Source: Sphingomonas sp. LHG3406-1 (GTDB lineage: Bacteria > Pseudomonadota > Alphaproteobacteria > Sphingomonadales > Sphingomonadaceae). Taken from it: DNA of 64,000 nt. A model generated the notes under the pieces. The model saw only the letters and a list, made by a program, of their open reading frames with translations. It was not told where the DNA came from and did not search any database. A program made the translations under genes and the position numbers. Positions 1-64,000 of the stretch are shown piece by piece (position 1 is the first letter of the stretch; the number at the start of each line of letters is the position of its first letter). The DNA lies in contig NZ_CP069128.1 in the NCBI RefSeq assembly GCF_029637485.1, positions 992,001 through 1,056,000 on the forward strand, given 5' to 3'.

Positions 1-226
1 CGTAATGGCCAAGGTCGAGGTCGGTCTCCGCCCCGTCGTCGGTGACATAGACTTCGCCGTGCTGATAGGGGCTCATCGTCCCCGGATCGACGTTCAGATA
101 GGGGTCGAACTTGCGGATGCGGCACTTGTAGCCGCGCGCCTGCAGCAATGCTGCAAGACTAGCCGAGAGGAGACCCTTGCCGAGGCTGGAAACCACGCCG
201 CCGGTAACGAAAACAAACCGCGCCAT
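1..226 (-). CDS. pyrG: CTP synthase, N-terminal part (cut by window edge)
   Basis: CTP synthase makes CTP from UTP, ATP and glutamine, the last step of pyrimidine nucleotide synthesis in the cytosol. Only the first 75 codons are here; the rest lies beyond position 1. The translation begins [18 protein letters not shown], the P-loop of the synthetase domain, and continues through the conserved [19 protein letters not shown] segment and a [13 protein letters not shown] segment, all diagnostic of PyrG. The ATG at 224-226 gives the usual family start directly before the P-loop. secG lies upstream on the same strand, separated by a hairpin repeat. Both being minus-strand fits the common alphaproteobacterial secG-pyrG order. 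Confidence 0.97.
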
Positions 227-280
227 GGGAGTGTGGCCTTAGGGATGAACAGGCCGCCGGGGCAAGCCAAATATTTCGTC

Positions 281-351
281 GTCCCGGCGCCGGCCGGGAC
301 CTCGGAAGATGAAAGCGCTTGATCGCCAAGGGTCCCGGCCTTCGCCGGGAC
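281..351. repeat. Pair of GC-rich hairpins (intergenic repeat)
   Basis: Two inverted repeats built on GTCCCGG/CCGGGAC lie between secG and pyrG. One is at 281-300 (7-bp arms, 6-nt loop). The other is at 332-351 (arms GTCCCGGC/GCCGGGAC, loop ctt c). Similar Ccc-GGCcttcGCCggG hairpins recur downstream of valS. They look like members of a dispersed hairpin family and could also act as transcript stabilisers or weak terminators in the secG-pyrG transcript. Confidence 0.7.
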
Positions 352-359
352 GAAGACGG

Positions 360-713
360 TTACTGCGCCAGCGGCACCGCGCCATTGTCGGCCGGAGCGG
401 CGGGAGTCGCCGGCGCCTGCTGGACCGGCGCGGCCGGGGCCTGCGGCAGCGGCGCATTGGCGATCGCCGCGTCCACCTGCTGGCCGTTGTTGCGGGTGCC
501 GGCGATCGCGGCGAGCGCGATGCACAGGATGATGAAGGCCCCGCCCAGCCAGGACGTCGCACGGCTGAGGAAATCGGCCGCACCGCGCGCGGTCATGAAG
601 CCCGCCGACGATCCGCCGACGCCGAGCCCGCCGCCTTCCGAGCGCTGCAGCAGGATGACGGTGCAGAGCGCGATGGCGACCAGGGTCTGGACGATGAGCA
701 GGAAGGTGAACAT
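360..713 (-). CDS. secG: Preprotein translocase subunit SecG
   Basis: SecG is the small subunit of the SecYEG protein-export channel in the inner membrane. The 117-residue product has two hydrophobic segments (about 2-22 and 53-73) flanking the conserved QRSEGGGLGVGG loop followed by a GG-rich turn. This is the SecG signature. A Pro/Ala-rich cytoplasmic tail (about 85-117) is typical of alphaproteobacterial SecG. The start at 711-713 (ATG, MFTFLLIVQ) is chosen because the frame continues upstream only into unrelated residues without a membrane segment. tpiA lies just upstream on the same strand and pyrG downstream, a conserved housekeeping arrangement. Confidence 0.95.
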   Translation of the reverse strand: MFTFLLIVQTLVAIALCTVILLQRSEGGGLGVGGSSAGFMTARGAADFLSRATSWLGGAFIILCIALAAIAGTRNNGQQVDAAIANAPLPQAPAAPVQQAPATPAAPADNGAVPLAQ

Positions 714-814
714 GGAGGCTTTCGGCAATGGGAAGGTTCGCGCGGGCACTTAGCGGCGGCGGCGGCCAAGTTCAATGACAGCCTCGCTTCCCCCTCGGGC
801 GAGGGAGCCGCGGC

Positions 815-1564
815 TCAGTCCGCCCCCGCCTCGACGATCGGCAGGAAGTCCGCCGCCTTGAGGCTTGCCCCGCCGACCAGCGCGCCGCCGACGTTCGGCA
901 CGGCGAAGATCTCGCCCGCATTGCTCGCCTTCACCGACCCGCCATACAGGATCCGAACCCCCGCGCCCGTCTCCCCGTAAGCGGCGACCAACCGCTCGCG
1001 GATGGCGGAGTGCATCTCCTCGATGTCCTCGACCTCCGCCACGCGGCCCGTCCCGATCGCCCAGATCGGCTCATAGGCGAGCGCAAAGGTCCCAGTGTCG
1101 ACAGGCCCGGCCGGCAGGGAGGCATCGACCTGCCGCCCGACCGTCTCGACCGCCCGGCCCGCCTCGCGCTCTTCCAGGCTCTCGCCGACGCAGAGGATGA
1201 CCTTGAGCCCGGCGCCGAGCCCCGCCTCGGCCTTGGCCTTCACATGCCCGTCCGCCTCGCGATGAGCGTCGCGACGCTCCGAATGACCGACGATGACGAT
1301 TCCGGCGCCCGCATCGTGGAGCATCGCCGCGCAGACGTCTCCGGTATGCGCGCCCTTCTCCTTGTGGTGGATGTCCTGCGCCCCGATCAGGAAGCCGGGC
1401 ACCGCCTCCGCCGCGCGGTGGATCAGGGTCGCCGGCACGCACAAGGCCACCTCGACCGCGCCTTCGAACTTCTTCGACCATTCGGCGATGGTGCGGACCT
1501 CGCCGAGATCCTCGGACGTGCCATGCATCTTCCAGTTGCCCGCGATCAGCTTCACCATTGTCAT
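815..1564 (-). CDS. tpiA: Triosephosphate isomerase
   Basis: This glycolytic enzyme interconverts dihydroxyacetone phosphate and glyceraldehyde 3-phosphate in the cytosol. The 249-residue product has the TIM signature: GNWKMH with catalytic Lys12, VGHSERR with His94, YEPIWAIGTG with catalytic Glu165, and the phosphate-binding YGGSV and GGALVGGAS near the C-terminus. The start MTMVKLIAGNW at 1562-1564 has an AGGTG ribosome-binding site about 6 nt upstream; a second ATG two codons later is possible. The gene diverges from ppiD over about 115 bp and is followed by secG on the same strand. Confidence 0.98.
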   Translation of the reverse strand: MTMVKLIAGNWKMHGTSEDLGEVRTIAEWSKKFEGAVEVALCVPATLIHRAAEAVPGFLIGAQDIHHKEKGAHTGDVCAAMLHDAGAGIVIVGHSERRDAHREADGHVKAKAEAGLGAGLKVILCVGESLEEREAGRAVETVGRQVDASLPAGPVDTGTFALAYEPIWAIGTGRVAEVEDIEEMHSAIRERLVAAYGETGAGVRILYGGSVKASNAGEIFAVPNVGGALVGGASLKAADFLPIVEAGAD

Positions 1565-1679
1565 CCGTTCACCTGTCGTTTTCGCCAGCGCGCCTAGCAA
1601 GCCGGTCAACTTGAAGGAAGGCGGCGCGGCCCCTAAAGCGCGTCACCGCATTCTCAGACGATCAGGAACGCCGCACTCC

Positions 1680-3626
1680 ATGAAGACTTTCCGCCGCCTG
1701 TCCAAGTCGAAGTTCGGCACCGGCATCCTGATCCTCTTCCTGCTGCTGATCCTCGCCAGCTTCGCGGTCGCCGACATCGCCAACTTCAGCACCGGCGGCG
1801 GATCGCTGCCGCAGAATACGCTGGCCAAGGTCGGCAAGGTCGAACTGACCGCGGCCGAGCTCGACCAAGCGATGCAGCGGCGCCTGACGCAGGTCCGCCA
1901 GCAGAACCCACAGGCGACCTATGCCGATCTTGCCGGCGACTTCGACGCCATCGTCGATGCCCTGATCCAGGAGCGGACGCTGTGGGCCTATGCCCGCAAG
2001 CATGGCTTCACCGTGTCGAAGAAGCTGGTCGATGCCGAGATCGTGAAGATCCCAGGCACGCGCGGGCTCGACGGGCGCTTCAGCCAGGCGGCCTATGAAG
2101 CCTTCCTGCAGCAGCAGCGCCTTACCGACACCCAGCTCCGCCGCGAGATCGAGACCGCGCTTCTCCAGCGCCTCGTCATTGCGCCGGTCGCCACCAATGC
2201 CCGCCTGGGGCAGGGCGTCGCGCGCCCCTATGCCGACCTGCTGCTCGAACAGCGCACCGGCAGCCTCGCGCTCGTCCCCTTCGCCGCCTACACCGCCGGC
2301 CCGGCCCCGACCGACGCCGAGCTCCAGGCCTTCTATCGCCAGAACGTTCAGCGCTACACGGTGCCGGAGCGCCGCGCCTTCCGCATCGCCCGAATCACCG
2401 ACGAGCAGCTCGGGAACATCGCCGCCACCGACCAGGAGATCGCGGCTTACTATCAGCAGAACCAGGCGACCTATGGCGGCGTCGAGCGGCGCGTCATCAG
2501 CCGCGCCACACTGCCCGACCAGGCCGCCGTCGCGGCCATCGCCCAGCGCGCCAAGGCGGGCGGCACCTTCGCCGCCGCCGCCGCGCCGGCCGGCTTCACC
2601 GCCAGCGACGTCAGCGTCGGTCCGCAGACCCGCGCCGAGCTTGCCGCCAAGACGGGCGAGGCGGTCGCCGCCCAGGTCTTCGCCGCGCCCGCCGGTGCGG
2701 TGATCGGGCCGGTCCAGTCGTCGACCGGCTTCGACGTCATCAAGGTCGAGAGCATCCAGGCCGCCGGCGGCCGCAGCCTCGCCGACGTGCGCGGCGAGAT
2801 CGCCGCCAAGCTGACGGCCGACAAGCGCAAGAATGCCCTCGCCGACCTCGTCACCAAGGTCGAGGACGGCCTCGCTTCCGGCCGCACTTTCGAGGAAGTG
2901 ACCACCGCCGAGAGGCTGCCGGTGCTGACGACCCCGCCGCTGACCCGCGCCGGCGGCGCCTTCGACCAGCCCGCCTTCAAGCTTCCGCCCGACTATGCCG
3001 CGGTGCCCGGCGCCAGCTTCGACCTCGGCGTCGACGACGACCCCATCGTCGAGCCGCTTCCGAACGAGGCCGGCTATGTGCTGGTCGACGTGACCGACGT
3101 GGTGCCGCCCGCCCCTGCTCCCCTCGCCCGTATCGCCGACCAGGTCCGCAGCGACTTCATCGGCCGCCGCGCAATGGACCGGGCCAATGCCGCCGCGACA
3201 CAGGTGCTGGCCGCGATCAACCGGGGTACGCCGATGGCCGAGGCGGTCGCCGCCCTCAACCAGTCGGGCGTCCGGCCGCCGGAAGCGATCGACCTGCGCC
3301 GCGGTGCGCTCAGCCAGTTCGCGCAGCAGGGCCAGGAGATCCCGCCGCCGCTGCGCATCTTCTTCACCCTCGCGCCCGGCAAGGCGCAGCGCGCGGCCGG
3401 CCCGTCGGGCATCTACCTCGTCAAGCTCGACAAGGTCGTGCCGGGCAATGCCGCCGGCAACCCGCAGCTGATCGCCTCGGAGCTGACCTCGCTCCAGCGC
3501 AGCGCCAGCGAGGAGCTCGCCCTGCAGTGGCTTAACGCCGCCCAGAAGGAACTCGGCGTCGAGCGCAACGAGGCCGCCATCCGCGCCGCCCGCAGCCGCA
3601 TCATCGGCGGCAGCGTCGCGCAGTGA
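1680..3626 (+). CDS. ppiD: Periplasmic peptidyl-prolyl isomerase/chaperone, PpiD/SurA type
   Basis: The 648-residue protein is probably an inner-membrane-anchored foldase that helps newly exported outer-membrane proteins. It has a short cytoplasmic N-terminus (MKTFRRLSKSKFGTG), one membrane helix (about 15-33), a SurA_N-like helical region (about 50-200), a divergent parvulin-type PPIase domain (about 255-360, with the usual TGFDVIKVESIQ end) and a second helical/rotamase-like C-terminal region. The ATG at 1680 starts directly before the anchor, so longer readings are unlikely. It diverges from tpiA and is followed by trpG, which may overlap its stop codon. Length and layout match PpiD (about 620-650 residues). 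Confidence 0.92.
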   Translation: MKTFRRLSKSKFGTGILILFLLLILASFAVADIANFSTGGGSLPQNTLAKVGKVELTAAELDQAMQRRLTQVRQQNPQATYADLAGDFDAIVDALIQERTLWAYARKHGFTVSKKLVDAEIVKIPGTRGLDGRFSQAAYEAFLQQQRLTDTQLRREIETALLQRLVIAPVATNARLGQGVARPYADLLLEQRTGSLALVPFAAYTAGPAPTDAELQAFYRQNVQRYTVPERRAFRIARITDEQLGNIAATDQEIAAYYQQNQATYGGVERRVISRATLPDQAAVAAIAQRAKAGGTFAAAAAPAGFTASDVSVGPQTRAELAAKTGEAVAAQVFAAPAGAVIGPVQSSTGFDVIKVESIQAAGGRSLADVRGEIAAKLTADKRKNALADLVTKVEDGLASGRTFEEVTTAERLPVLTTPPLTRAGGAFDQPAFKLPPDYAAVPGASFDLGVDDDPIVEPLPNEAGYVLVDVTDVVPPAPAPLARIADQVRSDFIGRRAMDRANAAATQVLAAINRGTPMAEAVAALNQSGVRPPEAIDLRRGALSQFAQQGQEIPPPLRIFFTLAPGKAQRAAGPSGIYLVKLDKVVPGNAAGNPQLIASELTSLQRSASEELALQWLNAAQKELGVERNEAAIRAARSRIIGGSVAQ

Positions 3627-3630
3627 TCCC

Positions 3631-3654
3631 ACCCTCTCCCGATCGGGAGAGGGT
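3631..3654. repeat. Perfect 24-bp palindrome in ppiD-trpG junction
   Basis: ACCCTCTCCCGA is followed directly by its exact reverse complement. A tail rich in CGAAGGCGAGCGGGGTGAGG runs to about 3682. This resembles the REP-like palindromes dispersed in proteobacterial genomes and may terminate or attenuate readthrough between ppiD and trpG. If trpG were translated from the GTG at 3623, this repeat would be coding, which argues for a later start. Confidence 0.75.
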
Positions 3655-3697
3655 CGACTCGCACGAAGGCGAGCGGGGTGAGGCCGCGCCCGCCGGG

Positions 3698-4279
3698 TTG
3701 CGTCGGCCGGCGGCGGGCAACCTTCTCGTCATCGACAATGTCGACAGCTTCACGTTCACCCTGGTCGATTATTGCCGCCAGCTCGGCGCCTCTGTCGACG
3801 TCGTCCGCGCCGATGCGCTGACCGTGGCCGAGGCGCTCGCCCACCCGGGTCCCCTGCTGATCAGTCCCGGCCCCGGTCATCCCGCCGATGCGGGCATTTC
3901 CGTCGCCCTCGCCGCCGCCTGCATCGTGGCCGGCAAGCCGCTGCTCGGTGTCTGCCTCGGCCACCAGGCCATCGGACTGGCATGTGGCGCCACCATCGCC
4001 CGCGCCGCGCCCATGCACGGCAAGACCGACGCCATCGCCCACGACGGCCGCGGCCTGTTCGCCGGCCTTCCCACCCCGCTCACCATGACCCGCTACCACA
4101 GCCTGGTCGTCGAACGGCTGCCGGCCGACCTCCACGCCACCGCTTATGGCAGTGACGGCACGATCCAGGCGCTCAGCCATCGCAGCGCTCCGGTCCATGG
4201 CGTCCAGTTCCACCCCGAAAGCATCGCCAGCGACCATGGCCTCGCCCTGCTCGCGAACTTCCTTCGTCAGGACTCTTGA
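3698..4279 (+). CDS. trpG: Anthranilate/aminodeoxychorismate synthase glutaminase subunit
   Basis: This class I glutamine amidotransferase supplies ammonia to TrpE (tryptophan) or PabB (folate). It shows NLLVIDNVDSFTFTLVDY at the N-terminus, the oxyanion PGPGHP motif, the nucleophile-elbow Cys in GVCLGHQAIG, and the His/Glu of VQFHPESI near the C-terminus. The TTG at 3698 gives 193 residues, the usual size. The alternative GTG at 3623 overlaps the ppiD stop but would translate a palindromic repeat. In other sphingomonads, as I recall, this gene sits in trpE-trpG-trpD-trpC upstream of lexA. Here trpE, trpD and trpC are all absent from the neighbourhood, so a PabA role is plausible. Confidence 0.88.
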   Translation: MRRPAAGNLLVIDNVDSFTFTLVDYCRQLGASVDVVRADALTVAEALAHPGPLLISPGPGHPADAGISVALAAACIVAGKPLLGVCLGHQAIGLACGATIARAAPMHGKTDAIAHDGRGLFAGLPTPLTMTRYHSLVVERLPADLHATAYGSDGTIQALSHRSAPVHGVQFHPESIASDHGLALLANFLRQDS

Positions 4280-4292
4280 CGCACCCTGAAAC

Positions 4293-4318
4293 GTTCCTTA
4301 CTCGTTCTCCGTCTGTTC
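4293..4318 (+). promoter_or_regulatory. Tandem LexA (SOS) operator of lexA
   Basis: Three GTTC half-sites stand at 4293-4296, 4304-4307 and 4315-4318, each separated by exactly 7 nt. This makes two overlapping copies of GTTC-N7-GTTC, the direct-repeat LexA box known from alphaproteobacteria. The array ends 19 nt before the lexA ATG, the expected place for autorepression. Confidence 0.93.
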
Positions 4319-4337
4319 ACTTCGGGGCTCGTGGGAC

Positions 4338-4997
4338 ATGTTGACGGCCAAGCAACGCGAACTGCTCACCTATATCGACCAGCGCCTGAAGACTTCAGGC
4401 GTCAGCCCCAGCTTCGACGAGATGCGCGAGGCGCTGGACCTCAAGAGCAAGTCGGGCGTCCACCGGCTCATCTCCGCGCTGGAGGAACGGCAGTTCATCC
4501 GCCGCCTTCCCAACCGCGCCCGAGCGCTGGAGGTGGTCCGCCTGCCCGACGGGCTCGGCGGCGCTCCCGCCGCACCGGCCGCGCCGCAGCCGCGCCTGGT
4601 GGTCCCCGCCAACGACACCATCGACCTGCCGCTCGCCGGCCGGATCGCCGCCGGTACCCCGATCGAGGCGCTGCAGGGTCAGGACAGCTTCCCCGTCCCC
4701 GCCGCCTTGCTCGGCCCGGGCGAACATTATGCGCTCGAAGTGTCGGGGGACTCAATGGTCGACGAGGGCATCCTCGACGGCGACTATGTCCTCATCCGCA
4801 AGACCAATGTCGCGCGCGAGGGCGAGATCGTGGTCGCGCTGATCGACCATGCCGAAGCGACCTTGAAGACCTTCCGCCGCGAAGGCTCGATGATCCGCCT
4901 CGACCCCGCCAACCGTACCCACGAGCCCCAGCGCTACGAACCCGCCCGGGTCGAGATCCAGGGCAAGCTGGCAGGGCTGATCCGCCGGTATCACTGA
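4338..4997 (+). CDS. lexA: SOS-response repressor LexA
   Basis: LexA represses DNA-damage genes and cleaves itself when stimulated by RecA filaments. The 219-residue product has an N-terminal winged helix (about 1-70), a Pro/Ala-rich linker, and a C-terminal S24 peptidase domain. The self-cleavage site is Ala105-Gly106 in GRIAAGTP. The nucleophile is Ser139 in SGDSMVDEG and the general base Lys177 in ATLKTF. Three tandem GTTC half-sites upstream indicate autoregulation, and uvrA in this window carries a matching box. The ATG at 4338 gives the standard [10 protein letters not shown] start. Confidence 0.98.
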
Positions 4998-5010
4998 GCT
5001 CAGCCGGCAT

Positions 5011-5140
5011 CCTCCCCGTCGGCGCAGCCGATGGGGAGGGGGGCCGCTCAGCGAAGCTGAGTGGTGGAGGGGCCAGCCCGGCGCCGCGACACTCCCCTCC
5101 GTCAGTGCTGCGCACGGTCACCTCCCCATCGCTTCGCGAC
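5011..5140. repeat. Composite GC-rich hairpin repeat after lexA
   Basis: Between the convergent lexA and PhyH genes lies a hairpin with arms CCTCCCC-TCGGC and GCCGA-GGGGAGG (5011-5039). It is followed by GCTCAGCgaaGCTGAG and further CTCCCC blocks to about 5140. It looks like a dispersed mosaic repeat and may serve as a bidirectional terminator. Confidence 0.65.
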
Positions 5141-5155
5141 GGAGTTGACGCGCTT

Positions 5156-5956
5156 CTAAAGCAATCCCTCGATCACATGATGCTGTTCGATCATGCTGAG
5201 CTCATCCACCACCCGGCAGGTCAGATGGTCCCGCACTCGCGCCGGCAGCGCGTCGAAATAGCCCCGCGTCACCTGCAGATCATGGTGCCCTGCGTTGGTC
5301 GCGTCGGGCGCGTCCACCCCCACCACCAGCACCGGCCGCGGATCATCTGAGCGATTGGCCGTGCCGCGGTGAATGGTCAGCGCCGAGCGCGCCGACATGT
5401 CGCCGCGCTGCGGCATCTTCTGCTCGGCCCGCGCCTCGTATCGCCCCCACAGCGCGCGATCGGGGAACATGCCGTCGACCGCCCCCTCGATCCGGTCCCA
5501 CTGGGTCCCCGGCGCCACCTCGAACGGCCCGTGCTCCGCCTTCGTGTCGATCGCGGTCAGGTTGAACGCCAGGCTGTTCAGCCGCCGGCCCTCCAGCGTC
5601 GCCTCCGGCGCGCGGAAGTCGCGATGCCACGGCTGGTCCTGAGCGCCCGGGAAGGGAATGTCGAAGCCGACTTCGACGATCCGGTAGTCCTTCGTCAGCA
5701 CCGCCTCGCACACCGCCACGAACCAGGGGTGGGTCGCGATGTCGACGAAGCCCCCAATGTCCTCGGGCGCCACCTCGACATAGAAGCGGTGCGGCCCGCG
5801 CGGCAGCGCGCCGCCCGGCCGGTCCTTGACCCGCTCCCACACCCGCCAGATGTCGGCCGCAAGTCCGTCCGCCCAGGCAGGGCTGAAGGCGCCGCGGCAG
5901 GCGATGATCCCATCGCCATAGAGCCCGCCCATGATCCGCGCTTCGTCCAGTTCCAC
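5156..5956 (-). CDS. Phytanoyl-CoA dioxygenase (PhyH) family protein
   Basis: Predicted Fe(II)/2-oxoglutarate-dependent oxygenase of 266 residues. It has the double-stranded beta-helix metal triad: His111-x-Asp113 in PWHRDF and the distal His196 in LTIHRGTANRS. An Arg about 11 residues later (near 207) is placed to bind 2-oxoglutarate. The substrate is unknown; family members hydroxylate acyl-CoAs or small metabolites. Translation probably starts at the GTG at 5954-5956 (MELDEARIMGG). It diverges from the PRC-barrel gene and converges on lexA across a repeat. There is no pathway context, so this is a family-level call only. Confidence 0.85.
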   Translation of the reverse strand: MELDEARIMGGLYGDGIIACRGAFSPAWADGLAADIWRVWERVKDRPGGALPRGPHRFYVEVAPEDIGGFVDIATHPWFVAVCEAVLTKDYRIVEVGFDIPFPGAQDQPWHRDFRAPEATLEGRRLNSLAFNLTAIDTKAEHGPFEVAPGTQWDRIEGAVDGMFPDRALWGRYEARAEQKMPQRGDMSARSALTIHRGTANRSDDPRPVLVVGVDAPDATNAGHHDLQVTRGYFDALPARVRDHLTCRVVDELSMIEQHHVIEGLL

Positions 5957-6092
5957 CGCGCCTCACCCTCCTCGCGAATCGCCGCGCCCGCACCTTGCCC
6001 GCGCCAGACCGCCCGGTCACGCCGTCTGGCCGCGGAACAGCCCGCGCCCGTCCCGCTTTGTCTGCTTGCCCCAACGGCAGGAGGAAGCAGCC

Positions 6093-6656
6093 ATGGCCTA
6101 CGACCGCTATCCCGACGACGACCGCCGCGAGCGCATGCGCGACCACGACCGCGACCGCGATCCTGACCGGCCACGCGACCGCGATCGTGGCCGGGGCCTG
6201 TTCAGCGGCGGCCACGACGACCGGGACCCCGGCAGCCAGCGCGACGACCGCCACGACCGCGACCCCCGCGCCCAGGAACGCGGCGCCCGCTCCTCCGGGC
6301 AGGGCCGCAATGCGGTGCAGATGGACGAGACCCGCGACCTCATCGCCAGTCACAAGGTCGAGGGCACCGCCGTCTACGGCCGCGACGACGAACGGCTCGG
6401 CACCATCAAGACGCTGATGCTCGACAAGTATCGCGGCGAGGTCCGCTATGCCGTGCTCAGCCAGGGCACCGGCTTCCTCGGCCTCGACGAGCAGCTCTTC
6501 CCGGTCCAGTGGAACGAGCTTCGCTACGACGAACGCCGCAACGGCTACCGCGTCGAATTCACCGCCGAGGACGTCCGCTACACCCTCGAACGCCGCGAAC
6601 GCGAACGCCGCCAGCAGGCCCACGACCTCGACGAGGAATATCGCCGCCGGCGCTAG
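6093..6656 (+). CDS. PRC-barrel domain protein with Asp/Arg-rich N-terminus
   Basis: The 187-residue soluble protein starts at the ATG at 6093, with a strong AGGAGG site about 8 nt upstream. Residues 1 to about 72 are low-complexity, dominated by Asp, Arg and His (repeated DRDRD/RDRDR). They are followed by a PRC-barrel domain (about 78-170: VEGTAVYGRDDERLGTIKTL, then GFLGLDEQLFPVQW). PRC-barrels occur in photosynthetic reaction-centre H subunits, RimM and many stress-associated proteins of unknown role. An Arg/Glu-rich tail ends the protein. The charged disordered head is odd for this family and suggests binding to nucleic acid or polyphosphate, but that is inference. Confidence 0.85.
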   Translation: MAYDRYPDDDRRERMRDHDRDRDPDRPRDRDRGRGLFSGGHDDRDPGSQRDDRHDRDPRAQERGARSSGQGRNAVQMDETRDLIASHKVEGTAVYGRDDERLGTIKTLMLDKYRGEVRYAVLSQGTGFLGLDEQLFPVQWNELRYDERRNGYRVEFTAEDVRYTLERRERERRQQAHDLDEEYRRRR

Positions 6657-6674
6657 GGTCGCACGACAGGAAGA

Positions 6675-6701
6675 AGGGGGCGCAGCCCGGCTGCACCCCC
6701 T
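6675..6701. terminator. Bidirectional hairpin terminator
   Basis: The arms AGGGGGCGCAGCC and GGCTGCACCCCCT (one mismatch) enclose a single base. The hairpin lies between the convergent PRC-barrel and beta-propeller genes. It is GC-rich and followed by a short pyrimidine tract (tgtcctttcc). Confidence 0.7.
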
Positions 6702-6725
6702 GTCCTTTCCCCACCGATCCGCCCT

Positions 6726-8306
6726 TCAGGCGAGGCGATAGGCGAACAACCCATTGTTGGTGGTCACCACCAGCAGATTGTCCGGCGTGATCGCCAGTCT
6801 TCCGCCGCGCGGCGCGGTCCACACCACGGCCGGGGTCGTCGCCTTGAGGTCGACGGCATAGGTCGCCGTGTCGGTGGCGACGAACATGTGGCTGCCGGTC
6901 AGGACGATGTTGCTCGACAGGCCGCCCTTGTCGGCGCCAAGGTTGATCGACCCCGTTACGGCGCCGGTCGCCATGTCGAGGATGTCGACGATCGCCGTGC
7001 CTGCCCGGGCGGCATAGAGCTTGCCGTCGCGCAGCGCCGGGTCGCCGACATAACTGGCCGAACTCCGCCACAGCGGCGCCGTTCCGGTCGACTGGAAAGC
7101 CGCCAGCGGAAGCGGCTGCTCGGGCCCCTTGTTGTCGGTAAAGGTAACGATCCGTCCATTCCCGTCGAGCAGCGGCCCGCCATAATAGACCCCGAAGTAG
7201 CTGAGGCCGAACATGGTGAAATGGGGGTTCGGGATGCGCCGGGTGATCGCACCGGTCGCTCGGCTCAGGATTGTCAGGTCGCCCCCGCCGAAGAAATAGA
7301 CGGAGCTGTTGTCGACCGCGACGCTCTGCCCTTCTTGGACATAGCCGCGCACCGCCTGGGTGGCGTCGGTCCGCCAGCTCTGAGTTCCGGCGGCAGCATT
7401 GGCGCCGTACACCTCGTTCCCGTAATAGCCCGCCTGGAAATAGAGATCGTCTCCGAACGGCGTCGGCGAGCCGCCGTTGCTGAACTGGCTAGCGTAGGAG
7501 AGCGCACCCTGCACTCCACCGTCGGAGGCGCGCAGGATCGACATCGGCACCGCGCCCGAAGAGATGTCCATTCCCATTGAGATCACCCGCCCATTCGCCG
7601 TCGAAGGCGGGCTGAAGTAGCTGCCCGCACCGAGGTCGGTCTCCCACAGCTGCGCGCCCGTGGCAGGATTGATGGCCCGGGTGACCAGTCGCCCATTCGG
7701 CAGGCTCGTATTGTAGAAGATGCCCCCACGTCTGGCGGCGACGCCCTTGACCGATAGCGCGGTCGGGACATTCCACGCCTCCGCGAACTTGCTGCTGTTG
7801 TAGTTGACCGCGACATAGCCGGTATGGCCGGCATCACGCTGCAGCGTCGACCAGTCCTTCATCTGGACGTCGAGGTTGACGGTGAAGGTCTGCGTCGAAC
7901 CGGGATAGACGGTTGTGCAATTTGCGCTGGTGCAGAGCCTGAAGGTCACGCTCGTGGAGTTCTTTCCGCCCGGCGCCAGCGCGGCCGTCCGCAGAGCGAC
8001 ATTGAAGCTTGAGCCGGATGCGGTCGGCGTTCCCACCAATTGATAGCGGTCGCTCCCTACAGTGACGTCCGCCACGATCGGCTGCGTGCTCGTTCCGCTA
8101 TAGGTCGCCGTAAAACCGAAGTCGGAGCTCTCGCCTTCCGCGATGGTGACGTCCGCGGCCGCCGCCGAGAGGGTCACGGGAAGGGTAGCGGTCGTGATGG
8201 GTGGGGTCACCTGTACCGGGGGATTGGGATCGCTTCCGCCGCCACCGCCGCACGCGCTCAACATCGCAGCGGCCGATGCCGCCACAGCAAGTCTAACCAA
8301 GATCAT
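6726..8306 (-). CDS. PQQ-like beta-propeller lipoprotein
   Basis: The 526-residue lipoprotein has a signal peptide ending in a lipobox (L16-S-A-C19) followed by a run of Gly, so it should be lipid-anchored and exposed to the periplasm. Residues about 40-160 form an Ig/PKD-like beta region with a CTSANCTTVYPG segment. From about 165 there are repeated blade-like blocks (for example NPATGAQLWETDLG, AAAGTQSWRTDA, DMATGAVTGSINLG) as in PQQ-binding-like propellers and BamB. It is shared-fold only; no quinone ligands can be assigned and enzymatic activity is doubtful. A role in surface-protein assembly or ligand binding is possible. It diverges from uvrA. Confidence 0.82.
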   Translation of the reverse strand: MILVRLAVAASAAAMLSACGGGGGSDPNPPVQVTPPITTATLPVTLSAAAADVTIAEGESSDFGFTATYSGTSTQPIVADVTVGSDRYQLVGTPTASGSSFNVALRTAALAPGGKNSTSVTFRLCTSANCTTVYPGSTQTFTVNLDVQMKDWSTLQRDAGHTGYVAVNYNSSKFAEAWNVPTALSVKGVAARRGGIFYNTSLPNGRLVTRAINPATGAQLWETDLGAGSYFSPPSTANGRVISMGMDISSGAVPMSILRASDGGVQGALSYASQFSNGGSPTPFGDDLYFQAGYYGNEVYGANAAAGTQSWRTDATQAVRGYVQEGQSVAVDNSSVYFFGGGDLTILSRATGAITRRIPNPHFTMFGLSYFGVYYGGPLLDGNGRIVTFTDNKGPEQPLPLAAFQSTGTAPLWRSSASYVGDPALRDGKLYAARAGTAIVDILDMATGAVTGSINLGADKGGLSSNIVLTGSHMFVATDTATYAVDLKATTPAVVWTAPRGGRLAITPDNLLVVTTNNGLFAYRLA

Positions 8307-8492
8307 GTACGCCCCCAGTTATTCGCGGCCCCCTTGCCGACGCCCCTTTTATGTTGATGGACGAGATTGCTAGCAAGCTCCTTTGCAGCGGCTAGGACCC
8401 TCTACTCCTTGCCAATATGCGGCTCTCCACCCATCTCGCCCGCTCCGCCATCCCGATTATCCCTAGCAGCGTCGAGGGAGGGATTGCCTCCA

Positions 8493-8507
8493 GAACGAAA
8501 ACGGAAC
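8493..8507 (-). promoter_or_regulatory. LexA (SOS) operator of uvrA
   Basis: GAAC at 8493-8496 and at 8504-8507, separated by 7 nt, read as GTTC-N7-GTTC on the minus strand. This matches the direct-repeat LexA box seen in front of lexA. It lies 46 nt before the uvrA start and 12 nt before the duplicated leader ATG. Confidence 0.88.
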
Positions 8508-8519
8508 AAACTCCCTCCC

Positions 8520-8549
8520 ATGCTGACTCACATCAAGAAGCATCGCTAG
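8520..8549 (+). CDS. Nine-codon leader ORF duplicating the uvrA start
   Basis: ATGCTGACTCACAT occurs at 8520-8533 and again at 8554-8567, where the second copy begins uvrA. The first copy opens an ORF encoding MLTHIKKHR and ends at TAG, 4 nt before the uvrA ATG. It repeats the first five residues of UvrA, then diverges. It may be a translated leader that couples or tunes uvrA initiation, or just the footprint of a small tandem duplication. Neither copy has a strong Shine-Dalgarno sequence. Confidence 0.4.
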
Positions 8550-8553
8550 CCAG

Positions 8554-11625
<3,072 letters not shown>

Positions 11626-11700
11626 CTTCGGAGCAAGTGATGCTCTAAAGCGCTGCGGAAGCCGCCTTGGTACGGCAAAGCGCGTCATGGAGAGCTAAGT

Positions 11701-13344
11701 GTGAGATACGCAAGTGGCCCAAGCTTGACCTCAGGCGGTACCATGGCCGCGGCCTTGGCGCCGTTGCGGGCGAGAATGCCGCGGGCGGTGGTCGAGCGCG
11801 AAATCTTGCGAGTGGTGGCGACTATCCCCGGCGCGGATGAGCGAGACCGGCTTGAAGATGCTCGCCAAGAGGTTTTGCGCTGGGCGCAAAGGCGAATGGC
11901 TGAACGGCTTCCCGTGGAAGCTTGGTCCGGTGGCACATTCGAAACCCTTGCGGCTGGCCGAACGACCATGGGGTCGCTTTTATCCGTGGACGGCACCACC
12001 CTGTGGTCCCTTCGGGCCGATGACCCCGATAAGAATGTTGCCGGCCGCATTTGGTCGACAGAAGTAAGCTTGGGCCGAACGGCATCGAGCCAAGAAGTTC
12101 AGCTCGGCGTTCGCCTAGTTGTCAATTCCGCTGAGCCGGAGCTCGTCATCGAGCCGGCAGTGCCGGGGCTCGTACGGCAAATTGCAGATACGTGCGGATT
12201 GCGCGACGGCGATGTGCCCGTAAGAAACGGTTTCCACTGGGCCGAGCACGCAGAGCATGTCGAAACGGTCACTGAGTGGGTCCTTTCGGACGCAAGACGC
12301 TTGCCTGTCATCGTCGCGACTGGTGACGGACGGGCCGATGACCCGCACGCGCCTAAATTTAATCTTGATGGCTTCGCAAATGCGTTAGTCGGATTGGCAC
12401 ATGTTGTTTGGATACCTGCTAACCTTACGTTCGGCTTGAGCGACGCTCTGGGTAAGCAACTTTCCGTTTTCCACGGCGGTCTGCGCGTTTACCAGCCCGG
12501 ACTTACAATTATCGATGACCCCCGCGATCATCAACTTTTTCTCGGCCACGTTGTTGAGCGCGAACCGGCTTCGGTCATGGCTGAACTTCGTCGCGGTGTT
12601 GCTCGCGAAAGCCTTAGGCGAACGCGGCTTGGCCATGACGTCCTTACCTTTGCGGCAGTCCGAAGTGCGGCAAGCGAGTCCTATAGCGACACTGGAAGTG
12701 TGCCGGAGGCAGCTGATGACGAAAAGCTGAAGGCTCTGTTGAAGCAGATTGAGGCCATGAACAATCGCGTTGTGGAGCTTCAGGCGCAGGTGGACCAAGC
12801 TTGGCAGTTGTCCGAAGAGGAAAGTGAACGCGCTGAGGCTTCGGAGCGACAGCTCTTCTCTTCCTTCGCGCGCATCGAGCACCTTGAGCATGCCCTCATT
12901 GAAACTGGAGCCAAACCACAAGAGGTCGCCGACCCCACCTCATGGGAGGAGTTCGTAGGGTGGTGCGATACGGAATTTGCTGGCAAGGTCACGCTCTCGC
13001 CATCCGCCCGCAGAGGCATTCGTAAGGCTCAGTTTCAAGACATCGAAGAGGTTGCTCAATGCATCCGCTGGTTAGCTAGCATTGCTCGCGACCGCTTCAT
13101 GATTGGTGGGGGAACGCTGGCGAACATTCCCGTCTTCGAAGGCATTACGAACGCACCATGCGGAAATGACGAGTACACCTTCGATTTTCAGGGAAGGCGG
13201 CTGACAGCCACGTGGCACTTGAAGAACGGCGGAAATACCAGACAGCCTGAACGGTGCCTCCGCATCTACTATAGCTTCGACGAGCAGACACGCCAGATTA
13301 TAGTTTCCGACATGCCCGCGCACTTGCGTACGGGCGCTAGCTGA
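11701..13344 (+). CDS. Uncharacterised accessory protein, coiled coil plus possible RelE-like C-terminal domain
   Basis: I do not recognise this 547-residue protein with certainty. Four regions are visible: an N-terminal region (about 25-180) without a known motif; a region (about 185-290) with alternating hydrophobic strands, ending in FANALVGLAHVVWIP and GLRVYQPG; a charged coiled coil (about 338-405); and a C-terminal part (about 415-547) whose WHLKNGGNT...RCLRIYYSFDEQTRQIIVSDMPAHL stretch resembles a RelE/ParE-type RNase fold. Codon use is visibly less GC-biased than in flanking uvrA (for example aaatttaatcttgatgg), suggesting horizontal gain. No membrane segment is seen. The GTG at 11701 is taken as start; the ATG at 11743 is a credible alternative. 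A defence or stress role is a guess. Confidence 0.75.
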   Translation: MRYASGPSLTSGGTMAAALAPLRARMPRAVVEREILRVVATIPGADERDRLEDARQEVLRWAQRRMAERLPVEAWSGGTFETLAAGRTTMGSLLSVDGTTLWSLRADDPDKNVAGRIWSTEVSLGRTASSQEVQLGVRLVVNSAEPELVIEPAVPGLVRQIADTCGLRDGDVPVRNGFHWAEHAEHVETVTEWVLSDARRLPVIVATGDGRADDPHAPKFNLDGFANALVGLAHVVWIPANLTFGLSDALGKQLSVFHGGLRVYQPGLTIIDDPRDHQLFLGHVVEREPASVMAELRRGVARESLRRTRLGHDVLTFAAVRSAASESYSDTGSVPEAADDEKLKALLKQIEAMNNRVVELQAQVDQAWQLSEEESERAEASERQLFSSFARIEHLEHALIETGAKPQEVADPTSWEEFVGWCDTEFAGKVTLSPSARRGIRKAQFQDIEEVAQCIRWLASIARDRFMIGGGTLANIPVFEGITNAPCGNDEYTFDFQGRRLTATWHLKNGGNTRQPERCLRIYYSFDEQTRQIIVSDMPAHLRTGAS

Positions 13345-13413
13345 TGCGACATGCGATAAGCATGGCGGCAGTTTCCTGATGGTCTCTGCACTAGAGAATA
13401 CGATGACAGTCAC

Positions 13414-13767
13414 CTAAACATCCAAAACCCGCACCCCAAACGTCCGCTCCACCCCCGCCCCAGCCATCACCCGCGCCACCACCTGCGCCAGCTCGGCCGG
13501 TCCGTCGCCCGCGAACACCTCGCCATAGCCGACTCCCGCCCGCCGCAGCGCCTCGCGCTTCACGGCGTCGCGGGCGGCCGCTTCGCCCTGGTGGTGCCCC
13601 CGCCCCTGATACTCGATCGCCACCCTTGGGCGCTGGTCGGCGTCAACCAGCAGGAAGTCGACGCGCTTGGCGTTGATCGTGTTGAACGCCTCGACGCTGC
13701 TCCCGTCCAGCAACTGACTGAAGGCTTGATCTGGGCACGGCGGAACATCAAGATCGCTGTATGACAC
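13414..13767 (-). CDS. DUF2726-like restriction-fold nuclease, probably N-terminally truncated
   Basis: The 117 residues carry the core of the DUF2726 family: FNTINAKRVDFLLVD, then RVAIEYQGRGHHQ, then RDAVKREALRRAGVGY. The Asp, Glu/Gln and His/Lys spacing is reminiscent of PD-(D/E)xK endonuclease folds. Intact relatives usually carry a longer N-terminal lead that is missing here, and the GTG start at 13765-13767 overlaps the start of the divergent 91-residue ORF. It may therefore be a decaying fragment. It sits next to the accessory gene 11701-13344, in the same patch of uncertain genes. DNA or RNA cleavage is possible but unproven. Confidence 0.6.
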   Translation of the reverse strand: MSYSDLDVPPCPDQAFSQLLDGSSVEAFNTINAKRVDFLLVDADQRPRVAIEYQGRGHHQGEAAARDAVKREALRRAGVGYGEVFAGDGPAELAQVVARVMAGAGVERTFGVRVLDV

Positions 13768-14036
13768 TGAGCAAGCCTTGGTCGCCTTACCGCCAGATCA
13801 TCATTGAGACCTATGCTGGTCCTCCGAGAGGTTCTCACGGCAGCATTCGGGCAAGGCCCACTCCTGGCCAGTTCTACCCTCAGTCAATGAATGTCGAGTG
13901 CTCACGTGATATGCGGAAGCGTTACCCAGTGGGGTCCAAATTCCGCATCTTCGCGAAGGAAGTGTCTAAAGAAGACGGGACGTCCTTCCTCTATACTCAC
14001 TTTAGCTGGCCGTATGAGTTGATGTCGAAGAAGTAG
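13761..14036 (+). CDS. Small uncharacterised protein
   Basis: The 91-residue soluble protein (MTLSKPWSPYRQIIIETY...) has a conserved-looking core: IRARPTPGQ, MNVECSRDMRKRYPVGSKFRIFAKE, then FLYTHFSWPYELM at the end. I recall similar short proteins from genomic islands but cannot name a family. It is less GC-rich than its neighbours, like the gene at 11701. The pattern VGSKFRIFAKEVSKEDGTSFLYTHFSW suggests a compact beta-rich domain. It overlaps the divergent DUF2726-like start by 7 nt, so one of the two starts is probably misplaced. Confidence 0.6.
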   Translation: MTLSKPWSPYRQIIIETYAGPPRGSHGSIRARPTPGQFYPQSMNVECSRDMRKRYPVGSKFRIFAKEVSKEDGTSFLYTHFSWPYELMSKK

Positions 14037-14049
14037 AAGAAGAAGCCGT

Positions 14050-14066
14050 CACGGATTAAATCCGTG
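14050..14066. terminator. 17-bp palindrome after the accessory patch
   Basis: CACGGATT and AATCCGTG flank a single A, 13 nt after the stop of the 91-residue ORF. It could be a weak terminator or a protein-binding site. The next 200 bp (to 14264) has no gene; it is low-complexity cttcgc/gctcgg sequence followed by the promoter region of the next gene. Confidence 0.45.
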
Positions 14067-14264
14067 TCGTCGATCAGGCTGCCCGCCTCGGCCTGAGGCC
14101 TCGCCAAGCACCTGTCGGCCGGCCGGCTTCGCGGCTCTTCGCGCTGCTTCGCTGCGCTCGGCGCTTCGCTTGTTGTTTTCGGTTCATGCGACTTCCGGGG
14201 CGCTCCGCCCGTTTATCCCTTGAACTCCCCCGGCGCTTTCCGGGTCGAGACGAAGGAAGACCCC

Positions 14265-14819
14265 ATGCGAACCCTCGCAATCCTCACCGCCGCCGGCGCG
14301 CTGACTGCCGTCGCGATCCCCGCCGCCGCGCAATATTATCCGCAGCCGCAGACCCCGCAGCCCTACCCCGGCCAGCCCGGCTACGGCTACAACCAGCAGA
14401 CCTATCCGCAGCAGCAGGGCGGCCTGCCCGGGATCATCGCCCAGCTGCTCGGCAACCGCAATTATGCGGCCAACGACCGCCAGCTGGTCACCCAGTGCGC
14501 CGCCGCGGCCCAGACCGAAGTCGCCCGCCGCTACCCGGCCGCCTATGGCCAGCAGGGCTACGGCCAGCGCCCCTACGGCCAGGCCTATGGCTATAACCAG
14601 GCCTATCCGGGCACCGCTCGAGTCACCGCCATCACCAACGTCCAGCGTCGCAACAACCGCAACCTGCGCGTGACCGGCCTCGTCGACAGCGGCCGCTATG
14701 CCCAGACGCCTTATGGCTACAACCAGCGCCAGGCCTATGCCCAGGGCGACCTGCGCTTCAACTGCACCGTCGACTATTCCGGCCGGGTGACCAACCTGCG
14801 CCTGAGCCGGGCCCGCTAG
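14265..14819 (+). CDS. Secreted Tyr/Gln/Pro-rich protein
   Basis: The 184-residue protein has a clear signal peptide (MRTLAILTAAGALTAVAIPAAA, cut about 22). It is followed by a Tyr/Gln/Pro-rich stretch (YYPQPQTPQPYPGQPGYGYN) and a conserved-looking core: QLVTQCAAAAQTEVARRYP, TAITNVQRRNNRNLRVTGLVDSG, and DLRFNCTVDYSGRVTNLRL. The C-terminal half resembles small periplasmic proteins of sphingomonads; the two Cys could form a disulfide. The ATG at 14265 has a GAAGGAAGA site upstream. A strong terminator follows. Function unknown; probably periplasmic or surface-associated. Confidence 0.85.
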   Translation: MRTLAILTAAGALTAVAIPAAAQYYPQPQTPQPYPGQPGYGYNQQTYPQQQGGLPGIIAQLLGNRNYAANDRQLVTQCAAAAQTEVARRYPAAYGQQGYGQRPYGQAYGYNQAYPGTARVTAITNVQRRNNRNLRVTGLVDSGRYAQTPYGYNQRQAYAQGDLRFNCTVDYSGRVTNLRLSRAR

Positions 14820-14841
14820 GCCCCGCATCGGGATAATAAAG

Positions 14842-14880
14842 GGGCGCGCGGCCGAAGGGTCGCGCGCCCTTCTTCGTTCG
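14842..14880 (+). terminator. Rho-independent terminator
   Basis: The GGGCGCGCG stem (14842-14850) pairs with CGCGCGCCC (14861-14869), followed by ttcttcgttcg, 22 nt after the stop of the secreted-protein gene. Confidence 0.85.
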
Positions 14881-14936
14881 TGCTCCGGGCGGTTGCTCGC
14901 TTGACTAGTAGGATTGCAACTGTCCTACCCTGGTCG

Positions 14937-15386
14937 ATGGACAAGCATCTCGCCGACCGGCTGTTCGACCCGACCTTCAACGACTGCAGCTCCGATGAGG
15001 AATTCGACCTTGCCTGGACCGTCCAGGCACGGCTGACGGATGCGTTGAGGGGCGGCCGATCCCGCGCCGCCCAGCCACAGAAACCCGCCGAAACCATCCG
15101 CCGCCGCCAGGCGGCCGAGCGCGACGCCGAAGCGCGGCTGCGCGAACAGCAGGAGCGGATCGTGCCCGCCGTGCACTTCTTCGAGGATGCGGACGAGCCG
15201 GACTATGCCGCGGTTCGGCGGCGGGCAACAAGGACTCCCGCTCGAATCGGCCGGCCGGGGACCGCGAAGACGCCCTCACACCGGCGGAAGCACCGTCACC
15301 CGCGCGCCCTTGCCGCCGCAGCGCGCGCACTTCAGCCGCGCCTCGGCCTCCTCGAAGCCGCAATTGCCGAGCGCCCTGACCGCTGA
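14937..15386 (+). CDS. Hypothetical protein (doubtful)
   Basis: An ORF of 149 codons from an ATG at 14937. Its first ~95 residues look protein-like: acidic MDKHLADRLFDPTFNDCSSDEEFDLAW, then a helical Arg/Glu-rich segment and ERIVPAVHFFEDADEPDY. The last ~50 residues are antisense to the zinc-ribbon gene 15276-15491 and look like noise (Arg/Ala-rich). Either the gene is real with a frameshift near 15230, or only the first part is coding. No family is recognised. Confidence 0.4.
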   Translation: MDKHLADRLFDPTFNDCSSDEEFDLAWTVQARLTDALRGGRSRAAQPQKPAETIRRRQAAERDAEARLREQQERIVPAVHFFEDADEPDYAAVRRRATRTPARIGRPGTAKTPSHRRKHRHPRALAAAARALQPRLGLLEAAIAERPDR

Positions 15387-15491
15387 ATGACTGTCCAGCG
15401 TCCGCGCCGCGCCGCAATCGCGGCAGTCGATGCGGATGCTGGCCCGGAAACGGGCAAGGTCGCCGGTGGTTCGGATATGCTTGGCGGACAT
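15276..15491 (-). CDS. Small zinc-ribbon protein
   Basis: The 71-residue protein has two CxxC pairs (Cys23/Cys26 in IDCRDCG and Cys55/Cys58 in LKCARCGG), the layout of a zinc ribbon. It starts MSAKHIRTTGDLARF at the ATG at 15489-15491. Such small ribbons occur in sphingomonad genomes without assigned function and may bind nucleic acid or a protein partner. It lies just downstream of tRNA-Arg and its terminator on the same strand. Confidence 0.7.
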   Translation of the reverse strand: MSAKHIRTTGDLARFRASIRIDCRDCGAARTLDSHSAVRALGNCGFEEAEARLKCARCGGKGARVTVLPPV

Positions 15492-15589
15492 GGCGCCTGC
15501 TTCTACGCCCGATAGAACGAAACAGGAACAACTGCGCGCGAGAAAGCTGTGGATGACAGCGGGGACGGCGCGGCCGCTGTCGGCGCAAA

Positions 15590-15618
15590 CAAAAAAGGCC
15601 CACTCTTTCGAGTGGACC
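15590..15618 (-). terminator. Rho-independent terminator of tRNA-Arg
   Basis: Read on the minus strand: stem GGTCCACTC, loop GAAA, stem GAGTGGGCC, then TTTTTT. It lies 12 nt beyond the tRNA-Arg 3' end and is a textbook intrinsic terminator. Confidence 0.93.
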
Positions 15619-15629
15619 TCTTGGGTGGC

Positions 15630-15706
15630 TGGCGCGCCCGGAACGATTCGAACGTCCGACCCTCAGATTCGTAGTCTGATGCTCTATCCAGCTGAGCTAC
15701 GGGCGC
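15630..15706 (-). tRNA. tRNA-Arg (anticodon ACG)
   Basis: The minus strand reads GCGCCCG TAGCTCAGCTGG... with anticodon stem-loop CAGA-CTACGAA-TCTG (anticodon ACG), T-arm GTTCGAAT, acceptor CGGGCGC, discriminator G, and an encoded CCA (15630-15632). It is 77 nt long including CCA. The D-, anticodon and T-arms all pair. ACG is the usual Arg tRNA for CGU/CGC/CGA after A-to-I editing. Confidence 0.97.
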
Positions 15707-15787
15707 TTGCCGAGGGCGGCGTCTAGAGACAGGCGGCGCGGTGCGCAACCCCTTGTTGGCCCGTCGTTGCTTGCTAGAGGGAAAAGG

Positions 15788-16303
15788 ATGCGTCGCCGCC
15801 TTCCCGTCCGCCCGGCCCTCGCCGTCCTGCTGCTGACGGCCGCCGCCGCCTGCGCGCCGTTGAAGGACGGGCCGTCGCTCGCGCCGCGGGCGGCCGAGGC
15901 GATCGATCCGCGCCTCCCCATCCCCGACCGCGCGGCCGACCTCCCGCCGACCCCCGCCTTCCTCGCGGCGCTCGAGGCCGTCCGGTCGCGCGCGCTGGCC
16001 GGCGCCGACGTGGCCGAGCCGGCCATCCGCACCGCCACTGCCGCGGCCGCCGGTGCGGGCCCGGTCCAGTCGGAAAGCTGGATCACGGCGCAGGAGCAAT
16101 TGTCCGCTGCCATCGCCGCCCGCGCGGCCCTCGTCTCGGCGCTCGGCGACCTCGATGCCCTCGTCTCCCGGCACACCCGCAGCGCGGAGCGACTGGTGGC
16201 GCAGGACCTCGCCGCGGCGCGGCGGGTGAATGACGAGCTTGGCGCCATCGACCGCCGTCAGCTCGACGCCCTCGACGCCATCAAGGCTCGCCTTCAGCGC
16301 TGA
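15788..16303 (+). CDS. Putative lipoprotein
   Basis: The 171-residue protein starts MRRRLPVRPALAVLLLTAAAACAP, a signal peptide ending in a lipobox-like AAAC at Cys22. The remainder is Ala-rich and helical (about 45-171), with repeated ALxAV/RAALVSALGDLDALV heptad-like stretches suggesting a helical bundle. No domain is recognised. It lies between tRNA-Arg and the convergent GNAT gene, overlapping that gene's 3' end by 10 nt. It is probably periplasmic, anchored to a membrane. Confidence 0.75.
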   Translation: MRRRLPVRPALAVLLLTAAAACAPLKDGPSLAPRAAEAIDPRLPIPDRAADLPPTPAFLAALEAVRSRALAGADVAEPAIRTATAAAAGAGPVQSESWITAQEQLSAAIAARAALVSALGDLDALVSRHTRSAERLVAQDLAAARRVNDELGAIDRRQLDALDAIKARLQR

Positions 16304-16860
16304 GCGCGCCACTCCGCCGCGGTGATGGCGAAGGTCACCTGCGGATTGGGCGCGGCATCGCCGGGAAAGCGCGTATCTTCGAAGTCATGCTCGGGAAGCC
16401 GCCGCATGCCGAGGCGCTTCATCAACCCCTGGCTCGGCGCATTGCCCGCGGCGGTGAAGGCGATCACCCGCTCCGCCCCGAAGCGATCGAAGGCGAGGTC
16501 CAGCGAGGCAATGGCGGCTTCCTTGGCATAGCCCTGCCCCCAGGCATCCTCGCGCAGCCGCCAGCCGACTTCCACCTCGCCGTGCAGCGGTTCGGCACCC
16601 GGCGCATTGGCGCGCTTCAGGCCGCAGAAGCCGAGGATCGCGTCGTCGGCGCGCCGTTCGACCGCCCAGAAGGTGAAGCCATGATCGGCCATATAGGTAT
16701 CGAGCCGGGCCCTCGCGGCCGCCATCTGCGCCGCGTCCCCTACTCCGCCCAGCCATTGCATCACGGCAGGCGTGTTGGTGACTCGCAGGAACTCGGCCCA
16801 ACGCTCCTCGTCCCACTCGCGCAGGCGCAAACGCTCGGTTTCGGCGACGATGGCGCTCAC
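16294..16860 (-). CDS. GNAT-family N-acetyltransferase
   Basis: The 188-residue acyltransferase resembles the RimJ/RimL type, which acetylates an amine using acetyl-CoA. It has ETERLRLREWDEERW at the start, EVEVGWRLREDAWGQGYAKEA (the acetyl-CoA-binding motif A, with Gln/Gly-x-Gly) and a C-terminal NAPSQGLMKRLGM helix. The GTG at 16858-16860 forms a 4-nt GTGA overlap with the stop of the upstream spermidine-synthase-like gene, so the two are translationally coupled. The substrate is unknown. Confidence 0.85.
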   Translation of the reverse strand: MSAIVAETERLRLREWDEERWAEFLRVTNTPAVMQWLGGVGDAAQMAAARARLDTYMADHGFTFWAVERRADDAILGFCGLKRANAPGAEPLHGEVEVGWRLREDAWGQGYAKEAAIASLDLAFDRFGAERVIAFTAAGNAPSQGLMKRLGMRRLPEHDFEDTRFPGDAAPNPQVTFAITAAEWRAQR

Positions 16861-19046
16861 CAGGGTCGCACCAGCACCGGCAGGATCGAGGCATGGTCGT
16901 CCGTCCAGTGGACCCTCGGTCCGAACGGCAGGCCGACCCATAGGTCCGCCTCGGTCGCCTTGACCCGCTCGATCAGCGCCGCATCGGACGACAAGGCCGT
17001 CCAGGTCGAGTCATAGCCGCGCACCAGCGGATCGCCGACGGCAGAGGCGAGCACGCCCTTCATGCCGACGCTCTCTCCCCCGGTCCGGATCACCGGCCGC
17101 AGCTCGAGGTGCCGATTGGAGATGTGGATCATCAGCAACCCGCCCGGACGAAGGGCGCGTCGGTAGATGGCGAAAGCCTCGCGGGTAAGGAGATGCATCG
17201 GGATGGCGTCGGACGAAAAGGCGTCGATCACCAGGATGTCGAAGCTGGCGGGCGCCGCCTCGGCCAGCTTGAGCCGCGCATCGCCAATGACGACGGGCGC
17301 ATCCGGCAGGCACCGCGACAGGAACTTGAAGGAAGGCGAGCGGGCGATCTCGATCACCGTGGGATCGATTTCGAACAGGGTCCAGCGCTCGCCCGGCCGG
17401 GAATAGCAGCCGAGCGTGCCGAGCCCCACGCCGACCACCCCGACACGCGCCTGCGGCCCGAGCAGCGCCGGCAGGTTGGTCATCACCCGGCCGACCCCCG
17501 AGCCGCTCCAGTAATAGCTGGTCGGCGTACGCTCCCGCTCGGGCGAACCGACCAGTTGCACCCCGTGCGTGGTCGTGCCGTGAACCAGTCCCCGCGTCCC
17601 CCAGCCGTCGAGTACGCGATAGACGCCGAAGTAGCTGCGGGTGAGCTGCCCGGGCACCATGGTGTCGTGCAGGCGATCGAGCCCGCCGCTCGCAAGCATT
17701 GACGTGGCAAGGGCCGCAGTGAACAGCCAGCGCCGGCCGAGCGCCAGCGAAGCAAGGCCGGCGGATGCGGCCGCGACGAGCGCGAGCAAGGTCCGCTCCT
17801 CCCAGGCAGAACCGGCGATCGCCCCCGCGAACTGCAGTCCGAGCATCAGCCAGAGCATGTGCCCGGCTCGCTTGCTGGCGACCAGTGACCAGATGCCCGC
17901 GAGCGGCTGGCGTCCGCCGAGGAGGAAGGCTGCGGCGAGGAGCAGCAAAGGATGCTCGTAGGTCCAGTCGAAAATCAGCGGTGCGATGAGGGCGCAGAAC
18001 AGGCCGCCGAGCACGCCGCCGACCGACATGGCAAGGTAGAAGAGGGTCAGCTGCGCGGGCTCCGGCCGCTCGTCGTAGAGCCTGGAATGAAGCGCGGTGG
18101 CGACGAGGAACATGGCCAGGATCGCGATCAGCGCGACGATCGGCAGCAGGTTGCCCGTGACGACGAACAGCATGGCCGCGGCGAGCAGCAGAAAGAAGGG
18201 CGCGGCGGCCGCGCAGATATTGGCGGCGGTCCGGCGCACCGCGAAGGCGACGGTGAAGCTGAGAAGATAAAGGCCGAGCGGGATCACCCACAGGAGCGGC
18301 ATGGCGGCGACGTCGGTGGTGAGGTGGAGCGTCGTCGACAGCATCAGCCCTGAGGGCACGGCAGCGATCAGGGCCCAGCGCAGGAAGGTGCGCCACGGCA
18401 CCCTGGCGATGACGGCGCGGTCGGCCGGCGGCGCATCGCTCCGGAGCAAGGGAAGGCCGCAGGCAGCGACCAGAAGCAGCATGACGCCATAGCCCCAGGA
18501 CCACCACAGGCTGTTCTCGGCGACACCGACCAGCGGCTCCAGCAACAGCGGATAGGCCAGCAGGCCGCAGAAGCTGCCGAGGTTGGACGCGACGTAGAGC
18601 GGATAGGGATCGTCACCGCCGATCGACAGCCAGCGCTGCAGCAGCGGCGCCTGTGCGGAGATGGCGAAGAACAGCGGACCCACCGACACGAGCAGCAGCC
18701 ACGGCACCCACAGGAAGGGCTCGGCGGTTGCGGGCGGACTTCCGGCGGCAAGCGACAGCGGCAAGGTCAGGGCGGCAAGAAGCAGCACGCCAAGATGGAC
18801 GGCGACTTGCGTGCGCGAGCCGAAGCGGCCCAGCCAGTGGGCATAGGCATAGCCGGCGAGCAGAAGCCCCTGGTAGACCAGCATGGCGGAGTTCCACACC
18901 GCCGGAGCGCCGCCGAGCCGCGGCAAAGCCATCCGCGCCAGCATCGGCTGCACGAGGAAGAGAAGGAAGGAGCCGGTGAAGATGGCCGCCGTGAACAGCC
19001 AGCGCGGCGCACTTGCCGCATTCAAGGGTTGAGCGATCGTGGCCAT
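16857..19046 (-). CDS. Membrane-fused spermidine synthase-like protein
   Basis: The 729-residue protein has an N-terminal transporter-like membrane region (about 15-430, 10-12 hydrophobic helices; starts SFLLFLVQPMLARMALPRLGG). A C-terminal Rossmann domain (about 470-729) carries a nucleotide/SAM-type motif VGVVGVGLGTLGCY followed by acidic FEIDPTVIEIA and DILVIDAFSSDAIP, as in spermidine synthases. Relatives are called fused MFS/spermidine synthase proteins and lack a proven reaction. The ATG at 19044-19046 has an AGGAAG site. It follows hemB by 22 nt and overlaps the GNAT gene, suggesting a hemB-led operon. Confidence 0.88.
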   Translation of the reverse strand: MATIAQPLNAASAPRWLFTAAIFTGSFLLFLVQPMLARMALPRLGGAPAVWNSAMLVYQGLLLAGYAYAHWLGRFGSRTQVAVHLGVLLLAALTLPLSLAAGSPPATAEPFLWVPWLLLVSVGPLFFAISAQAPLLQRWLSIGGDDPYPLYVASNLGSFCGLLAYPLLLEPLVGVAENSLWWSWGYGVMLLLVAACGLPLLRSDAPPADRAVIARVPWRTFLRWALIAAVPSGLMLSTTLHLTTDVAAMPLLWVIPLGLYLLSFTVAFAVRRTAANICAAAAPFFLLLAAAMLFVVTGNLLPIVALIAILAMFLVATALHSRLYDERPEPAQLTLFYLAMSVGGVLGGLFCALIAPLIFDWTYEHPLLLLAAAFLLGGRQPLAGIWSLVASKRAGHMLWLMLGLQFAGAIAGSAWEERTLLALVAAASAGLASLALGRRWLFTAALATSMLASGGLDRLHDTMVPGQLTRSYFGVYRVLDGWGTRGLVHGTTTHGVQLVGSPERERTPTSYYWSGSGVGRVMTNLPALLGPQARVGVVGVGLGTLGCYSRPGERWTLFEIDPTVIEIARSPSFKFLSRCLPDAPVVIGDARLKLAEAAPASFDILVIDAFSSDAIPMHLLTREAFAIYRRALRPGGLLMIHISNRHLELRPVIRTGGESVGMKGVLASAVGDPLVRGYDSTWTALSSDAALIERVKATEADLWVGLPFGPRVHWTDDHASILPVLVRPW

Positions 19047-19068
19047 TTTTGCTTCCTGATGCCGCTGG

Positions 19069-20061
19069 TCAGCCAGCGATGAGCCGCGCCGCATCGACCG
19101 CGTGATAGGTGAGGATGCCGGTCGCGCCAGCCCGCTTGAAGGCCAGCAGCGTCTCCAGGATCAGCGCGTCGCGATCGGCCGCCCCGGCTGCGGCGGAATG
19201 CTCGATCATCGCATATTCGCCGCTCACCTGATAAGCGAAGGTCGGCACGTCGAATCGGTCGTGAATGGCCTTTAAAATGTCGAGATAGGGCAGCCCGGGC
19301 TTTACCATCACCATGTCGGCGCCCTCGGCGATGTCGAGCGCCACTTCACGCAGCGCCTCGGCCGCATTGGCCGGGTCCATCTGATAACCGCGCTTGTCGC
19401 CCTTCAGGCGCCCGCCCGACCCCACCGCATCGCGGAACGGACCATAGAAGGACGAGGCATATTTGGCGGCATAGGCCATGATCGCGGTGTCGCACTTGCC
19501 GGCGGCTTCGAGGCCGCCACGGATGGCCCCGACCCGGCCGTCCATCATGTCCGACGGCGCCACGATGTCAGCGCCCGCTTCAGCCTGCACCAGAGCCTGC
19601 TGGACGAGGATGACGGTGGTCTCGTCGTTGAGGACGCAGCCGCGCTCGTCGATCAGCCCGTCGTGACCGTGCGCGGTATAGGGGTCGAGCGCGACATCGG
19701 TCAGAACGCCGATGTCCGGGCAGGCATCCTTCACGGCCTTCACGGCCCGGCAGATGAGATTGTCGGGATTGAGCGCTTCCTCCGCCCGCTCGCTGCGAAG
19801 GTGGCCGGGCGTGTTCGGGAAAAGGGCGACGCAGGGGATGCCGAGTTCATGGGCCTCGCGGGCGCGGGCGCCGATGCGGTCGACCGTCCAGCGGCTGACG
19901 CCAGGCAGCGAGGTGATCGGCTCTTCGCAACCGACGCCGTCGCAGATGAAGAGCGGCAGGATGAAGTCGCTCGGGCTCAGCCGGTGCTCGGCAAGGAGGG
20001 AGCGAATCCAGGGTGCGGAACGGCCCCGGCGGAGACGCAGGGCGGGAAAAGCGGCGTTCAT
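19069..20061 (-). CDS. hemB: Porphobilinogen synthase (delta-aminolevulinate dehydratase)
   Basis: HemB condenses two 5-aminolevulinate molecules to porphobilinogen in heme/tetrapyrrole synthesis. The 330-residue enzyme has both Schiff-base lysines: Lys200 in MAYAAKYASSFYGPFRDA and Lys254 in MVKPGLPYLD. The metal site reads DVALDPYTAHGHDG, with Asp rather than the Cys triad of zinc enzymes, so it belongs to the magnesium-dependent class. The ATG at 20059-20061 (MNAAFPALRLRRGR) gives the usual start. It diverges from the lipid kinase gene and is followed by the spermidine-synthase-like gene. Confidence 0.97.
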   Translation of the reverse strand: MNAAFPALRLRRGRSAPWIRSLLAEHRLSPSDFILPLFICDGVGCEEPITSLPGVSRWTVDRIGARAREAHELGIPCVALFPNTPGHLRSERAEEALNPDNLICRAVKAVKDACPDIGVLTDVALDPYTAHGHDGLIDERGCVLNDETTVILVQQALVQAEAGADIVAPSDMMDGRVGAIRGGLEAAGKCDTAIMAYAAKYASSFYGPFRDAVGSGGRLKGDKRGYQMDPANAAEALREVALDIAEGADMVMVKPGLPYLDILKAIHDRFDVPTFAYQVSGEYAMIEHSAAAGAADRDALILETLLAFKRAGATGILTYHAVDAARLIAG

Positions 20062-20109
20062 GGCGGCACTATACGGCACCGCCTGCCCGTTCCAAGCATT
20101 GTGACGCCG

Positions 20110-21000
20110 ATGACTGACGATACGCTCCCGAAACAGGCGATCCTGGTCGTCAACGCCATGAGCCGCAGCGGTGCCGACGCGTTCGAGCACGCACGGGAAT
20201 TACTCGAGGAGCGCGGGGTCGAGCTGCTCGCCGCTCATGCCATCGAAAATCCGGACGACATGCTCCCGACCGTCCGGAAAGCACTGGCCGCAAAGGCGCC
20301 GATGATCATCATCGGCGGCGGGGACGGGTCATTGTCCTCGACCATCGACGACTTCCTCGGCAGCGAGACGGTGTTCGCATTGCTTCCGCTCGGCACCGCC
20401 AACAGCTTCGCCAAGACGCTGGGCATCGGCACGGACCTGCAGGCGGCGGTCGAGACAATCGCCACGGGGCGGAAGATGCGGATCGACCTCGGCGCGATCG
20501 ATGGCGACTATTTCGCCAATGCCGCCGCCATGGGCCTCAGCCCGATGATCGCCGAGACGGTGCCGCACCAGCTGAAGCGGACCCTCGGGATGCTTGGCTA
20601 CATCATCTGGGCGGCCCGGGTCGCGTTCAAGTTCCGGCCGTTCCGGCTGGTGGTGGATGACGGGAGGCGCATCCACCGCACCTGGGCGACGGAAGCGCGG
20701 GTGCTGAACGGAACGCACCATGGCGGGATCGAGCTGGCCGAGAGCGCGGACCTGCAGTCGGGCGAGATCGTCGTGCAGGCGGTGACCGGGCGCGGGCTCG
20801 GGCGTCTGGCGTGGAGCTGGTTCGCGACCCTTTTCAAGCTGCGCAGCCGGAGCCAGACCGTGACCGAATACCGCGGCACGAAGCTGCGGATCGAGACTCG
20901 GCCGCCGCAGAAGATTTCCATAGACGGCGAGCTCAGTGCCAGGACGCCGGTGACGGTCACCGTAGCCCGGGCGGCGGTGTGGGTAGCGGCGCCGCGCTAG
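20110..21000 (+). CDS. Diacylglycerol kinase-family lipid kinase
   Basis: The 296-residue protein has a DAGK catalytic domain (about 10-130), with the nucleotide-binding GGGDGSLSS loop and PLGTANSFAKTLGI. The C-terminal beta-sandwich (about 140-290) ends QKISIDGELSARTPVTV, as in YegS/DgkB lipid kinases. It should phosphorylate a lipid such as diacylglycerol or a sphingoid lipid at the inner face of the membrane; the substrate cannot be read from the sequence. The ATG at 20110 is used; a GTG at 20101 is possible. Its stop codon overlaps that of the convergent MATE gene within CTAG. Confidence 0.9.
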   Translation: MTDDTLPKQAILVVNAMSRSGADAFEHARELLEERGVELLAAHAIENPDDMLPTVRKALAAKAPMIIIGGGDGSLSSTIDDFLGSETVFALLPLGTANSFAKTLGIGTDLQAAVETIATGRKMRIDLGAIDGDYFANAAAMGLSPMIAETVPHQLKRTLGMLGYIIWAARVAFKFRPFRLVVDDGRRIHRTWATEARVLNGTHHGGIELAESADLQSGEIVVQAVTGRGLGRLAWSWFATLFKLRSRSQTVTEYRGTKLRIETRPPQKISIDGELSARTPVTVTVARAAVWVAAPR

Positions 21001-22400
21001 GTCGTCGGCGCCATTTTCGCCTTCCGCCAACGGCCCGAGCGATAGTAGAGCCAGGCGAGCACGAGATTGACGATCGTGCCCACGGGGAAGCTCCACCAGA
21101 TGGCGTCGCTGCCAAGCCAGCCCTGCGCGCCGCCGGCAAAGCCGAGGCGGACGGGGATGAGGCCGACCGCGAGGATCAGCAGCGGCGCGACCACGGCGCC
21201 GGCGGCGCGGACGGTGCCGAACAGGACCAGCACCAGGCCGAACATGAGAAAGCTCCAGGTTGCGATCCACTGGATCCGGATGGCGATCGGAAGCGCCGGG
21301 CTGTCCATGCCGAGGAACAGGCCGAGCGCGGGCTTCTCGAAGAGGATGAACAGACCGATCAGCGCGGCGGTGATGACCGTCACCTGGATGATCGCGATCC
21401 TGGTGATGCGGTCGACACGATCCCAGCGCCCTGCCCCGATATTTTGCGCGGCCATGGCGCTGACCGCTGCGCCGAAGGCCATGGCCGGCATCTGGACATA
21501 GGCCCATAGCTGCATGGTCACGCCATAGGCGGCGGCGGTCTCCACCCCTTGCGCGTTGACGAGGCCGATCATCGCCAGGCTGGAGACCGAGATGACGATC
21601 ATCTGCAGTCCCATCGGCAGGCCCTTGCCCATGATGGTCCCGAGTTGCCCGCGGTCGGGGACGAGGAAGCGCAGGTCGCGGCCGCCGAGCGTCAGGGGCA
21701 GGCGGCGCGCATAAGCGAAGAGAATGAGGCCGGTCAGCGCGACCCAGTTGGCGATCGCCGTGGCATAGCCCGCGCCGGCGATGCCGAGCGCCGGAAACGG
21801 ACCGATGCCGGCGATCAGCAGCGGATTAAGCACCACGTCCAAGGCCGCCGCCAGCAGCATGAAATAGAGCGGCGTCACGCTGTCGCCCGACCCGCGCAGG
21901 GCCATGGAGAGCGCGACCAGCACCACCGCGGCGGGCGTGCCGAGGAGGAAGGTGCGAAGATAGGTGGCGGCGAGCGGAAGCGCCTCGCCCGGCGTGCCGA
22001 GCAGCCGCAGCAGGTCGGGCGCGGCAAGCTCGCCGGCGATCAGCACGAGGATTCCGACACCGAAGAAGAAGGTCACCGCCGTCCCCAGCACCCGCCGCGC
22101 GCCCTCGACGTCGCGGCGTCCCCAGGCCTGCCCGATGAGGATCGAGGTCGCCATCGAGAAGCCGAAGGTGAAGGCGATGAGGACGAACCAGACCATATTG
22201 GCATTGGCGGTCGCCGCCAGCGCCTCCTCGCCGAGCAGCCGGCCGACCCAGATGCTGTTGATCGAGGCATTGAGGCTCTGGACGATGGACGAGCCGAGCG
22301 TCGGGATCGCGAAGGCGAGCAGGGTCTTGCCGATCGGCCCCGTCGTCAGGTCGCGCTGGTGGGGCCGCGCGCCGGCGGCGGGCGCATCCTGGTCAGCCAC
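20997..22400 (-). CDS. MATE-family efflux transporter
   Basis: The 467-residue membrane protein has about 12 hydrophobic helices in two related halves, as in the MATE (NorM/DinF) cation- or proton-coupled drug exporters. Typical stretches are LTTGPIGKTLLAFAIPTLGSS at the start, SINSIWVGRLLGEEALAA in helix 2, and KGLPMGLQMIVIS opening the second half. The GTG at 22398-22400 (MADQDAPAAG) precedes the first helix; longer readings add only low-quality sequence. No regulator is adjacent, and the substrate is unknown. Confidence 0.92.
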   Translation of the reverse strand: MADQDAPAAGARPHQRDLTTGPIGKTLLAFAIPTLGSSIVQSLNASINSIWVGRLLGEEALAATANANMVWFVLIAFTFGFSMATSILIGQAWGRRDVEGARRVLGTAVTFFFGVGILVLIAGELAAPDLLRLLGTPGEALPLAATYLRTFLLGTPAAVVLVALSMALRGSGDSVTPLYFMLLAAALDVVLNPLLIAGIGPFPALGIAGAGYATAIANWVALTGLILFAYARRLPLTLGGRDLRFLVPDRGQLGTIMGKGLPMGLQMIVISVSSLAMIGLVNAQGVETAAAYGVTMQLWAYVQMPAMAFGAAVSAMAAQNIGAGRWDRVDRITRIAIIQVTVITAALIGLFILFEKPALGLFLGMDSPALPIAIRIQWIATWSFLMFGLVLVLFGTVRAAGAVVAPLLILAVGLIPVRLGFAGGAQGWLGSDAIWWSFPVGTIVNLVLAWLYYRSGRWRKAKMAPTT

Positions 22401-22588
22401 GCGGGCCCGCGGCAGACGAGGGACGGGAAAAAGGCATATCGTCCACTTCGTCCACTTGTTCAGGAAAGCCGGTGCGCGGGGGCAAGTGGGGGTGCTTGGA
22501 AAGGACGGCAAGACGCACGTCTGCGGCTTAGCCTGATTGGCCGATGTAGGACAGGATTAAGCTGTTCCCCGGCGCGAGCCGAAGCCCA

Positions 22589-22654
22589 GCCCGGCGCCAC
22601 GCCGGGCGAGGAAAGCGCCTTGAGGGCGCTCCTGGGCCCCGGCCTTCGCCGGGG
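22589..22654. repeat. Pair of GC-rich hairpins downstream of valS
   Basis: GCCCGGCG-cca-CGCCGGGC lies at 22589-22607, and CCCCGGC-cttc-GCCGGGG at 22637-22654. The second resembles the hairpin at 332-351. The pair sits just beyond the valS stop and may end the valS transcript. The rest of 22401-22661 holds no gene. Confidence 0.7.
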
Positions 22655-22661
22655 TGCAGTC

Positions 22662-25400
22662 TCAGCCCAGCCGCGCCAGCGCCGCCCGCAGCCGCTCGGC
22701 CTCGGCGGCGCGGGCGTCGTGGTCGGCGCGGGCCTTGGCAACGGCCTCCGGCTTGGCACGCTCGGCGAAGGCCGGGTTGCCGAGCCGTGCGGCAAGGCTG
22801 TCGCGGTCCTTCTCCGCGGCTTCGGCGGCCTTGGCGAGGCGGCTGCGCTCGGCGTCAAGGTCGATGGCATCGCCAAGCGGGAAGGCCACGGTCGCTCCGC
22901 CGACCACGATCTGCGCCGAACCGGCGGGCGGAGCGTCGGCAGCGACCGGGGCGCCGATCTTCGCCATGCGTCCGAGGATGGCGCCTTCCTGTTCGATCAG
23001 GCCGATCAGGGCGCTGCCGCCCTCCCCTGCCAGCACGTGCGGGACGAGCGCCGCCGTCCACGGCACGTTGAGCTCGGAGCGAAGGGCGCGGACGCCCTCG
23101 ACGAAGGCGATCACGGATTCGACCTTCGCCTTCGCATCCGCGTCGCTTGCAGCATTCGGCTCAGGCCACGTGGCCACGATGAGGTCGTACGGCCGCTCGC
23201 CCATGCCGTGCCACAGCTCCTCGGTGACGAACGGCATGAACGGGTGGAGCATGACCAGGATCTGGTCGAACGCCCAGCCGGCGACGGCGCGGGTCTCCTC
23301 GTCGAAGCCGCCCTTCACCAGCTCGACATACCAGTCGCAGAAGGTGCCCCAGGTGAAGTGGTAGATGGCGTCGGCCATGCCGTCGAAGCGCAGCTCGTCG
23401 AAGGCGCGGTTGAGCTTGCCCAGCGTCTCCACCACCTCGCCGATGATCCAGCGGTTGACCGGCTTGGTGGCTTCGGGCGCCGCGATCGAAGTGGACGGCC
23501 CGACCCCGTTCATCTGCAGGAAGCGGGCGGCGTTCCACAGCTTGGTGGCGAAATTGCGATAACCCTCGACCCGCTTCTCATCCAATTTGATGTCTCGGCC
23601 CTGGCTCTCCATCGCCGCCATGGTGAAGCGGAGGGCATCGGCGCCATATTTGTCGATAAGGACGAGGGGGTCGACGGTGTTGCCCTTCGACTTGCTCATC
23701 TTCTGGCCCTGCGCGTCGCGCACGAGACCGTGGAGGTAGAGCGTGCGCCACGGCACCTCATCCATGAACTCGAGCCCCTGCATGGCCATGCGGGCATCCC
23801 AGAAGAAGAGGATGTCGAAGCCGGAGATGAGGACGTCGTTGGGGTAGTGGCGGGCGAGATCTCCCCTCCCGCTTGCGGGAGGGGCCGCGGGAGGGCTTGT
23901 CGGCGAGGATGGCGACACGCCCTCCCCTTCCGGCGCTGACGCGCCTCCTTCCCCTCCCGGAAGCGGGAGGGGCGAGCCTTCGGGCCACCCCAGGGTCGCG
24001 AAGGGCCACAGTGCCGAGCTGAACCAGGTGTCCAGCACGTCCTGGTCCTGCATCAGCGGGCGCTCGTCGCCGGCCATGGCCTGCGCTTCCTCGGCGCTCA
24101 TGGCGACGAAGATGTTGCCGAACTCGTCGTACCACGCCGGGATCCGGTGGCCCCACCATAGCTGGCGCGACACGCACCACGGCTGGATGCCTTCGAGCCA
24201 GTTGAACCAGGTCTTGGACCAGGTCTCGGGCACGACCTTGATCTCGCCGGCCCTGGTCGCAGCGACGACGCGCTCGGCGAGCGGCTTTACGTCGACATAC
24301 CATTGGTCGGTCAGCCAAGGTTCGATCACCACGCCGGAGCGGTCGCCGAGCGGGGTAGCGATGGTGCGGTCCTCGACCTTGACGAGCGCTCCGTCGGCCT
24401 CGAGCAGTTCGACCACCCGCCGGCGGGCGTCGAAGCGCTCGCGGCCGAGCAGTTCTTCGGGCACCAAGCCGTCCGCGGTCTGGCAGACGTGGGCGGACGC
24501 ATCGAGCATGTTGAACATGTCGGCGGGCTTGATCCCGGCGCGGCGGCCGACCTCGAAGTCGTTGAAGTCGTGGCCGGGCGTGATCTTCACCGCGCCGGAG
24601 CCCAATTCGGGATCGGCATGTTCGTCGGCAACGATCGGGATGAGGCGGCCGGTGATCGGAAGCCTGATCTGCTTGCCGATGAGCGCGGTGTAACGCTCGT
24701 CCGACGGGTGGACCGCCACCGCCATGTCGGCAAGCATGGTCTCGGGCCGCGTGGTCGCCACCTCGATATGGCCGCTGCCGTCCGCCAGCGGATAGCTGAG
24801 GGTCCAGAACTTGCCCGGCTGGTCGCGCGTCTCGACCTCGAGATCGGAGATGGCGGTCTGGAACTTGGGGTCCCAGTTCACCAGGCGCTTGTCGCGGTAG
24901 ATACGGCCGCGCTTGTGAAGCTCGACAAAGGTGTGGAGGACGGCCTTCGAGAAGCCCTCGTCCATGGTGAAGCGCTCGTTTGACCAGTCGCAGGAGGCGC
25001 CGAGGCGGCGCAGCTGGCGGGTGATCTGGCCGCCGCTCTCGGCCTTCCACTCCCACACCTTGGCGACGAACTCGTCGCGGGTGAAGTCGGTGCGCTTCTG
25101 CTGCTGGGCGTTCAGCTGGCGCTCGACCACCATCTGGGTGGCGATACCGGCATGGTCGGTGCCGACCACCCACAAAGCGTCCTTGCCCTGCATCCGCGCG
25201 CGGCGGACGAGGATGTCCTGCAGCGTATCGTCGAGCGCGTGGCCGATGTGGAGGCTGCCAGTGACATTGGGCGGCGGCATGACGATGGTGAACGGCTCGG
25301 CGTCAGGGCGCGCCGGGCGGAATTGGCCCGTCTTCTCCCAATGGTCGTACCAGCGGGCTTCGATGGCGGCGGGTTCGAAGGTCTTCGGCAGATCGGTCAT
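22662..25400 (-). CDS. valS: Valyl-tRNA synthetase with an in-frame repeat-derived insert
   Basis: This class I aminoacyl-tRNA synthetase charges tRNA-Val. The 912-residue protein shows [15 protein letters not shown] (HIGH at 51-54), the editing domain (about 190-350), [37 protein letters not shown] (about 563) and a C-terminal coiled coil (about 850-912). Residues 475-513, between LGWPE and [11 protein letters not shown], form a Pro/Gly/Ser-rich insert of about 36 extra residues absent from typical ValRS. It is encoded by two palindromic repeats (23863-23972). The conserved sequence resumes in frame, so the enzyme should remain functional. Confidence 0.97.
23863..23972. repeat. Two palindromic repeats inserted inside valS
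   Basis: The first palindrome, 23863-23884, has arms CCCCTCCCGC/GCGGGAGGGG around TT and is identical to the one in uvrA at 11512-11533. The second, 23951-23972, has arms CCCCTCCCG/CGGGAGGGG around GAAG. Between them are ccgcgggagggcttgtcggcgagg and related filler. Together they encode the extra residues (about 475-513) of ValS. The reading frame is kept on both sides. Confidence 0.88.
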
Positions 25401-25442
25401 GGTGCGCTGCGGTATAGAGCGCGGCGGCTTCGTTCAACCGTC

Positions 25443-25522
25443 ATGCCGGGCCGAACCCGGCATCCATCTGCCTTGGACCGGCAGGCGCGAAAGACAGGCG
25501 GACCCCGGATCAAGTCCGGGGT
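25443..25522. repeat. Two hairpin repeats upstream of valS
   Basis: ATGCCGGG-ccgaa-CCCGGCAT lies at 25443-25463 and ACCCCGGA-tcaag-TCCGGGGT at 25502-25522, separated by tccatctgccttggaccgg-type filler. This is the common intergenic mosaic repeat of many alphaproteobacteria, here between valS and the S9 peptidase stop. Confidence 0.75.
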
Positions 25523-25527
25523 GACGC

Positions 25528-27603
25528 TTACTTCTGCGTGGTCGTTCCCCCGCCCATGATCGGCTGCCCGCCGGTCCACCGGTCGAGCCAGCGGTGGACC
25601 TCGCGGTACCATTGGATGGAGTTGACCGGCTTCAGCACCCAATGGTTCTCGTCCGGGAAGCGGAGCAGGCGGCTGGGAACCTCCCGGCGCTGGAGCGCAG
25701 TGAAGGCGCCGAGCCCTTGCGTATAGGGCACGCGATAATCGCGGTCGCCGATGATGATGAGGTTCGGCGTCTTCCAGTTGGCGACGTAGTTCAGCGGATT
25801 ATGCTTCTCGTAGTTGGCCGGCACCTCGAACGGCGAGCCGCCATTCTCCCACTCCGTGAACCACAATTCCTCGGTCATGTAGCCCATCGAACGGGTGTCG
25901 AAGATGCCATTGTGAGTGACCAGGCACTTGAAGGCGTCGGGCCAGCGGCCGGCGATCCAGTTGGTCATGTAGCCGCCGTAGCTGCCGCCGAGCGCGCAGG
26001 CGCGGGTGCCGTCGAGCTGCGCATCCTTCGACAAGGCGAAGGCCCAGCCCTTCTGCAGGTCCTCGAGCGGCTTGCCGCCCCAGTCGTTGCGAATGGCGTC
26101 GGTGAAGGCCTGGCCGTAGCCGGTGGAGCCGTGGAAATCGACGCTGACCACGGCATATTTGCCGGCCGAGAAGGCGCGCGGATTCCAGCGGTAGGACCAG
26201 CTGTTGTTGAAGCTGCCCTGCGGTCCGCCATGGACGATGAAGGCGACGGGAAGCTTGGCCGCCGGCGCATTGGCGGGCTTGAAGGTATAGCCCCAGACGG
26301 TGTCGTTGCTGGCGCCGGCGAAGCTCCACTTCTCGAAGGTGACCGGATCGAGCTCGGCAAGCAGCGCGCGGTTGACGGCGGTGAGCTGGGCAAGCCGGCC
26401 GCGCCGGTCGAGGCGGTAGAGGTCGTCGGGTACCTGGACCGAGTTGATCGCGAGCAGCACGTCGCCGTTCGGCAGGGCGCGCGCATTGTGGGCAGTGCCT
26501 TCGCGGGTGAGGCGCGTGACCCTGCCGCTGGCGACGTCAACCCGGAACAGCGGGGTCTCGAGCGTGTCCTGCGCCTCGACGACGAGGCTCCTGCCGTCCC
26601 TCGCCCAGGTCAGTGAGCCGACCGAGCGATCCCAGCCTTCGGTGAGGGCGCGGGTGCGGCCGCTGGCGAGATCGCGCAGCATGATCACCAATCGGTCGGC
26701 TTCGTAGCCGGGGCGCTTCATCGCGACATAGGCGAGCGTCCGGCCGTCGGGCGAGACGGTCGGCAGATTGTCGGTCGCGGCATTGGCGTCGGTGAGGTTT
26801 ACCGGCGGCGCAGAGCCGTCGATCGGCGCGGCGAAGATGTCGAGGTTGGTCGACTTGGGCTCGATCCGGCCGGCCTCGCGAAGGGCGAAATAGACGGTCC
26901 GGCCATCGCGCGAGATGGCGATCTCCTCGCCGCCGCCATAGGGCTTGGACGGGGTGTCGCCGACCAGCTCGCCGGTGACGCGCACGCCCATGCCCTGCAG
27001 CTTTCCGCCGCTCAACGGGAAGGAGTAGATGCGGCTGCGGGTGCCGGGCTCGACCCACGTGTCCCAGTGGCGGACGAACAGCTCGTTATAGACCTTGCCG
27101 GACCCGGGCTCGGGCGCGGCGAAGGTGGTGGCGGCGCAGGCAAGGTCCGGGCAGTCGCGCTGGTCGGCCCAGACGATGACGTTGCGGCCGTCCGGCGCAA
27201 TCCTGAAACCGGAGACATCGGCGCCGAAGTCGCTGATCGCCACCGCGGCCTGGCCCATCACCATGCGGTGCAGCTGAGCACGCTCGCCGACGGCCTTGAG
27301 GAAGTAGATCGCACCATCGGGCCCGAACACGGCATCGCTCGCGCCCTCGGCTCCGGCGACCGGCTGCGGCGCGGCGCCGGCCCTGGTGAGGTCGAGGCTG
27401 TGCAGCACGTTGTTGCGACGGTTCTTGTCGAGATCGGTGGTCGACAGGCTGAAGATGGCGGTGCGGCCGTCCGGCGACACTTCCGGCGCGCCGAGGCGAC
27501 GCATGTTCTGAAGGTCTGTGGCGGTCATCGGCCGGGCTTCGGCGGCGGCGACGGGGGCGAGGACGGCGGCGGCAGCCGCGAGGAGCAGGGTGCGCTTGAT
27601 CAT
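25528..27603 (-). CDS. S9-family prolyl oligopeptidase-type peptidase, secreted
   Basis: The 691-residue protein has a signal peptide (MIKRTLLLAAAAAVLAPVAAAEA), a beta-propeller of WD/PD40-like blades (about 40-430: PEVSPDGRTAIFS, LPTVSPDGRTLAYVA) and an alpha/beta-hydrolase domain (about 440-691). The catalytic triad is Ser541 in GGSYGGY, Asp622 in GDRDYRVP and His654 in DENHWVLKP. Such periplasmic peptidases cut short peptides behind Pro or after N-acyl residues. The ATG at 27601-27603 directly precedes the signal peptide. It sits between valS and popZ, where other sphingomonads often have valS next to popZ. Confidence 0.93.
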   Translation of the reverse strand: MIKRTLLLAAAAAVLAPVAAAEARPMTATDLQNMRRLGAPEVSPDGRTAIFSLSTTDLDKNRRNNVLHSLDLTRAGAAPQPVAGAEGASDAVFGPDGAIYFLKAVGERAQLHRMVMGQAAVAISDFGADVSGFRIAPDGRNVIVWADQRDCPDLACAATTFAAPEPGSGKVYNELFVRHWDTWVEPGTRSRIYSFPLSGGKLQGMGVRVTGELVGDTPSKPYGGGEEIAISRDGRTVYFALREAGRIEPKSTNLDIFAAPIDGSAPPVNLTDANAATDNLPTVSPDGRTLAYVAMKRPGYEADRLVIMLRDLASGRTRALTEGWDRSVGSLTWARDGRSLVVEAQDTLETPLFRVDVASGRVTRLTREGTAHNARALPNGDVLLAINSVQVPDDLYRLDRRGRLAQLTAVNRALLAELDPVTFEKWSFAGASNDTVWGYTFKPANAPAAKLPVAFIVHGGPQGSFNNSWSYRWNPRAFSAGKYAVVSVDFHGSTGYGQAFTDAIRNDWGGKPLEDLQKGWAFALSKDAQLDGTRACALGGSYGGYMTNWIAGRWPDAFKCLVTHNGIFDTRSMGYMTEELWFTEWENGGSPFEVPANYEKHNPLNYVANWKTPNLIIIGDRDYRVPYTQGLGAFTALQRREVPSRLLRFPDENHWVLKPVNSIQWYREVHRWLDRWTGGQPIMGGGTTTQK

Positions 27604-27644
27604 GGCGGCGAGGCGTAGCAGCGCCGGGATGAACCGCAAGTGGG

Positions 27645-28109
27645 CTAGAGCTGCTGCCCCGTGATGCGGCCGATCTCGCGCTTCACATGCTCGTCGACGA
27701 TCGCCGGCAGATGCTGGTCGAGCCAGTCCTTGAGCATCGGCCGGAGCATGTCGCGCACCATCTGCTCGAGCGGATTGACCGCGGGCGGCGGCGGCGCGGC
27801 GGCGGCAGCCTCCTGCAGCGCGGCGAGCCGGGCGCGGCTGGCCGCGGCGGCATCCTCGCTGACCAGCGGCGGGCCGAGGTCGACCGAGGGCGCCGGCGGC
27901 CTGGGCGCTTCCTCGGGGACCATCTCGTCGAGTTCGAGCACCTCGTGCGGCGCGGCGACTGGCGGCGCGTCGGGTGACGGCTCTTCGATCGGCTCGACCA
28001 CGGGCGCGGGCACCGTCACCTGGCCGGTGGAGCGCAGCTCCTTCTCCTCCGCGATCACTTTCTTGATCGAGGCGAGTATGTCTTCCATCGAGGGTTCGCG
28101 GCCGGGCAT
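27645..28109 (-). CDS. popZ: Polar organising protein PopZ-like (DUF2497)
   Basis: The 154-residue protein has the PopZ layout: a short N-terminal helix (EPSMEDILASIKKVIAEEK), a Pro/Ala/Glu-rich disordered middle (about 35-105), and a C-terminal oligomerisation module (NPLEQMVRDMLRPMLKDWLDQHLPAIVDEHVKREI). In Caulobacter, PopZ condenses at cell poles and anchors ParB and polarity factors. The ATG at 28107-28109 keeps the usual M-x-EPSMEDILASI start; an ATG seven codons later is possible. It is in line with tolC and the pcm-like gene, a common sphingomonad order. Confidence 0.88.
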   Translation of the reverse strand: MPGREPSMEDILASIKKVIAEEKELRSTGQVTVPAPVVEPIEEPSPDAPPVAAPHEVLELDEMVPEEAPRPPAPSVDLGPPLVSEDAAAASRARLAALQEAAAAAPPPPAVNPLEQMVRDMLRPMLKDWLDQHLPAIVDEHVKREIGRITGQQL

Positions 28110-28124
28110 GGCCTCACGCTACCC

Positions 28125-29600
28125 TTACTGCGCCGGGCTTGTCACCCCTGCCGGCGGTCCGGCCACCGGAGATTCGCTCGGGGTTACCGTGCGGGTCGAA
28201 CGCGGAGTGTGGCGCCCCTCCCCCGCCCAGTCGTTCCACGAGCCCGAGACACGGCGATAATTGCCGGTCGGATCGTAGAGCGGACCGCCTTCGAGTCCGA
28301 GATCGTCGGCCTCGGCCTGGCCCATGGCGTTGAGGAGCTGGAAGCCGGCGACATATTGGTCGCGGCGCGCGCTCACCAGCTGGACCTGCGCGTTGAGCAG
28401 TTCCTGCTCGGCGTTGAGCACGTCGAGCACGGTGCGGGTGCCGACGCTGCGTTCAGCCCTGGCGCCTTCGAGCGCGAGGCTGGCGGCCGACACGGCGATC
28501 TCGTTCGACTGAATCGCGCGGAGCGACGCCTGGTGTGCGGCGAAGGCGGAGCGGGTCGCGGCGACGACCGCGCGCTCGGTGCCGATCGTCTGCTCCAGCA
28601 ACTGGCCCTCGGCGGCCTGCGCCTGGCGGATGCGGGCCGACGGCAGCCCGCCCTGGTAGAGCGGGATGCGCGTGCTGATGCCGACGCTGGTCTGCGTCCC
28701 CGAGCGCGGGAGGCCCGGCGTGTCGCCGCCGCCGCGCGTGTTCACATAGTCGCCGCTGGCGACGCCCGAGACGGTCGGCAGGCGGTCGGCGCGCGCGGTG
28801 CGGACGTCGAAGCCGGCAGCCTCGGCCTGGCGCTGGACGGCGATCACGTCCGGATTCTGGACGATGGCGATGCGCACCGCTTCCTCGGCGCTGGCAGGCA
28901 GCGGCGGAAGCGGCGGCGGCGGGCTGAGCGTGCCCGGCGAACGGCCGACGATCCGGCGATAGCTTTCCTCGCTGGCGGCAAGCCGCGATTCGGCGTTGGC
29001 GAGCGTGGCGCGTTGCAGGCTGAGGCGCGACTCGCTCTGCGCGACGTCGGTGCGGGTCACGTCGCCGATCTCGAAGCGGTCGCGGGTCGCCTCGAGATTG
29101 GTGGTGAGCACCCGGATCTGGTTCTGGTTCAGTTCAACGATCGCGCGGTCGCGGATCACGTCCATGTAGGCGGCGACGGCATCGGTGAAGACATCGCCCT
29201 CGACGGCGCGCAACGTGGCGCGGCCAGCCTCGACGCGGGTCCTGGCCGCGGCGATCGAGTTGCGGACCCGTCCGCCCTGGAAGATGGGCAGGCTGAGGTC
29301 GAGTCCGCCCGAGATGATCGGCCCCTTGCTCCGCCCCGTGTCGAGCACGCCCGAGCGGGTGAGGTCGCGGTTGACGCCGACGACGCCGGACACCTGCGGC
29401 CGGCTTCCGGCGCGCGCGACGGCGACCCCCGCATCGGTGCCGCGGAGCGACTCGCGCTGGGCGTTCAGGGTCGGGTTGGACTGGTAGGTCGAGACCAGAG
29501 CCTCGCGCAGCGTGTCGGCGGCGGCGGGGCTGGCCAGGGCGAGCGCCGCAAGCGCGCCGCCAGTGAGGAATCGTGACAAGAGCGGATGACTCCGAGACAT
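28125..29600 (-). CDS. tolC: TolC-family outer-membrane efflux protein
   Basis: The 491-residue product is the outer-membrane channel of type I secretion and RND efflux. It has a signal peptide (MSRSHPLLSRFLTGGALAALALASPAAA), then ADTLREALVSTYQSNPTLNAQR, the usual TolC start. It has two repeated halves with long helices (RFEIGDVTRTDVAQSESRLS and SVGTRTVLDVLNAEQELLNAQ) and a C-terminal Pro/Gly tail. Its ATG (29598-29600) overlaps the stop of the pcm-like gene by 1 nt, so the pair is translationally coupled. Confidence 0.95.
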   Translation of the reverse strand: MSRSHPLLSRFLTGGALAALALASPAAADTLREALVSTYQSNPTLNAQRESLRGTDAGVAVARAGSRPQVSGVVGVNRDLTRSGVLDTGRSKGPIISGGLDLSLPIFQGGRVRNSIAAARTRVEAGRATLRAVEGDVFTDAVAAYMDVIRDRAIVELNQNQIRVLTTNLEATRDRFEIGDVTRTDVAQSESRLSLQRATLANAESRLAASEESYRRIVGRSPGTLSPPPPLPPLPASAEEAVRIAIVQNPDVIAVQRQAEAAGFDVRTARADRLPTVSGVASGDYVNTRGGGDTPGLPRSGTQTSVGISTRIPLYQGGLPSARIRQAQAAEGQLLEQTIGTERAVVAATRSAFAAHQASLRAIQSNEIAVSAASLALEGARAERSVGTRTVLDVLNAEQELLNAQVQLVSARRDQYVAGFQLLNAMGQAEADDLGLEGGPLYDPTGNYRRVSGSWNDWAGEGRHTPRSTRTVTPSESPVAGPPAGVTSPAQ

Positions 29601-30232
29601 CAGAAAGTGAAGACCGCCGGCCGGGCGAACCCAGGCAGCGGCGCCATGGAAGCGTCGGCCAAGGACTTGAGCCCAAAGCCATGAATCGAGCGTGTCCCGG
29701 CCATTAGGCGCGGCACTCCGCCCTCGACCAGGCAGGCGCCGAGCCGGCCGCCGACCTTCAGCTGCTCGACCAGCGCCTCAGGCAGATCCTCGATCTGGCC
29801 GTCGACGAGGATGACGTCATAAGGTCCGCAATCGGGCGCGCCGGCTTCGAGCGGACCTTCGACGATGGTGATGCCCTCGACCTTGCGAAGGCGACCGAGG
29901 AGGACGGGATCACTTTCCACCGCGATCACGTCGAGGCCCATCTCGGCGAGCACGGCGGCGCTGTAGCCGGTGCCCGCGCCGACGATCAGCGCCTTTTCGC
30001 CGGTGCGGCAGCCGAGTTCGACCAGCATCCGGCCGACGCTCGCCGGCGGGCTCAGCGCGCGGCCCGGCGCGATCGGCACCATCCGATCGATATAGGCGAT
30101 CGGCGCCGAGGCCTCCGGAACGAAGGTCTCGCGCGCGACTCCGGCCATGGCCGCGACCACCAGCGGATCGGTCACCGCCTGCGGGCGCAGCTGGCTGTCG
30201 ACCATCGCTCGGCGGGCCTGGGCAAAATCCAT
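29600..30232 (-). CDS. Divergent protein-L-isoaspartate O-methyltransferase family protein
   Basis: This 210-residue SAM-dependent methyltransferase has LIVGAGTGYSAAVLAEMG (motif I), AVESDPVLLGRL and YDVILVDGQIEDLPE. Authentic Pcm enzymes have a GxxISQPxxVA loop before motif I; here the same place reads ALSPPASVGRM, lacking Ser-Gln. Repair of isoaspartate is therefore uncertain and the gene belongs to the divergent tolC-linked subgroup. The ATG at 30230-30232 has a GAGGAACG site directly upstream. It heads the pcm-tolC unit. Confidence 0.85.
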   Translation of the reverse strand: MDFAQARRAMVDSQLRPQAVTDPLVVAAMAGVARETFVPEASAPIAYIDRMVPIAPGRALSPPASVGRMLVELGCRTGEKALIVGAGTGYSAAVLAEMGLDVIAVESDPVLLGRLRKVEGITIVEGPLEAGAPDCGPYDVILVDGQIEDLPEALVEQLKVGGRLGACLVEGGVPRLMAGTRSIHGFGLKSLADASMAPLPGFARPAVFTF

Positions 30233-30253
30233 CTCGTTCCTCAATCCAGCTAC

Positions 30254-30279
30254 AGGTGTTTTACTATACTATCACACCT
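30254..30279. promoter_or_regulatory. AT-rich inverted repeat in the pcm-tolC promoter
   Basis: AGGTGT (30254-30259) and ACACCT (30274-30279) face each other across a 14-nt AT-rich centre (tttactatactatc). This sits 20-50 nt upstream of the pcm-like start. The centre contains tatact/tatagt, a plausible -10. It could be a repressor site over the pcm-tolC promoter. No cognate regulator is evident in the window. Confidence 0.4.
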
Positions 30280-30458
30280 TCTTGCAAGGCTTCATGTAAC
30301 GACCCCTGCCCGTCCCGCCAAGCAAGCTGAGCCGCTGTTCGTCGAGCGCAGCCGCCTCAAGGTCGAGCCGTGACCGTTCAGCGCCTTGGCAGCATGATGG
30401 TGCTGGGCTCTAACTGTTGCCGGCCAAGTGCCTGTGATTCGGGCAGGAGTTGACGACC

Positions 30459-33350
30459 TTGAAGCGATTGACCTTTTCCCTCGCACTGGCGGCGCTGCCG
30501 CTCGCAACGCTTGCCGCAGCGGAGGGATTGGCAACGCAAGCCGGGCAGCCGTCCAGTCCGGCCGGCTGGATGCGCGGCGACGGGCTGCGGGTCGATCCCG
30601 AGCTGAAGCTCGGCACCCTGCCCAACGGCATGCGCTACGTCATCCGCCGCAATCGTACGCCGCCGGGCGAGGCCTCGCTGCGGCTGCGCATCGACACCGG
30701 TTCGCTCAACGAGGCCGAGGACCAGCGCGGTCTCGCTCATTTCCTCGAGCATATGGTGCTGAACGGCACCGAGAACGTGCCCGAGGGCGACTTCGTCAAG
30801 CGGCTGGAGCGCCATGGCCTGCGCTTCGGCCCCGACACCAACGCCTCGACCAGTTTCGGGCAGACGGTGTTCAAGCTCGACCTGCCCGAAACCGACAAGG
30901 ACACGCTCGACGAGGCCTTCTTCCTGCTGCGCGAAGTGGCCGGGCGGGCGAAGCTGGACGCGGCGGCGGTCGACCGCGAGCGCGGGATCATCTTGTCGGA
31001 AGAGCGGGCGCGGGCGACTCCGGGCTACCGCCAGCTGCTCGACCAGCTCGCCTGGCTCTACCCTGGGCAGCTCTTGCCGCAGCGGCTGCCGATCGGCGCT
31101 ACCGAGGTGATCCGCACCGCACCGCGCCAGCGCCTGGTCGACTTCTACCGCGCCTGGTACCGGCCCGAGCGCGCGACGCTGGTCGTCGTCGGCGACATCG
31201 ATCCGGCGGAGATCGAGCGGCGGCTGGCGAGCCAGTTCGGCGACTGGCGCGGGAGCGGCCCGGCCGGCATTCCCGCAGACCAGGGCAAGCCGCCGGCGCG
31301 CACCACCGACGCGCGGCTGTTCGTCGATCCGGCGGTCGCCGCGGGGGTCAGCCTCAACTGGATCCGCCCGGCCGACCTCGATCCTGACAGCGTGGCGGAG
31401 CGCACCACCGACCTCGAGGAGCAGATCGCCGGCGCCGTGCTCAACCGCCGGCTCGAGAAGCTCGCCCAGCGGGACGATCGCCCGCCCTTCGTCAGTGCCG
31501 GGGTCGGCACTTCGAAGATGGAGGAGACCGCCGAAACCACCGCCATCAGCGCGCAGGCGCGGCTCGGCGACTGGAAGAGCGCGCTCGCAGCCATCGACCA
31601 GGAGCAGCGGCGGCTGGTGCAGTTCGGGATCACGGCCGACGAGCTCGAGCGCGAGATGACCGGGGTGCGCGCGGCGCTACAGGCCGGAGTCGCCTCGGCC
31701 GCGACCCGCAGCAGCAACGCGCTTGCCGAAAGCCTCGTCGGGGCCGTCGACCGGCAATCGGTGGTGACCAGTCCGGCCGACCGGCTTGCCTTCTTCGAGA
31801 CGATCGCTCCCAGGCTGACGCCCGAGAGCATCCATGTGGCGGCGAAGCGGATGTTCAGCGGCTCCGGCCCGCTCCTCTACATGACCCTGCCACGGCCCGC
31901 TGCGACCCGCGAGGCGCTGCTCGCCGCGTACGACCAGTCGCGCAAGGTGGCGGTGACCGCGCCCGCCGCCCAGGCCCGCGTCGCCTGGCCCTATGGCAGC
32001 TTCGGGACGCCAGGCCAGGTGGTCGAGCGCCGCGAGTTCGCCGAAGTCGGCGCGACCAGCGTCCGCTTCGCCAATGGAGTCCGCCTGACCGTCCGGCCGA
32101 GCAGCGCCCGCAAGGAGCAGATCCTCGTCAACGTGCGCTTCGGCGACGGGCGGCTGGCGATGGACCCGGCACGGTTCAGCCCTGAATGGGCGCTCGGCTC
32201 CGCCCTGACCTTCGGCGGGACGACGAAGCTCGACGCCGACGCGGTCAATCGTGCGCTGACCGGCAAGCTGGTCGGCGCCAGCTTCGGCATCGCCGACGAC
32301 CGCTTCGTCCTGAGCGGCGGTACCCGCCCGGCCGACTTCCCCGTCCAGATGCAGCTGCTCGCCGCCTACATGACCGACGCCGCATGGCGCCCGCTCGGCT
32401 GGGAGCGGCTACGGGCGCAATTTGCCTCCATCCACGACCGGTTCGAGAGCTCGCCTGGCGGCGTGCTGAGCCGCGAGCTGGGGCCGATCGTCCGCTCGGG
32501 CGACCTGCGCTGGGGCATTCCCGACCGCTCCGCCATGCGGACCAGCACGATCGCGCAAGGGCGCCAGTTGGTCGAACCGGCGCTCCGCTCGGGGCCAATC
32601 GAGATCGTCATCGCCGGCGACATTACGGTCGGCGAGGCCATCGCCCAGACAGCGGCGACCTTCGGTTCGCTGCCCCCGCGCCCGGCCACCCGCGCCACGC
32701 CCGGGCCGATGCGCTTCCCCGCGCCTCCGGCCACCCCGATCACCCTCACCCACAAGGGGCGCGACGATCAGGCGATGGCGTTCATCGCCTGGCCGACCAC
32801 CGGCTATTCACCCGAAACCCGCCAGCTAGCGCGCACCCTCACCTTGCTTGGCGCAGTGTTCCAGCTGCGCCTGACCGAGGAGCTGCGCGAGAAGGAAGGC
32901 GTCAGCTATTCGCCGGGCGCGTCGCATGGCGCTTCCTCGACTTTTCGTAGCTACGGCTATCTCGCCGCCCAGATGGAAGCACCGCCGACCGCCCTCGACG
33001 GCTTCTTCAAGACTGCCCAGCGCATCGCGGCGGAACTTGCGGCCCGCCCGGTCGATGCGGACGAACTGAACCGGGCCCGCCGGCCGCTACTCGAATCGAT
33101 CGAGCGGGCGCGGGACGGCAATGCCTACTGGCTTGGTGCGCTGGAGGAGGTCGCCGACGATCCGTTCCGCCTGGAGAGCATCCGCACCCAGCGCCCGGAT
33201 CTCGAGGCCGTCACGCCGGCGGCGCTGCAGGCGGCCGCACGCCAGTATCTGGCAACCGGCAAGGCGCTCCGCATCAAGGTGGTGAAAGGCGCCCCCGCAC
33301 CCGCCACGGCCGCCGCCGCGGTGACCACAAAGGGCAACGGGAAAGATTGA
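30459..33350 (+). CDS. M16-family zinc metallopeptidase (insulinase/pitrilysin)
   Basis: This large exported protease of about 963 residues has two M16 modules. It has a signal peptide (MKRLTFSLALAALPLATLAAAEG). The zinc-binding inverted motif HFLEH (His94, Glu97, His98) is in GLAHFLEHMVLNGT, with the third ligand in the RERGIILSEE region. Further M16 repeats occur in the second half (for example LRAQFASIHDRF and a degenerate C-terminal module). It presumably degrades peptides in the periplasm. The start is ambiguous: TTG at 30459 has AGGAG 9 nt upstream; TTG at 30450 abuts that site. tRNA-Cys follows 46 nt beyond its stop. Confidence 0.93.
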   Translation: MKRLTFSLALAALPLATLAAAEGLATQAGQPSSPAGWMRGDGLRVDPELKLGTLPNGMRYVIRRNRTPPGEASLRLRIDTGSLNEAEDQRGLAHFLEHMVLNGTENVPEGDFVKRLERHGLRFGPDTNASTSFGQTVFKLDLPETDKDTLDEAFFLLREVAGRAKLDAAAVDRERGIILSEERARATPGYRQLLDQLAWLYPGQLLPQRLPIGATEVIRTAPRQRLVDFYRAWYRPERATLVVVGDIDPAEIERRLASQFGDWRGSGPAGIPADQGKPPARTTDARLFVDPAVAAGVSLNWIRPADLDPDSVAERTTDLEEQIAGAVLNRRLEKLAQRDDRPPFVSAGVGTSKMEETAETTAISAQARLGDWKSALAAIDQEQRRLVQFGITADELEREMTGVRAALQAGVASAATRSSNALAESLVGAVDRQSVVTSPADRLAFFETIAPRLTPESIHVAAKRMFSGSGPLLYMTLPRPAATREALLAAYDQSRKVAVTAPAAQARVAWPYGSFGTPGQVVERREFAEVGATSVRFANGVRLTVRPSSARKEQILVNVRFGDGRLAMDPARFSPEWALGSALTFGGTTKLDADAVNRALTGKLVGASFGIADDRFVLSGGTRPADFPVQMQLLAAYMTDAAWRPLGWERLRAQFASIHDRFESSPGGVLSRELGPIVRSGDLRWGIPDRSAMRTSTIAQGRQLVEPALRSGPIEIVIAGDITVGEAIAQTAATFGSLPPRPATRATPGPMRFPAPPATPITLTHKGRDDQAMAFIAWPTTGYSPETRQLARTLTLLGAVFQLRLTEELREKEGVSYSPGASHGASSTFRSYGYLAAQMEAPPTALDGFFKTAQRIAAELAARPVDADELNRARRPLLESIERARDGNAYWLGALEEVADDPFRLESIRTQRPDLEAVTPAALQAAARQYLATGKALRIKVVKGAPAPATAAAAVTTKGNGKD

Positions 33351-33395
33351 CAGCCCGGCGGCGCTCGGGCTTAGGCAGCCCGCACACCCCTTCGA

Positions 33396-33469
33396 GGCCC
33401 GATGGCGGAGTGGTTACGCAGAGGACTGCAAATCCTTGCACGCCGGTTCGATTCCGGCTCGGGCCTCCA
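33396..33469 (+). tRNA. tRNA-Cys (anticodon GCA)
   Basis: The 74-nt gene has acceptor GGCCCGA/TCGGGCC, D-arm TGGCGGAGTGG, anticodon stem GGA-CTGCAAA-TCC (anticodon GCA), T-arm GGTTCGATTCC and an encoded CCA at 33467-33469. A tyrosine-recombinase remnant lies 45 nt downstream on the opposite strand, suggesting this tRNA served as an attachment site. Confidence 0.97.
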
Positions 33470-33513
33470 CTTCCCCGATCTTCTGCAAGAATGCCTGGCG
33501 CTCAGCGATCGGT

Positions 33514-34044
33514 CTAATGCTCTGAAGGCTCTAATGGCAGCCCGGGCCATCGGATCGTCCCGGCCCTCCTGAGGCGTCGCCTCCCATTTGGACAATCGCT
33601 CGATAGCTTCCCGGCCAGTTGCGCTTGCTTGGCCGCCTCTGTGTACCTCGCAATGTCGTCGCCTTTGCTGTGCCCGCTGAAAGATTTCCTGCTCTTGTTG
33701 GGCATGCGCAGTTCGGCCATGCGCCGCAGAGTAGCCTTTCTGAGCCCGTGAGCGCTGCAGTGAGGGAGGCCAGCCTCATCGCACCATTGCCGAAACTTGT
33801 TTCCGAAACCCTTGCGGGAAAACGGACGCCCCAGCTCGTTGAGCACGAAGGCAGCCGCGCCATCGTTGGGCTTCGAGGCGATCAGCGCTCCAAGGAGCTG
33901 CGGCGCAGCCCCTTCGACATCTCTGCGGTAGAAACCTTCACAGGAGCGTGCACGGCTATGAAGCTTAGGTTCTACACGCACTCGGCCGTATAGAGGTGAG
34001 TTAAGCACCAAGTCCTGACATGGCGCTGAACCTATGGCACGCAA
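33514..34044 (-). pseudogene. Tyrosine recombinase (integrase) C-terminal remnant
   Basis: Homology is recognisable from about 33915 downward. FVLNELGRPFSRKGFGNKFRQW, then HCSAHGLRKATLRRMAEL (the HxxR catalytic pair), FSGHSKGDD (GH box) and the tyrosine in ARYTEAAKQ are all present. The N-terminal core-binding domain and the first catalytic Arg are missing, and upstream residues read as noise. It is therefore a truncated integrase. It lies directly beside tRNA-Cys, oriented towards it, the usual scar of an island that integrated at that tRNA. Confidence 0.82.
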
Positions 34045-34079
34045 AGCGGGCGATGACTTAATCCACCTTAGGAGAAGAC

Positions 34080-35441
34080 TTGGCCAAACCGAATGCCCTT
34101 GGCGGTAACGTTGACGCTATTGCTCCACGAGCAAGCATGTGGTCCCTGCTCTCGTTTGCCTCAGCCGACTTCGCGTTCAATTTGTTCTGGCAGAGCAGCA
34201 TGTTGTTTCTGCTCTTCTACTATACCGATGTGCTTGGCGTCTCGATTGGTGCAGCGGCGGCGATTTTCACCGTGGGCGCGATCTGGGATGGTGTTGTCAG
34301 TCTCGGAATAGGAATACTGCTGGAGCGAAAGCCGCACCTCGTACGTCCAAGTGTCCTGAGCAGAGGCGGACCGCTGCTAGCTCTGGCCTTCGTCGCTGCC
34401 TATCTTCCGCCGCTCACCAGCGGGGATGTGGGAATCGTCGGCCTGTTTGCCGCTCACATCCTGTTCCGGACCATCTACGCAGCAGTCAACCTGCCTTACC
34501 TTGCGATGTCGGCACGGATCAGCCGCGACAGCCGGGATCGGTCTTTCATAGCGGGCACGCGAATGCTGTTCGGAACAGGCGCCGCTGTACTGGTCGCACT
34601 TGTGACGGTCCCGCTCGGCAATCGGCTTACCGGAGCAGCAGATGGAGCTGAGAGCTTTATCGCTGCTGCGCTCGCGTTCGCGGTGGTCGGGGCGCTGCTT
34701 CTGATGTTGGTCGGCCGTAAGCGTTTCGAATGCGAGGCACCCTCCTCGCATCGTTCGGCAACCATAAGCGCCGCAGTCTCCAGTCTCGCGCGCAATCGCG
34801 CCTTCGTCAGTCTCGTCACGGCAATGGCGGCCACGGTGATCGGCGCGACCCTCCTCAACAAGTCGGTGCTTTATTTCTTCAAATACGCCTTGGGACAGCC
34901 GGAGGGAGGGCAGCTCGCCCTGGCTTCCATGGCCCTCGTCAGCGCGGTGGCCATCCCCTGCTGGATGCTGGTTGCCCGGGCCAGCGGACTACGCTGGACC
35001 TGGCTCCTGGCAACTAGCGGCGCGGCAATCAGCCTGCTCATGTTCGCGGCCAGCGATGTCACCGGCAAGGGACCGGCCACGCTCTTCCTGGTTGCAGTCC
35101 AGGCCATGCTGATGGGCCTCAACTTCGTTTTCTGGGCGATGCTGCCCAACACCATCGAGTTCGGTGACCGCCATACCGGGGTCCATGTCGAGGGATTGAT
35201 CTTCGGCCTGGCCACTCTTCTGCAGCGGATTGGCATTGGCTTCGGCACAGCATTGCTCGGCTGGACCATGGGGAGTGCCGGATATGTCGCCAATCAGGCG
35301 GCGAGTTCCGAAACGCTGGACGCGCTGCGTTGGTCAGTCGCGTTCATGCCATTCCTGTTCCTGCTGCTCAGCGGCATTGCCATGATGTTCAATCCGCTGG
35401 CCCACGGCGTGCACCGCAGGATCGTTCGCGAACTGGACTAG
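34080..35441 (+). CDS. Glycoside/cation symporter (GPH/MFS_2 family)
   Basis: The 453-residue protein has about 12 membrane helices: LLSFASADFAFNLFWQSSMLFLLFYYTDVLGV begins the first pair, AIWDGVVSLGIGILLERK is the loop-2 region, and a later RTIYAAVNLPYLAMSARISRDSRDRS segment matches the melibiose/glucuronide symporter (GPH) family. It should import a glycoside or oligosaccharide with a cation. The TTG at 34080 is preceded by AGGAG at 5-6 nt spacing. It is the first gene of the carbohydrate locus and is convergent with GH3. Confidence 0.87.
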   Translation: MAKPNALGGNVDAIAPRASMWSLLSFASADFAFNLFWQSSMLFLLFYYTDVLGVSIGAAAAIFTVGAIWDGVVSLGIGILLERKPHLVRPSVLSRGGPLLALAFVAAYLPPLTSGDVGIVGLFAAHILFRTIYAAVNLPYLAMSARISRDSRDRSFIAGTRMLFGTGAAVLVALVTVPLGNRLTGAADGAESFIAAALAFAVVGALLLMLVGRKRFECEAPSSHRSATISAAVSSLARNRAFVSLVTAMAATVIGATLLNKSVLYFFKYALGQPEGGQLALASMALVSAVAIPCWMLVARASGLRWTWLLATSGAAISLLMFAASDVTGKGPATLFLVAVQAMLMGLNFVFWAMLPNTIEFGDRHTGVHVEGLIFGLATLLQRIGIGFGTALLGWTMGSAGYVANQAASSETLDALRWSVAFMPFLFLLLSGIAMMFNPLAHGVHRRIVRELD

Positions 35442-35448
35442 GCCGTCA

Positions 35449-37728
35449 TCAGCTGAGGGTGAATCGACCGGTGACGCCGGCGGCTTCGGCCGAGGGCGCC
35501 ACCCAGACATCGAACTCTCCGGCCTCCACCACTGGGCGATTGTCACGGCCGATGAAGGCGAGGTCCTCGCGGCGAAGGACGAATCGGACCTGCTCCGACT
35601 TACCTGGCGCCAGCGCCAGCTTGCGAAAGGCTTTGAGCTCGCGCACCGGGCGAGTAATGCTTGCGGCCCGGTCGCGGATGTAGAGCTGCGCCACTTCCTC
35701 CCCACCTCGGGTACCGCGATTGGTCACGGTCGCGGTGATGATGATTTCCTTCCCGCCCTGCGCGTTTACCGTCAGGCTGCCATATTCCATCCGGCCGTAA
35801 GTGAGGCCGTGGCCGAACGGATAAAGCGCACTGTTGGTGATGCCGCGGAAGTGAGTCTTATATTCTTCAAGTTTCTCGCCCGGCGGATTGGGGCGACCGG
35901 TCGGCTTGTGCGCGTAATGATAGGGTTGCTGGCCAGATGAGCGGGGGAAGCTGACCGGCAGGCGGCCCGATGGGCTGTAAGCGCCGAACAGGACATCGGC
36001 GATGGCGTTCCCCGTCTCGGTCCCGAGGAACCACGTGACGAGGATGGCCTGGGCCCCGTTTACCGCCTTGTCGAGGGCGAGTGCGCGACCGTTCTTCAGC
36101 ACGATCACCGTTGGCTTGCCGAGCGCCGCGACGGCTTCGACCAGCGCCTGCTGTGGCTCCGGGACGACAATTTCCGTACGGGACTGGGCTTCGCCCGACA
36201 TGTTGAAGCTTTCCCCGATCGCAAGCACGACCACGTCGGCTTGACGGGCAGCGGCAACTGCCGCTTCGATCCCACCGGGGATTGCTTCCTCCACCCCTGA
36301 TCCGGGGGCGACCACCAGTGCATTCTTGTCGCGCAGAGCGGCGCCCATCCCCGTTGCGAGATCGACCGACTTGGAGTCGTCTCCGTAGACCACCCAAGGC
36401 CCGTTGAGGTTCTGCGGCCCGCTGGCGAATGGGCCAATCAGCGCGACCCGCTTGCCTGAACGCGGCAGGGGCAACAAATCGCCGTCGTTCTTCAGCAGCA
36501 CGATCGACTTACGGCCCGCTTCACGGGCAAGGGCCCGTGCCCTGGGCGTCATCGAACGGGCGGCTTCGCGCTTCTCGTCGATGCGCCGGAAGGGATCATC
36601 GAACAGGCCGAGCATGGCCTTGATGGCGAGGACGCGGCGAACGCTTTCATTGACCCGCTCCTCAGGCACTTCGCCCGCGCGGACCAGGCTAGGGAGATGT
36701 TGCCGGTAGAAGCCGCTCTGCATGCTCATGTCGACGCCGGCGAGGAAGGCGAGCTTGGTCGCTTCGCGCGCGTCCTTGGCGAAGCCATGCGCGATCATCT
36801 CCTCGTCGCCCGTGTAATCGGAGACGACGAAGCCCTTGAACCCCCATTCCCCACGAAGCAGTCCGGTCATCAACCATTCGTTGCCGGTTGCCGGAATTCC
36901 GGACAATTCGTTGAAGGCCGCCATGACCGACAAGGCATTGGCATCGAGGGCTGCCTTGAATGGTGGAAGGTAGACCTCCCGCAACGTGCGTTCGGAGATA
37001 TCGACAGTGTTGTAGTCGAGCCCTGCTTCGGCCGCGCCGTAAGCGGCGAAGTGCTTTGCGGTCGCAAGCATGTGCTCCGTCGAGCGAAAATCATCGCCTT
37101 GGAAGCCCTTCACCCGCGCCACCGCGAACAGATTCCCCAGCAGAACATCCTCGCCGGCGCCCTCCACGCCACGTCCCCAGCGCTGGTCGCGAGCGATGTC
37201 GACCATCGGAGCAAAGTTCCAGTCGATGCCGGCGCCTGCCGCCTCGAAGGCGGCCATTTCAGCCGTACGGCGGGCAAGCTCAGGCTCGAAGCTTGCGGCT
37301 TCGGCTAGCGGCACGGGAAAGATGGTGCGATGACCGTGTATGATGTCGGCGGCGAAGATCAGCGGGATCTTCAGTCTGGATCCCGTGACGGCCGCGGTCT
37401 GCATGATCCGCGCCATGCGGGCACTGTTGCCGTTGAATACGCCCGTAAGCTGTCCCCGCCGTGCCTCTTCGACTTGGCCTTCGAAGCTGGGCCCTCCGCT
37501 CGGTGGATTAAGGGAGATCGCCTTGCTGCCGCCCCAGGCCGCAGCCATCAGGCTGAGCTGGCCGGCCTTTTCCTCGAGCGTCATGCGGCCGATGAGCTGG
37601 TCGATAAAGGCCGGGACGGGCAAGCCTTTCCCCGCCTGCACGAGAGCGCGCGCCGGACTGGCCAACCATGCGCCGACCGACGCCGCACCCATCAACGCGG
37701 CCCGGCGGGTAATGGTCGTGTCGAGCAT
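35449..37728 (-). CDS. GH3-family beta-glucosidase, Tat-exported
   Basis: The 759-residue GH3 enzyme hydrolyses beta-glucosides or xylosides from non-reducing ends with retention. It has an N-terminal TIM-like barrel, an alpha/beta-sandwich domain and a C-terminal fibronectin-like domain. The nucleophile is Asp304 in GFKGFVVSDYTGD. The signal peptide carries twin arginines (TITRRAALMGAASVGAWLASPARA), so it is likely folded before Tat export. The ATG at 37726-37728 has an AGGA site. It diverges from lacI; the perfect GTAACCGGTTAC palindrome in between is the likely operator. GH3 enzymes in beta-1,2-glucan loci release glucose from sophoro-oligosaccharides, but linkage is not readable here. Confidence 0.93.
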   Translation of the reverse strand: MLDTTITRRAALMGAASVGAWLASPARALVQAGKGLPVPAFIDQLIGRMTLEEKAGQLSLMAAAWGGSKAISLNPPSGGPSFEGQVEEARRGQLTGVFNGNSARMARIMQTAAVTGSRLKIPLIFAADIIHGHRTIFPVPLAEAASFEPELARRTAEMAAFEAAGAGIDWNFAPMVDIARDQRWGRGVEGAGEDVLLGNLFAVARVKGFQGDDFRSTEHMLATAKHFAAYGAAEAGLDYNTVDISERTLREVYLPPFKAALDANALSVMAAFNELSGIPATGNEWLMTGLLRGEWGFKGFVVSDYTGDEEMIAHGFAKDAREATKLAFLAGVDMSMQSGFYRQHLPSLVRAGEVPEERVNESVRRVLAIKAMLGLFDDPFRRIDEKREAARSMTPRARALAREAGRKSIVLLKNDGDLLPLPRSGKRVALIGPFASGPQNLNGPWVVYGDDSKSVDLATGMGAALRDKNALVVAPGSGVEEAIPGGIEAAVAAARQADVVVLAIGESFNMSGEAQSRTEIVVPEPQQALVEAVAALGKPTVIVLKNGRALALDKAVNGAQAILVTWFLGTETGNAIADVLFGAYSPSGRLPVSFPRSSGQQPYHYAHKPTGRPNPPGEKLEEYKTHFRGITNSALYPFGHGLTYGRMEYGSLTVNAQGGKEIIITATVTNRGTRGGEEVAQLYIRDRAASITRPVRELKAFRKLALAPGKSEQVRFVLRREDLAFIGRDNRPVVEAGEFDVWVAPSAEAAGVTGRFTLS

Positions 37729-37763
37729 ATTCGGCTTCCTTTTCGCTACTGGCGAGGCACACC

Positions 37764-37775
37764 GTAACCGGTTAC
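37764..37775. promoter_or_regulatory. LacI-type operator between GH3 and lacI
   Basis: GTAACCGGTTAC, a perfect 12-bp palindrome with the central CG typical of LacI-family sites, sits 35 nt upstream of the GH3 ATG and 75 nt upstream of the lacI ATG. A closely similar site precedes the TonB-dependent receptor at 45082. The local LacI regulator is the obvious binder. Confidence 0.85.
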
Positions 37776-37850
37776 ATCGTTCCCTTCTACTGGTTAGGAT
37801 GCCTCTCGTCGCAGGGTCTTGGCTATGGAACGCGACAAGGCAGTGTGACG

Positions 37851-38834
37851 ATGGGTGAGGCGACAATCCGGGACGTGGCAGCAAGGGCGGAAGTATCCGT
37901 GGCCTCCGTCTCGCGGGTGTTGAACGGACTTGCGAACGTCAGCGCCGGAACGCGCGAGCGGGTAGAGCTGGCCGCCCACGAACTCGGCTACGTCCCGCAT
38001 GCGGGAGCGCGCAGCCTCAGCATGGCGAAGAGCCATACCGTCGGTGTGCTGCTCCCCGACCTGCATGGAGAGTTCTTTTCCGAACTGCTGCGCGGGATGG
38101 ACCTTGAAGCCAACCGCCGCGGCTATCTGCTCTTATTCTCCAACCTTCATGCTGGTTCGAGCCAGGGCGTGGCGGCGCTCCGGGCGATGCGCGGCAAGGT
38201 CGACGGACTGGTCGTGATGGCACCGCACCTGAATGAGGTCACCATCGCGCAGGTCCTGCCACCCTCGATGCGGGCTGTGCTGATCAATGCGCCCGGCGAT
38301 GTGCGGAGCCACAGCAACATCCGTGTCGACAATCACGTGGGCGTGCAGGCGGTGGTCGCACACCTGCGAGAACTCGGCCGGCAGCGCATCGCGTATATCG
38401 GGGGCCCTTCCGACAACATCGACGCACAGGAACGAGCCGCCGCCTTTTCCGCGGCAGCCGGCGAAAGTGAAAGCGCGTTGATGCGAGATGGCGACTTTTC
38501 GGTCGAGAGCGGAGAGCTGGCGATTCGCCACCTGCTCGAAGAGGGTGTGGCGTTCGATTCGGTATTCGCGGCTAACGACATGATGGCGCTTGGCGTGCTG
38601 CGAGGGCTGGAGGCGGCGGGTCGTCGTGTGCCAAGCGACATCGCCGTGGCCGGCTTCGACGACGTGCCCCTTGCCTCCTACCTTCATCTCACCACCGTCC
38701 GCGTCGGCATCGCCGAGCTCGCCCGCCGGGCGCTCGGGCTGCTGATAGACGAGCTTGCCGACCCTGCCCGCCCGCTGACGGCGGAGCGCCACACGCCGAC
38801 ATTGGTCGAGCGTCAAACGACGGTGGGTTCATGA
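37851..38834 (+). CDS. LacI-family transcriptional regulator
   Basis: The 327-residue repressor has an N-terminal LacI helix-turn-helix (ATIRDVAARAEVSVASVSRVLNG), a hinge, and a periplasmic-binding-protein-like sensor domain (about 60-325: TVGVLLPDLHGEFFSELLRG, DGLVVMAP, IAYIGGPSDN, AVAGFDDVPLAS). It probably senses a sugar released from the target glycan. The ATG at 37851 is chosen; a GTG two codons earlier is possible. It overlaps the GH144-like gene by 4 nt (ATGA) and diverges from GH3 over the palindromic operator, so autoregulation is likely. Confidence 0.95.
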   Translation: MGEATIRDVAARAEVSVASVSRVLNGLANVSAGTRERVELAAHELGYVPHAGARSLSMAKSHTVGVLLPDLHGEFFSELLRGMDLEANRRGYLLLFSNLHAGSSQGVAALRAMRGKVDGLVVMAPHLNEVTIAQVLPPSMRAVLINAPGDVRSHSNIRVDNHVGVQAVVAHLRELGRQRIAYIGGPSDNIDAQERAAAFSAAAGESESALMRDGDFSVESGELAIRHLLEEGVAFDSVFAANDMMALGVLRGLEAAGRRVPSDIAVAGFDDVPLASYLHLTTVRVGIAELARRALGLLIDELADPARPLTAERHTPTLVERQTTVGS

Positions 38835-40240
38835 TTAGCGATCGCCGAACGCTGCTGAAAGGCTCGGCGCTCCTCGCTAGCGGGAGCCTTACAGGCTGCG
38901 TAACGCTGAGCGCGCCGACGCGCTTGCCGGCGTTCTACGACGATATCGAACAACGGACCTTCGCCTTCTTTTGGGAGACAGTTAATCGCGACAACGGGCT
39001 CGTACCGGACCGCTGGCCTACCCCGTCCTTCTCGAGCATCGCCGCAGTCGGCTTCGCCTTGACGGCCTATCCTTATGGTGTGGAGCGAGGCTGGATCAGC
39101 CGTACCGCCGCTCGCGACGTGACGCTGACCACCCTGCGCTTCTTCTGGAATGCTCCGCAGAACCCGAGCTCCACCGGTGCCACCGGCCACAAGGGCTTCT
39201 TCTACCACTTTCTCGATATGCAAAGCGGGAAGCGCTTTCGCCAGACCGAATTGTCGAGCGTCGATACGACCCTGCTGCTGCTCGGGATATTGTTCGCGGG
39301 CCAGTATTTCGACGGGAGCGATCCGGCGGAGCGGGAAATCCGGACGTTGGCGCAGCAAATCTACGCTCGAGCCGACTGGAACTTCTTCCGGCATGACGGC
39401 CGCGACGCCATCTCGATGGGTTGGCATCCGGAATCCGGCCTCATCGCCCGCAACTGGGACGGCTACAACGAAGGAATGGCGGTCTATCTGCTGGCGCTCG
39501 GCGCTCCGGTACATGCGGTGCCGCCGACAAGCTGGAATGAATGGACTAGGCCCTATCCCAAGGTCTGGCGCGGCGAAGGGCGTGCACGCCACCTCGCCTT
39601 CGCACCATTGTTCGGGCACCAGTACAGCCACATTTGGGTCGACTTTCGCGGCATCCGGGATGCGCCGATGCGTGCCGCAGGCTTCGACTATGCCGAGAAC
39701 AGCCGCCGCGCGACCTATGCCGCCCGCGATTATTGTGCGGCCAATCCCATGGGTTGGGAGGGCTATTCAGGCGAGATTTGGGGGCTGACCGCCTGTGACG
39801 GCCCGGCCGACGTGAAGGTGGGCGATCGCCAGTACTTCGGCTACAGCGCACGCGGGCCGATCGATCAGCCCGACGGCCGCGACGATGGAACGCTGGCCCC
39901 CACCGCCGCCCTTGGTTCGCTCCCCTTTGCGCCGGAGATCGTGGTGCCATGCGCCGAGGCGATGCTGCGAGTGCACGGCAGTCGCATCTACTCACGATAC
40001 GGCTTCCTTGACGCCTTCAATCCCAGCTTCCGCTACACCGACGTGACCTCGAAGAGCGGGAGGGTTGATCAGGTCTATGGTTGGGTCGGGCGAGACTATC
40101 TCGGCATCGACCAGGGTCCGATCCTTCTTCAGGCCGCCAACCACCGGCAGGAGTTCGTCTGGCGGGTGATGCGCGGCGAGCCGGCGTTGCGCCGAGGCTT
40201 GCGGCTCGCGGGTTTTCGTGGCGGCTGGCTCGATGCCTAG
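38831..40240 (+). CDS. GH144-like endo-glucanase (glycoamylase-like domain)
   Basis: The 469-residue protein matches the glucoamylase-like/GH144 fold (PF10091-type (alpha/alpha)6 barrel). Characterised GH144 enzymes are endo-beta-1,2-glucanases. Recognisable blocks are FAFFWETVNRDNGLVPDRWP, GHKGFFYHFLDM, the LSSVDTTLLLLG helix, NWDGYNEGMAVYL (Glu214 is a candidate catalytic residue), FGHQYSHIWVDFRGI and VYGWVGRDYLGIDQGPI. The N-terminus has twin Arg (DRRTLLKG) and a lipobox-like LTGC at Cys23, so it is likely a lipoprotein. It is translationally coupled to lacI. The beta-1,2 linkage is inferred from family, not seen. Confidence 0.82.
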   Translation: MISDRRTLLKGSALLASGSLTGCVTLSAPTRLPAFYDDIEQRTFAFFWETVNRDNGLVPDRWPTPSFSSIAAVGFALTAYPYGVERGWISRTAARDVTLTTLRFFWNAPQNPSSTGATGHKGFFYHFLDMQSGKRFRQTELSSVDTTLLLLGILFAGQYFDGSDPAEREIRTLAQQIYARADWNFFRHDGRDAISMGWHPESGLIARNWDGYNEGMAVYLLALGAPVHAVPPTSWNEWTRPYPKVWRGEGRARHLAFAPLFGHQYSHIWVDFRGIRDAPMRAAGFDYAENSRRATYAARDYCAANPMGWEGYSGEIWGLTACDGPADVKVGDRQYFGYSARGPIDQPDGRDDGTLAPTAALGSLPFAPEIVVPCAEAMLRVHGSRIYSRYGFLDAFNPSFRYTDVTSKSGRVDQVYGWVGRDYLGIDQGPILLQAANHRQEFVWRVMRGEPALRRGLRLAGFRGGWLDA

Positions 40241-42048
40241 CGCGCGAGCACTGGCGCAGTGAGGCGTGATACGCCGCTTTCGTTGAAGGCTTCCACCGCG
40301 AACCAGTAGGCAACGCCCTTATTGAGCGCGCGGATCTCCTTCTGAAGCGTGCGTCCGTTGCCAAGCTCGTCCGCCCACAACTGGTAGGTCTGGACCAGCC
40401 GGTCGCGACGGTGACCCCAACGGATGTTGTAGCCGGTGGCGCCTGGCACTGCCGACCAGCGCACGGTGGCATCGCGCTCGTCAGCGTGGCGATCGGCGCC
40501 AAGCCCGCCCGGAACGGCAGGCCCGCGTCCTTCGGCTGAGCCGAACACACGCAGGTCGCTGATCGCGAGGTGCGCGGCACCGACATGGCCATGCACATAG
40601 CGCACGTACCGGACCCGTGCAGCGACGGGCAGCTCGAAGTAGGCGTTTGGCCGATCGCGGCGAGGCGGCTCGGTGCGGGCCAGCGGCGACCAGCTGCGGC
40701 CATCGAGCGAACCCTGCAGCTCGAAATCTGTGTAGATGTCGGGTGCGTCGGCAAAGCGCCCGGATTTGTAGTCGGCAAAGTTGACCTGGAGCGCGCGGAC
40801 CGTGCGAATGCCGCCGAGGTCCATCCTCAGCGTCTCGCCCGCTCGCTTCGACCCGGCGACCCAGAAGGTGCGCGGGTCCTCGTCGCCAGCGCGCGCCGCG
40901 GCATAGTCGCCCAGCGTCGATGATGCGATCAGCGGCTTTCGGTAGGAAAGCAGCATCCAGCCGGGAAACAGGCTATCGAGGTCCTGCACGGGTCCGCTCG
41001 GTATCAGTCGCGGCCAGTCACCGAACCGGGTGGAAGCATGGAACTGCCCGTCCGGCTCGAAGCGCGCGGGATAGATGACGATCCGCCGCTCCATTCCCCA
41101 ATTGTGCCCAACCCAACTGGTCCCGCTATTGTACCAGTTGCCGTGATTGTCGGGAAAGGTGGAGCCGTGGCCGGTGCCTTCCGCAAAGCCGCCCGGGCGG
41201 TAGGCGACCGGGTTCCACGGCGCGTAGGTGAAGGGTCCCAGCGGCGTGTCCGAGACATAGGTGCCGTTGGCGTAGGCATTGAATTCCGAACCAGGCGCTC
41301 CGTACTGAAGGTAGTAGCGGCCGCCGACCTTGGTCATCCAGGCGCCTTCCATGTAGGACGGACTGGGCTTACCCGGCCCCCAGCAGGCGCAATGGTCCTG
41401 GCCGAACCGCTCCCAGCCGTGGCGACTCGGATCCATGTTCAACATCGGCTTGCCGGCGCCCTTGTAGAACAGCCGCCCTTCGCGGAACTCGATCTCGGTC
41501 CCGTAAAGCGGGAAGACGTTCGACGAGCCCCAATACATGTACCAGCGGCCGTCATCGTCCTTGAACAACGCGGGATCCCAAGGACCCGGCGGCACCTCGC
41601 CGGACTTGATCTCTTCGGCCGGCTTGTTGGTCATGCCCGGCAGCGGCGGCATGCGGCGCACAAAGAAGTCGAGCTTGCCCGTTTCCGGTGCCGAGGTGGA
41701 CAGGATCGCCTCCGGCTCCATCATGGAAGGCTGAAGGATGATCTTTTCGCCGTCCGACCAGGCGGCGGGCGCGACGATGCTGTCGAAGGGCCAGCGGCTC
41801 GGCGTGACGAAGCGCCAGTGGATCAGGTCGCTCGAGCGCCAGTAACCGTCGGCCAGCGTCTGAAACATGTAAAAGGCGCCCTTGTGGCGCACGATCGCGG
41901 GGTCCGCGCCGGTACGGTAGGACGCACCGTCGTTGATCTGCTCGAAATTGTAGCGGTAGTCGATATCGACCGGGTTGATGGTCGTCCGCTGCTGGGCGGA
42001 AGCCGGAGCGGCTGACAAGGCCAGGGCAAAGAGCGCTGAAGCGCGCAT
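40237..42048 (-). CDS. GH43-like beta-propeller glycosidase with F5/8 and fibronectin domains
   Basis: The 603-residue secreted protein has a signal peptide (MRASALFALALSAAPASA). A five-bladed propeller domain (about 20-370) contains DPAIVRHKGAFYMFQT, DPALFKDDDGRWYMYWGS and EGAWMTKVGGRYYLQYG, as in GH43/GH117-clan enzymes. A discoidin (F5/8 type C) domain follows (about 395-505), then a fibronectin-III-like domain (about 515-603). The glycan specificity is unknown. It lies 56 nt after the TonB-dependent receptor on the same strand and is convergent with the GH144-like gene, overlapping its 3' end by 4 nt. Confidence 0.82.
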   Translation of the reverse strand: MRASALFALALSAAPASAQQRTTINPVDIDYRYNFEQINDGASYRTGADPAIVRHKGAFYMFQTLADGYWRSSDLIHWRFVTPSRWPFDSIVAPAAWSDGEKIILQPSMMEPEAILSTSAPETGKLDFFVRRMPPLPGMTNKPAEEIKSGEVPPGPWDPALFKDDDGRWYMYWGSSNVFPLYGTEIEFREGRLFYKGAGKPMLNMDPSRHGWERFGQDHCACWGPGKPSPSYMEGAWMTKVGGRYYLQYGAPGSEFNAYANGTYVSDTPLGPFTYAPWNPVAYRPGGFAEGTGHGSTFPDNHGNWYNSGTSWVGHNWGMERRIVIYPARFEPDGQFHASTRFGDWPRLIPSGPVQDLDSLFPGWMLLSYRKPLIASSTLGDYAAARAGDEDPRTFWVAGSKRAGETLRMDLGGIRTVRALQVNFADYKSGRFADAPDIYTDFELQGSLDGRSWSPLARTEPPRRDRPNAYFELPVAARVRYVRYVHGHVGAAHLAISDLRVFGSAEGRGPAVPGGLGADRHADERDATVRWSAVPGATGYNIRWGHRRDRLVQTYQLWADELGNGRTLQKEIRALNKGVAYWFAVEAFNESGVSRLTAPVLAR

Positions 42049-42104
42049 TCCAGTCTCCCGCAAGGCAAGGCGCGCCGGCCACGGACCGGCGCGCGCCACA
42101 ATGA

Positions 42105-45056
42105 TCAGAAACGATGCGCGAGGCGGAATTGGACCCGGCGCGGCAGCGTGACGAGATTGTTGCCGTTTTCGGGACTGCCCGGAAGCAGCGGATCGGTGGC
42201 ACTGAAGAAGCCGTCAAAGTCCCGGTAGTTTTTGTTGTTGAGGGCGTTGAGCAGGTCGACAGCGATTTCCGTCTCGCCAAGTCCGAAGGCTCGGAAGGTC
42301 TTGGCCAGCGTCAGGTTGACCTCGCAGAAGGCAAACAGGCCGCCGATGCAGTTCTTGGTCGGGTAGGCCGCCGTCTGCCGCAGCTGGCCCGGCTCAAAGC
42401 CGAGCGTCGCGTCGGTCACCTGATAAGCCGCACCGCTGCCGAGATTGGTCAGCGTCGACAGGCGGAAGCCGAGCGGAATGTCGACAGTGCCCGACAACAC
42501 GATCCGGTGCCGCTCGTCGCCGGCACGCGGACGATAGCCATAGGCATCCGGGGTCAGCCCATCGAGGCTGAACAGGTCTCCGCCGTTCTGTTCGGCCTTG
42601 GACAAGGTGTAGGCGATGTTGACGCCCCAGCCCGATTGCCGGGTATAGTTCTTGTCGAGGGTGAAGTAGAGCGCCTTGTAACGTGTGTCGAGGCCGTCGA
42701 AGCCGATCAGCACGTTGGCATAGCCAAACGGAACAACCGGCCCCGTGTTGCAGCACCCACCAAGCCCGTTGTTGGTCCGTGTCGCAAACAGGTTGGTGTA
42801 GCCATTGCGACCGCGCTGGTAGGAGCCGGTGATCGAAGCCTGGAAGATGCCCAGGCGCTGACGGACCCCAAGGCTGAACTGATCATTCACCGGCGGCTTG
42901 GCATCATTCTTGACCGCGAACAGCTCGGGCAAACCGCTGGTTGCGGTATTCCGCAAGGCGATCAGCCCTTCGCGAGTGAGATAGCTGGGGTTCCAGGCGA
43001 CTGTTGGCTGACCGTTGCGCGGGGCGCCGGTGGCCGAGAACCGGAACAAGCCGATCGGATTGATGGTGCGGGAAAGTTCGTCGACCGTGTTGTTGAAGTT
43101 GTTGCGATCGTAGTAACGGCCCGCGCCACCGAAGATAACGGTCGAGCGATCACCTTTCACATCGAAGGAGAAGCCGATCCGTGGAGCGAAGGCACCCAGA
43201 AACGGCGAGCGATCGTCGCCGTCGGTGATGTAGTCTTCGGGATCGAAGTAGAAGGTGATCGGCAGAGCCCGCAAAGCGGCGGCCGCATTGTCGGGCGTCA
43301 CGTAATTGTTGTTGAAGCCGTTGCTTTCGTAGTCCCAGCGCAGACCGATGTTCAGCTGGAGCTTGTCGGTGACGTCCCAATCGTCCTGGACGTAGATGCC
43401 AACGAGGGTGTTCTTGCCGCGGATACGACCGTTGCCAAGCCCGAGACGCGCTTCGGATGGAAAGGCGAAGCTCAGATCGTCATCGGTGGTCGCCGTTCCG
43501 TTTCCGCCATTGTCGGTAAAGGTGTAGCGCGGCTGCACGAAGTTGAGCTGGTCGAAACGGATGTCGAGCCGCTCAATCCGCGCGCCGACCTTGATCGTGT
43601 GTTTGTCAAAGCCTGTATAGGTAAAGTCGTTTCGGAACGACAGGCTCTTCTGGGTCTCGTCGCGGGTCGAATCCTTGCCGCCGAAGGTGATGATCCCCGC
43701 ATATTCGAACTGCGGCAAATCCGGATTCAGCGATGTCGGATTGAAGTTGTAATTGAGATAGCTGGCGCTGAATTCGTTGAGAAAACGGTCGTTCGTATGC
43801 GCCCATTTCAGTAGGTAAGTATCGACCTTGTTCTTCTTGTTCTCAGCAGCTTCGAACGCAACCTGGTTGCCGAAGCCTTGGATGTCGGTTTCTTCGCGGC
43901 GACTAGCGGAGAAGTCGACGGTGTTGGCGCCGTCCGGCGTATAGGTCAGCTTGCCGAAGTAGAAGTCGCCCCGGAACGGGCTGACGAAGGCCCCTTCGAA
44001 GTCCGCCAGCCTGCGACCGGAAGACGCTTCCACGGCCGCGCGCAGCGCAGGCGTGCCGCCCGCCGCGACGTTGAAGGCGCGATCCTGATCGTTGCCCTCA
44101 TAGGTTCCGAAGAAGAACAATTTGTCGCGAATGATCGGCCCACCCAGCGCAACACCATATTGCTTCCGCTCGAAGTCCGGTTCGGGCTGACCGCGACGCT
44201 TGCTGATCGCATCCTGGGCGCTCAGGCTCTTGTCGGTATACTGACCGAACAGCTCACCCTGGAAGGTGTTCGTGCCGGATTTCGTGACTGCGGTGATGAT
44301 CGCCGCGCCCGCCTGCTCATATTCCGCCTTGTAGTTCTGGGTGAGAACACGGAATTCCTGCACGGCCAGCTGACCGAACGGGTTGCCGCGGCTGTTCTGC
44401 TGCCCGGCGATGCCGCCCTCGCGCAGCTTGTTCTTCAGGCTAACGCCGTCGATGAACACGTTGACCTGGCTGGCCGTCGACGCACCGGAGGTTATGCCCT
44501 TGTCCGTCTCGCTGTCGTTATACTTCACGCCCGGCGCGAGCTGGGCGAAGGACAGGAAGTTGCGATCGGTCTGCGGAAGATTGCGGATCTGCTGCTGGCT
44601 GACGTTGGTCGCGACTTCGCTGGTTCTGGTTTCAGTCAAGCGGCGGCCGGTGACGACGACCTCGCTTCCGGAACTCGCAGCAACCTGCTCACCCGCTGGA
44701 AGGGTCGCCACGGGGGCGAGATCCAGCGTCGCACTCTGCCCGATTCCGACCGTGACCCGCTCGCTGACAGTGCCGTCACCAACCGGAACGCTGATCGTAT
44801 AGGAAGCGGGCCGAAGGCCGACGAGGGTATAACTGCCGCTCGCATCAGTAGTCGTGGTGACCGTCTGGTTCGTGCCCTCGTTGCGCGCGGTGACCACGGC
44901 CCCGCCAACGGGTGCTCCCTCGGCATTGCGGACCTTGCCGCTGACCGCCGCAGTGACCGTCTGCGCGGACGCAGGAACGGCTGCGCCAGCGATAACCGTT
45001 ACGCTTGCAACGCTCAACAGCAGTGCGCGCATCAACGAAGTGCGAGTCGTGGCCAT
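42105..45056 (-). CDS. TonB-dependent receptor with carboxypeptidase-like N-terminal domain
   Basis: The 983-residue outer-membrane receptor is of the Oar/SusC-like type and imports large glycans using proton-motive force. It has a signal peptide, a CarboxypepD-like domain (about 35-125: AAVSGKVRNAEGAPVGGAVVTARNEGT), a plug (SEVVVTGRRLTE...SQQQIRNLPQTDRNFLSF) and a 22-strand-like barrel ending RRVQFRLAHRF, with the terminal aromatic residue. An AGGAGG site lies ahead of the ATG at 45054-45056. A LacI-type operator sits 25 nt upstream of the start, so repression until substrate is present is likely. The GH43-like gene follows in the same direction. Confidence 0.95.
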   Translation of the reverse strand: MATTRTSLMRALLLSVASVTVIAGAAVPASAQTVTAAVSGKVRNAEGAPVGGAVVTARNEGTNQTVTTTTDASGSYTLVGLRPASYTISVPVGDGTVSERVTVGIGQSATLDLAPVATLPAGEQVAASSGSEVVVTGRRLTETRTSEVATNVSQQQIRNLPQTDRNFLSFAQLAPGVKYNDSETDKGITSGASTASQVNVFIDGVSLKNKLREGGIAGQQNSRGNPFGQLAVQEFRVLTQNYKAEYEQAGAAIITAVTKSGTNTFQGELFGQYTDKSLSAQDAISKRRGQPEPDFERKQYGVALGGPIIRDKLFFFGTYEGNDQDRAFNVAAGGTPALRAAVEASSGRRLADFEGAFVSPFRGDFYFGKLTYTPDGANTVDFSASRREETDIQGFGNQVAFEAAENKKNKVDTYLLKWAHTNDRFLNEFSASYLNYNFNPTSLNPDLPQFEYAGIITFGGKDSTRDETQKSLSFRNDFTYTGFDKHTIKVGARIERLDIRFDQLNFVQPRYTFTDNGGNGTATTDDDLSFAFPSEARLGLGNGRIRGKNTLVGIYVQDDWDVTDKLQLNIGLRWDYESNGFNNNYVTPDNAAAALRALPITFYFDPEDYITDGDDRSPFLGAFAPRIGFSFDVKGDRSTVIFGGAGRYYDRNNFNNTVDELSRTINPIGLFRFSATGAPRNGQPTVAWNPSYLTREGLIALRNTATSGLPELFAVKNDAKPPVNDQFSLGVRQRLGIFQASITGSYQRGRNGYTNLFATRTNNGLGGCCNTGPVVPFGYANVLIGFDGLDTRYKALYFTLDKNYTRQSGWGVNIAYTLSKAEQNGGDLFSLDGLTPDAYGYRPRAGDERHRIVLSGTVDIPLGFRLSTLTNLGSGAAYQVTDATLGFEPGQLRQTAAYPTKNCIGGLFAFCEVNLTLAKTFRAFGLGETEIAVDLLNALNNKNYRDFDGFFSATDPLLPGSPENGNNLVTLPRRVQFRLAHRF

Positions 45057-45081
45057 GGTGAGATCCTCCTGCGACGAGGAC

Positions 45082-45095
45082 TGTAATCGGTTACA
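45082..45095. promoter_or_regulatory. LacI-type operator of the TonB-dependent receptor
   Basis: TGTAATCGGTTACA is a palindrome except for the inner pair and shares GTAA-CGGTTAC with the operator at 37764-37775. It lies 25 nt upstream of the receptor ATG, suitable for repression. Confidence 0.85.
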
Positions 45096-45417
45096 TCCGA
45101 TCCGCAAGCTGCCGAACCAATCTTTGGCAGATGCGCGAAGCGCCGGGCGGCTCGGACAGAAAGATCGGGACATCATGCTGGAGGCATACAGCGGGTCGAG
45201 GTCAAACAGATGGTCGGCCTGGAGTTTGCAATCTGCTTGCGCTCACTCGCGAGCCGCCGTTCCGCTTTCCACCAGAGTAGATCGTTGATCTGGCGGACAA
45301 CAAAGTCCGAGCGCTTGGGATATTCACTCTTAAGAGAATTAGCATTGCCAGCCCGGCTAAGTTACGGCACCTTCCTCTTCATGGCGCGGCAACGCGCTAT
45401 CTCTGGAGGAGGGAACG
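45096..45417. other. Intergenic region between divergent receptors
   Basis: About 320 bp between two divergent TonB-receptor genes. It holds no ORF I can support. It should contain both promoters; the section just before 45418 includes AGGAGGGAACG, the ribosome-binding site of the second receptor. No inverted repeat comparable to the LacI operator is seen on the right-hand side, so the second receptor is probably not in the LacI regulon. Confidence 0.6.
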
Positions 45418-47673
45418 ATGGGGATCCGCAACCGCCTGATCGGCGCATCAATGATCGCACTCGCATGGACAGGCGTCGCCACGGCGCAGACGCCGCCGCC
45501 GGCCGATCCAGGCGCCTCGACCGAACAGGCGGAGTCACCGGCCCCGGCCCAGGGCGAAATCATCGTCACCGCCCGCCGTCGCAGCGAGAATCTTCAGCGC
45601 ACGCCGCTGTCCGGGTCGGTCCTGTCCGGCACCGACCTCTCCGAAAAAGGCATCTCCAACGTCGATGCGCTGCAGTTCGGCACGCCCAGCATAGTCGTCA
45701 ACAACTTCGGTCAAGGCATTGATTTCAACGTCCGTGGCATCGGCAAGGGCGAACACAACACCCAGACCGCGACCGGCGTCATCACCTATCGCGACGGGGC
45801 GCCGACCTTCCCCGGCTATTTCCAGCTCGAACCCTATTACGACGTCGCCAATGTGCAGGTGCTGCGCGGTCCGCAGGGCACCATCGTCGGCCAGAACGCG
45901 ACCGGCGGCGCGGTGTTCGTCAACACCAACGATCCCGTCATCGGTGGCGGCAACCGCGGCTACGTCAGCGGCCACATAGGTAACTATTCGCAGGCGGGTT
46001 TCGAAGGCGCAGTCAACCTCCCGGTCAGCGATACCTTTGCTGCCCGCGTCGCCGTTTACGGTCTGCGCCGCGATGGTTTCTACGACATTAGCGGCCCGGG
46101 CGGGGCGCCCTACACCGGCAACAACGGCGACCAGCGCCACCTCGCGGGACGCCTCAGCCTGCTGTGGAAACCGTCGAGCCAATTAACGGTGCTGTCCAAA
46201 ACCGACCTCGTCTACCTCGACATGGGCGCCTATCCGGCAAGCCCGTTCCGCGACTATTACCGCAACTTTCCGGTCGGCTCGAGCACTCCCAACCCGACCT
46301 ACCGCGACCTGTACGACCTCAGCCTCAACGCGCCGCAGGAGGCCCGCGACAAGTTCTATCGCTCCATCCTGCGGGTGAATTACGAATTCGCCGGCGGCAT
46401 GCAGCTGCGCTCGGTCAGCGGCTTCTCCAAGGGCAATACCAGATATCGCGCCGACCTCGACGGAACCGCCGCGCTGACCCCGGTCACCGCCGACCGGACC
46501 TTCTTCGACAGCGTCGACGAGCGCCAGTTCAGCCAGGAAGTCACGCTGATCTCGCCCGAGACCGGGCGCTTCACCTATTTGATCGGGGCGTTCGGGGCCT
46601 GGAACAAGTACAACTTCAAGGCACCGTTCCAATTCGTTAGCGACAACAGCTCGGCACCCGGCCCGGCCAGCGAATATCGCCTCCAAGGCATCAATCCCAA
46701 TCGTTCGCTCGCCGTGTTCGGGCAGATCGGCTTTGCATTGACTCCGCAATTGAAGGTCGAGGTCGGCGGCCGCTACACCGCCAGCCGCAGCCGCAACGAC
46801 GTCGACATCCTGCAATTTGGCGTGCCGCTGGTGGCCGAGCAGGTCACCAAGTCTGACGACTTCTCCTACAAGGCCTCGATTGGCTGGGAGGCAAGCCGCG
46901 ACCAATATCTCTACGGCTTCGTCGCCACCGGCTTCAAACCGGGCGGCCTCAATGTGCCGGTTGGGCTGGGCACGCCTGAACCGTTCGGGCCCGAAACTGT
47001 CACCTCCTACGAGCTTGGCTGGAAGGGCTATTTCGCCGATCGCCGGATCCGCACCAACTTCGCGGCCTTCCACAACAGCTACAAGGATTTCCAAGTCATC
47101 ATCGGCAATCCGACGCTGCCGGTGTTCGGACTGGAAGTGAACGTGCCGGGCACCACCAAGATCTCCGGCATCGAGGGCGAGATCGAAGCGCGGTTCGGCG
47201 CCCTCACCTTCGGGCTTGGCGCGAACGTGCTCAACAGCAAGGTCGGCCGGTTCTTCGCCCTCGACCAGCGCGGAACGCTCAGCCTGTCGCCCTGTCTGCC
47301 CGAAACCGGCCCGGCGACGCCGCTGTGCCGCAACCTCCAGGGCAACGACCAGACCTATGCGCCGAACTTCACCTTCAACGCCAACGCCAGCTACGATTTC
47401 GCCCTTGGCGGGGATATAATGCTGACGCCGAGGATCAATTTCGGGCACATCGGCAAGCAGTGGGCGACCCTGTTCCAGGACCGCACCCGCGGCGATCGCA
47501 TTCCGGAACGCAATATCGTGAACGCCCAACTGACGCTGCGAAGCGGCTCGCTGACGGTGACCGCCTATTCGACCAACCTCACCGACCAGCACTATCCGGC
47601 GGCGCTGAACAGCGGGCTCTACTTCGCCGGGTCGCCGCGGCAATATGGGCTGAAGATACAGAAGGGTTTCTAG
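45418..47673 (+). CDS. TonB-dependent receptor (siderophore/small-substrate type)
   Basis: The 751-residue outer-membrane receptor has a signal peptide (MGIRNRLIGASMIALAWTGVATA), a TonB box EIIVTARRR, a plug (DALQFGTPSIVVNNF, VLRGPQGTIVGQNATGGAV) and a barrel ending SPRQYGLKIQKGF. It lacks the carboxypeptidase-like domain of its neighbour. It belongs to the widespread sphingomonad receptor group linked to uptake of small organic substrates. A GGAGGAGG site precedes the ATG. It is followed by the acyl-CoA ligase 31 nt later, suggesting an operon with that gene. Confidence 0.93.
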   Translation: MGIRNRLIGASMIALAWTGVATAQTPPPADPGASTEQAESPAPAQGEIIVTARRRSENLQRTPLSGSVLSGTDLSEKGISNVDALQFGTPSIVVNNFGQGIDFNVRGIGKGEHNTQTATGVITYRDGAPTFPGYFQLEPYYDVANVQVLRGPQGTIVGQNATGGAVFVNTNDPVIGGGNRGYVSGHIGNYSQAGFEGAVNLPVSDTFAARVAVYGLRRDGFYDISGPGGAPYTGNNGDQRHLAGRLSLLWKPSSQLTVLSKTDLVYLDMGAYPASPFRDYYRNFPVGSSTPNPTYRDLYDLSLNAPQEARDKFYRSILRVNYEFAGGMQLRSVSGFSKGNTRYRADLDGTAALTPVTADRTFFDSVDERQFSQEVTLISPETGRFTYLIGAFGAWNKYNFKAPFQFVSDNSSAPGPASEYRLQGINPNRSLAVFGQIGFALTPQLKVEVGGRYTASRSRNDVDILQFGVPLVAEQVTKSDDFSYKASIGWEASRDQYLYGFVATGFKPGGLNVPVGLGTPEPFGPETVTSYELGWKGYFADRRIRTNFAAFHNSYKDFQVIIGNPTLPVFGLEVNVPGTTKISGIEGEIEARFGALTFGLGANVLNSKVGRFFALDQRGTLSLSPCLPETGPATPLCRNLQGNDQTYAPNFTFNANASYDFALGGDIMLTPRINFGHIGKQWATLFQDRTRGDRIPERNIVNAQLTLRSGSLTVTAYSTNLTDQHYPAALNSGLYFAGSPRQYGLKIQKGF

Positions 47674-47704
47674 AACCGCCACCTTTTTCCTGCGGGCGAG
47701 CACC

Positions 47705-49243
47705 ATGCAAGACTATCCGCTAACGGTAGATCGATTCTTGACGCATGCCGCCAAATGGTCGGGCACGCGCGAGATCGTGTCCGCTCGCCCAGGCGCCCGG
47801 CCCACCCGCAACACCTACGCGGAGGTGCACGATCGCGCCAATCGCCTGTCGGGTGCGCTGGCCAGCTTGGGGGTTTGCGAAGGCAGCCGAGTCGCCTCGC
47901 TGGCGTGGAACAGCCGTCACCATGTCGAGCTCTATTTCGCGGTCATGGGGATGGGCGCCGTCTGCCACACCCTCAACCCGCGCCTGACTGCCGCCCAGCT
48001 CGCGGCGATGGTGGTCGAAGCGGAGGACATGCTGCTGGCCGTCTCCGCTGACCTTCTCCCTCTGGCCGAGGAGCTGATGCAGCTCTGCCCCGGCCTTCAC
48101 CATCTGCTACTGCTCGACACCGACGGCCCTTCCTCGCTTGAGGAGCTGCTGGAGCGCGCCGGCACACCCTACTCTTGGGGCCGGTTCGACGAGCGGACGA
48201 TGGCTGGGCTATGCTACACCTCTGGCACCACTGGCGCGCCCAAGGGCGTGCCCTACACGCATCGCTCCAACTACCTGCACACGCTGCGCGCGCTCGGTGC
48301 GGATGTGGTCGGCCTGACCGCGCGCGACAGCCTGCTGCTGGCCGTTCCGATGTTCCACGCCAACGGCTGGGGCCTGCCGTTTGCGGCGCCTGCCGTGGGC
48401 GCCAAGCTGGTGCTCCCCGGACGCCAGCTCGACGGCGCCAGCCTCGCCCGCCTGTTGGCAGAGGAAGAGGTCACCGTCGCGGTCGGCGTGCAGACCGTAT
48501 GGCTCGGCCTCCTCGACCATCTCGAGCGCAGCGGCATGACGCTCCCCCAGCTTCAGCGCGTGCTGATCGGCGGCTCCAACTGCCCCGAAGCGCTGCTGCG
48601 CCGGCTTGAAAAGGGGCTCGGCGCGCGGGTGCAGACCAGCTGGGGCATGACCGAATTGTCACCGATCGGGACCATGTCGCCGCCCGGCGAAGCAGCCGTG
48701 GCCGGCACTGCTGGCCGGCCAGCCATCGGCGTCGACCTCAAGCTCACCGACGAGCATGGTACTCCCCTGCCCCAGCAGCGCGGAACGCAGGGTCATCTGA
48801 AGGTGCGCGGCGCCAGCGTCCTCGATCGCTACCTTGGCGCTGACAAAGACGCGCTGGACGACGAAGGCTACTTCGAAACCGGCGACCTCGCGCTGATCGA
48901 CGAGGCTGGCAACCTCGTCATCTGCGGCCGTTCCAAGGACCTGATCAAATCGGGCGGCGAGTGGATCAACCCGGCGGAGATCGAAGCGATCGTCGGCGAC
49001 CATCCCTCCATCCGACATGTCGCGGTGATCGGCCGCAGCGATGCTAGATGGGGCGAACGCCCGCTGATGGTAGTTGAGCGCTCGGCCGGCGGCGAAGCCG
49101 CGGACCTCCTCACCCTGCTCAAGGGCAGGATCGCCGACTGGTGGATCCCCGACCGGGTCATTGAAGTCGACGCCATGCCACTCGCCACCACCGGCAAGAT
49201 CGACAAGCAGCGCCTGCGCGCCGATTATGCGGGCGCGGCTTAG
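47705..49243 (+). CDS. AMP-dependent acyl-CoA synthetase/ligase
   Basis: The 512-residue ANL-superfamily ligase activates a carboxylic acid to its adenylate and then the CoA thioester. It shows the P-loop YTSGTTGAPKGVPYTH, the A-motif GWGLPF, QTSWGMTELSP, YFETGDLALID, the hinge GRSKDLIKSGGEWINPAEIE, and the catalytic Lys in TTGKIDKQRLR near the C-terminus. It is closest to medium/long-chain or aromatic acyl-CoA ligases, but the substrate cannot be fixed. It is transcribed with the preceding receptor and convergent with the esterase; the stops are almost adjacent. Confidence 0.92.
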   Translation: MQDYPLTVDRFLTHAAKWSGTREIVSARPGARPTRNTYAEVHDRANRLSGALASLGVCEGSRVASLAWNSRHHVELYFAVMGMGAVCHTLNPRLTAAQLAAMVVEAEDMLLAVSADLLPLAEELMQLCPGLHHLLLLDTDGPSSLEELLERAGTPYSWGRFDERTMAGLCYTSGTTGAPKGVPYTHRSNYLHTLRALGADVVGLTARDSLLLAVPMFHANGWGLPFAAPAVGAKLVLPGRQLDGASLARLLAEEEVTVAVGVQTVWLGLLDHLERSGMTLPQLQRVLIGGSNCPEALLRRLEKGLGARVQTSWGMTELSPIGTMSPPGEAAVAGTAGRPAIGVDLKLTDEHGTPLPQQRGTQGHLKVRGASVLDRYLGADKDALDDEGYFETGDLALIDEAGNLVICGRSKDLIKSGGEWINPAEIEAIVGDHPSIRHVAVIGRSDARWGERPLMVVERSAGGEAADLLTLLKGRIADWWIPDRVIEVDAMPLATTGKIDKQRLRADYAGAA

Positions 49244-49244
49244 C

Positions 49245-50858
49245 TCAGCAGCCGGCGACGGGCGGCGCGATTTCGGGCGCGAGCAGCCCGACGTTCCAGT
49301 TCCAGCCGTCCTTGCCCGCGGCGCGGCGGCGGCACATCACCGTTTCGTTGAACTCGAACATGCCGGGGAACAGATCGCGCCCCCGTTCTGGTCCACCTGC
49401 GAACCGAATATAGTTCTGCGCCGCTCCATAGGCGGGCCACGCCGGCGCCCCTTTTGCGACGGGCCGCCCGGTGGCAACGAAGCTGGTCCAATAATCGATC
49501 ATGATGCTCGATAGGCGCCGCTCGGACCCCGTCTCCGGCACCTTGGGCCAGCGCGGTGGCGTGCCGTTGAACGTGCCCCAGGTATAGGGCAGTTCGGAGC
49601 CGTGGAAGGCGTGCAGCCCTGCGGAATCGGCCGCCGGATAACCGTGGTCGAACAGATAGAGATAAGCGGGCTGCCCGGCCGCGGTCTGCTTGCGTGCGAT
49701 CCGTTCCGACGTCCAGCCATACAGGCTGTCGCGGGTCGCAGCGAGCGTGCTCTCGGCATGATCGGCGCTCGGGTACAGCCGCAGGAAAGCCGGAGCGAGG
49801 TCGCGGTAGCGAGCAGTGATTTCGCGCTCATAGTCGGCCGGGCTGGCCGATGTCTTGGGTGCCAGCATCCTCAGCGAACGGATCTCGCCCTGGTTGAAGC
49901 CGGCCAGCACCGGAACCCGCGCCTGGTTGCCGCGATCGAACGCATCGACCATCTGCTGCGGCAGGACCTCGTCATCGACCACGCCGAATGGAAAAAAGCC
50001 GGCCGCGCTCGCCGCCACGGTCAGGGCCGCCGGATCGAGCTTGCGCATCTCTGCGATAGACGGTGCCTTGAGCGCCAGGCCAAGCAGCTGCCCTCCCGCC
50101 TCCCACGCTGGCAGCCCGAAGCGCGCCCGCTTCAGCTCCGGCATGGAGACCATGTAGGCGCTTTGCGCAATCGCACCGCGAAACAGCCTGCGCGCCGCAG
50201 GCGAGGTCATCATGTACAACGCGCTTAAACCCCCGGCGGACTCGCCAGCGATCGTCACCTTTGCCGGGTCGCCGCCGAACGCCCGGACATTTTGCTGCAC
50301 CCAGCGTAAGGCGGCGATCTGGTCGAGCAGCCCGTAATTCCCCGACCGCCCGCTAGCATTCTCCTTGCCGAGGTCAGGGTGGGCAAGCCATCCGAGCACG
50401 CCAAGACGATAATTGATCGAGACCACCACTATCCCGCGCTCGGCAAGCCGCTGCCCGTCATAAAGCGCTTCGCGGCTGCTGCCGGTCAGCAGCGATCCGC
50501 CATGAATCCACACAATCACTGGCGCATTGCGGGCCTTGGCCGGGGTCCAGATGTTGAGCGACAGGCAATCCTCGCTCATCGGCAGGGTGACCCCATTGTA
50601 GATGTTGGGCGCACCAGCCGACGGCTGCACGCAGGCCGGGCCGAAGTCGGTCGCCGCGCGCTCCCCGCTCCACCGCTCAAGCGACGCCGGCGCCCGCCAT
50701 CGTAGGTCGCCCACCGGCGGCTTTGCAAAAGGAATGCCCTTGAACACGCGAAGGCTCCCCGAAGTGGTGCCGCGCACGGTTCCAGCAGGGGCATTCACGA
50801 CCTGCGCCGCAGCAGGGGTCGCCGTTATTACGGCAAGTGCAAGCATCCAGTTCTTCAT
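49245..50858 (-). CDS. Type-B carboxylesterase, secreted
   Basis: The 537-residue alpha/beta-hydrolase resembles carboxylesterase/cholinesterase (type B). It has a signal peptide (MKNWMLALAVITATPAAA), oxyanion HGG (119-121) in VIVWIHGGSLLTGSS, EDCLSLNIWTP, the nucleophile Ser207 in GESAGG, an acidic residue near GFNQGE and the catalytic His in FHGSELPY. It should cleave an ester outside the cytoplasm. The ATG at 50856-50858 overlaps the stop of the upstream MFS gene by 4 nt. With the acyl-CoA ligase and receptor it forms a possible ester uptake-and-activation set. Confidence 0.92.
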   Translation of the reverse strand: MKNWMLALAVITATPAAAQVVNAPAGTVRGTTSGSLRVFKGIPFAKPPVGDLRWRAPASLERWSGERAATDFGPACVQPSAGAPNIYNGVTLPMSEDCLSLNIWTPAKARNAPVIVWIHGGSLLTGSSREALYDGQRLAERGIVVVSINYRLGVLGWLAHPDLGKENASGRSGNYGLLDQIAALRWVQQNVRAFGGDPAKVTIAGESAGGLSALYMMTSPAARRLFRGAIAQSAYMVSMPELKRARFGLPAWEAGGQLLGLALKAPSIAEMRKLDPAALTVAASAAGFFPFGVVDDEVLPQQMVDAFDRGNQARVPVLAGFNQGEIRSLRMLAPKTSASPADYEREITARYRDLAPAFLRLYPSADHAESTLAATRDSLYGWTSERIARKQTAAGQPAYLYLFDHGYPAADSAGLHAFHGSELPYTWGTFNGTPPRWPKVPETGSERRLSSIMIDYWTSFVATGRPVAKGAPAWPAYGAAQNYIRFAGGPERGRDLFPGMFEFNETVMCRRRAAGKDGWNWNVGLLAPEIAPPVAGC

Positions 50859-52150
50859 GCCCGGGCCTCCTGTCGCCCCAGCGTGCGTGCCAACCGCATG
50901 AACAGGGCGATGGCGATCACGTAAAAGGGTGTCAGCGTGTAGAGCGACAGTTGCAGGCTGTTGGTGGAGCCGCGCGCCGCAAACCAGTCGCTCGCCGCCC
51001 CCACCCACGTTGGCCCGAGGCCAAGCCCAATGAAGTTCATCACCAGCAGCAGCAGAGCACCGGCCAGCACCCGCTGATTGGGCGCGCTTTCCTCCTGTAC
51101 CAGGGTTACCGAGCAGGACAGGTAGAAGTAATTGAAGAACATGACTACGGTCAGCAGCACCAGCGCCAGCGGCCATGACGGCGCCCACACGAATGCCAGG
51201 TAGAAGGGCATGGCCACCGCCAGCGAGGCGGCGGGAAGGATCGCGAACCCACGGCGGCTGGCTCTCGTCACCTTGTCGATGATTCGGCCAGACACCAGCA
51301 TTCCGCCGCCCATTCCGACCACGATCACCAGCGCATACCAGATCGCCACCTCGGACAGGGTCATGCCCTTTTCCCGCATTAGGAACAGCACCGCGAAATT
51401 GCCCAGGCCATAGGTCACAAACTGCGTCGCGCCGCTGCCTAATGCGGCAAGGCTCAGCACCGGATTGGCGAAGAACGCCTTCACCGTACCCCAAAACGGC
51501 GCATGGCCCAGCGGCTCGCCAACCCGGCCGTCGGTTGCGCCCTTGGCCGGCTCGGGCACGATGAACGGCAGCGCGGTAGCGGTGACGAGTCCCACTATCC
51601 CGATGGCAATGAAGGCATCGCGCCAGTTGAAGGCGGCGGCGATCGAAGCGCCCAGCGCGATCCCTAACGCCGCACCGATCGGCGGGCCTAGGTTGAAGAT
51701 CCCGAACGCCATGCCGCGGCGGCCCGGGGGAAAGGTGTCGGTGATCAGCGCATAGGAAGGCGGCACGCCTCCCGCTTCTCCGAACCCCACAGTCATTCGA
51801 GCCAGTGCCAGCTGAGGATAGGTTCGCGCCAGCCCGCAGGCGATCGTCGCCGCGCTCCAGATACCGCAGGCAAGGCTCAGCACCGCGACCCGGTTGGTCC
51901 GGTCTGCGACCCAGCTAACCGGAATGGCTATGAAGCAATAGAACATGGCGAAGTAGAGCCCGCCGAGCAGCCCCAATTGCCCGTCAGTAATCTGCAATTC
52001 GTCCTGGATCGGCTTGGCCAGGATCGCCAGCAGCTGCCGATCGAAGAAGTTCAGAACGTAGACGAAGGTCAGGGTGATCAGGATCACGCTCGGGCTTCGG
52101 CGCGCGGCTGCTGCCGCAGCCGTGCCCACCTTCTCCGCCCCAACCGTCAT
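50855..52150 (-). CDS. MFS transporter (Spinster-like)
   Basis: The 431-residue major-facilitator protein has 12 predicted helices. Typical stretches are YVLNFFDRQLLAILAKPIQDEL in helix 1, SWVADRTNRVAVLSLA (loop 2-3 motif) and ARMTVGFGEAGGVPPSYALITDTFPPGRRGMAFGI. It resembles Spinster-type transporters often found in sphingomonad aromatic/terpenoid clusters. The ATG at 52148-52150 is chosen. It heads an MFS-esterase unit, diverges from the TetR gene and is likely controlled by it. Substrate unknown; uptake of the same compound handled by the esterase is plausible. Confidence 0.9.
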   Translation of the reverse strand: MTVGAEKVGTAAAAAARRSPSVILITLTFVYVLNFFDRQLLAILAKPIQDELQITDGQLGLLGGLYFAMFYCFIAIPVSWVADRTNRVAVLSLACGIWSAATIACGLARTYPQLALARMTVGFGEAGGVPPSYALITDTFPPGRRGMAFGIFNLGPPIGAALGIALGASIAAAFNWRDAFIAIGIVGLVTATALPFIVPEPAKGATDGRVGEPLGHAPFWGTVKAFFANPVLSLAALGSGATQFVTYGLGNFAVLFLMREKGMTLSEVAIWYALVIVVGMGGGMLVSGRIIDKVTRASRRGFAILPAASLAVAMPFYLAFVWAPSWPLALVLLTVVMFFNYFYLSCSVTLVQEESAPNQRVLAGALLLLVMNFIGLGLGPTWVGAASDWFAARGSTNSLQLSLYTLTPFYVIAIALFMRLARTLGRQEARA

Positions 52151-52292
52151 AAGCCGCCGACGCCTCCACTGCACCATGGGGAATGGACAGCAGCCCGGCG
52201 GCGAAGTCAATGCACGCTAACTCGTGTGTGAATATCCTTGAGGCTTGCTTGTGCGGCTTGACCAATGCTGCGCCGCAGCACAGGAAAGGGTC

Positions 52293-52976
52293 GTGACCGA
52301 GGCACCGCAACCCGTTCGCCGCTCCCGTAAGGCAGAGCAGCGCGCCGAAACGATGGAAGCAATCTACGACGCCGCCGAGGAGTTGTTCTCCAAGCACGGC
52401 CTGCACGGCGTCACTTTGAAGGACGTCGCCAAGCAGGTCGGCGTCCACCACACTCTGCTGAACTATTACTTTATCGACAAGAAGGCGTTGTTCGACGCCG
52501 TTTTCGCTCGGCGCGCAGTGATCACCAGTAATCGCCGGATGAAAGCGCTTGACGATTATGAGGCTGCCGCCGGCGACAAGGTCACGGTCGAGGGCGCGTT
52601 GCACGCGTTCCTCGATACCGACCTCGACACCTACATCAGCGGTGGCGAGGGATGGCGCAATTACGCCAAGCTCGGTGCCCAAGTTGCCAACACGCCCGAG
52701 TGGGGCGCCGACCTGATGGACCAGCACTTTGATCCCGTAGTGCTCCGGCTGATCGCCCTATTGCAGCGCGCCCTGCCCGGCTGCCCGCGTACCGACATCT
52801 TCTGGGGCTATCACTTCGTGACCGGCGCGCTGATGCTGACGCTTGCCCGCACTGGGCGCATCGACAAGCTATCTGGAGGCCTGTGCCGCTCCGACGACTT
52901 CCATGCGGTCAAAGATCGCATGGCCCGGTTCATGGCCGCCGGCTTTCGCGAGATCTGCTCATCTGCCGAGACCTGA
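52293..52976 (+). CDS. TetR-family transcriptional regulator
   Basis: The 227-residue regulator has an N-terminal TetR helix-turn-helix (MEAIYDAAEELFSKHGLHGVTLKDVAKQVGVHHTLLNYYFIDKKAL) and a C-terminal ligand-binding helical domain (about 85-227). The ATG/GTG choice is uncertain; the GTG at 52293 with AGGAAAGG upstream is preferred. It diverges from the MFS-esterase genes and probably controls them in response to the substrate. No clear palindromic operator was found in the 140 bp between the two starts. Confidence 0.92.
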   Translation: MTEAPQPVRRSRKAEQRAETMEAIYDAAEELFSKHGLHGVTLKDVAKQVGVHHTLLNYYFIDKKALFDAVFARRAVITSNRRMKALDDYEAAAGDKVTVEGALHAFLDTDLDTYISGGEGWRNYAKLGAQVANTPEWGADLMDQHFDPVVLRLIALLQRALPGCPRTDIFWGYHFVTGALMLTLARTGRIDKLSGGLCRSDDFHAVKDRMARFMAAGFREICSSAET

Positions 52977-53309
52977 GGTCTCTTCGATCGCAAGAAGCGG
53001 CAGATGGCATGTCGAACGCCTTAGAGCTGTCAGCGCCAATTCGGTCTTTCGTTGGAAGATGCGTGTTGCTGTCGTCTGCTCATGATGAACGAGCGTCCGC
53101 AATCCGCCGGCGCTCTCCCGAAAGCAGCCGTTCCGCTTACAACCAACCATTGACGTTCGAGGTGGGATCGCCAGAGCGTCGGCAAGTGGCCGTACTCTGC
53201 CACTCCGGAGTTGGGGTCCTCACCAGGAAAGCTGCCGCTGGTTCAGCCAGGTGCTCCGCTATTCGCGCCTGGCCCGCGAGGCAGACGCGAGCTTGAGCGA
53301 AGGTCCTTA
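52977..53309. other. Non-coding gap after the TetR gene
   Basis: About 330 bp with no ORF I can support. Short frames on both strands lack codon bias and homology-like motifs. Around 53092-53126 (minus strand) there is a CTGCTTTCG...GCGGACG pattern that faintly resembles the 28-bp repeat found at 61133 and 61547. The rest shows nothing notable. Confidence 0.5.
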
Positions 53310-54002
53310 CTACTTCCATTGCTGCGCGACGGCTTGCGCCTCTGCCGCCGGATCGAATGCTTCCCCTGCAAGCCGACTGTCGATGAGGGCGGAGAGTGCC
53401 GGATCCTGGCCGCTGGCCATCCGATAGTCCCCCTGAGTGGAGCGGGAACGGACTAGGCCCTCGATTGCCCAATCCTCGCCCCTGCGGCAGGCCAGGCCAT
53501 TCTGGGCTTCAGCAGCAAAAGTGCGGCAGTAGCGGCCCTCCCGGTCCTTGAAGCTGAGGCCGATACGAACGCCGTTTTGCTCGCCGGCAGCAGCCAATTG
53601 GCGGTTGAGAGCCGCGTCCAGGGGCCCGGCGGCCGCAAGCTGTCCGCCCGTCGATCGGAACGAATCACCCTCGCGTGGTACATAGGTGCCGATCAGGAGT
53701 CCGAGCGCCAGGCTCGCAGCGGCGGCCAGCCCGGCGACGCTCCACTGCCCCCGGCGAGCGCGCACGGCGGCGAAGTCGATCACGTCGGCGCTTCGGGGCT
53801 CCGCCGCGCTCTGAAGGCGCTCGGGCACGGGTGCGGCGAGGACCGGTGCGAACGCCGCGGACAGCCTGTTCGACAGTGCCCGGTGCTGGTCCGCAATGGC
53901 GGCGAGTTCGGGGTCGGCCGCAACCCTCGCGGCCATTGCGCTCGCCTCCGGCTCCGGAAGCTCTCCGTCCAGCCAGGCGTAGAAGTCGGGATCGTCGGTC
54001 AT
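53310..54002 (-). CDS. Anti-sigma factor (membrane-bound, non-zinc type)
   Basis: The 230-residue protein has a short acidic cytoplasmic domain (MTDDPDFYAWLDGELPEPEASAMAARVAADPEL), the usual start of anti-sigma proteins, and one membrane helix (about 88-107, VAGLAAAASLALGLLIGTYV). The periplasmic domain (about 110-230) contains CRTFAAEAQNGLACRRGEDW. The cytoplasmic part lacks the HxxxCxxC zinc motif. Its ATG overlaps the sigma-factor stop by 4 nt (ATGA), the standard coupled arrangement. It presumably holds the ECF sigma factor inactive until a periplasmic signal arrives. Confidence 0.88.
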   Translation of the reverse strand: MTDDPDFYAWLDGELPEPEASAMAARVAADPELAAIADQHRALSNRLSAAFAPVLAAPVPERLQSAAEPRSADVIDFAAVRARRGQWSVAGLAAAASLALGLLIGTYVPREGDSFRSTGGQLAAAGPLDAALNRQLAAAGEQNGVRIGLSFKDREGRYCRTFAAEAQNGLACRRGEDWAIEGLVRSRSTQGDYRMASGQDPALSALIDSRLAGEAFDPAAEAQAVAQQWK

Positions 54003-54505
54003 TCGTCACTTCCCTCGCCAAGCGCCGCAAGAAGGGCATTGCGCCCGCGCACCAACCGGCTCGACACCGTGCCGATCGGCTGCCCGAGCAGCTCGGCGAC
54101 CTCCCGGTAGCCGAGGCCTTCGATCATGATCAGGGCGACAACCTCCCGCTGTTCGTCGGGCAAGCGGCTCATTGCCCGCATGACGTTCGCCAGTTCCGCC
54201 GAGCGCTCGATGTCGGCCGCACCGTCGAAGCCCTGACGTTCGCCCTCTTCGGGTGACGCTTCCCAGGTCGCCTTGCGCTGCCTGCTGCGGGCCTCGTCGA
54301 TCCACAGGTTGCGAGTGATGCGGAACAGCCAGCTGTCGAGCCTGGTGCCGAGCGTGAACTGCGCCCGGCTGCGAAGGGCCCGCTCGACCGCGAGCGCTGC
54401 CAGATCGTCCGCGTCCGCCGGGTGACGCGACAGCGCGAAGGCGAAGCGCCGCACCCGTGGCAGCAGCGATGCGACACCTTGGGCAAACTCGTCCTGGCTG
54501 TTCAT
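53999..54505 (-). CDS. ECF RNA polymerase sigma factor
   Basis: The 168-residue sigma-70-family factor has region 2 (FALSRHPADADDLAALAVERAL, then SWLFRITRNLWIDEARSRQRK) and region 4 (LPDEQREVVALIMIEGLGYREVAELLGQPIGTVSSRLVRGRNALL). It lacks regions 1 and 3, as expected for extracytoplasmic-function factors. The ATG at 54503-54505 is chosen. It diverges from the subtilase gene; an 11-bp inverted repeat lies in the shared promoter. The subtilase and Gly-rich gene are probable regulon members. Confidence 0.92.
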   Translation of the reverse strand: MNSQDEFAQGVASLLPRVRRFAFALSRHPADADDLAALAVERALRSRAQFTLGTRLDSWLFRITRNLWIDEARSRQRKATWEASPEEGERQGFDGAADIERSAELANVMRAMSRLPDEQREVVALIMIEGLGYREVAELLGQPIGTVSSRLVRGRNALLAALGEGSDE

Positions 54506-54516
54506 TGCTCTCCATG

Positions 54517-54550
54517 GGGATGAAACGAGGAGGCTGCGCCGTTTCATCCC
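54517..54550. promoter_or_regulatory. Perfect 11-bp inverted repeat in the sigma/subtilase divergent promoter
   Basis: GGGATGAAACG (54517-54527) and CGTTTCATCCC (54540-54550), separated by 12 nt. It occupies most of the 74 bp between the sigma and subtilase starts. Each arm contains TGAAAC, which resembles the -35 element of many ECF promoters, so it may represent two facing promoters or a dyad operator. Confidence 0.7.
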
Positions 54551-54579
54551 TGACGACGAACTGATTAGGATGCCCGGAA

Positions 54580-55923
54580 ATGTCCAGACACTCTTACGCC
54601 CTTGCCGCCCTGCTGCTGGCCGGCGTCGCACTTGCCGCTGGTGGCGCGGCCCGGGCGCAACTGCTGCCTTCGCTTCCGGTCGGCAACCTGCCAGTGCCGC
54701 TGCCGGACGCCGTTCGCGGGGCACCTCTGGTGGGTGAGCTTCTGAGCGGCCTAACCCCCACAGAACGGCGCGCGGCGACGGTCCCCAGCCTCGACCGGCT
54801 CGGGGTCGGTGCGGCCGTCGGTGACCTTGGCCGGGAAACGCTTGCAGAGCTGCGCCGTCTTCGCCTTGCCGAGCTGATCCGCGCCAATCCGGCGCTGCTC
54901 GACGTCGGGCCCGACGGGGCGCCGATCCGGCGCGGCGTGCTGGTCGCCATCGACCCGACCGAAGCCCAGTTAAGGGCTGCGACTTCGGCCGGCTTCACGG
55001 TCGAGACCCGCGAGGACCTCGGCGGCCTCGTCAGTGTCGTGCTCAAGGTTCCCGTGCGGCTTTCCGCCCGGGCAGCGATGCGGCGGCTGACGGAGGTCGC
55101 ACCCGGGCTCACGGCCGATTACGATCATGTCTACGAACCGGCGGGCGGAGCGCTCCTGCCGGGTGCCGGCGCACTGCTCGCCGCCGCCGCGCCGCCGCCG
55201 ATGCCGGCTGGAAAGACCATCGTCATGATCGATGGGGGCGTGGCCCCGCACCCCAGCCTCGCCGGTGCCTCGATCGTGCAACAGGGCTTTGCCGGGCCGG
55301 CGAAGGCGACCGGACACGGCACGGCAGTCGCGTCGCTCCTGGTGGGGCGGGACGGTGCCTTTCGCGGTGCCGCCGCTGGAACGAGGCTGTTCGTCGCTGA
55401 CGTCTACGGCGGCAGCCCGGCGGCGGGCAGCGCAAGCGCCATCGTCAGGGCGCTCGCCTGGGCCGCGTCAAAGCGGCCCGACGCCATCAGCATCAGCCTT
55501 GTGGGTCCCAGTAATCTCCTGCTGCAGCGCGCCGTCGCGATCCTGGCGAGGCGCCAGATCCGGATAGCGGCAGCGGTTGGCAATGACGGTCCCGCAGCGC
55601 CGATCCAATATCCGGCCGCCTATCCGGGCGTCACCGCAGTCACCGCCGTCGATGCACGCGACCGGGCACTGCCGGAAGCCGGCCGCGCCGCCCGTCTCGA
55701 CTATGCCGCGCCAGGGTCGGACATGGCCGCGGCCCTGCCTGGCCGTGGCTATGCGAAGGTTCGCGGCACCAGCTTCGCGACTCCGCTCGTGGCCGCCCGG
55801 CTCGCTGCCACCCCTTCCGTGCAGGCGCTTGAACGCGAGGTGATCAAGGGCAGAGGCCGGATCGGCCGTGGAATCCTCTGCCGGACATGCCGCACCGACC
55901 CGAAAGTTGTCCACGCGAAATAA
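54580..55923 (+). CDS. S8-family serine protease (subtilase), secreted
   Basis: The 447-residue protein has a signal peptide (MSRHSYALAALLLAGVALAAGGAARA). A pro-region of about 180 residues contains ELRRLRLAELIRANPALLDVGPDG, followed by a subtilisin domain: Asp218 in MIDGGV, His246 in GHGTAVAS, Asn335 oxyanion in AVGNDGP and Ser398 in GTSFATPL. The C-terminus has a Cys pair in ILCRTCRTDP, perhaps a disulfide. It should act in the periplasm or be secreted. It diverges from the ECF sigma factor and is followed by a Gly-rich secreted protein. Confidence 0.93.
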   Translation: MSRHSYALAALLLAGVALAAGGAARAQLLPSLPVGNLPVPLPDAVRGAPLVGELLSGLTPTERRAATVPSLDRLGVGAAVGDLGRETLAELRRLRLAELIRANPALLDVGPDGAPIRRGVLVAIDPTEAQLRAATSAGFTVETREDLGGLVSVVLKVPVRLSARAAMRRLTEVAPGLTADYDHVYEPAGGALLPGAGALLAAAAPPPMPAGKTIVMIDGGVAPHPSLAGASIVQQGFAGPAKATGHGTAVASLLVGRDGAFRGAAAGTRLFVADVYGGSPAAGSASAIVRALAWAASKRPDAISISLVGPSNLLLQRAVAILARRQIRIAAAVGNDGPAAPIQYPAAYPGVTAVTAVDARDRALPEAGRAARLDYAAPGSDMAAALPGRGYAKVRGTSFATPLVAARLAATPSVQALEREVIKGRGRIGRGILCRTCRTDPKVVHAK

Positions 55924-56020
55924 AATGCCCGCGCGGGGATGAAGCGCGAAGTAGCCGTCGTTCTCAACAGGCAAGCACCCCGTTGCTGCACGACGTAGAA
56001 CGACAGGAAAGGTCAAGAAC

Positions 56021-56689
56021 ATGATCCGCTTCACTATCGCGCTGGCCCTCGCCGCCGGCATTGCAACCCCGGCCTCCGCGCAGCTTCTCGGCAATGCCGG
56101 TGGCTCGATCGGCGGGATGGTCAACGGCACGCTCAACGGCAGCAACTCGGTCGGTGGCACCATCGGCGGTGCGCTCGGCGGCAGCGGCGCGCTCGGCGGC
56201 ACGCTCAACAACGTCTCGGGCAGCGTGACGAAGAGCGTGACCAGTAGCGTCGCGGGCACCGGCGAGGTCCGCTCGAGCCGCTCGGTCGACACCCGCAGCG
56301 GCTCGGCCGGCGGCAACCTCGGGCTTGCCGGATCGCTTGCCGGCACTGCCGAGGGCGCACTTGCGGCGACCGGAATGGGCCAGTCCGGCGGCCTTGCAGG
56401 ATCGCTCACCGGCAATGCGTCGGGCGAGAAGAACGCAAGCTTCGGCGTCCAGGGTGTCGGCACCGACCACGTGGGCTCCGTCGCTGGAAGCGCGACCGGC
56501 ATGGCGAGTGGTCAGCTGGCGGCGGCGCGGGAGCGCGCGGGTGCCGTGCGCGGCGAGCTTCAGGGCCGGGCCGAAGGCACCGCCGGCGGCGCCATCTCGT
56601 CGGCTCGCCGGACGAGCGGCTCGCTGACCGCATCCGGGCAGGCCAGCGGCTCCGCCCAGGGCAGCGTCCGCAAGTCCAGCGACGACTGA
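56021..56689 (+). CDS. Secreted Gly/Ser/Ala-rich protein
   Basis: The 222-residue protein starts with a signal peptide (MIRFTIALALAAGIATPASA). The rest is low-complexity: Gly/Asn/Ser repeats such as GSIGGMVNGTLNGSNSVGGT and GGALGGSGALGGTLNN, then GSAxG/GLAGSLAGTAEG blocks and a charged tail (KSSDD). No Cys. It may form a beta-rich or filament-like surface protein. It follows the subtilase by 97 bp on the same strand, and a strong terminator follows it. A substrate or partner of that protease is a reasonable guess, not shown. Confidence 0.8.
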   Translation: MIRFTIALALAAGIATPASAQLLGNAGGSIGGMVNGTLNGSNSVGGTIGGALGGSGALGGTLNNVSGSVTKSVTSSVAGTGEVRSSRSVDTRSGSAGGNLGLAGSLAGTAEGALAATGMGQSGGLAGSLTGNASGEKNASFGVQGVGTDHVGSVAGSATGMASGQLAAARERAGAVRGELQGRAEGTAGGAISSARRTSGSLTASGQASGSAQGSVRKSSDD

Positions 56690-56727
56690 TCCGCACCGAC
56701 TTGCAGGCCCAGCATGGGCCGGCACGC

Positions 56728-56762
56728 GCGGCCCGCCGTTCCTCCCGGCGGGCCGCTTTCGT
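56728..56762 (+). terminator. Strong rho-independent terminator
   Basis: GCGGCCCGCCG (56728-56738) pairs perfectly with CGGCGGGCCGC (56746-56756) around a 7-nt loop, followed by tttcgtcgtt. It closes the subtilase/Gly-rich unit. Confidence 0.9.
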
Positions 56763-56880
56763 CGTTATGAACCGAGCGGCAACCTATGGCTGGTCAGAGA
56801 CGGTCTGCTTCCGGACCTAGTAAGGTCAACAGCGGACGTTCAGCGGGTGATGCCTGTTCCGGCTGCTGTTTAGTTCCGAA

Positions 56881-59688
56881 CTAGTTGAGTGCAGCCAAGC
56901 TCGCTGCGAGCTCGGCATTGCGGAACGGTTTTCCCAAGCGGGGCAAGTCAGGAGCAATACCGCTGGTCTCTGCGTAGCCGGAGATCACAAGTACTTTGAT
57001 GCCCTCCCGTTGGCTCTGCACCGTTCTCGCCAACTCTGTCCCAGACATCCCTGGCATCAGGTGATCGGTAATAACAAGCTGTGGGATCAGCCCACGATTA
57101 AGTAGCTTCAGGGCTTCCTCGGCGGAACTGGCTTCCACGACCTGATAGCCGAGCTCGATCAACATGTCGGCCGTGCTGAGACGCACCACATCCTCGTCGT
57201 CCACGAGTAGCACCGTTCCTCGGCCGACCACATCAGGGTGCTCAGTCTCTGCAGCTTCGGTCGCGACCGAGGCGCTTTTGCCTTGCGGCAACCAGAGCTC
57301 GACATTGGTGCCGACGCCAACGGTGCTCCGGATGGTTACGGCGCCGCCAAGCTGCAGCGCCAGCCCATGCACCATGGAAAGGCCAAGGCCGGTTCCTTTG
57401 CCGACGCCCTTGGTGGAGAAGAACGGCTCCACAGCGCGGGCTAGTGTCGCCTCGTCCATGCCGGTGCCCGTGTCCGCGACAGAAAGGACCAAGTAACGGC
57501 CGGGCTTCAGTTGCGACCGGTGCTGACGGCCGACCGTTGCGGCCTCGACCGAGATCCGAAGCGTCCCACCCTCGGGCATCGCGTCGCGGGCATTCACGGC
57601 TAGGTTGAGGACGGCCATTTCCAGCTGATTGGGATCGGCCTTCGCGGGCGGCAGGTCTTGTCGAGCATCGACCACAGTCTTGATCTGGGGCCCGGTCGTG
57701 CTGGAAATCAGCTCCGCCATGCCGGCTACGAGCTTGTGCAAATCTACCGCCACAGGCTGCAGCGGCTGCCTCCGCGCGAAGGCGAGCAGGCGCTGTACCA
57801 GTGTCCTTGCCCGTTCAGCCGACTGAGCGGCGCCGTCGATAAGGCGCTGTTCGCGCTCGCCCCCGACACCCTGTCGCTGAAGCATGTCGAGAGCACCAAC
57901 GATCGGGGTCAGCAGATTGTTAAAGTCGTGGGCGACTCCTCCTGTGAGCTGCCCCATGGCCTCCATCTTCTGAGACTGACGCAGCGCTTCTTCGGCAACG
58001 ACCTGAGCAGTCACGTCTCGGCTGGCTCCGATCAGGCGCACCACGCGACCGTGGTCATCCCTGAGCGGCACAAGAGTTGTGTCCCAGTGTCGCGGTTCGT
58101 CGGAAAGCTCGAACACGTCGCGATAGTGGAGGATCTCACCCGTCGCGACGACCTGACGATAGGTCGTGAGCACCTTGCTCGCAGCCTCAGGGGGCATGAC
58201 GTCTTCGACCCTGCGGCCGCGCACCTCTTCGGCGGCAAACCCCACACCCGCTTCATGCGCTGGGTTCACCTGTTCAATAATGAAGTCTCCATCCGGGCTC
58301 ACTCCGATGACGAACAGGGGGTCTGGCGTGTGTTGGAAATAAGCGCGATAGAGGGAGTCGGCCTCGCGCCGAGCCTCTTCAGCCTGACGCAGCTCGGTGG
58401 TGCGCGCCTCCACGCGGGCCTCAAGCGTAGCATTGAGCAGGCGCAGCTCTTCCTCGACAGCGGCGCGCTCGACCACCAGTCTCGTCCGCTCCGCGACCTC
58501 CTCCATGAAGCGAACATCGTCTTCACGCCACGCGCGAGGCGCCGAGGAGTTCAGGTAGACGATCGTGCGGAGGCGACCATCACGAACGAACGGCACGACC
58601 AAGATTGATCTCGTATCCACGTCTCGGGCGGTTTGCTGTGTCCTGTCTTCGTTGCTGACTTCCGCTTCGAAGAGGTCGAGAACGACCACGGTGCGTCCGG
58701 CTGCAAGTTCGGCCACGATCTTCACGCCAAAGTCGGCCGCAGGGTAGCGGCCCAGCAGCGGCGGAACCGAGCCATCGGTCCAACACACCTCGTAGTCGAA
58801 CACGTCATCTATGGGATCAAGCTGTGCGTAGCCGGTCCGGTTCGCCTTGAAATGGCGCCCCATCAAGGCAGCCACCTCGTTCAAGGCTTCCGTCGTGTCG
58901 CCCTCCCGCAGCACGTCTGCTATCTCGACCCGCAGCGTTGCCCGTGCCTCCCGACGAGCATAGGCCTGGAAGGAGCGCTCGAGCGCCGCGGCGCCTAAGG
59001 CGAACACCAGTATGAGCAGAGTGATGCCGCTGATGGAGAAGGCAAGCAGGGTCTGCGTTACGCTCGCCACGCCACCAGCCATGTCGACGCCCTGTCTGGC
59101 CGTGAAGACGGCCGCCCGCATGCCCGTGTAGTGCATGCCGGAAATGGCAGCGCCCATCACCAGAGCGGCCGCGATCTGACCGTTCAGCTTATGCTCCAGC
59201 GATGAAAGCCAGACTGCGGCGGAAGCCGCGCTGACCGCGATCAGGACAGAAATGATGACCCAGATTGGCTCGTACCCGAGCGTGGCCCCCGTGCGCATGG
59301 CTGCCATTCCGACGTAGTGCATGGCTACCACGCCGCTGCCCATGAGCAGGCCTGCGCCGAGCACCCGCTGCGGCGATGCTGCACGCCCGCCCATCAAGAC
59401 AAAACCAGCTGCCGTGAACAGGATCGCGAGGACCAACGACAGGAGTGTCAGCCACGGCTCGTGGGTCATGATCATGCCGGGCATGCTGAATGCGAGCATC
59501 GCAACGAAGTGCATCGCCCAGATGCCACCTCCGAGGGCCACGGCGGCGGCCCCCCGCCAAAAGCGGCGCATCCAGCCCGAGGAGGCACGAACCCGGCTGG
59601 CGAGGCTGAGCGCTGTGAACGAGGCGAAGCTGGCGACCAGGATCGACAGGACTACCAACACGCTATCGTGGCTGCCGACCATGATCAT
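56881..59688 (-). CDS. Hybrid histidine kinase with MHYT sensor, GAF and PAS domains
   Basis: The 935-residue hybrid kinase has a seven-helix MHYT sensor region (about 8-235) with three motifs: MHFVAM (59-64), MHYVGM (123-128) and MHYTGM (185-190). These are proposed to bind copper and sense diatomic gases or redox. A GAF domain follows (about 255-410), a coiled coil (about 412-445), and a PAS domain (about 445-560). The HisKA phosphoacceptor is His587 in GGVAHDFNN. The HATPase_c domain contains NAxDAMPEGG and GTGLGLSMVHG. The receiver has Asp875 (VITDHLMPG), Asp830-Asp831 and Lys920. No adjacent response regulator is seen, so output may run through its own receiver and an unlinked partner. 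Confidence 0.94.
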   Translation of the reverse strand: MIMVGSHDSVLVVLSILVASFASFTALSLASRVRASSGWMRRFWRGAAAVALGGGIWAMHFVAMLAFSMPGMIMTHEPWLTLLSLVLAILFTAAGFVLMGGRAASPQRVLGAGLLMGSGVVAMHYVGMAAMRTGATLGYEPIWVIISVLIAVSAASAAVWLSSLEHKLNGQIAAALVMGAAISGMHYTGMRAAVFTARQGVDMAGGVASVTQTLLAFSISGITLLILVFALGAAALERSFQAYARREARATLRVEIADVLREGDTTEALNEVAALMGRHFKANRTGYAQLDPIDDVFDYEVCWTDGSVPPLLGRYPAADFGVKIVAELAAGRTVVVLDLFEAEVSNEDRTQQTARDVDTRSILVVPFVRDGRLRTIVYLNSSAPRAWREDDVRFMEEVAERTRLVVERAAVEEELRLLNATLEARVEARTTELRQAEEARREADSLYRAYFQHTPDPLFVIGVSPDGDFIIEQVNPAHEAGVGFAAEEVRGRRVEDVMPPEAASKVLTTYRQVVATGEILHYRDVFELSDEPRHWDTTLVPLRDDHGRVVRLIGASRDVTAQVVAEEALRQSQKMEAMGQLTGGVAHDFNNLLTPIVGALDMLQRQGVGGEREQRLIDGAAQSAERARTLVQRLLAFARRQPLQPVAVDLHKLVAGMAELISSTTGPQIKTVVDARQDLPPAKADPNQLEMAVLNLAVNARDAMPEGGTLRISVEAATVGRQHRSQLKPGRYLVLSVADTGTGMDEATLARAVEPFFSTKGVGKGTGLGLSMVHGLALQLGGAVTIRSTVGVGTNVELWLPQGKSASVATEAAETEHPDVVGRGTVLLVDDEDVVRLSTADMLIELGYQVVEASSAEEALKLLNRGLIPQLVITDHLMPGMSGTELARTVQSQREGIKVLVISGYAETSGIAPDLPRLGKPFRNAELAASLAALN

Positions 59689-60085
59689 CGAAGAGCGTTC
59701 AACTCCAAACGAATCGTCGCCCTATAGCTGCAACGATACGAGTTCAGTCCACCTGAAATGAGTGCCCTGTGCCACGGGGGCTAATGGAGCGAAACTGGCC
59801 CCGACGACTTAAGTCCCGCCAGAGCAGCGAGTCCCTGGCCATTGGGATATCGGCCCCCGCGCGACGCTAACCCGACGCTCTGTGGATGATCAGGTTGGGT
59901 AGAAAACCGATTTTCGCTGAGCCTGGCAGAAGGCCGCAAGTGCCCGTGAACAGAAAGACCGGTTTTTGCGAGATGGTGAGCGAACCAGACGCTTGTTCAG
60001 GTGATCGGCCGACGTCTGCGCCCGATCCGTTGCACAACCAGTGCATGGTTGCGATACGCTGTGCGGGTTTGCGAGGCATTTCTTG
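59689..60085. other. Non-coding region
   Basis: About 400 bp between the divergent hybrid kinase and the next small gene. Frames on both strands lack coding bias. There is an imperfect inverted stretch around 59904-59976 (agaaaaccgattttcgc / gaccggtttttgcgag), possibly structural. Otherwise it presumably holds the two promoters. Confidence 0.5.
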
Positions 60086-60535
60086 ATGTTCGCGAGTGTC
60101 TTGTTTGCGGCTCTTTCGACGGCCGGCATCTATCCAGCGCCGACTGGAGCCGAGCCGAACTGCGCTCGTGAGGTGAATGCCATCGCCTTTGCTGATCGAA
60201 TAGCGAAACTTCCGGAGAGCATCCGTACCGATCTTGACGAGCGGGTCGGTGCGACCAGTAAGCTCGGTGACCGCGGCGCCCCTCTGCTTCGGACTGACGC
60301 TCCAGGCCAACCGAAGTCGGAAGAAGTCCCGGTCCGCTTCGTCCAGCCCCTGCAAATCGGCGATCAGTGGTTCGTTCAAATCGAGGTCGCGATGATGAGC
60401 GGGGTGACGACGATCGGCTACTCTCTGCGGCCGGACGGACTGTTCACCTTCGAACCGGGTCAGGTCTTCCGCGGCCCGCCGTGCGCTTCGATCATGGCAG
60501 CCCTTGCGGGTGTCACCGTCGCGCGAGGTCTGTGA
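60086..60535 (+). CDS. Small secreted protein of unknown function
   Basis: The 149-residue protein starts at the ATG at 60086 with a short signal peptide (MFASVLFAALSTAGIYPAPTGA), followed by EPNCAREVNAIAFADRIAKLPE and a beta-looking C-terminal half (VRFVQPLQIGDQWFVQIEVAMMSGVTTIGYSL, then PDGLFTFEPGQVFRGPPC). Two Cys residues flank the mature domain and may pair. I cannot name a family. It is followed by a decayed aspartyl-protease gene in the same reading direction. Confidence 0.65.
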   Translation: MFASVLFAALSTAGIYPAPTGAEPNCAREVNAIAFADRIAKLPESIRTDLDERVGATSKLGDRGAPLLRTDAPGQPKSEEVPVRFVQPLQIGDQWFVQIEVAMMSGVTTIGYSLRPDGLFTFEPGQVFRGPPCASIMAALAGVTVARGL

Positions 60536-60562
60536 CCGCCGCACCAACCTTGCGACATTCGC

Positions 60563-60996
60563 CAGCTAAGAGCGCAAAACATTAGCTTCGGCGACCATCG
60601 CTTCGAGCGGCCGGTTATTCTCCTACGCCGAGATGGCATCATGCAGGGCGAAGACGGCATCATCGGGATCAAATTGATTAGCAATTTCAGACTCTCGACC
60701 CAAGTCTCTAGTCGGTCGCTCCGGGTGCAGAGGCACGCCGTGGCGCGACCACTGATGGACGATTACAATCGGTCCGGTCTGTGGCTCGACGAGCAGGGCG
60801 GAGCTTCGATCGTCGCCGACGTCGGCACCGGAAGTCCGGCGGCTCGGGCCGGAATCCGGGCTGGCGACCGGGTTCAGGGTAGTCGTGCCGAAGTGCTGCG
60901 GGCGATCGAAGGACCGGCCGGCAAAGGGTTGTGCTTTCGATCTCTCGGTCCGGCGAGAAAGCCGACAAGACATTCGAACTGGCCGACTTCGTCTGA
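60563..60996 (+). pseudogene. Decayed aspartyl protease with C-terminal PDZ domain (frameshifted)
   Basis: One frame reads AQNISFGDHRFERPVILL, IIGIKLISNFRL and then DDYNRSGLWLDEQGG...IVADVGTGSPAARAGIRAGDRV. These are the tail of a retropepsin-like aspartyl protease and the start of its PDZ domain, as in the sphingomonad family with FDRSGLWL. Near 60930 the reading shifts: the conserved end RSGEKADKTFELADFV appears only in another frame and stops at 60994-60996. The N-terminal catalytic part is absent. The gene is therefore a fragment with at least one frameshift. Confidence 0.72.
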
Positions 60997-61132
60997 AGCG
61001 GCGTCGGAAGTTGCTTTCCAGTCCGGGAGGCTGGGGCATCGAGACCAACAGTTCCGGCAGTGGTCGTTAGGGGACCAGCCAAACTTCGCTGCTTAGAGCA
61101 GGAAGCGGCCGCCGGTTCATCGGTCGGGCGAA

Positions 61133-61160
61133 TGTCTGCTTCCGACCCATTGCGGACATT
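61133..61160 (+). repeat. 28-bp repeat, copy 1
   Basis: This stretch, beginning TGTCTGCTTCCGACCC and ending GCGGACATT, matches a second copy at 61547-61574 in 24 of 28 positions. It lies just upstream of the small gene at 61184. It contains no strong hairpin and may be part of a dispersed short-repeat family. Confidence 0.6.
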
Positions 61161-61183
61161 AGCGAGCGCGGTAACTTAGAGTA

Positions 61184-61549
61184 GTGCCGAGCAGGTATGA
61201 GCAGTTGCGAGGAGCCATCGCGAACTTGGCGGCATCTGCCGACGAACAGGCGACTTATCTTGACCACATACATGCCCCCCTGACGGGCGGACTTAGCGCG
61301 GCCAGTTGTAGCAATGACGAACTCGCCCTAGAGTTTGATGACACTTTCCATGCAGCGGGACACATGATTGATGCAGGCGAGCTGACGCCTTGGCAACGTG
61401 ACGCCGCGCTGCCCCTCGACGCAATACTCAAACAGTGGAGTGGCCAATCACACGCCGACTTCTGGAAGCGTGAGGCGCTCTGGTCCGACCCTCGATGGAA
61501 TGACGTTCGCAGCGTCGCCAAAAAGGCACTGGCCGCGTTCACTCAATGA
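61184..61549 (+). CDS. Small uncharacterised cytosolic protein
   Basis: The 121-residue protein (starts at a GTG, MPSRYEQLRGAIANLAA) is largely helical: EQATYLDHIHAPLTGG, DELALEFDDTFHAAGHMIDAGELTPWQRDAALPLDAILKQWSGQ, then HADFWKREALWSDPRWNDVRSVAKKALAAF. It has no signal peptide or membrane helix. The composition and hydrophobic pattern look like a real folded protein; no family is recognised, though similar short proteins seem to occur in sphingomonads. Its stop codon overlaps the first bases of repeat copy 2. Confidence 0.65.
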   Translation: MPSRYEQLRGAIANLAASADEQATYLDHIHAPLTGGLSAASCSNDELALEFDDTFHAAGHMIDAGELTPWQRDAALPLDAILKQWSGQSHADFWKREALWSDPRWNDVRSVAKKALAAFTQ

Positions 61550-61574
61550 CTGCTTTCCACCCATCGCGGACATT
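61547..61574 (+). repeat. 28-bp repeat, copy 2
   Basis: This begins TGACTGCTTTCCACCC and ends GCGGACATT; it matches copy 1 (61133-61160) in 24 of 28 positions. It begins exactly at the TGA stop of the 61184 gene. The two copies bracket that gene. Confidence 0.6.
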
Positions 61575-61719
61575 CAGGCCGAACGTCTGTATTTCACACC
61601 TTCCGGAATGAAGCGTGCAGCGTTCGCTGGAGTCGATGCGGCACCGGACTTGTGGCCGCGGACCTGAGTTTACCTTGATCGAACGGCGGCCAGCCTGGCG
61701 CTTGCATGACTAAGGGCGA

Positions 61720-63009
61720 TCACTGCACCTTAGGGCCCAGATAATTGTCGCCGTAGACGGCACGTCGGAAGTCATGGTGAAGGGTGCCGTCGAAGGGTAG
61801 TCGCTGCACGAGGAACACTGCGGTGAGCTTGTTGACGGGATCGACCCAGAAGAGGGTCGATGCTCTCCCGTCCCAGAAGAATTCTCCGGTGGCCCCGCGA
61901 TTCTCGCCTGCGTCCAGCGGCGGTGCCGTCCGCACAAAGAAGTCGATGCCGAAGCCGCCCTGGCCTTTGCTCGGAAGCCACGACCGCTCCGTCACGCGAG
62001 GATCGAGCTGATCGGTGGCCATCAGCCTGACCGTTGACCGCTTGAGAATGCGAACGCCGTCAAGAGTGCCGTCGTTGAGCAGCATTCGCGCGAAGCGCAT
62101 GTAATCGTCTGCCGTGGAGGCGATACCGGCACCTCCCATGGTGAGCTTCCGACCAGGATCGAAATTCAGGCCGCGCTGTTCCTGCTCCGAGCTTCGCTGG
62201 AGCCTTCCGTCAGGGATCGTCTCATACATGGTCGCAAGCCGGGGAAGGCGCTCCTGCGGCTGAGTCCAGGCGCTGTCCTTCATTCCGAGCGGCGTGAAGA
62301 TATGTTCCCGCACAAATTGCTCGAAGGGGACTCCCGTGAGCCTCTCCACCAGGAGCGCCTGCACGTCGACGGCCGCGCTGTAATGCCAGCGCCTGCCGGG
62401 GTGGAAGAGAAGGGGGACCTGTGCCAAGCGGCGGCCGAGCTCGCTTAAGTCATGACCGGGATTGAGCGGATCCAGCCGGGCCCACTCGCGCTCCGGATAG
62501 CTGTCGCCAGACCCGTACCCGAAGCCGGCAGTGTGACGGAGAACGTCCCTGATGAGGATCGGGCGCTCGGGCGAGACCAGGATGGGGCTTGCCCTGCCAT
62601 CGACGCCTTCGAACACCTTGGTCTGCGCAAACTCCGGAAGGTAGCGCGCCAGCGGATCGTCGAGGCCGAACCTTCCCTGTTCCCACAATTGCATAAGGGC
62701 AACGCCGGTGACTGGCTTTGTCATGGAGTAGATCTGGAACAGCGTGTCGCGCCGCATCGCGCGACCTGCCTCGAGGTCGGCACTGCCGGCGGTGGCAAAG
62801 TAGACCTCACGTCCGTTCTGCCAGATCAGCGCGGACACACCCGCGACCCGGCCGCTGGTCACCATGCCGGCGAGTGAGCGATCGATCCTCGGCTTGTTGA
62901 TCTGAAAGGTCGTGGAGGCCGCCGTGGAGCGCTCTTGAGGGGCGGCATCCGCGGGAATGGCCGAGGCCAGGAACAGTGCCCCCAAGCCGCATGTCAGCGC
63001 CCTAAACAT
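61720..63009 (-). CDS. Serine hydrolase of the beta-lactamase (class C) fold, secreted
   Basis: The 429-residue protein has a signal peptide (MFRALTCGLGALFLASAIPADA). The nucleophile motif SxxK is in FQIYSMTKPVTG, and a Tyr-x-x motif occurs in RWHYSAAVDV. A later conserved WVDPVNKLTAVFLVQ end is typical of EstB/beta-lactamase-related esterases. Such proteins hydrolyse esters or peptides rather than necessarily beta-lactams. The ATG at 63007-63009 precedes the signal peptide directly. It diverges from the Gfo/Idh/MocA gene. Confidence 0.9.
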   Translation of the reverse strand: MFRALTCGLGALFLASAIPADAAPQERSTAASTTFQINKPRIDRSLAGMVTSGRVAGVSALIWQNGREVYFATAGSADLEAGRAMRRDTLFQIYSMTKPVTGVALMQLWEQGRFGLDDPLARYLPEFAQTKVFEGVDGRASPILVSPERPILIRDVLRHTAGFGYGSGDSYPEREWARLDPLNPGHDLSELGRRLAQVPLLFHPGRRWHYSAAVDVQALLVERLTGVPFEQFVREHIFTPLGMKDSAWTQPQERLPRLATMYETIPDGRLQRSSEQEQRGLNFDPGRKLTMGGAGIASTADDYMRFARMLLNDGTLDGVRILKRSTVRLMATDQLDPRVTERSWLPSKGQGGFGIDFFVRTAPPLDAGENRGATGEFFWDGRASTLFWVDPVNKLTAVFLVQRLPFDGTLHHDFRRAVYGDNYLGPKVQ

Positions 63010-63215
63010 CGTCGCTTTCTCCCCTCTCGCCGAAGCTCTGCTCCCGTGCACCGATAACCTGCTTCTTCAAGCGCGTTCCCTCCCGAGCCTGCAGAAAGGC
63101 CATTGCCATACGCGTCCTTCTTGGCTGAGGTTAGCGCTACCATCGTCCGCAGGGTAGCGCCCTTCGGCCGCCTCCTGCGGAGAACAAGGCTTCGATGGCG
63201 ACACGGAGGGCATGC

Positions 63216-64000
63216 ATGAACGGCCAGAGCATCTCACGGCGAAGCTTTCTGGAAGTCGGGGGCGGGGCGACGGCGGTGTCGTTGGCTCTTGGACTATCTG
63301 CCGGACCCGGGCTGGCGCAATCACGGGTGACTGTACGCGCTGCAGGTCAGAAGATGCCCAATGGTGTGGAGCTTCCTGGAAGTCCGCCGGCACGAAGGGG
63401 AGCCGATAGCGTGGGTTTCGCGATCGTCGGCCTCGGGGATTATGCGCTGAAGCAGATGATGCCGCGCTTCGCGCAATCGAGGCGAGCCCACATCGCCGCC
63501 CTCGTCTCCGGCAACGCCGACAAGCTCGGCCAGGTCGGCGACGCCTACGGCATCCCCAGGAACGCTCGCTACTCCTACGAGGATTTCGGGAAGATCGCTT
63601 CCGATCGCCGGATCGACGCCGTCTACATCGTGCTGCCGAGCGGTCTTCATGCCGAATGGGCAGTCCGGGCGTTCGCCGCGGGCAAGCACGTCCTGTGCGA
63701 AAAGCCGATGGCGCTCTCCAGCGCCGAGTGCGAGCACATGATCGCGGCCGGGCGCCGGGCCGGGCGCAAGCTGATGATCGCCTACCGATCGCACTTCGAG
63801 CCGCACAATCGCAAAGCGATGGAGTTGATGAGCCAGGGTGCGGCCGGGCGCGTCAGGATGCTGCACAGCGTGCAATCCTATCGCATGGGGCCGACCACTC
63901 CCCGCGAGAACTGGCGCGCGAGTCGCGCCCTGGCCGGCGGCGGTCCGCTCGAGGATCTCGGCATCTATGGTCTCCAGGCGGCGCTCTACCTCACCGGTGA
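63216..64000 (+). CDS. Tat-exported Gfo/Idh/MocA-family oxidoreductase (cut by window edge)
   Basis: The first 261 codons of an NAD(P)-dependent sugar oxidoreductase, related to glucose-fructose oxidoreductase. The signal peptide carries twin arginines (SISRRSFLEVGGGA) with a hydrophobic core and AQS cut region. The Rossmann fold follows with VGFAIVGLGDYALKQMMPRFA, then VYIVLPSGLHAEWAVRAFAAGKHVLCEKPMAL, the conserved EKP motif, and RSHFEPHNRKAMEL. It starts at the ATG at 63216, 8 nt after GGAGG; no stop occurs before the window end. A periplasmic location would match glucose-fructose oxidoreductase of Zymomonas. Confidence 0.88.
   Translation, partial: MNGQSISRRSFLEVGGGATAVSLALGLSAGPGLAQSRVTVRAAGQKMPNGVELPGSPPARRGADSVGFAIVGLGDYALKQMMPRFAQSRRAHIAALVSGNADKLGQVGDAYGIPRNARYSYEDFGKIASDRRIDAVYIVLPSGLHAEWAVRAFAAGKHVLCEKPMALSSAECEHMIAAGRRAGRKLMIAYRSHFEPHNRKAMELMSQGAAGRVRMLHSVQSYRMGPTTPRENWRASRALAGGGPLEDLGIYGLQAALYLTG

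Follow-up and report, generated by a model that had tools for sequence, protein, structure and literature searches.

Hosts of Rickettsia palindromic elements (RPEs) are AT-rich intracellular bacteria, and in the REPIN layout two inverted REPs form one long hairpin, present in many copies per genome. RPEs are described as inserting in frame into unrelated genes (PMC10969869). Di Nocera et al. (2013, PMC3733652) describe GTAG- and CGTC-tagged REPs, palindromes of 20-40 bp that often form dimers and also lie inside genes. According to the text of that article, more than half of the intragenic inserts are dimers or groups, encoding 20-30 amino acids, and their hosts are often replication or repair genes (uvrA, dnaE2, DNA ligase), with further REPs in tRNA synthetase genes, including those of S. 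alaskensis and E. litoralis. The same text reports, once, different REPs at about the same recB site in two Xanthomonas, mentions untagged REP families and several of their hosts, no sphingomonad being among those it names, and likewise states the agent that moves CGTC REPs to be unknown. This article was the only close precedent found among the main texts covered by our literature search, and its intragenic REPs are closer to the case below than RPEs. It already documents REPs within synthetase, uvrA and dnaE2 genes (PMC3733652), so the element described below is of a known kind, found at a striking location.

The element lies in valS, within a window of 64,000 nucleotides (G000:C1:992001-1056000, the whole stretch of DNA analysed) of a genome that forms a single contig of 2,845,504 bp. 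It resembles the GTAG/CGTC REPs in being a dispersed short palindrome, often arranged as inverted dimers (45 palindromes at 29 sites here); S. alaskensis and E. litoralis are themselves sphingomonads. Unlike those REPs, it has no GTAG or CGTC end but carries YT and then C before CCCTCCC on both sides (58 dimers), and its dimer possesses a conserved nested inner stem. Because it is without these tags, it does not fall into those superfamilies, though it behaves alike. With RPEs it shares in-frame insertion in several unrelated genes (10 of its 29 sites). This likeness, drawn in the earlier note, is one of behaviour rather than of demonstrated membership; R. conorii RPE sequences end in CGTC according to PMC3733652, whereas the valS element does not. 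As in REPINs, its dimer is inverted around a spacer and can fold as one hairpin, but PF01797 (Y1_Tnp), the RAYT domain of the REPIN/RAYT system (Bertels and Rainey 2011, PMC3116915), was found neither here nor in 15 of 20 copy-rich relatives. Finally, it is MITE-like in being short, non-coding and dispersed, with terminal inverted repeats, but differs in that no target-site duplication was found at its copies (58 dimers). Its interest lies in clear empty sites and in loops and genes that recur as targets of different repeats: this is a checkable case of apparently mobile non-coding DNA incorporated into an essential enzyme, the corresponding sites of close relatives being empty.

Layout, folding and distribution of the element

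No match to the 22-mer palindrome with up to three mismatches was found in 100 shuffles of the window. Throughout the 2.85-Mb genome, CCCCTCCCNNNNNNGGGAGGGG with at most one mismatch occurs 45 times, against 0 for the reversed-pattern control. Manual grouping places these palindromes at 29 sites, 16 of which have both partners listed, 51-99 bp apart. Copies share one layout, with variation: in order, CT/CCCCTCCCGC-YY-GCGGGAGGGG, the GGGGGAGGG-like and CCCTCCCC-like arms with a variable loop between them, a small hairpin in some copies, and CCCCTCCCGC-RR-GCGGGAGGGG/AG. At the element ends, CT/CCCC...GGGG/AG, conservation drops abruptly on both sides over 58 dimers, so the copies sit in unrelated flanks. 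The earlier note had given an extent of 23863-23972; its palindromes were found where it placed them, and this conservation shifts the edges to about 23861-23974 (Table 1).

Table 1. Features of the window discussed in the text (positions from the first nucleotide of the window).
Feature	Position	Strand	Remarks
valS, valyl-tRNA synthetase, 912 aa	22662..25400	-	single full-length copy in genome
Codons 475-513, replacing three codons of relatives	23862..23978	-	alignment with relatives
Palindromic element in valS, untagged REP-like inverted dimer	23861..23974		about 114 nt; right edge degenerate; edges from 58 copies
Palindrome 1	23863..23884		identical to uvrA copy; coding strand reads PPASGRG
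Inner stem, left arm GGGAGGG	23889..23895	+	fold; family pairing
Inner stem, right arm CCCTCCC	23920..23926	+	fold; family pairing
Small extra hairpin, longer subtype	23932..23945	+	fold; similar hairpins in other long copies
Palindrome 2	23951..23972		one mismatch to palindrome 1 on opposite strand; within PLPLPGGEG
uvrA, 1023 aa, palindrome-coded C-terminal tail	8554..11625	+	UvrA model NF001503 matches residues 3-972
Second palindrome site of the window, uvrA residues about 987-994	11512..11533		identical 22-mer

The valS copy folds end to end (RNA -88 kcal/mol, z -5.8; DNA z -5.7). Frame, centre-covariation and inner-stem statistics were computed on the 54 copies with two palindromes, 20 of which were unscorable for the inner stem, and the edge-conservation and target-site tests on 58 dimers. 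Among the 34 scorable copies, the middle pair of the inner stem was A.T in 19, T.A in 15 and mismatched in 0. Fully scored copies had A.T in the present genome (G000), G020, G060 and G042, and T.A in G057, G051, G044 and G045; one half-scored G020 copy had a T.A-type right arm. This exchange supports pairing of the inner stem, but the same pattern would arise from a single double change spread by copying, so it does not count as many independent events. The centres of the two palindromes displayed no covariation beyond shuffles. Of the six reading frames, 4.9 were stop-free in in-gene dimers and 4.3 in other dimers, compared with 4.7 and 4.2 in composition-matched shuffles. Selection for the element's coding ability was rejected on this basis, and since stop-free frames match composition, this ability looks like a by-product. 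A search of window positions 20000-28000 against Rfam returned only one sub-threshold microRNA match.

Of 296 genomes sampled across the order, 106 contained the exact sequence CCCCTCCCGNNNNCGGGAGGGG, in up to 130 copies; all positive genomes belonged to the window's own family, against 0 of 83 rows of other families. That the element has been copied is plain from this distribution. RAYT was considered as a mobiliser and rejected: PF01797 was not detected in the genome itself, and was found in only 3 of 71 genomes of the genus and in 5 of the 20 copy-rich genomes, with no palindrome near the three genus genes (three 3.3-kb loci). Neither a target-site duplication (58 dimers; best z 2.0, mean shuffle maximum 2.1) nor a mobilising enzyme, in a search limited to PF01797, was found, so it is from distribution that we infer mobility, whose agent may be a transposase or errors of replication or repair.

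The insert in valyl-tRNA synthetase

At E<=1e-40, ValS is the only match of ValRS level in the genome; its open reading frame is devoid of internal stops, and it keeps the HIGH and KMSKS motifs. The NCBIfam models PRK05729 and TIGR00422 match it in two stretches, the first of which stops at residue 474. The next residues, 475-513, amount to 39 amino acids, against 3 in relatives, before conserved sequence resumes in frame. In a first alignment, GWP was followed by four residues before the ...HYPND motif in 24 of 24 genus relatives and by 40 in the protein studied here, a net gain of 36 codons. The earlier note had claimed that these residues replace a shorter segment and are encoded by the two palindromes and their spacer, one palindrome being identical to that of the uvrA tail in another reading frame; all of this is borne out, the shared 22-mer being read as PLPLAGGA in uvrA and PPASGRG in valS. 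The site remained empty in 40 of 42 genus sequences after enlargement of the set, and in T. thermophilus ValRS (1gax) the insertion point maps between residues 472 and 475. We observed neither relatives with equal residues from unrelated DNA nor a genome free of further palindromes: other coding genes of this genome hold in-frame copies. The closest named ValS loci belong to Sphingomonas and Sphingomicrobium. Among the relatives whose ValS is without the insert, G020, G017 and G011 are 89-90% identical to the present protein over residues 1-474. Junctions at valS, and likewise at ileS and dnaE2, differ from relatives by a few host codons, and a clean insertion was not seen there.

The AlphaFold model of ValS has a mean pLDDT of 83, with values below 50 at residues 460-464 and 468-520, the latter being the sole long stretch of this kind; these include some conserved residues flanking the insert, which is thus predicted to be floppy or disordered. 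With respect to cost, dN/dS was 0.12-0.13 from this ValS to G017 and G011, against 0.085 between G017 and G011. Crude relative-rate counts, with branch order uncontrolled, gave 22 changes on the own branch versus 13 and 16 for ValS, 50 versus 10 and 9 for IleS (whose N terminus is uncertain), 40 versus 23 and 16 for DnaE2, and 13 versus 13 and 15 for MutL. With a dN/dS of 0.12 against 0.085 and a longer own branch, some cost of the ValS insert would be compatible with the data.

ValRS was found in 68 of 71 genus genomes; 24 sequences were read, then 19 more picked for odd lengths or breaks, and the rest were taken as match tables, a non-random set whose counts are not frequencies. At the first loop, the 40 empty sequences stand beside G057, with 28 residues that include another palindrome (CCTCCCC-GGAAC-GGGGAGG, not found elsewhere in the 78 kb of G057 examined), and G058 (L292), with 46 residues and no palindrome. 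At a second loop, near residue 699, palindromic inserts were present in 4 of 42 sequences showing it (L159, L287, L288 and L293): G016 carries one of the RQAQDE type, G070 and G078 carry the family found in valS here, which a second check confirmed for G070, and G085, possibly a mixed bin, carries a C4TC4 palindrome. G078 does not show the first loop, nor G003 the second. The G085 bin contains two different ValS pieces (L293, L294), perhaps owing to contamination. Loop lengths were parsed for 67 of the 80 named loci, and several of these gave no loop value; one named metagenome-assembled genome (L082) has a single C4TC4-type palindrome in the loop near residue 699.

Copies in other genes and recurrence at the same loops

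By scoring open reading frames with a window-trained codon model, followed by NCBIfam and Pfam searches, we found that 10 of the 29 sites fall in frame within named genes, namely valS, ileS, mutL, uvrA (tail), dnaE2, hrpB, pccA (propionyl-CoA carboxylase alpha), E2 (dihydrolipoyl acyltransferase), a CMAS-family gene and gcvPB. Between them, the in-gene palindromes use all three reading frames. Near residue 124, dnaE2 contains another copy that has diverged further, and in MutL and PccA the element lies within a variable stretch, with no clean gain in length. At an assumed 90% coding, about 26 of the 29 sites would be in-gene by chance; with 10 observed, most landings in genes have been removed or avoided. 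Ten same-strand gene pairs among the 19 sites not counted as in-gene were checked by Pfam and none looked like a split gene, nine having different families on the two sides and the tenth one partner without a match. Two candidates, hemW and rplO, were not counted, as the palindrome precedes the start of the model match; both are probably intergenic. Several intergenic copies lie between translation or proteostasis genes according to Pfam (L018, L025, L036, L041, L032), with flanks EF-Ts/S2, IF-2/RbfA, Pth/L25, EF-P and a proteasome-like/AAA pair that would correspond to hslV/hslU.

The loops hit here are also hit in other species, in part by other palindromes; this recurrence in ValRS, IleRS and DnaE2 is the less expected part of the results. 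Where this genome has a palindrome-coded stretch in ileS, G020, G017 and G011 have GGT, G057 has the same palindrome family, and the loop is occupied by other inverted repeats in G009 (PEPV..RQAQ type) and in G007 (L203, L206). After WDCSLE in dnaE2, this genome carries the valS-element family and G017 and G011 have 10-11 residues, whereas other inserts occur in G020 (an inverted repeat of the GTCGAAGG type), in G009 (a palindrome dimer of the CGTCATTCCCGCG type) and in G007 (without a clear palindrome) (loci L179, L183, L184). Near residue 124 of dnaE2, the element also occurs in G045, with similar text in G020. It further occurs here and in G057 in the mutL linker, here and in G057, G044 and G020 in the E2 linker, in G057, G007 and G023 in carA, and in G057 in ligA and uup. 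Altogether 75 sites were examined in 15 other genomes, for some of which only part of the sites was covered, and 13 were in-gene, 8 of 20 in G057 and 5 of 55 in the rest. The weakest case counted is a kynureninase-like frame of G057, whose Pfam score is 28.7 bits where the cut-off is 27 and which NCBIfam does not match; five further frames of relatives, flagged by the codon score but lacking a Pfam match, were not counted. In-frame copies of the palindrome family found in valS are known in eight other genomes (G057, G044, G045, G020, G007, G023, G070, G078). The G057 mutL copy has a T.A stem and its ileS copy a T arm (the other arm being unscorable), whereas both genes are A.T here; this difference in stem type argues for independent entry into mutL and ileS in the two species, although gene conversion could mimic it.

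Explanations of the insert

We consider it very probable that an untagged REP-like dimer entered a loop of ValRS, which is essential and encoded once in the genome, and that its translation yields a disordered stretch at little cost. A GC-rich, non-coding, mobile element of roughly 75-125 bp, in which two 22-bp palindromes in inverted orientation enclose an inner stem, would have inserted into valS after the lineage had split from its nearest sampled relatives, landing in frame and stop-free in a loop of the catalytic half of ValRS. The ribosome would read through, and ValRS would carry a disordered stretch of 39 residues rich in Pro, Gly and Ser, with little cost. Copies that broke essential genes would have been lost, leaving intergenic copies and those in frame in loops or linkers. 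The proposal of the earlier note that an essential enzyme tolerates a repeat insertion is supported in this way by the empty sites, the other in-gene copies, the structure mapping and the predicted disorder. For the species itself, the evidence consists of the genome sequence of one assembly.

Of the other explanations, the one with most in its favour, though improbable, is that the insert is kept for a function: in ValRS and the other enzymes it would serve as a new linker, adjusting stability, the binding of partners or, through an mRNA hairpin, the speed of translation. The hairpin would indeed be very stable, repair genes make up 4 of 14 distinct targets, and a small set of targets recurs between species, G057 sharing 4 of its 8 with the 10 here (about 1e-6 by length alone). 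However, different frames and different palindromes yield unrelated peptides at the same loops, 40 of 42 genus ValRS have no insert at the site, and the peptide is predicted to be disordered. A strong hairpin could also be a signal for excision of the element from the transcript or for ribosome hopping, giving a protein of normal length. We regard this as very unlikely, since ten in-gene copies keep the frame without stops (an argument partly built in, as copies were recognised via spanning frames), and since the ten same-strand pairs checked, from the 19 sites not counted as in-gene, showed no frame-broken gene.

Palindromic GC-rich DNA is hard to sequence and a single assembly is at hand, which would leave room for an assembly error or, alternatively, a dying gene; both are highly unlikely, given that family copies lie in frame in nine further genes of this genome and in 8 further genomes, that HIGH and KMSKS are conserved, and that dN/dS is 0.12. 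Hardly any credence goes to the view that ordinary coding DNA lengthened the loop through local slippage or drift and is repeat-like only in appearance: the residues of the loop are of low complexity (Pro/Gly/Ser) and G058 has 46 palindrome-free residues in the same loop, but the 22-bp identity to uvrA, the many sites, the inverted pairs and a control of 0 stand against it. For annotators and protein modellers, insertion of a palindromic dimer as the preferred reading would mean that, in sphingomonad proteins, Pro/Gly segments of this kind can derive from repeats.

Because different palindromes repeatedly enter the same loops, one can ask directly whether insertion bias or protein tolerance is at work. 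It is possible, though we hold it only tentatively, that a few core-enzyme loops are general landing pads, entered independently by at least three palindrome types across one genus, without RAYT and with a preference for repair and tRNA-charging genes. Candidate loops are those after LGWPE and near residue 699 in ValRS, after MDxPI in IleRS, and after WDCSLE and near residue 124 in DnaE2, together with the MutL and E2 linkers and CarA. If true, this would speak for hairpin-forming DNA being captured, for example in replication or repair, rather than for the work of one transposase. Under a length-only null, which ignores shared inheritance and differences in tolerance between genes, the overlap of 4 of the 8 G057 genes with the 10 of this genome gives a P of about 1e-6. 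The four repair genes among the 14 distinct targets (uvrA, dnaE2, mutL, ligA) give P about 0.004 if repair genes occupy 5% of coding length and 0.02 if they occupy 8%, both shares being assumed.
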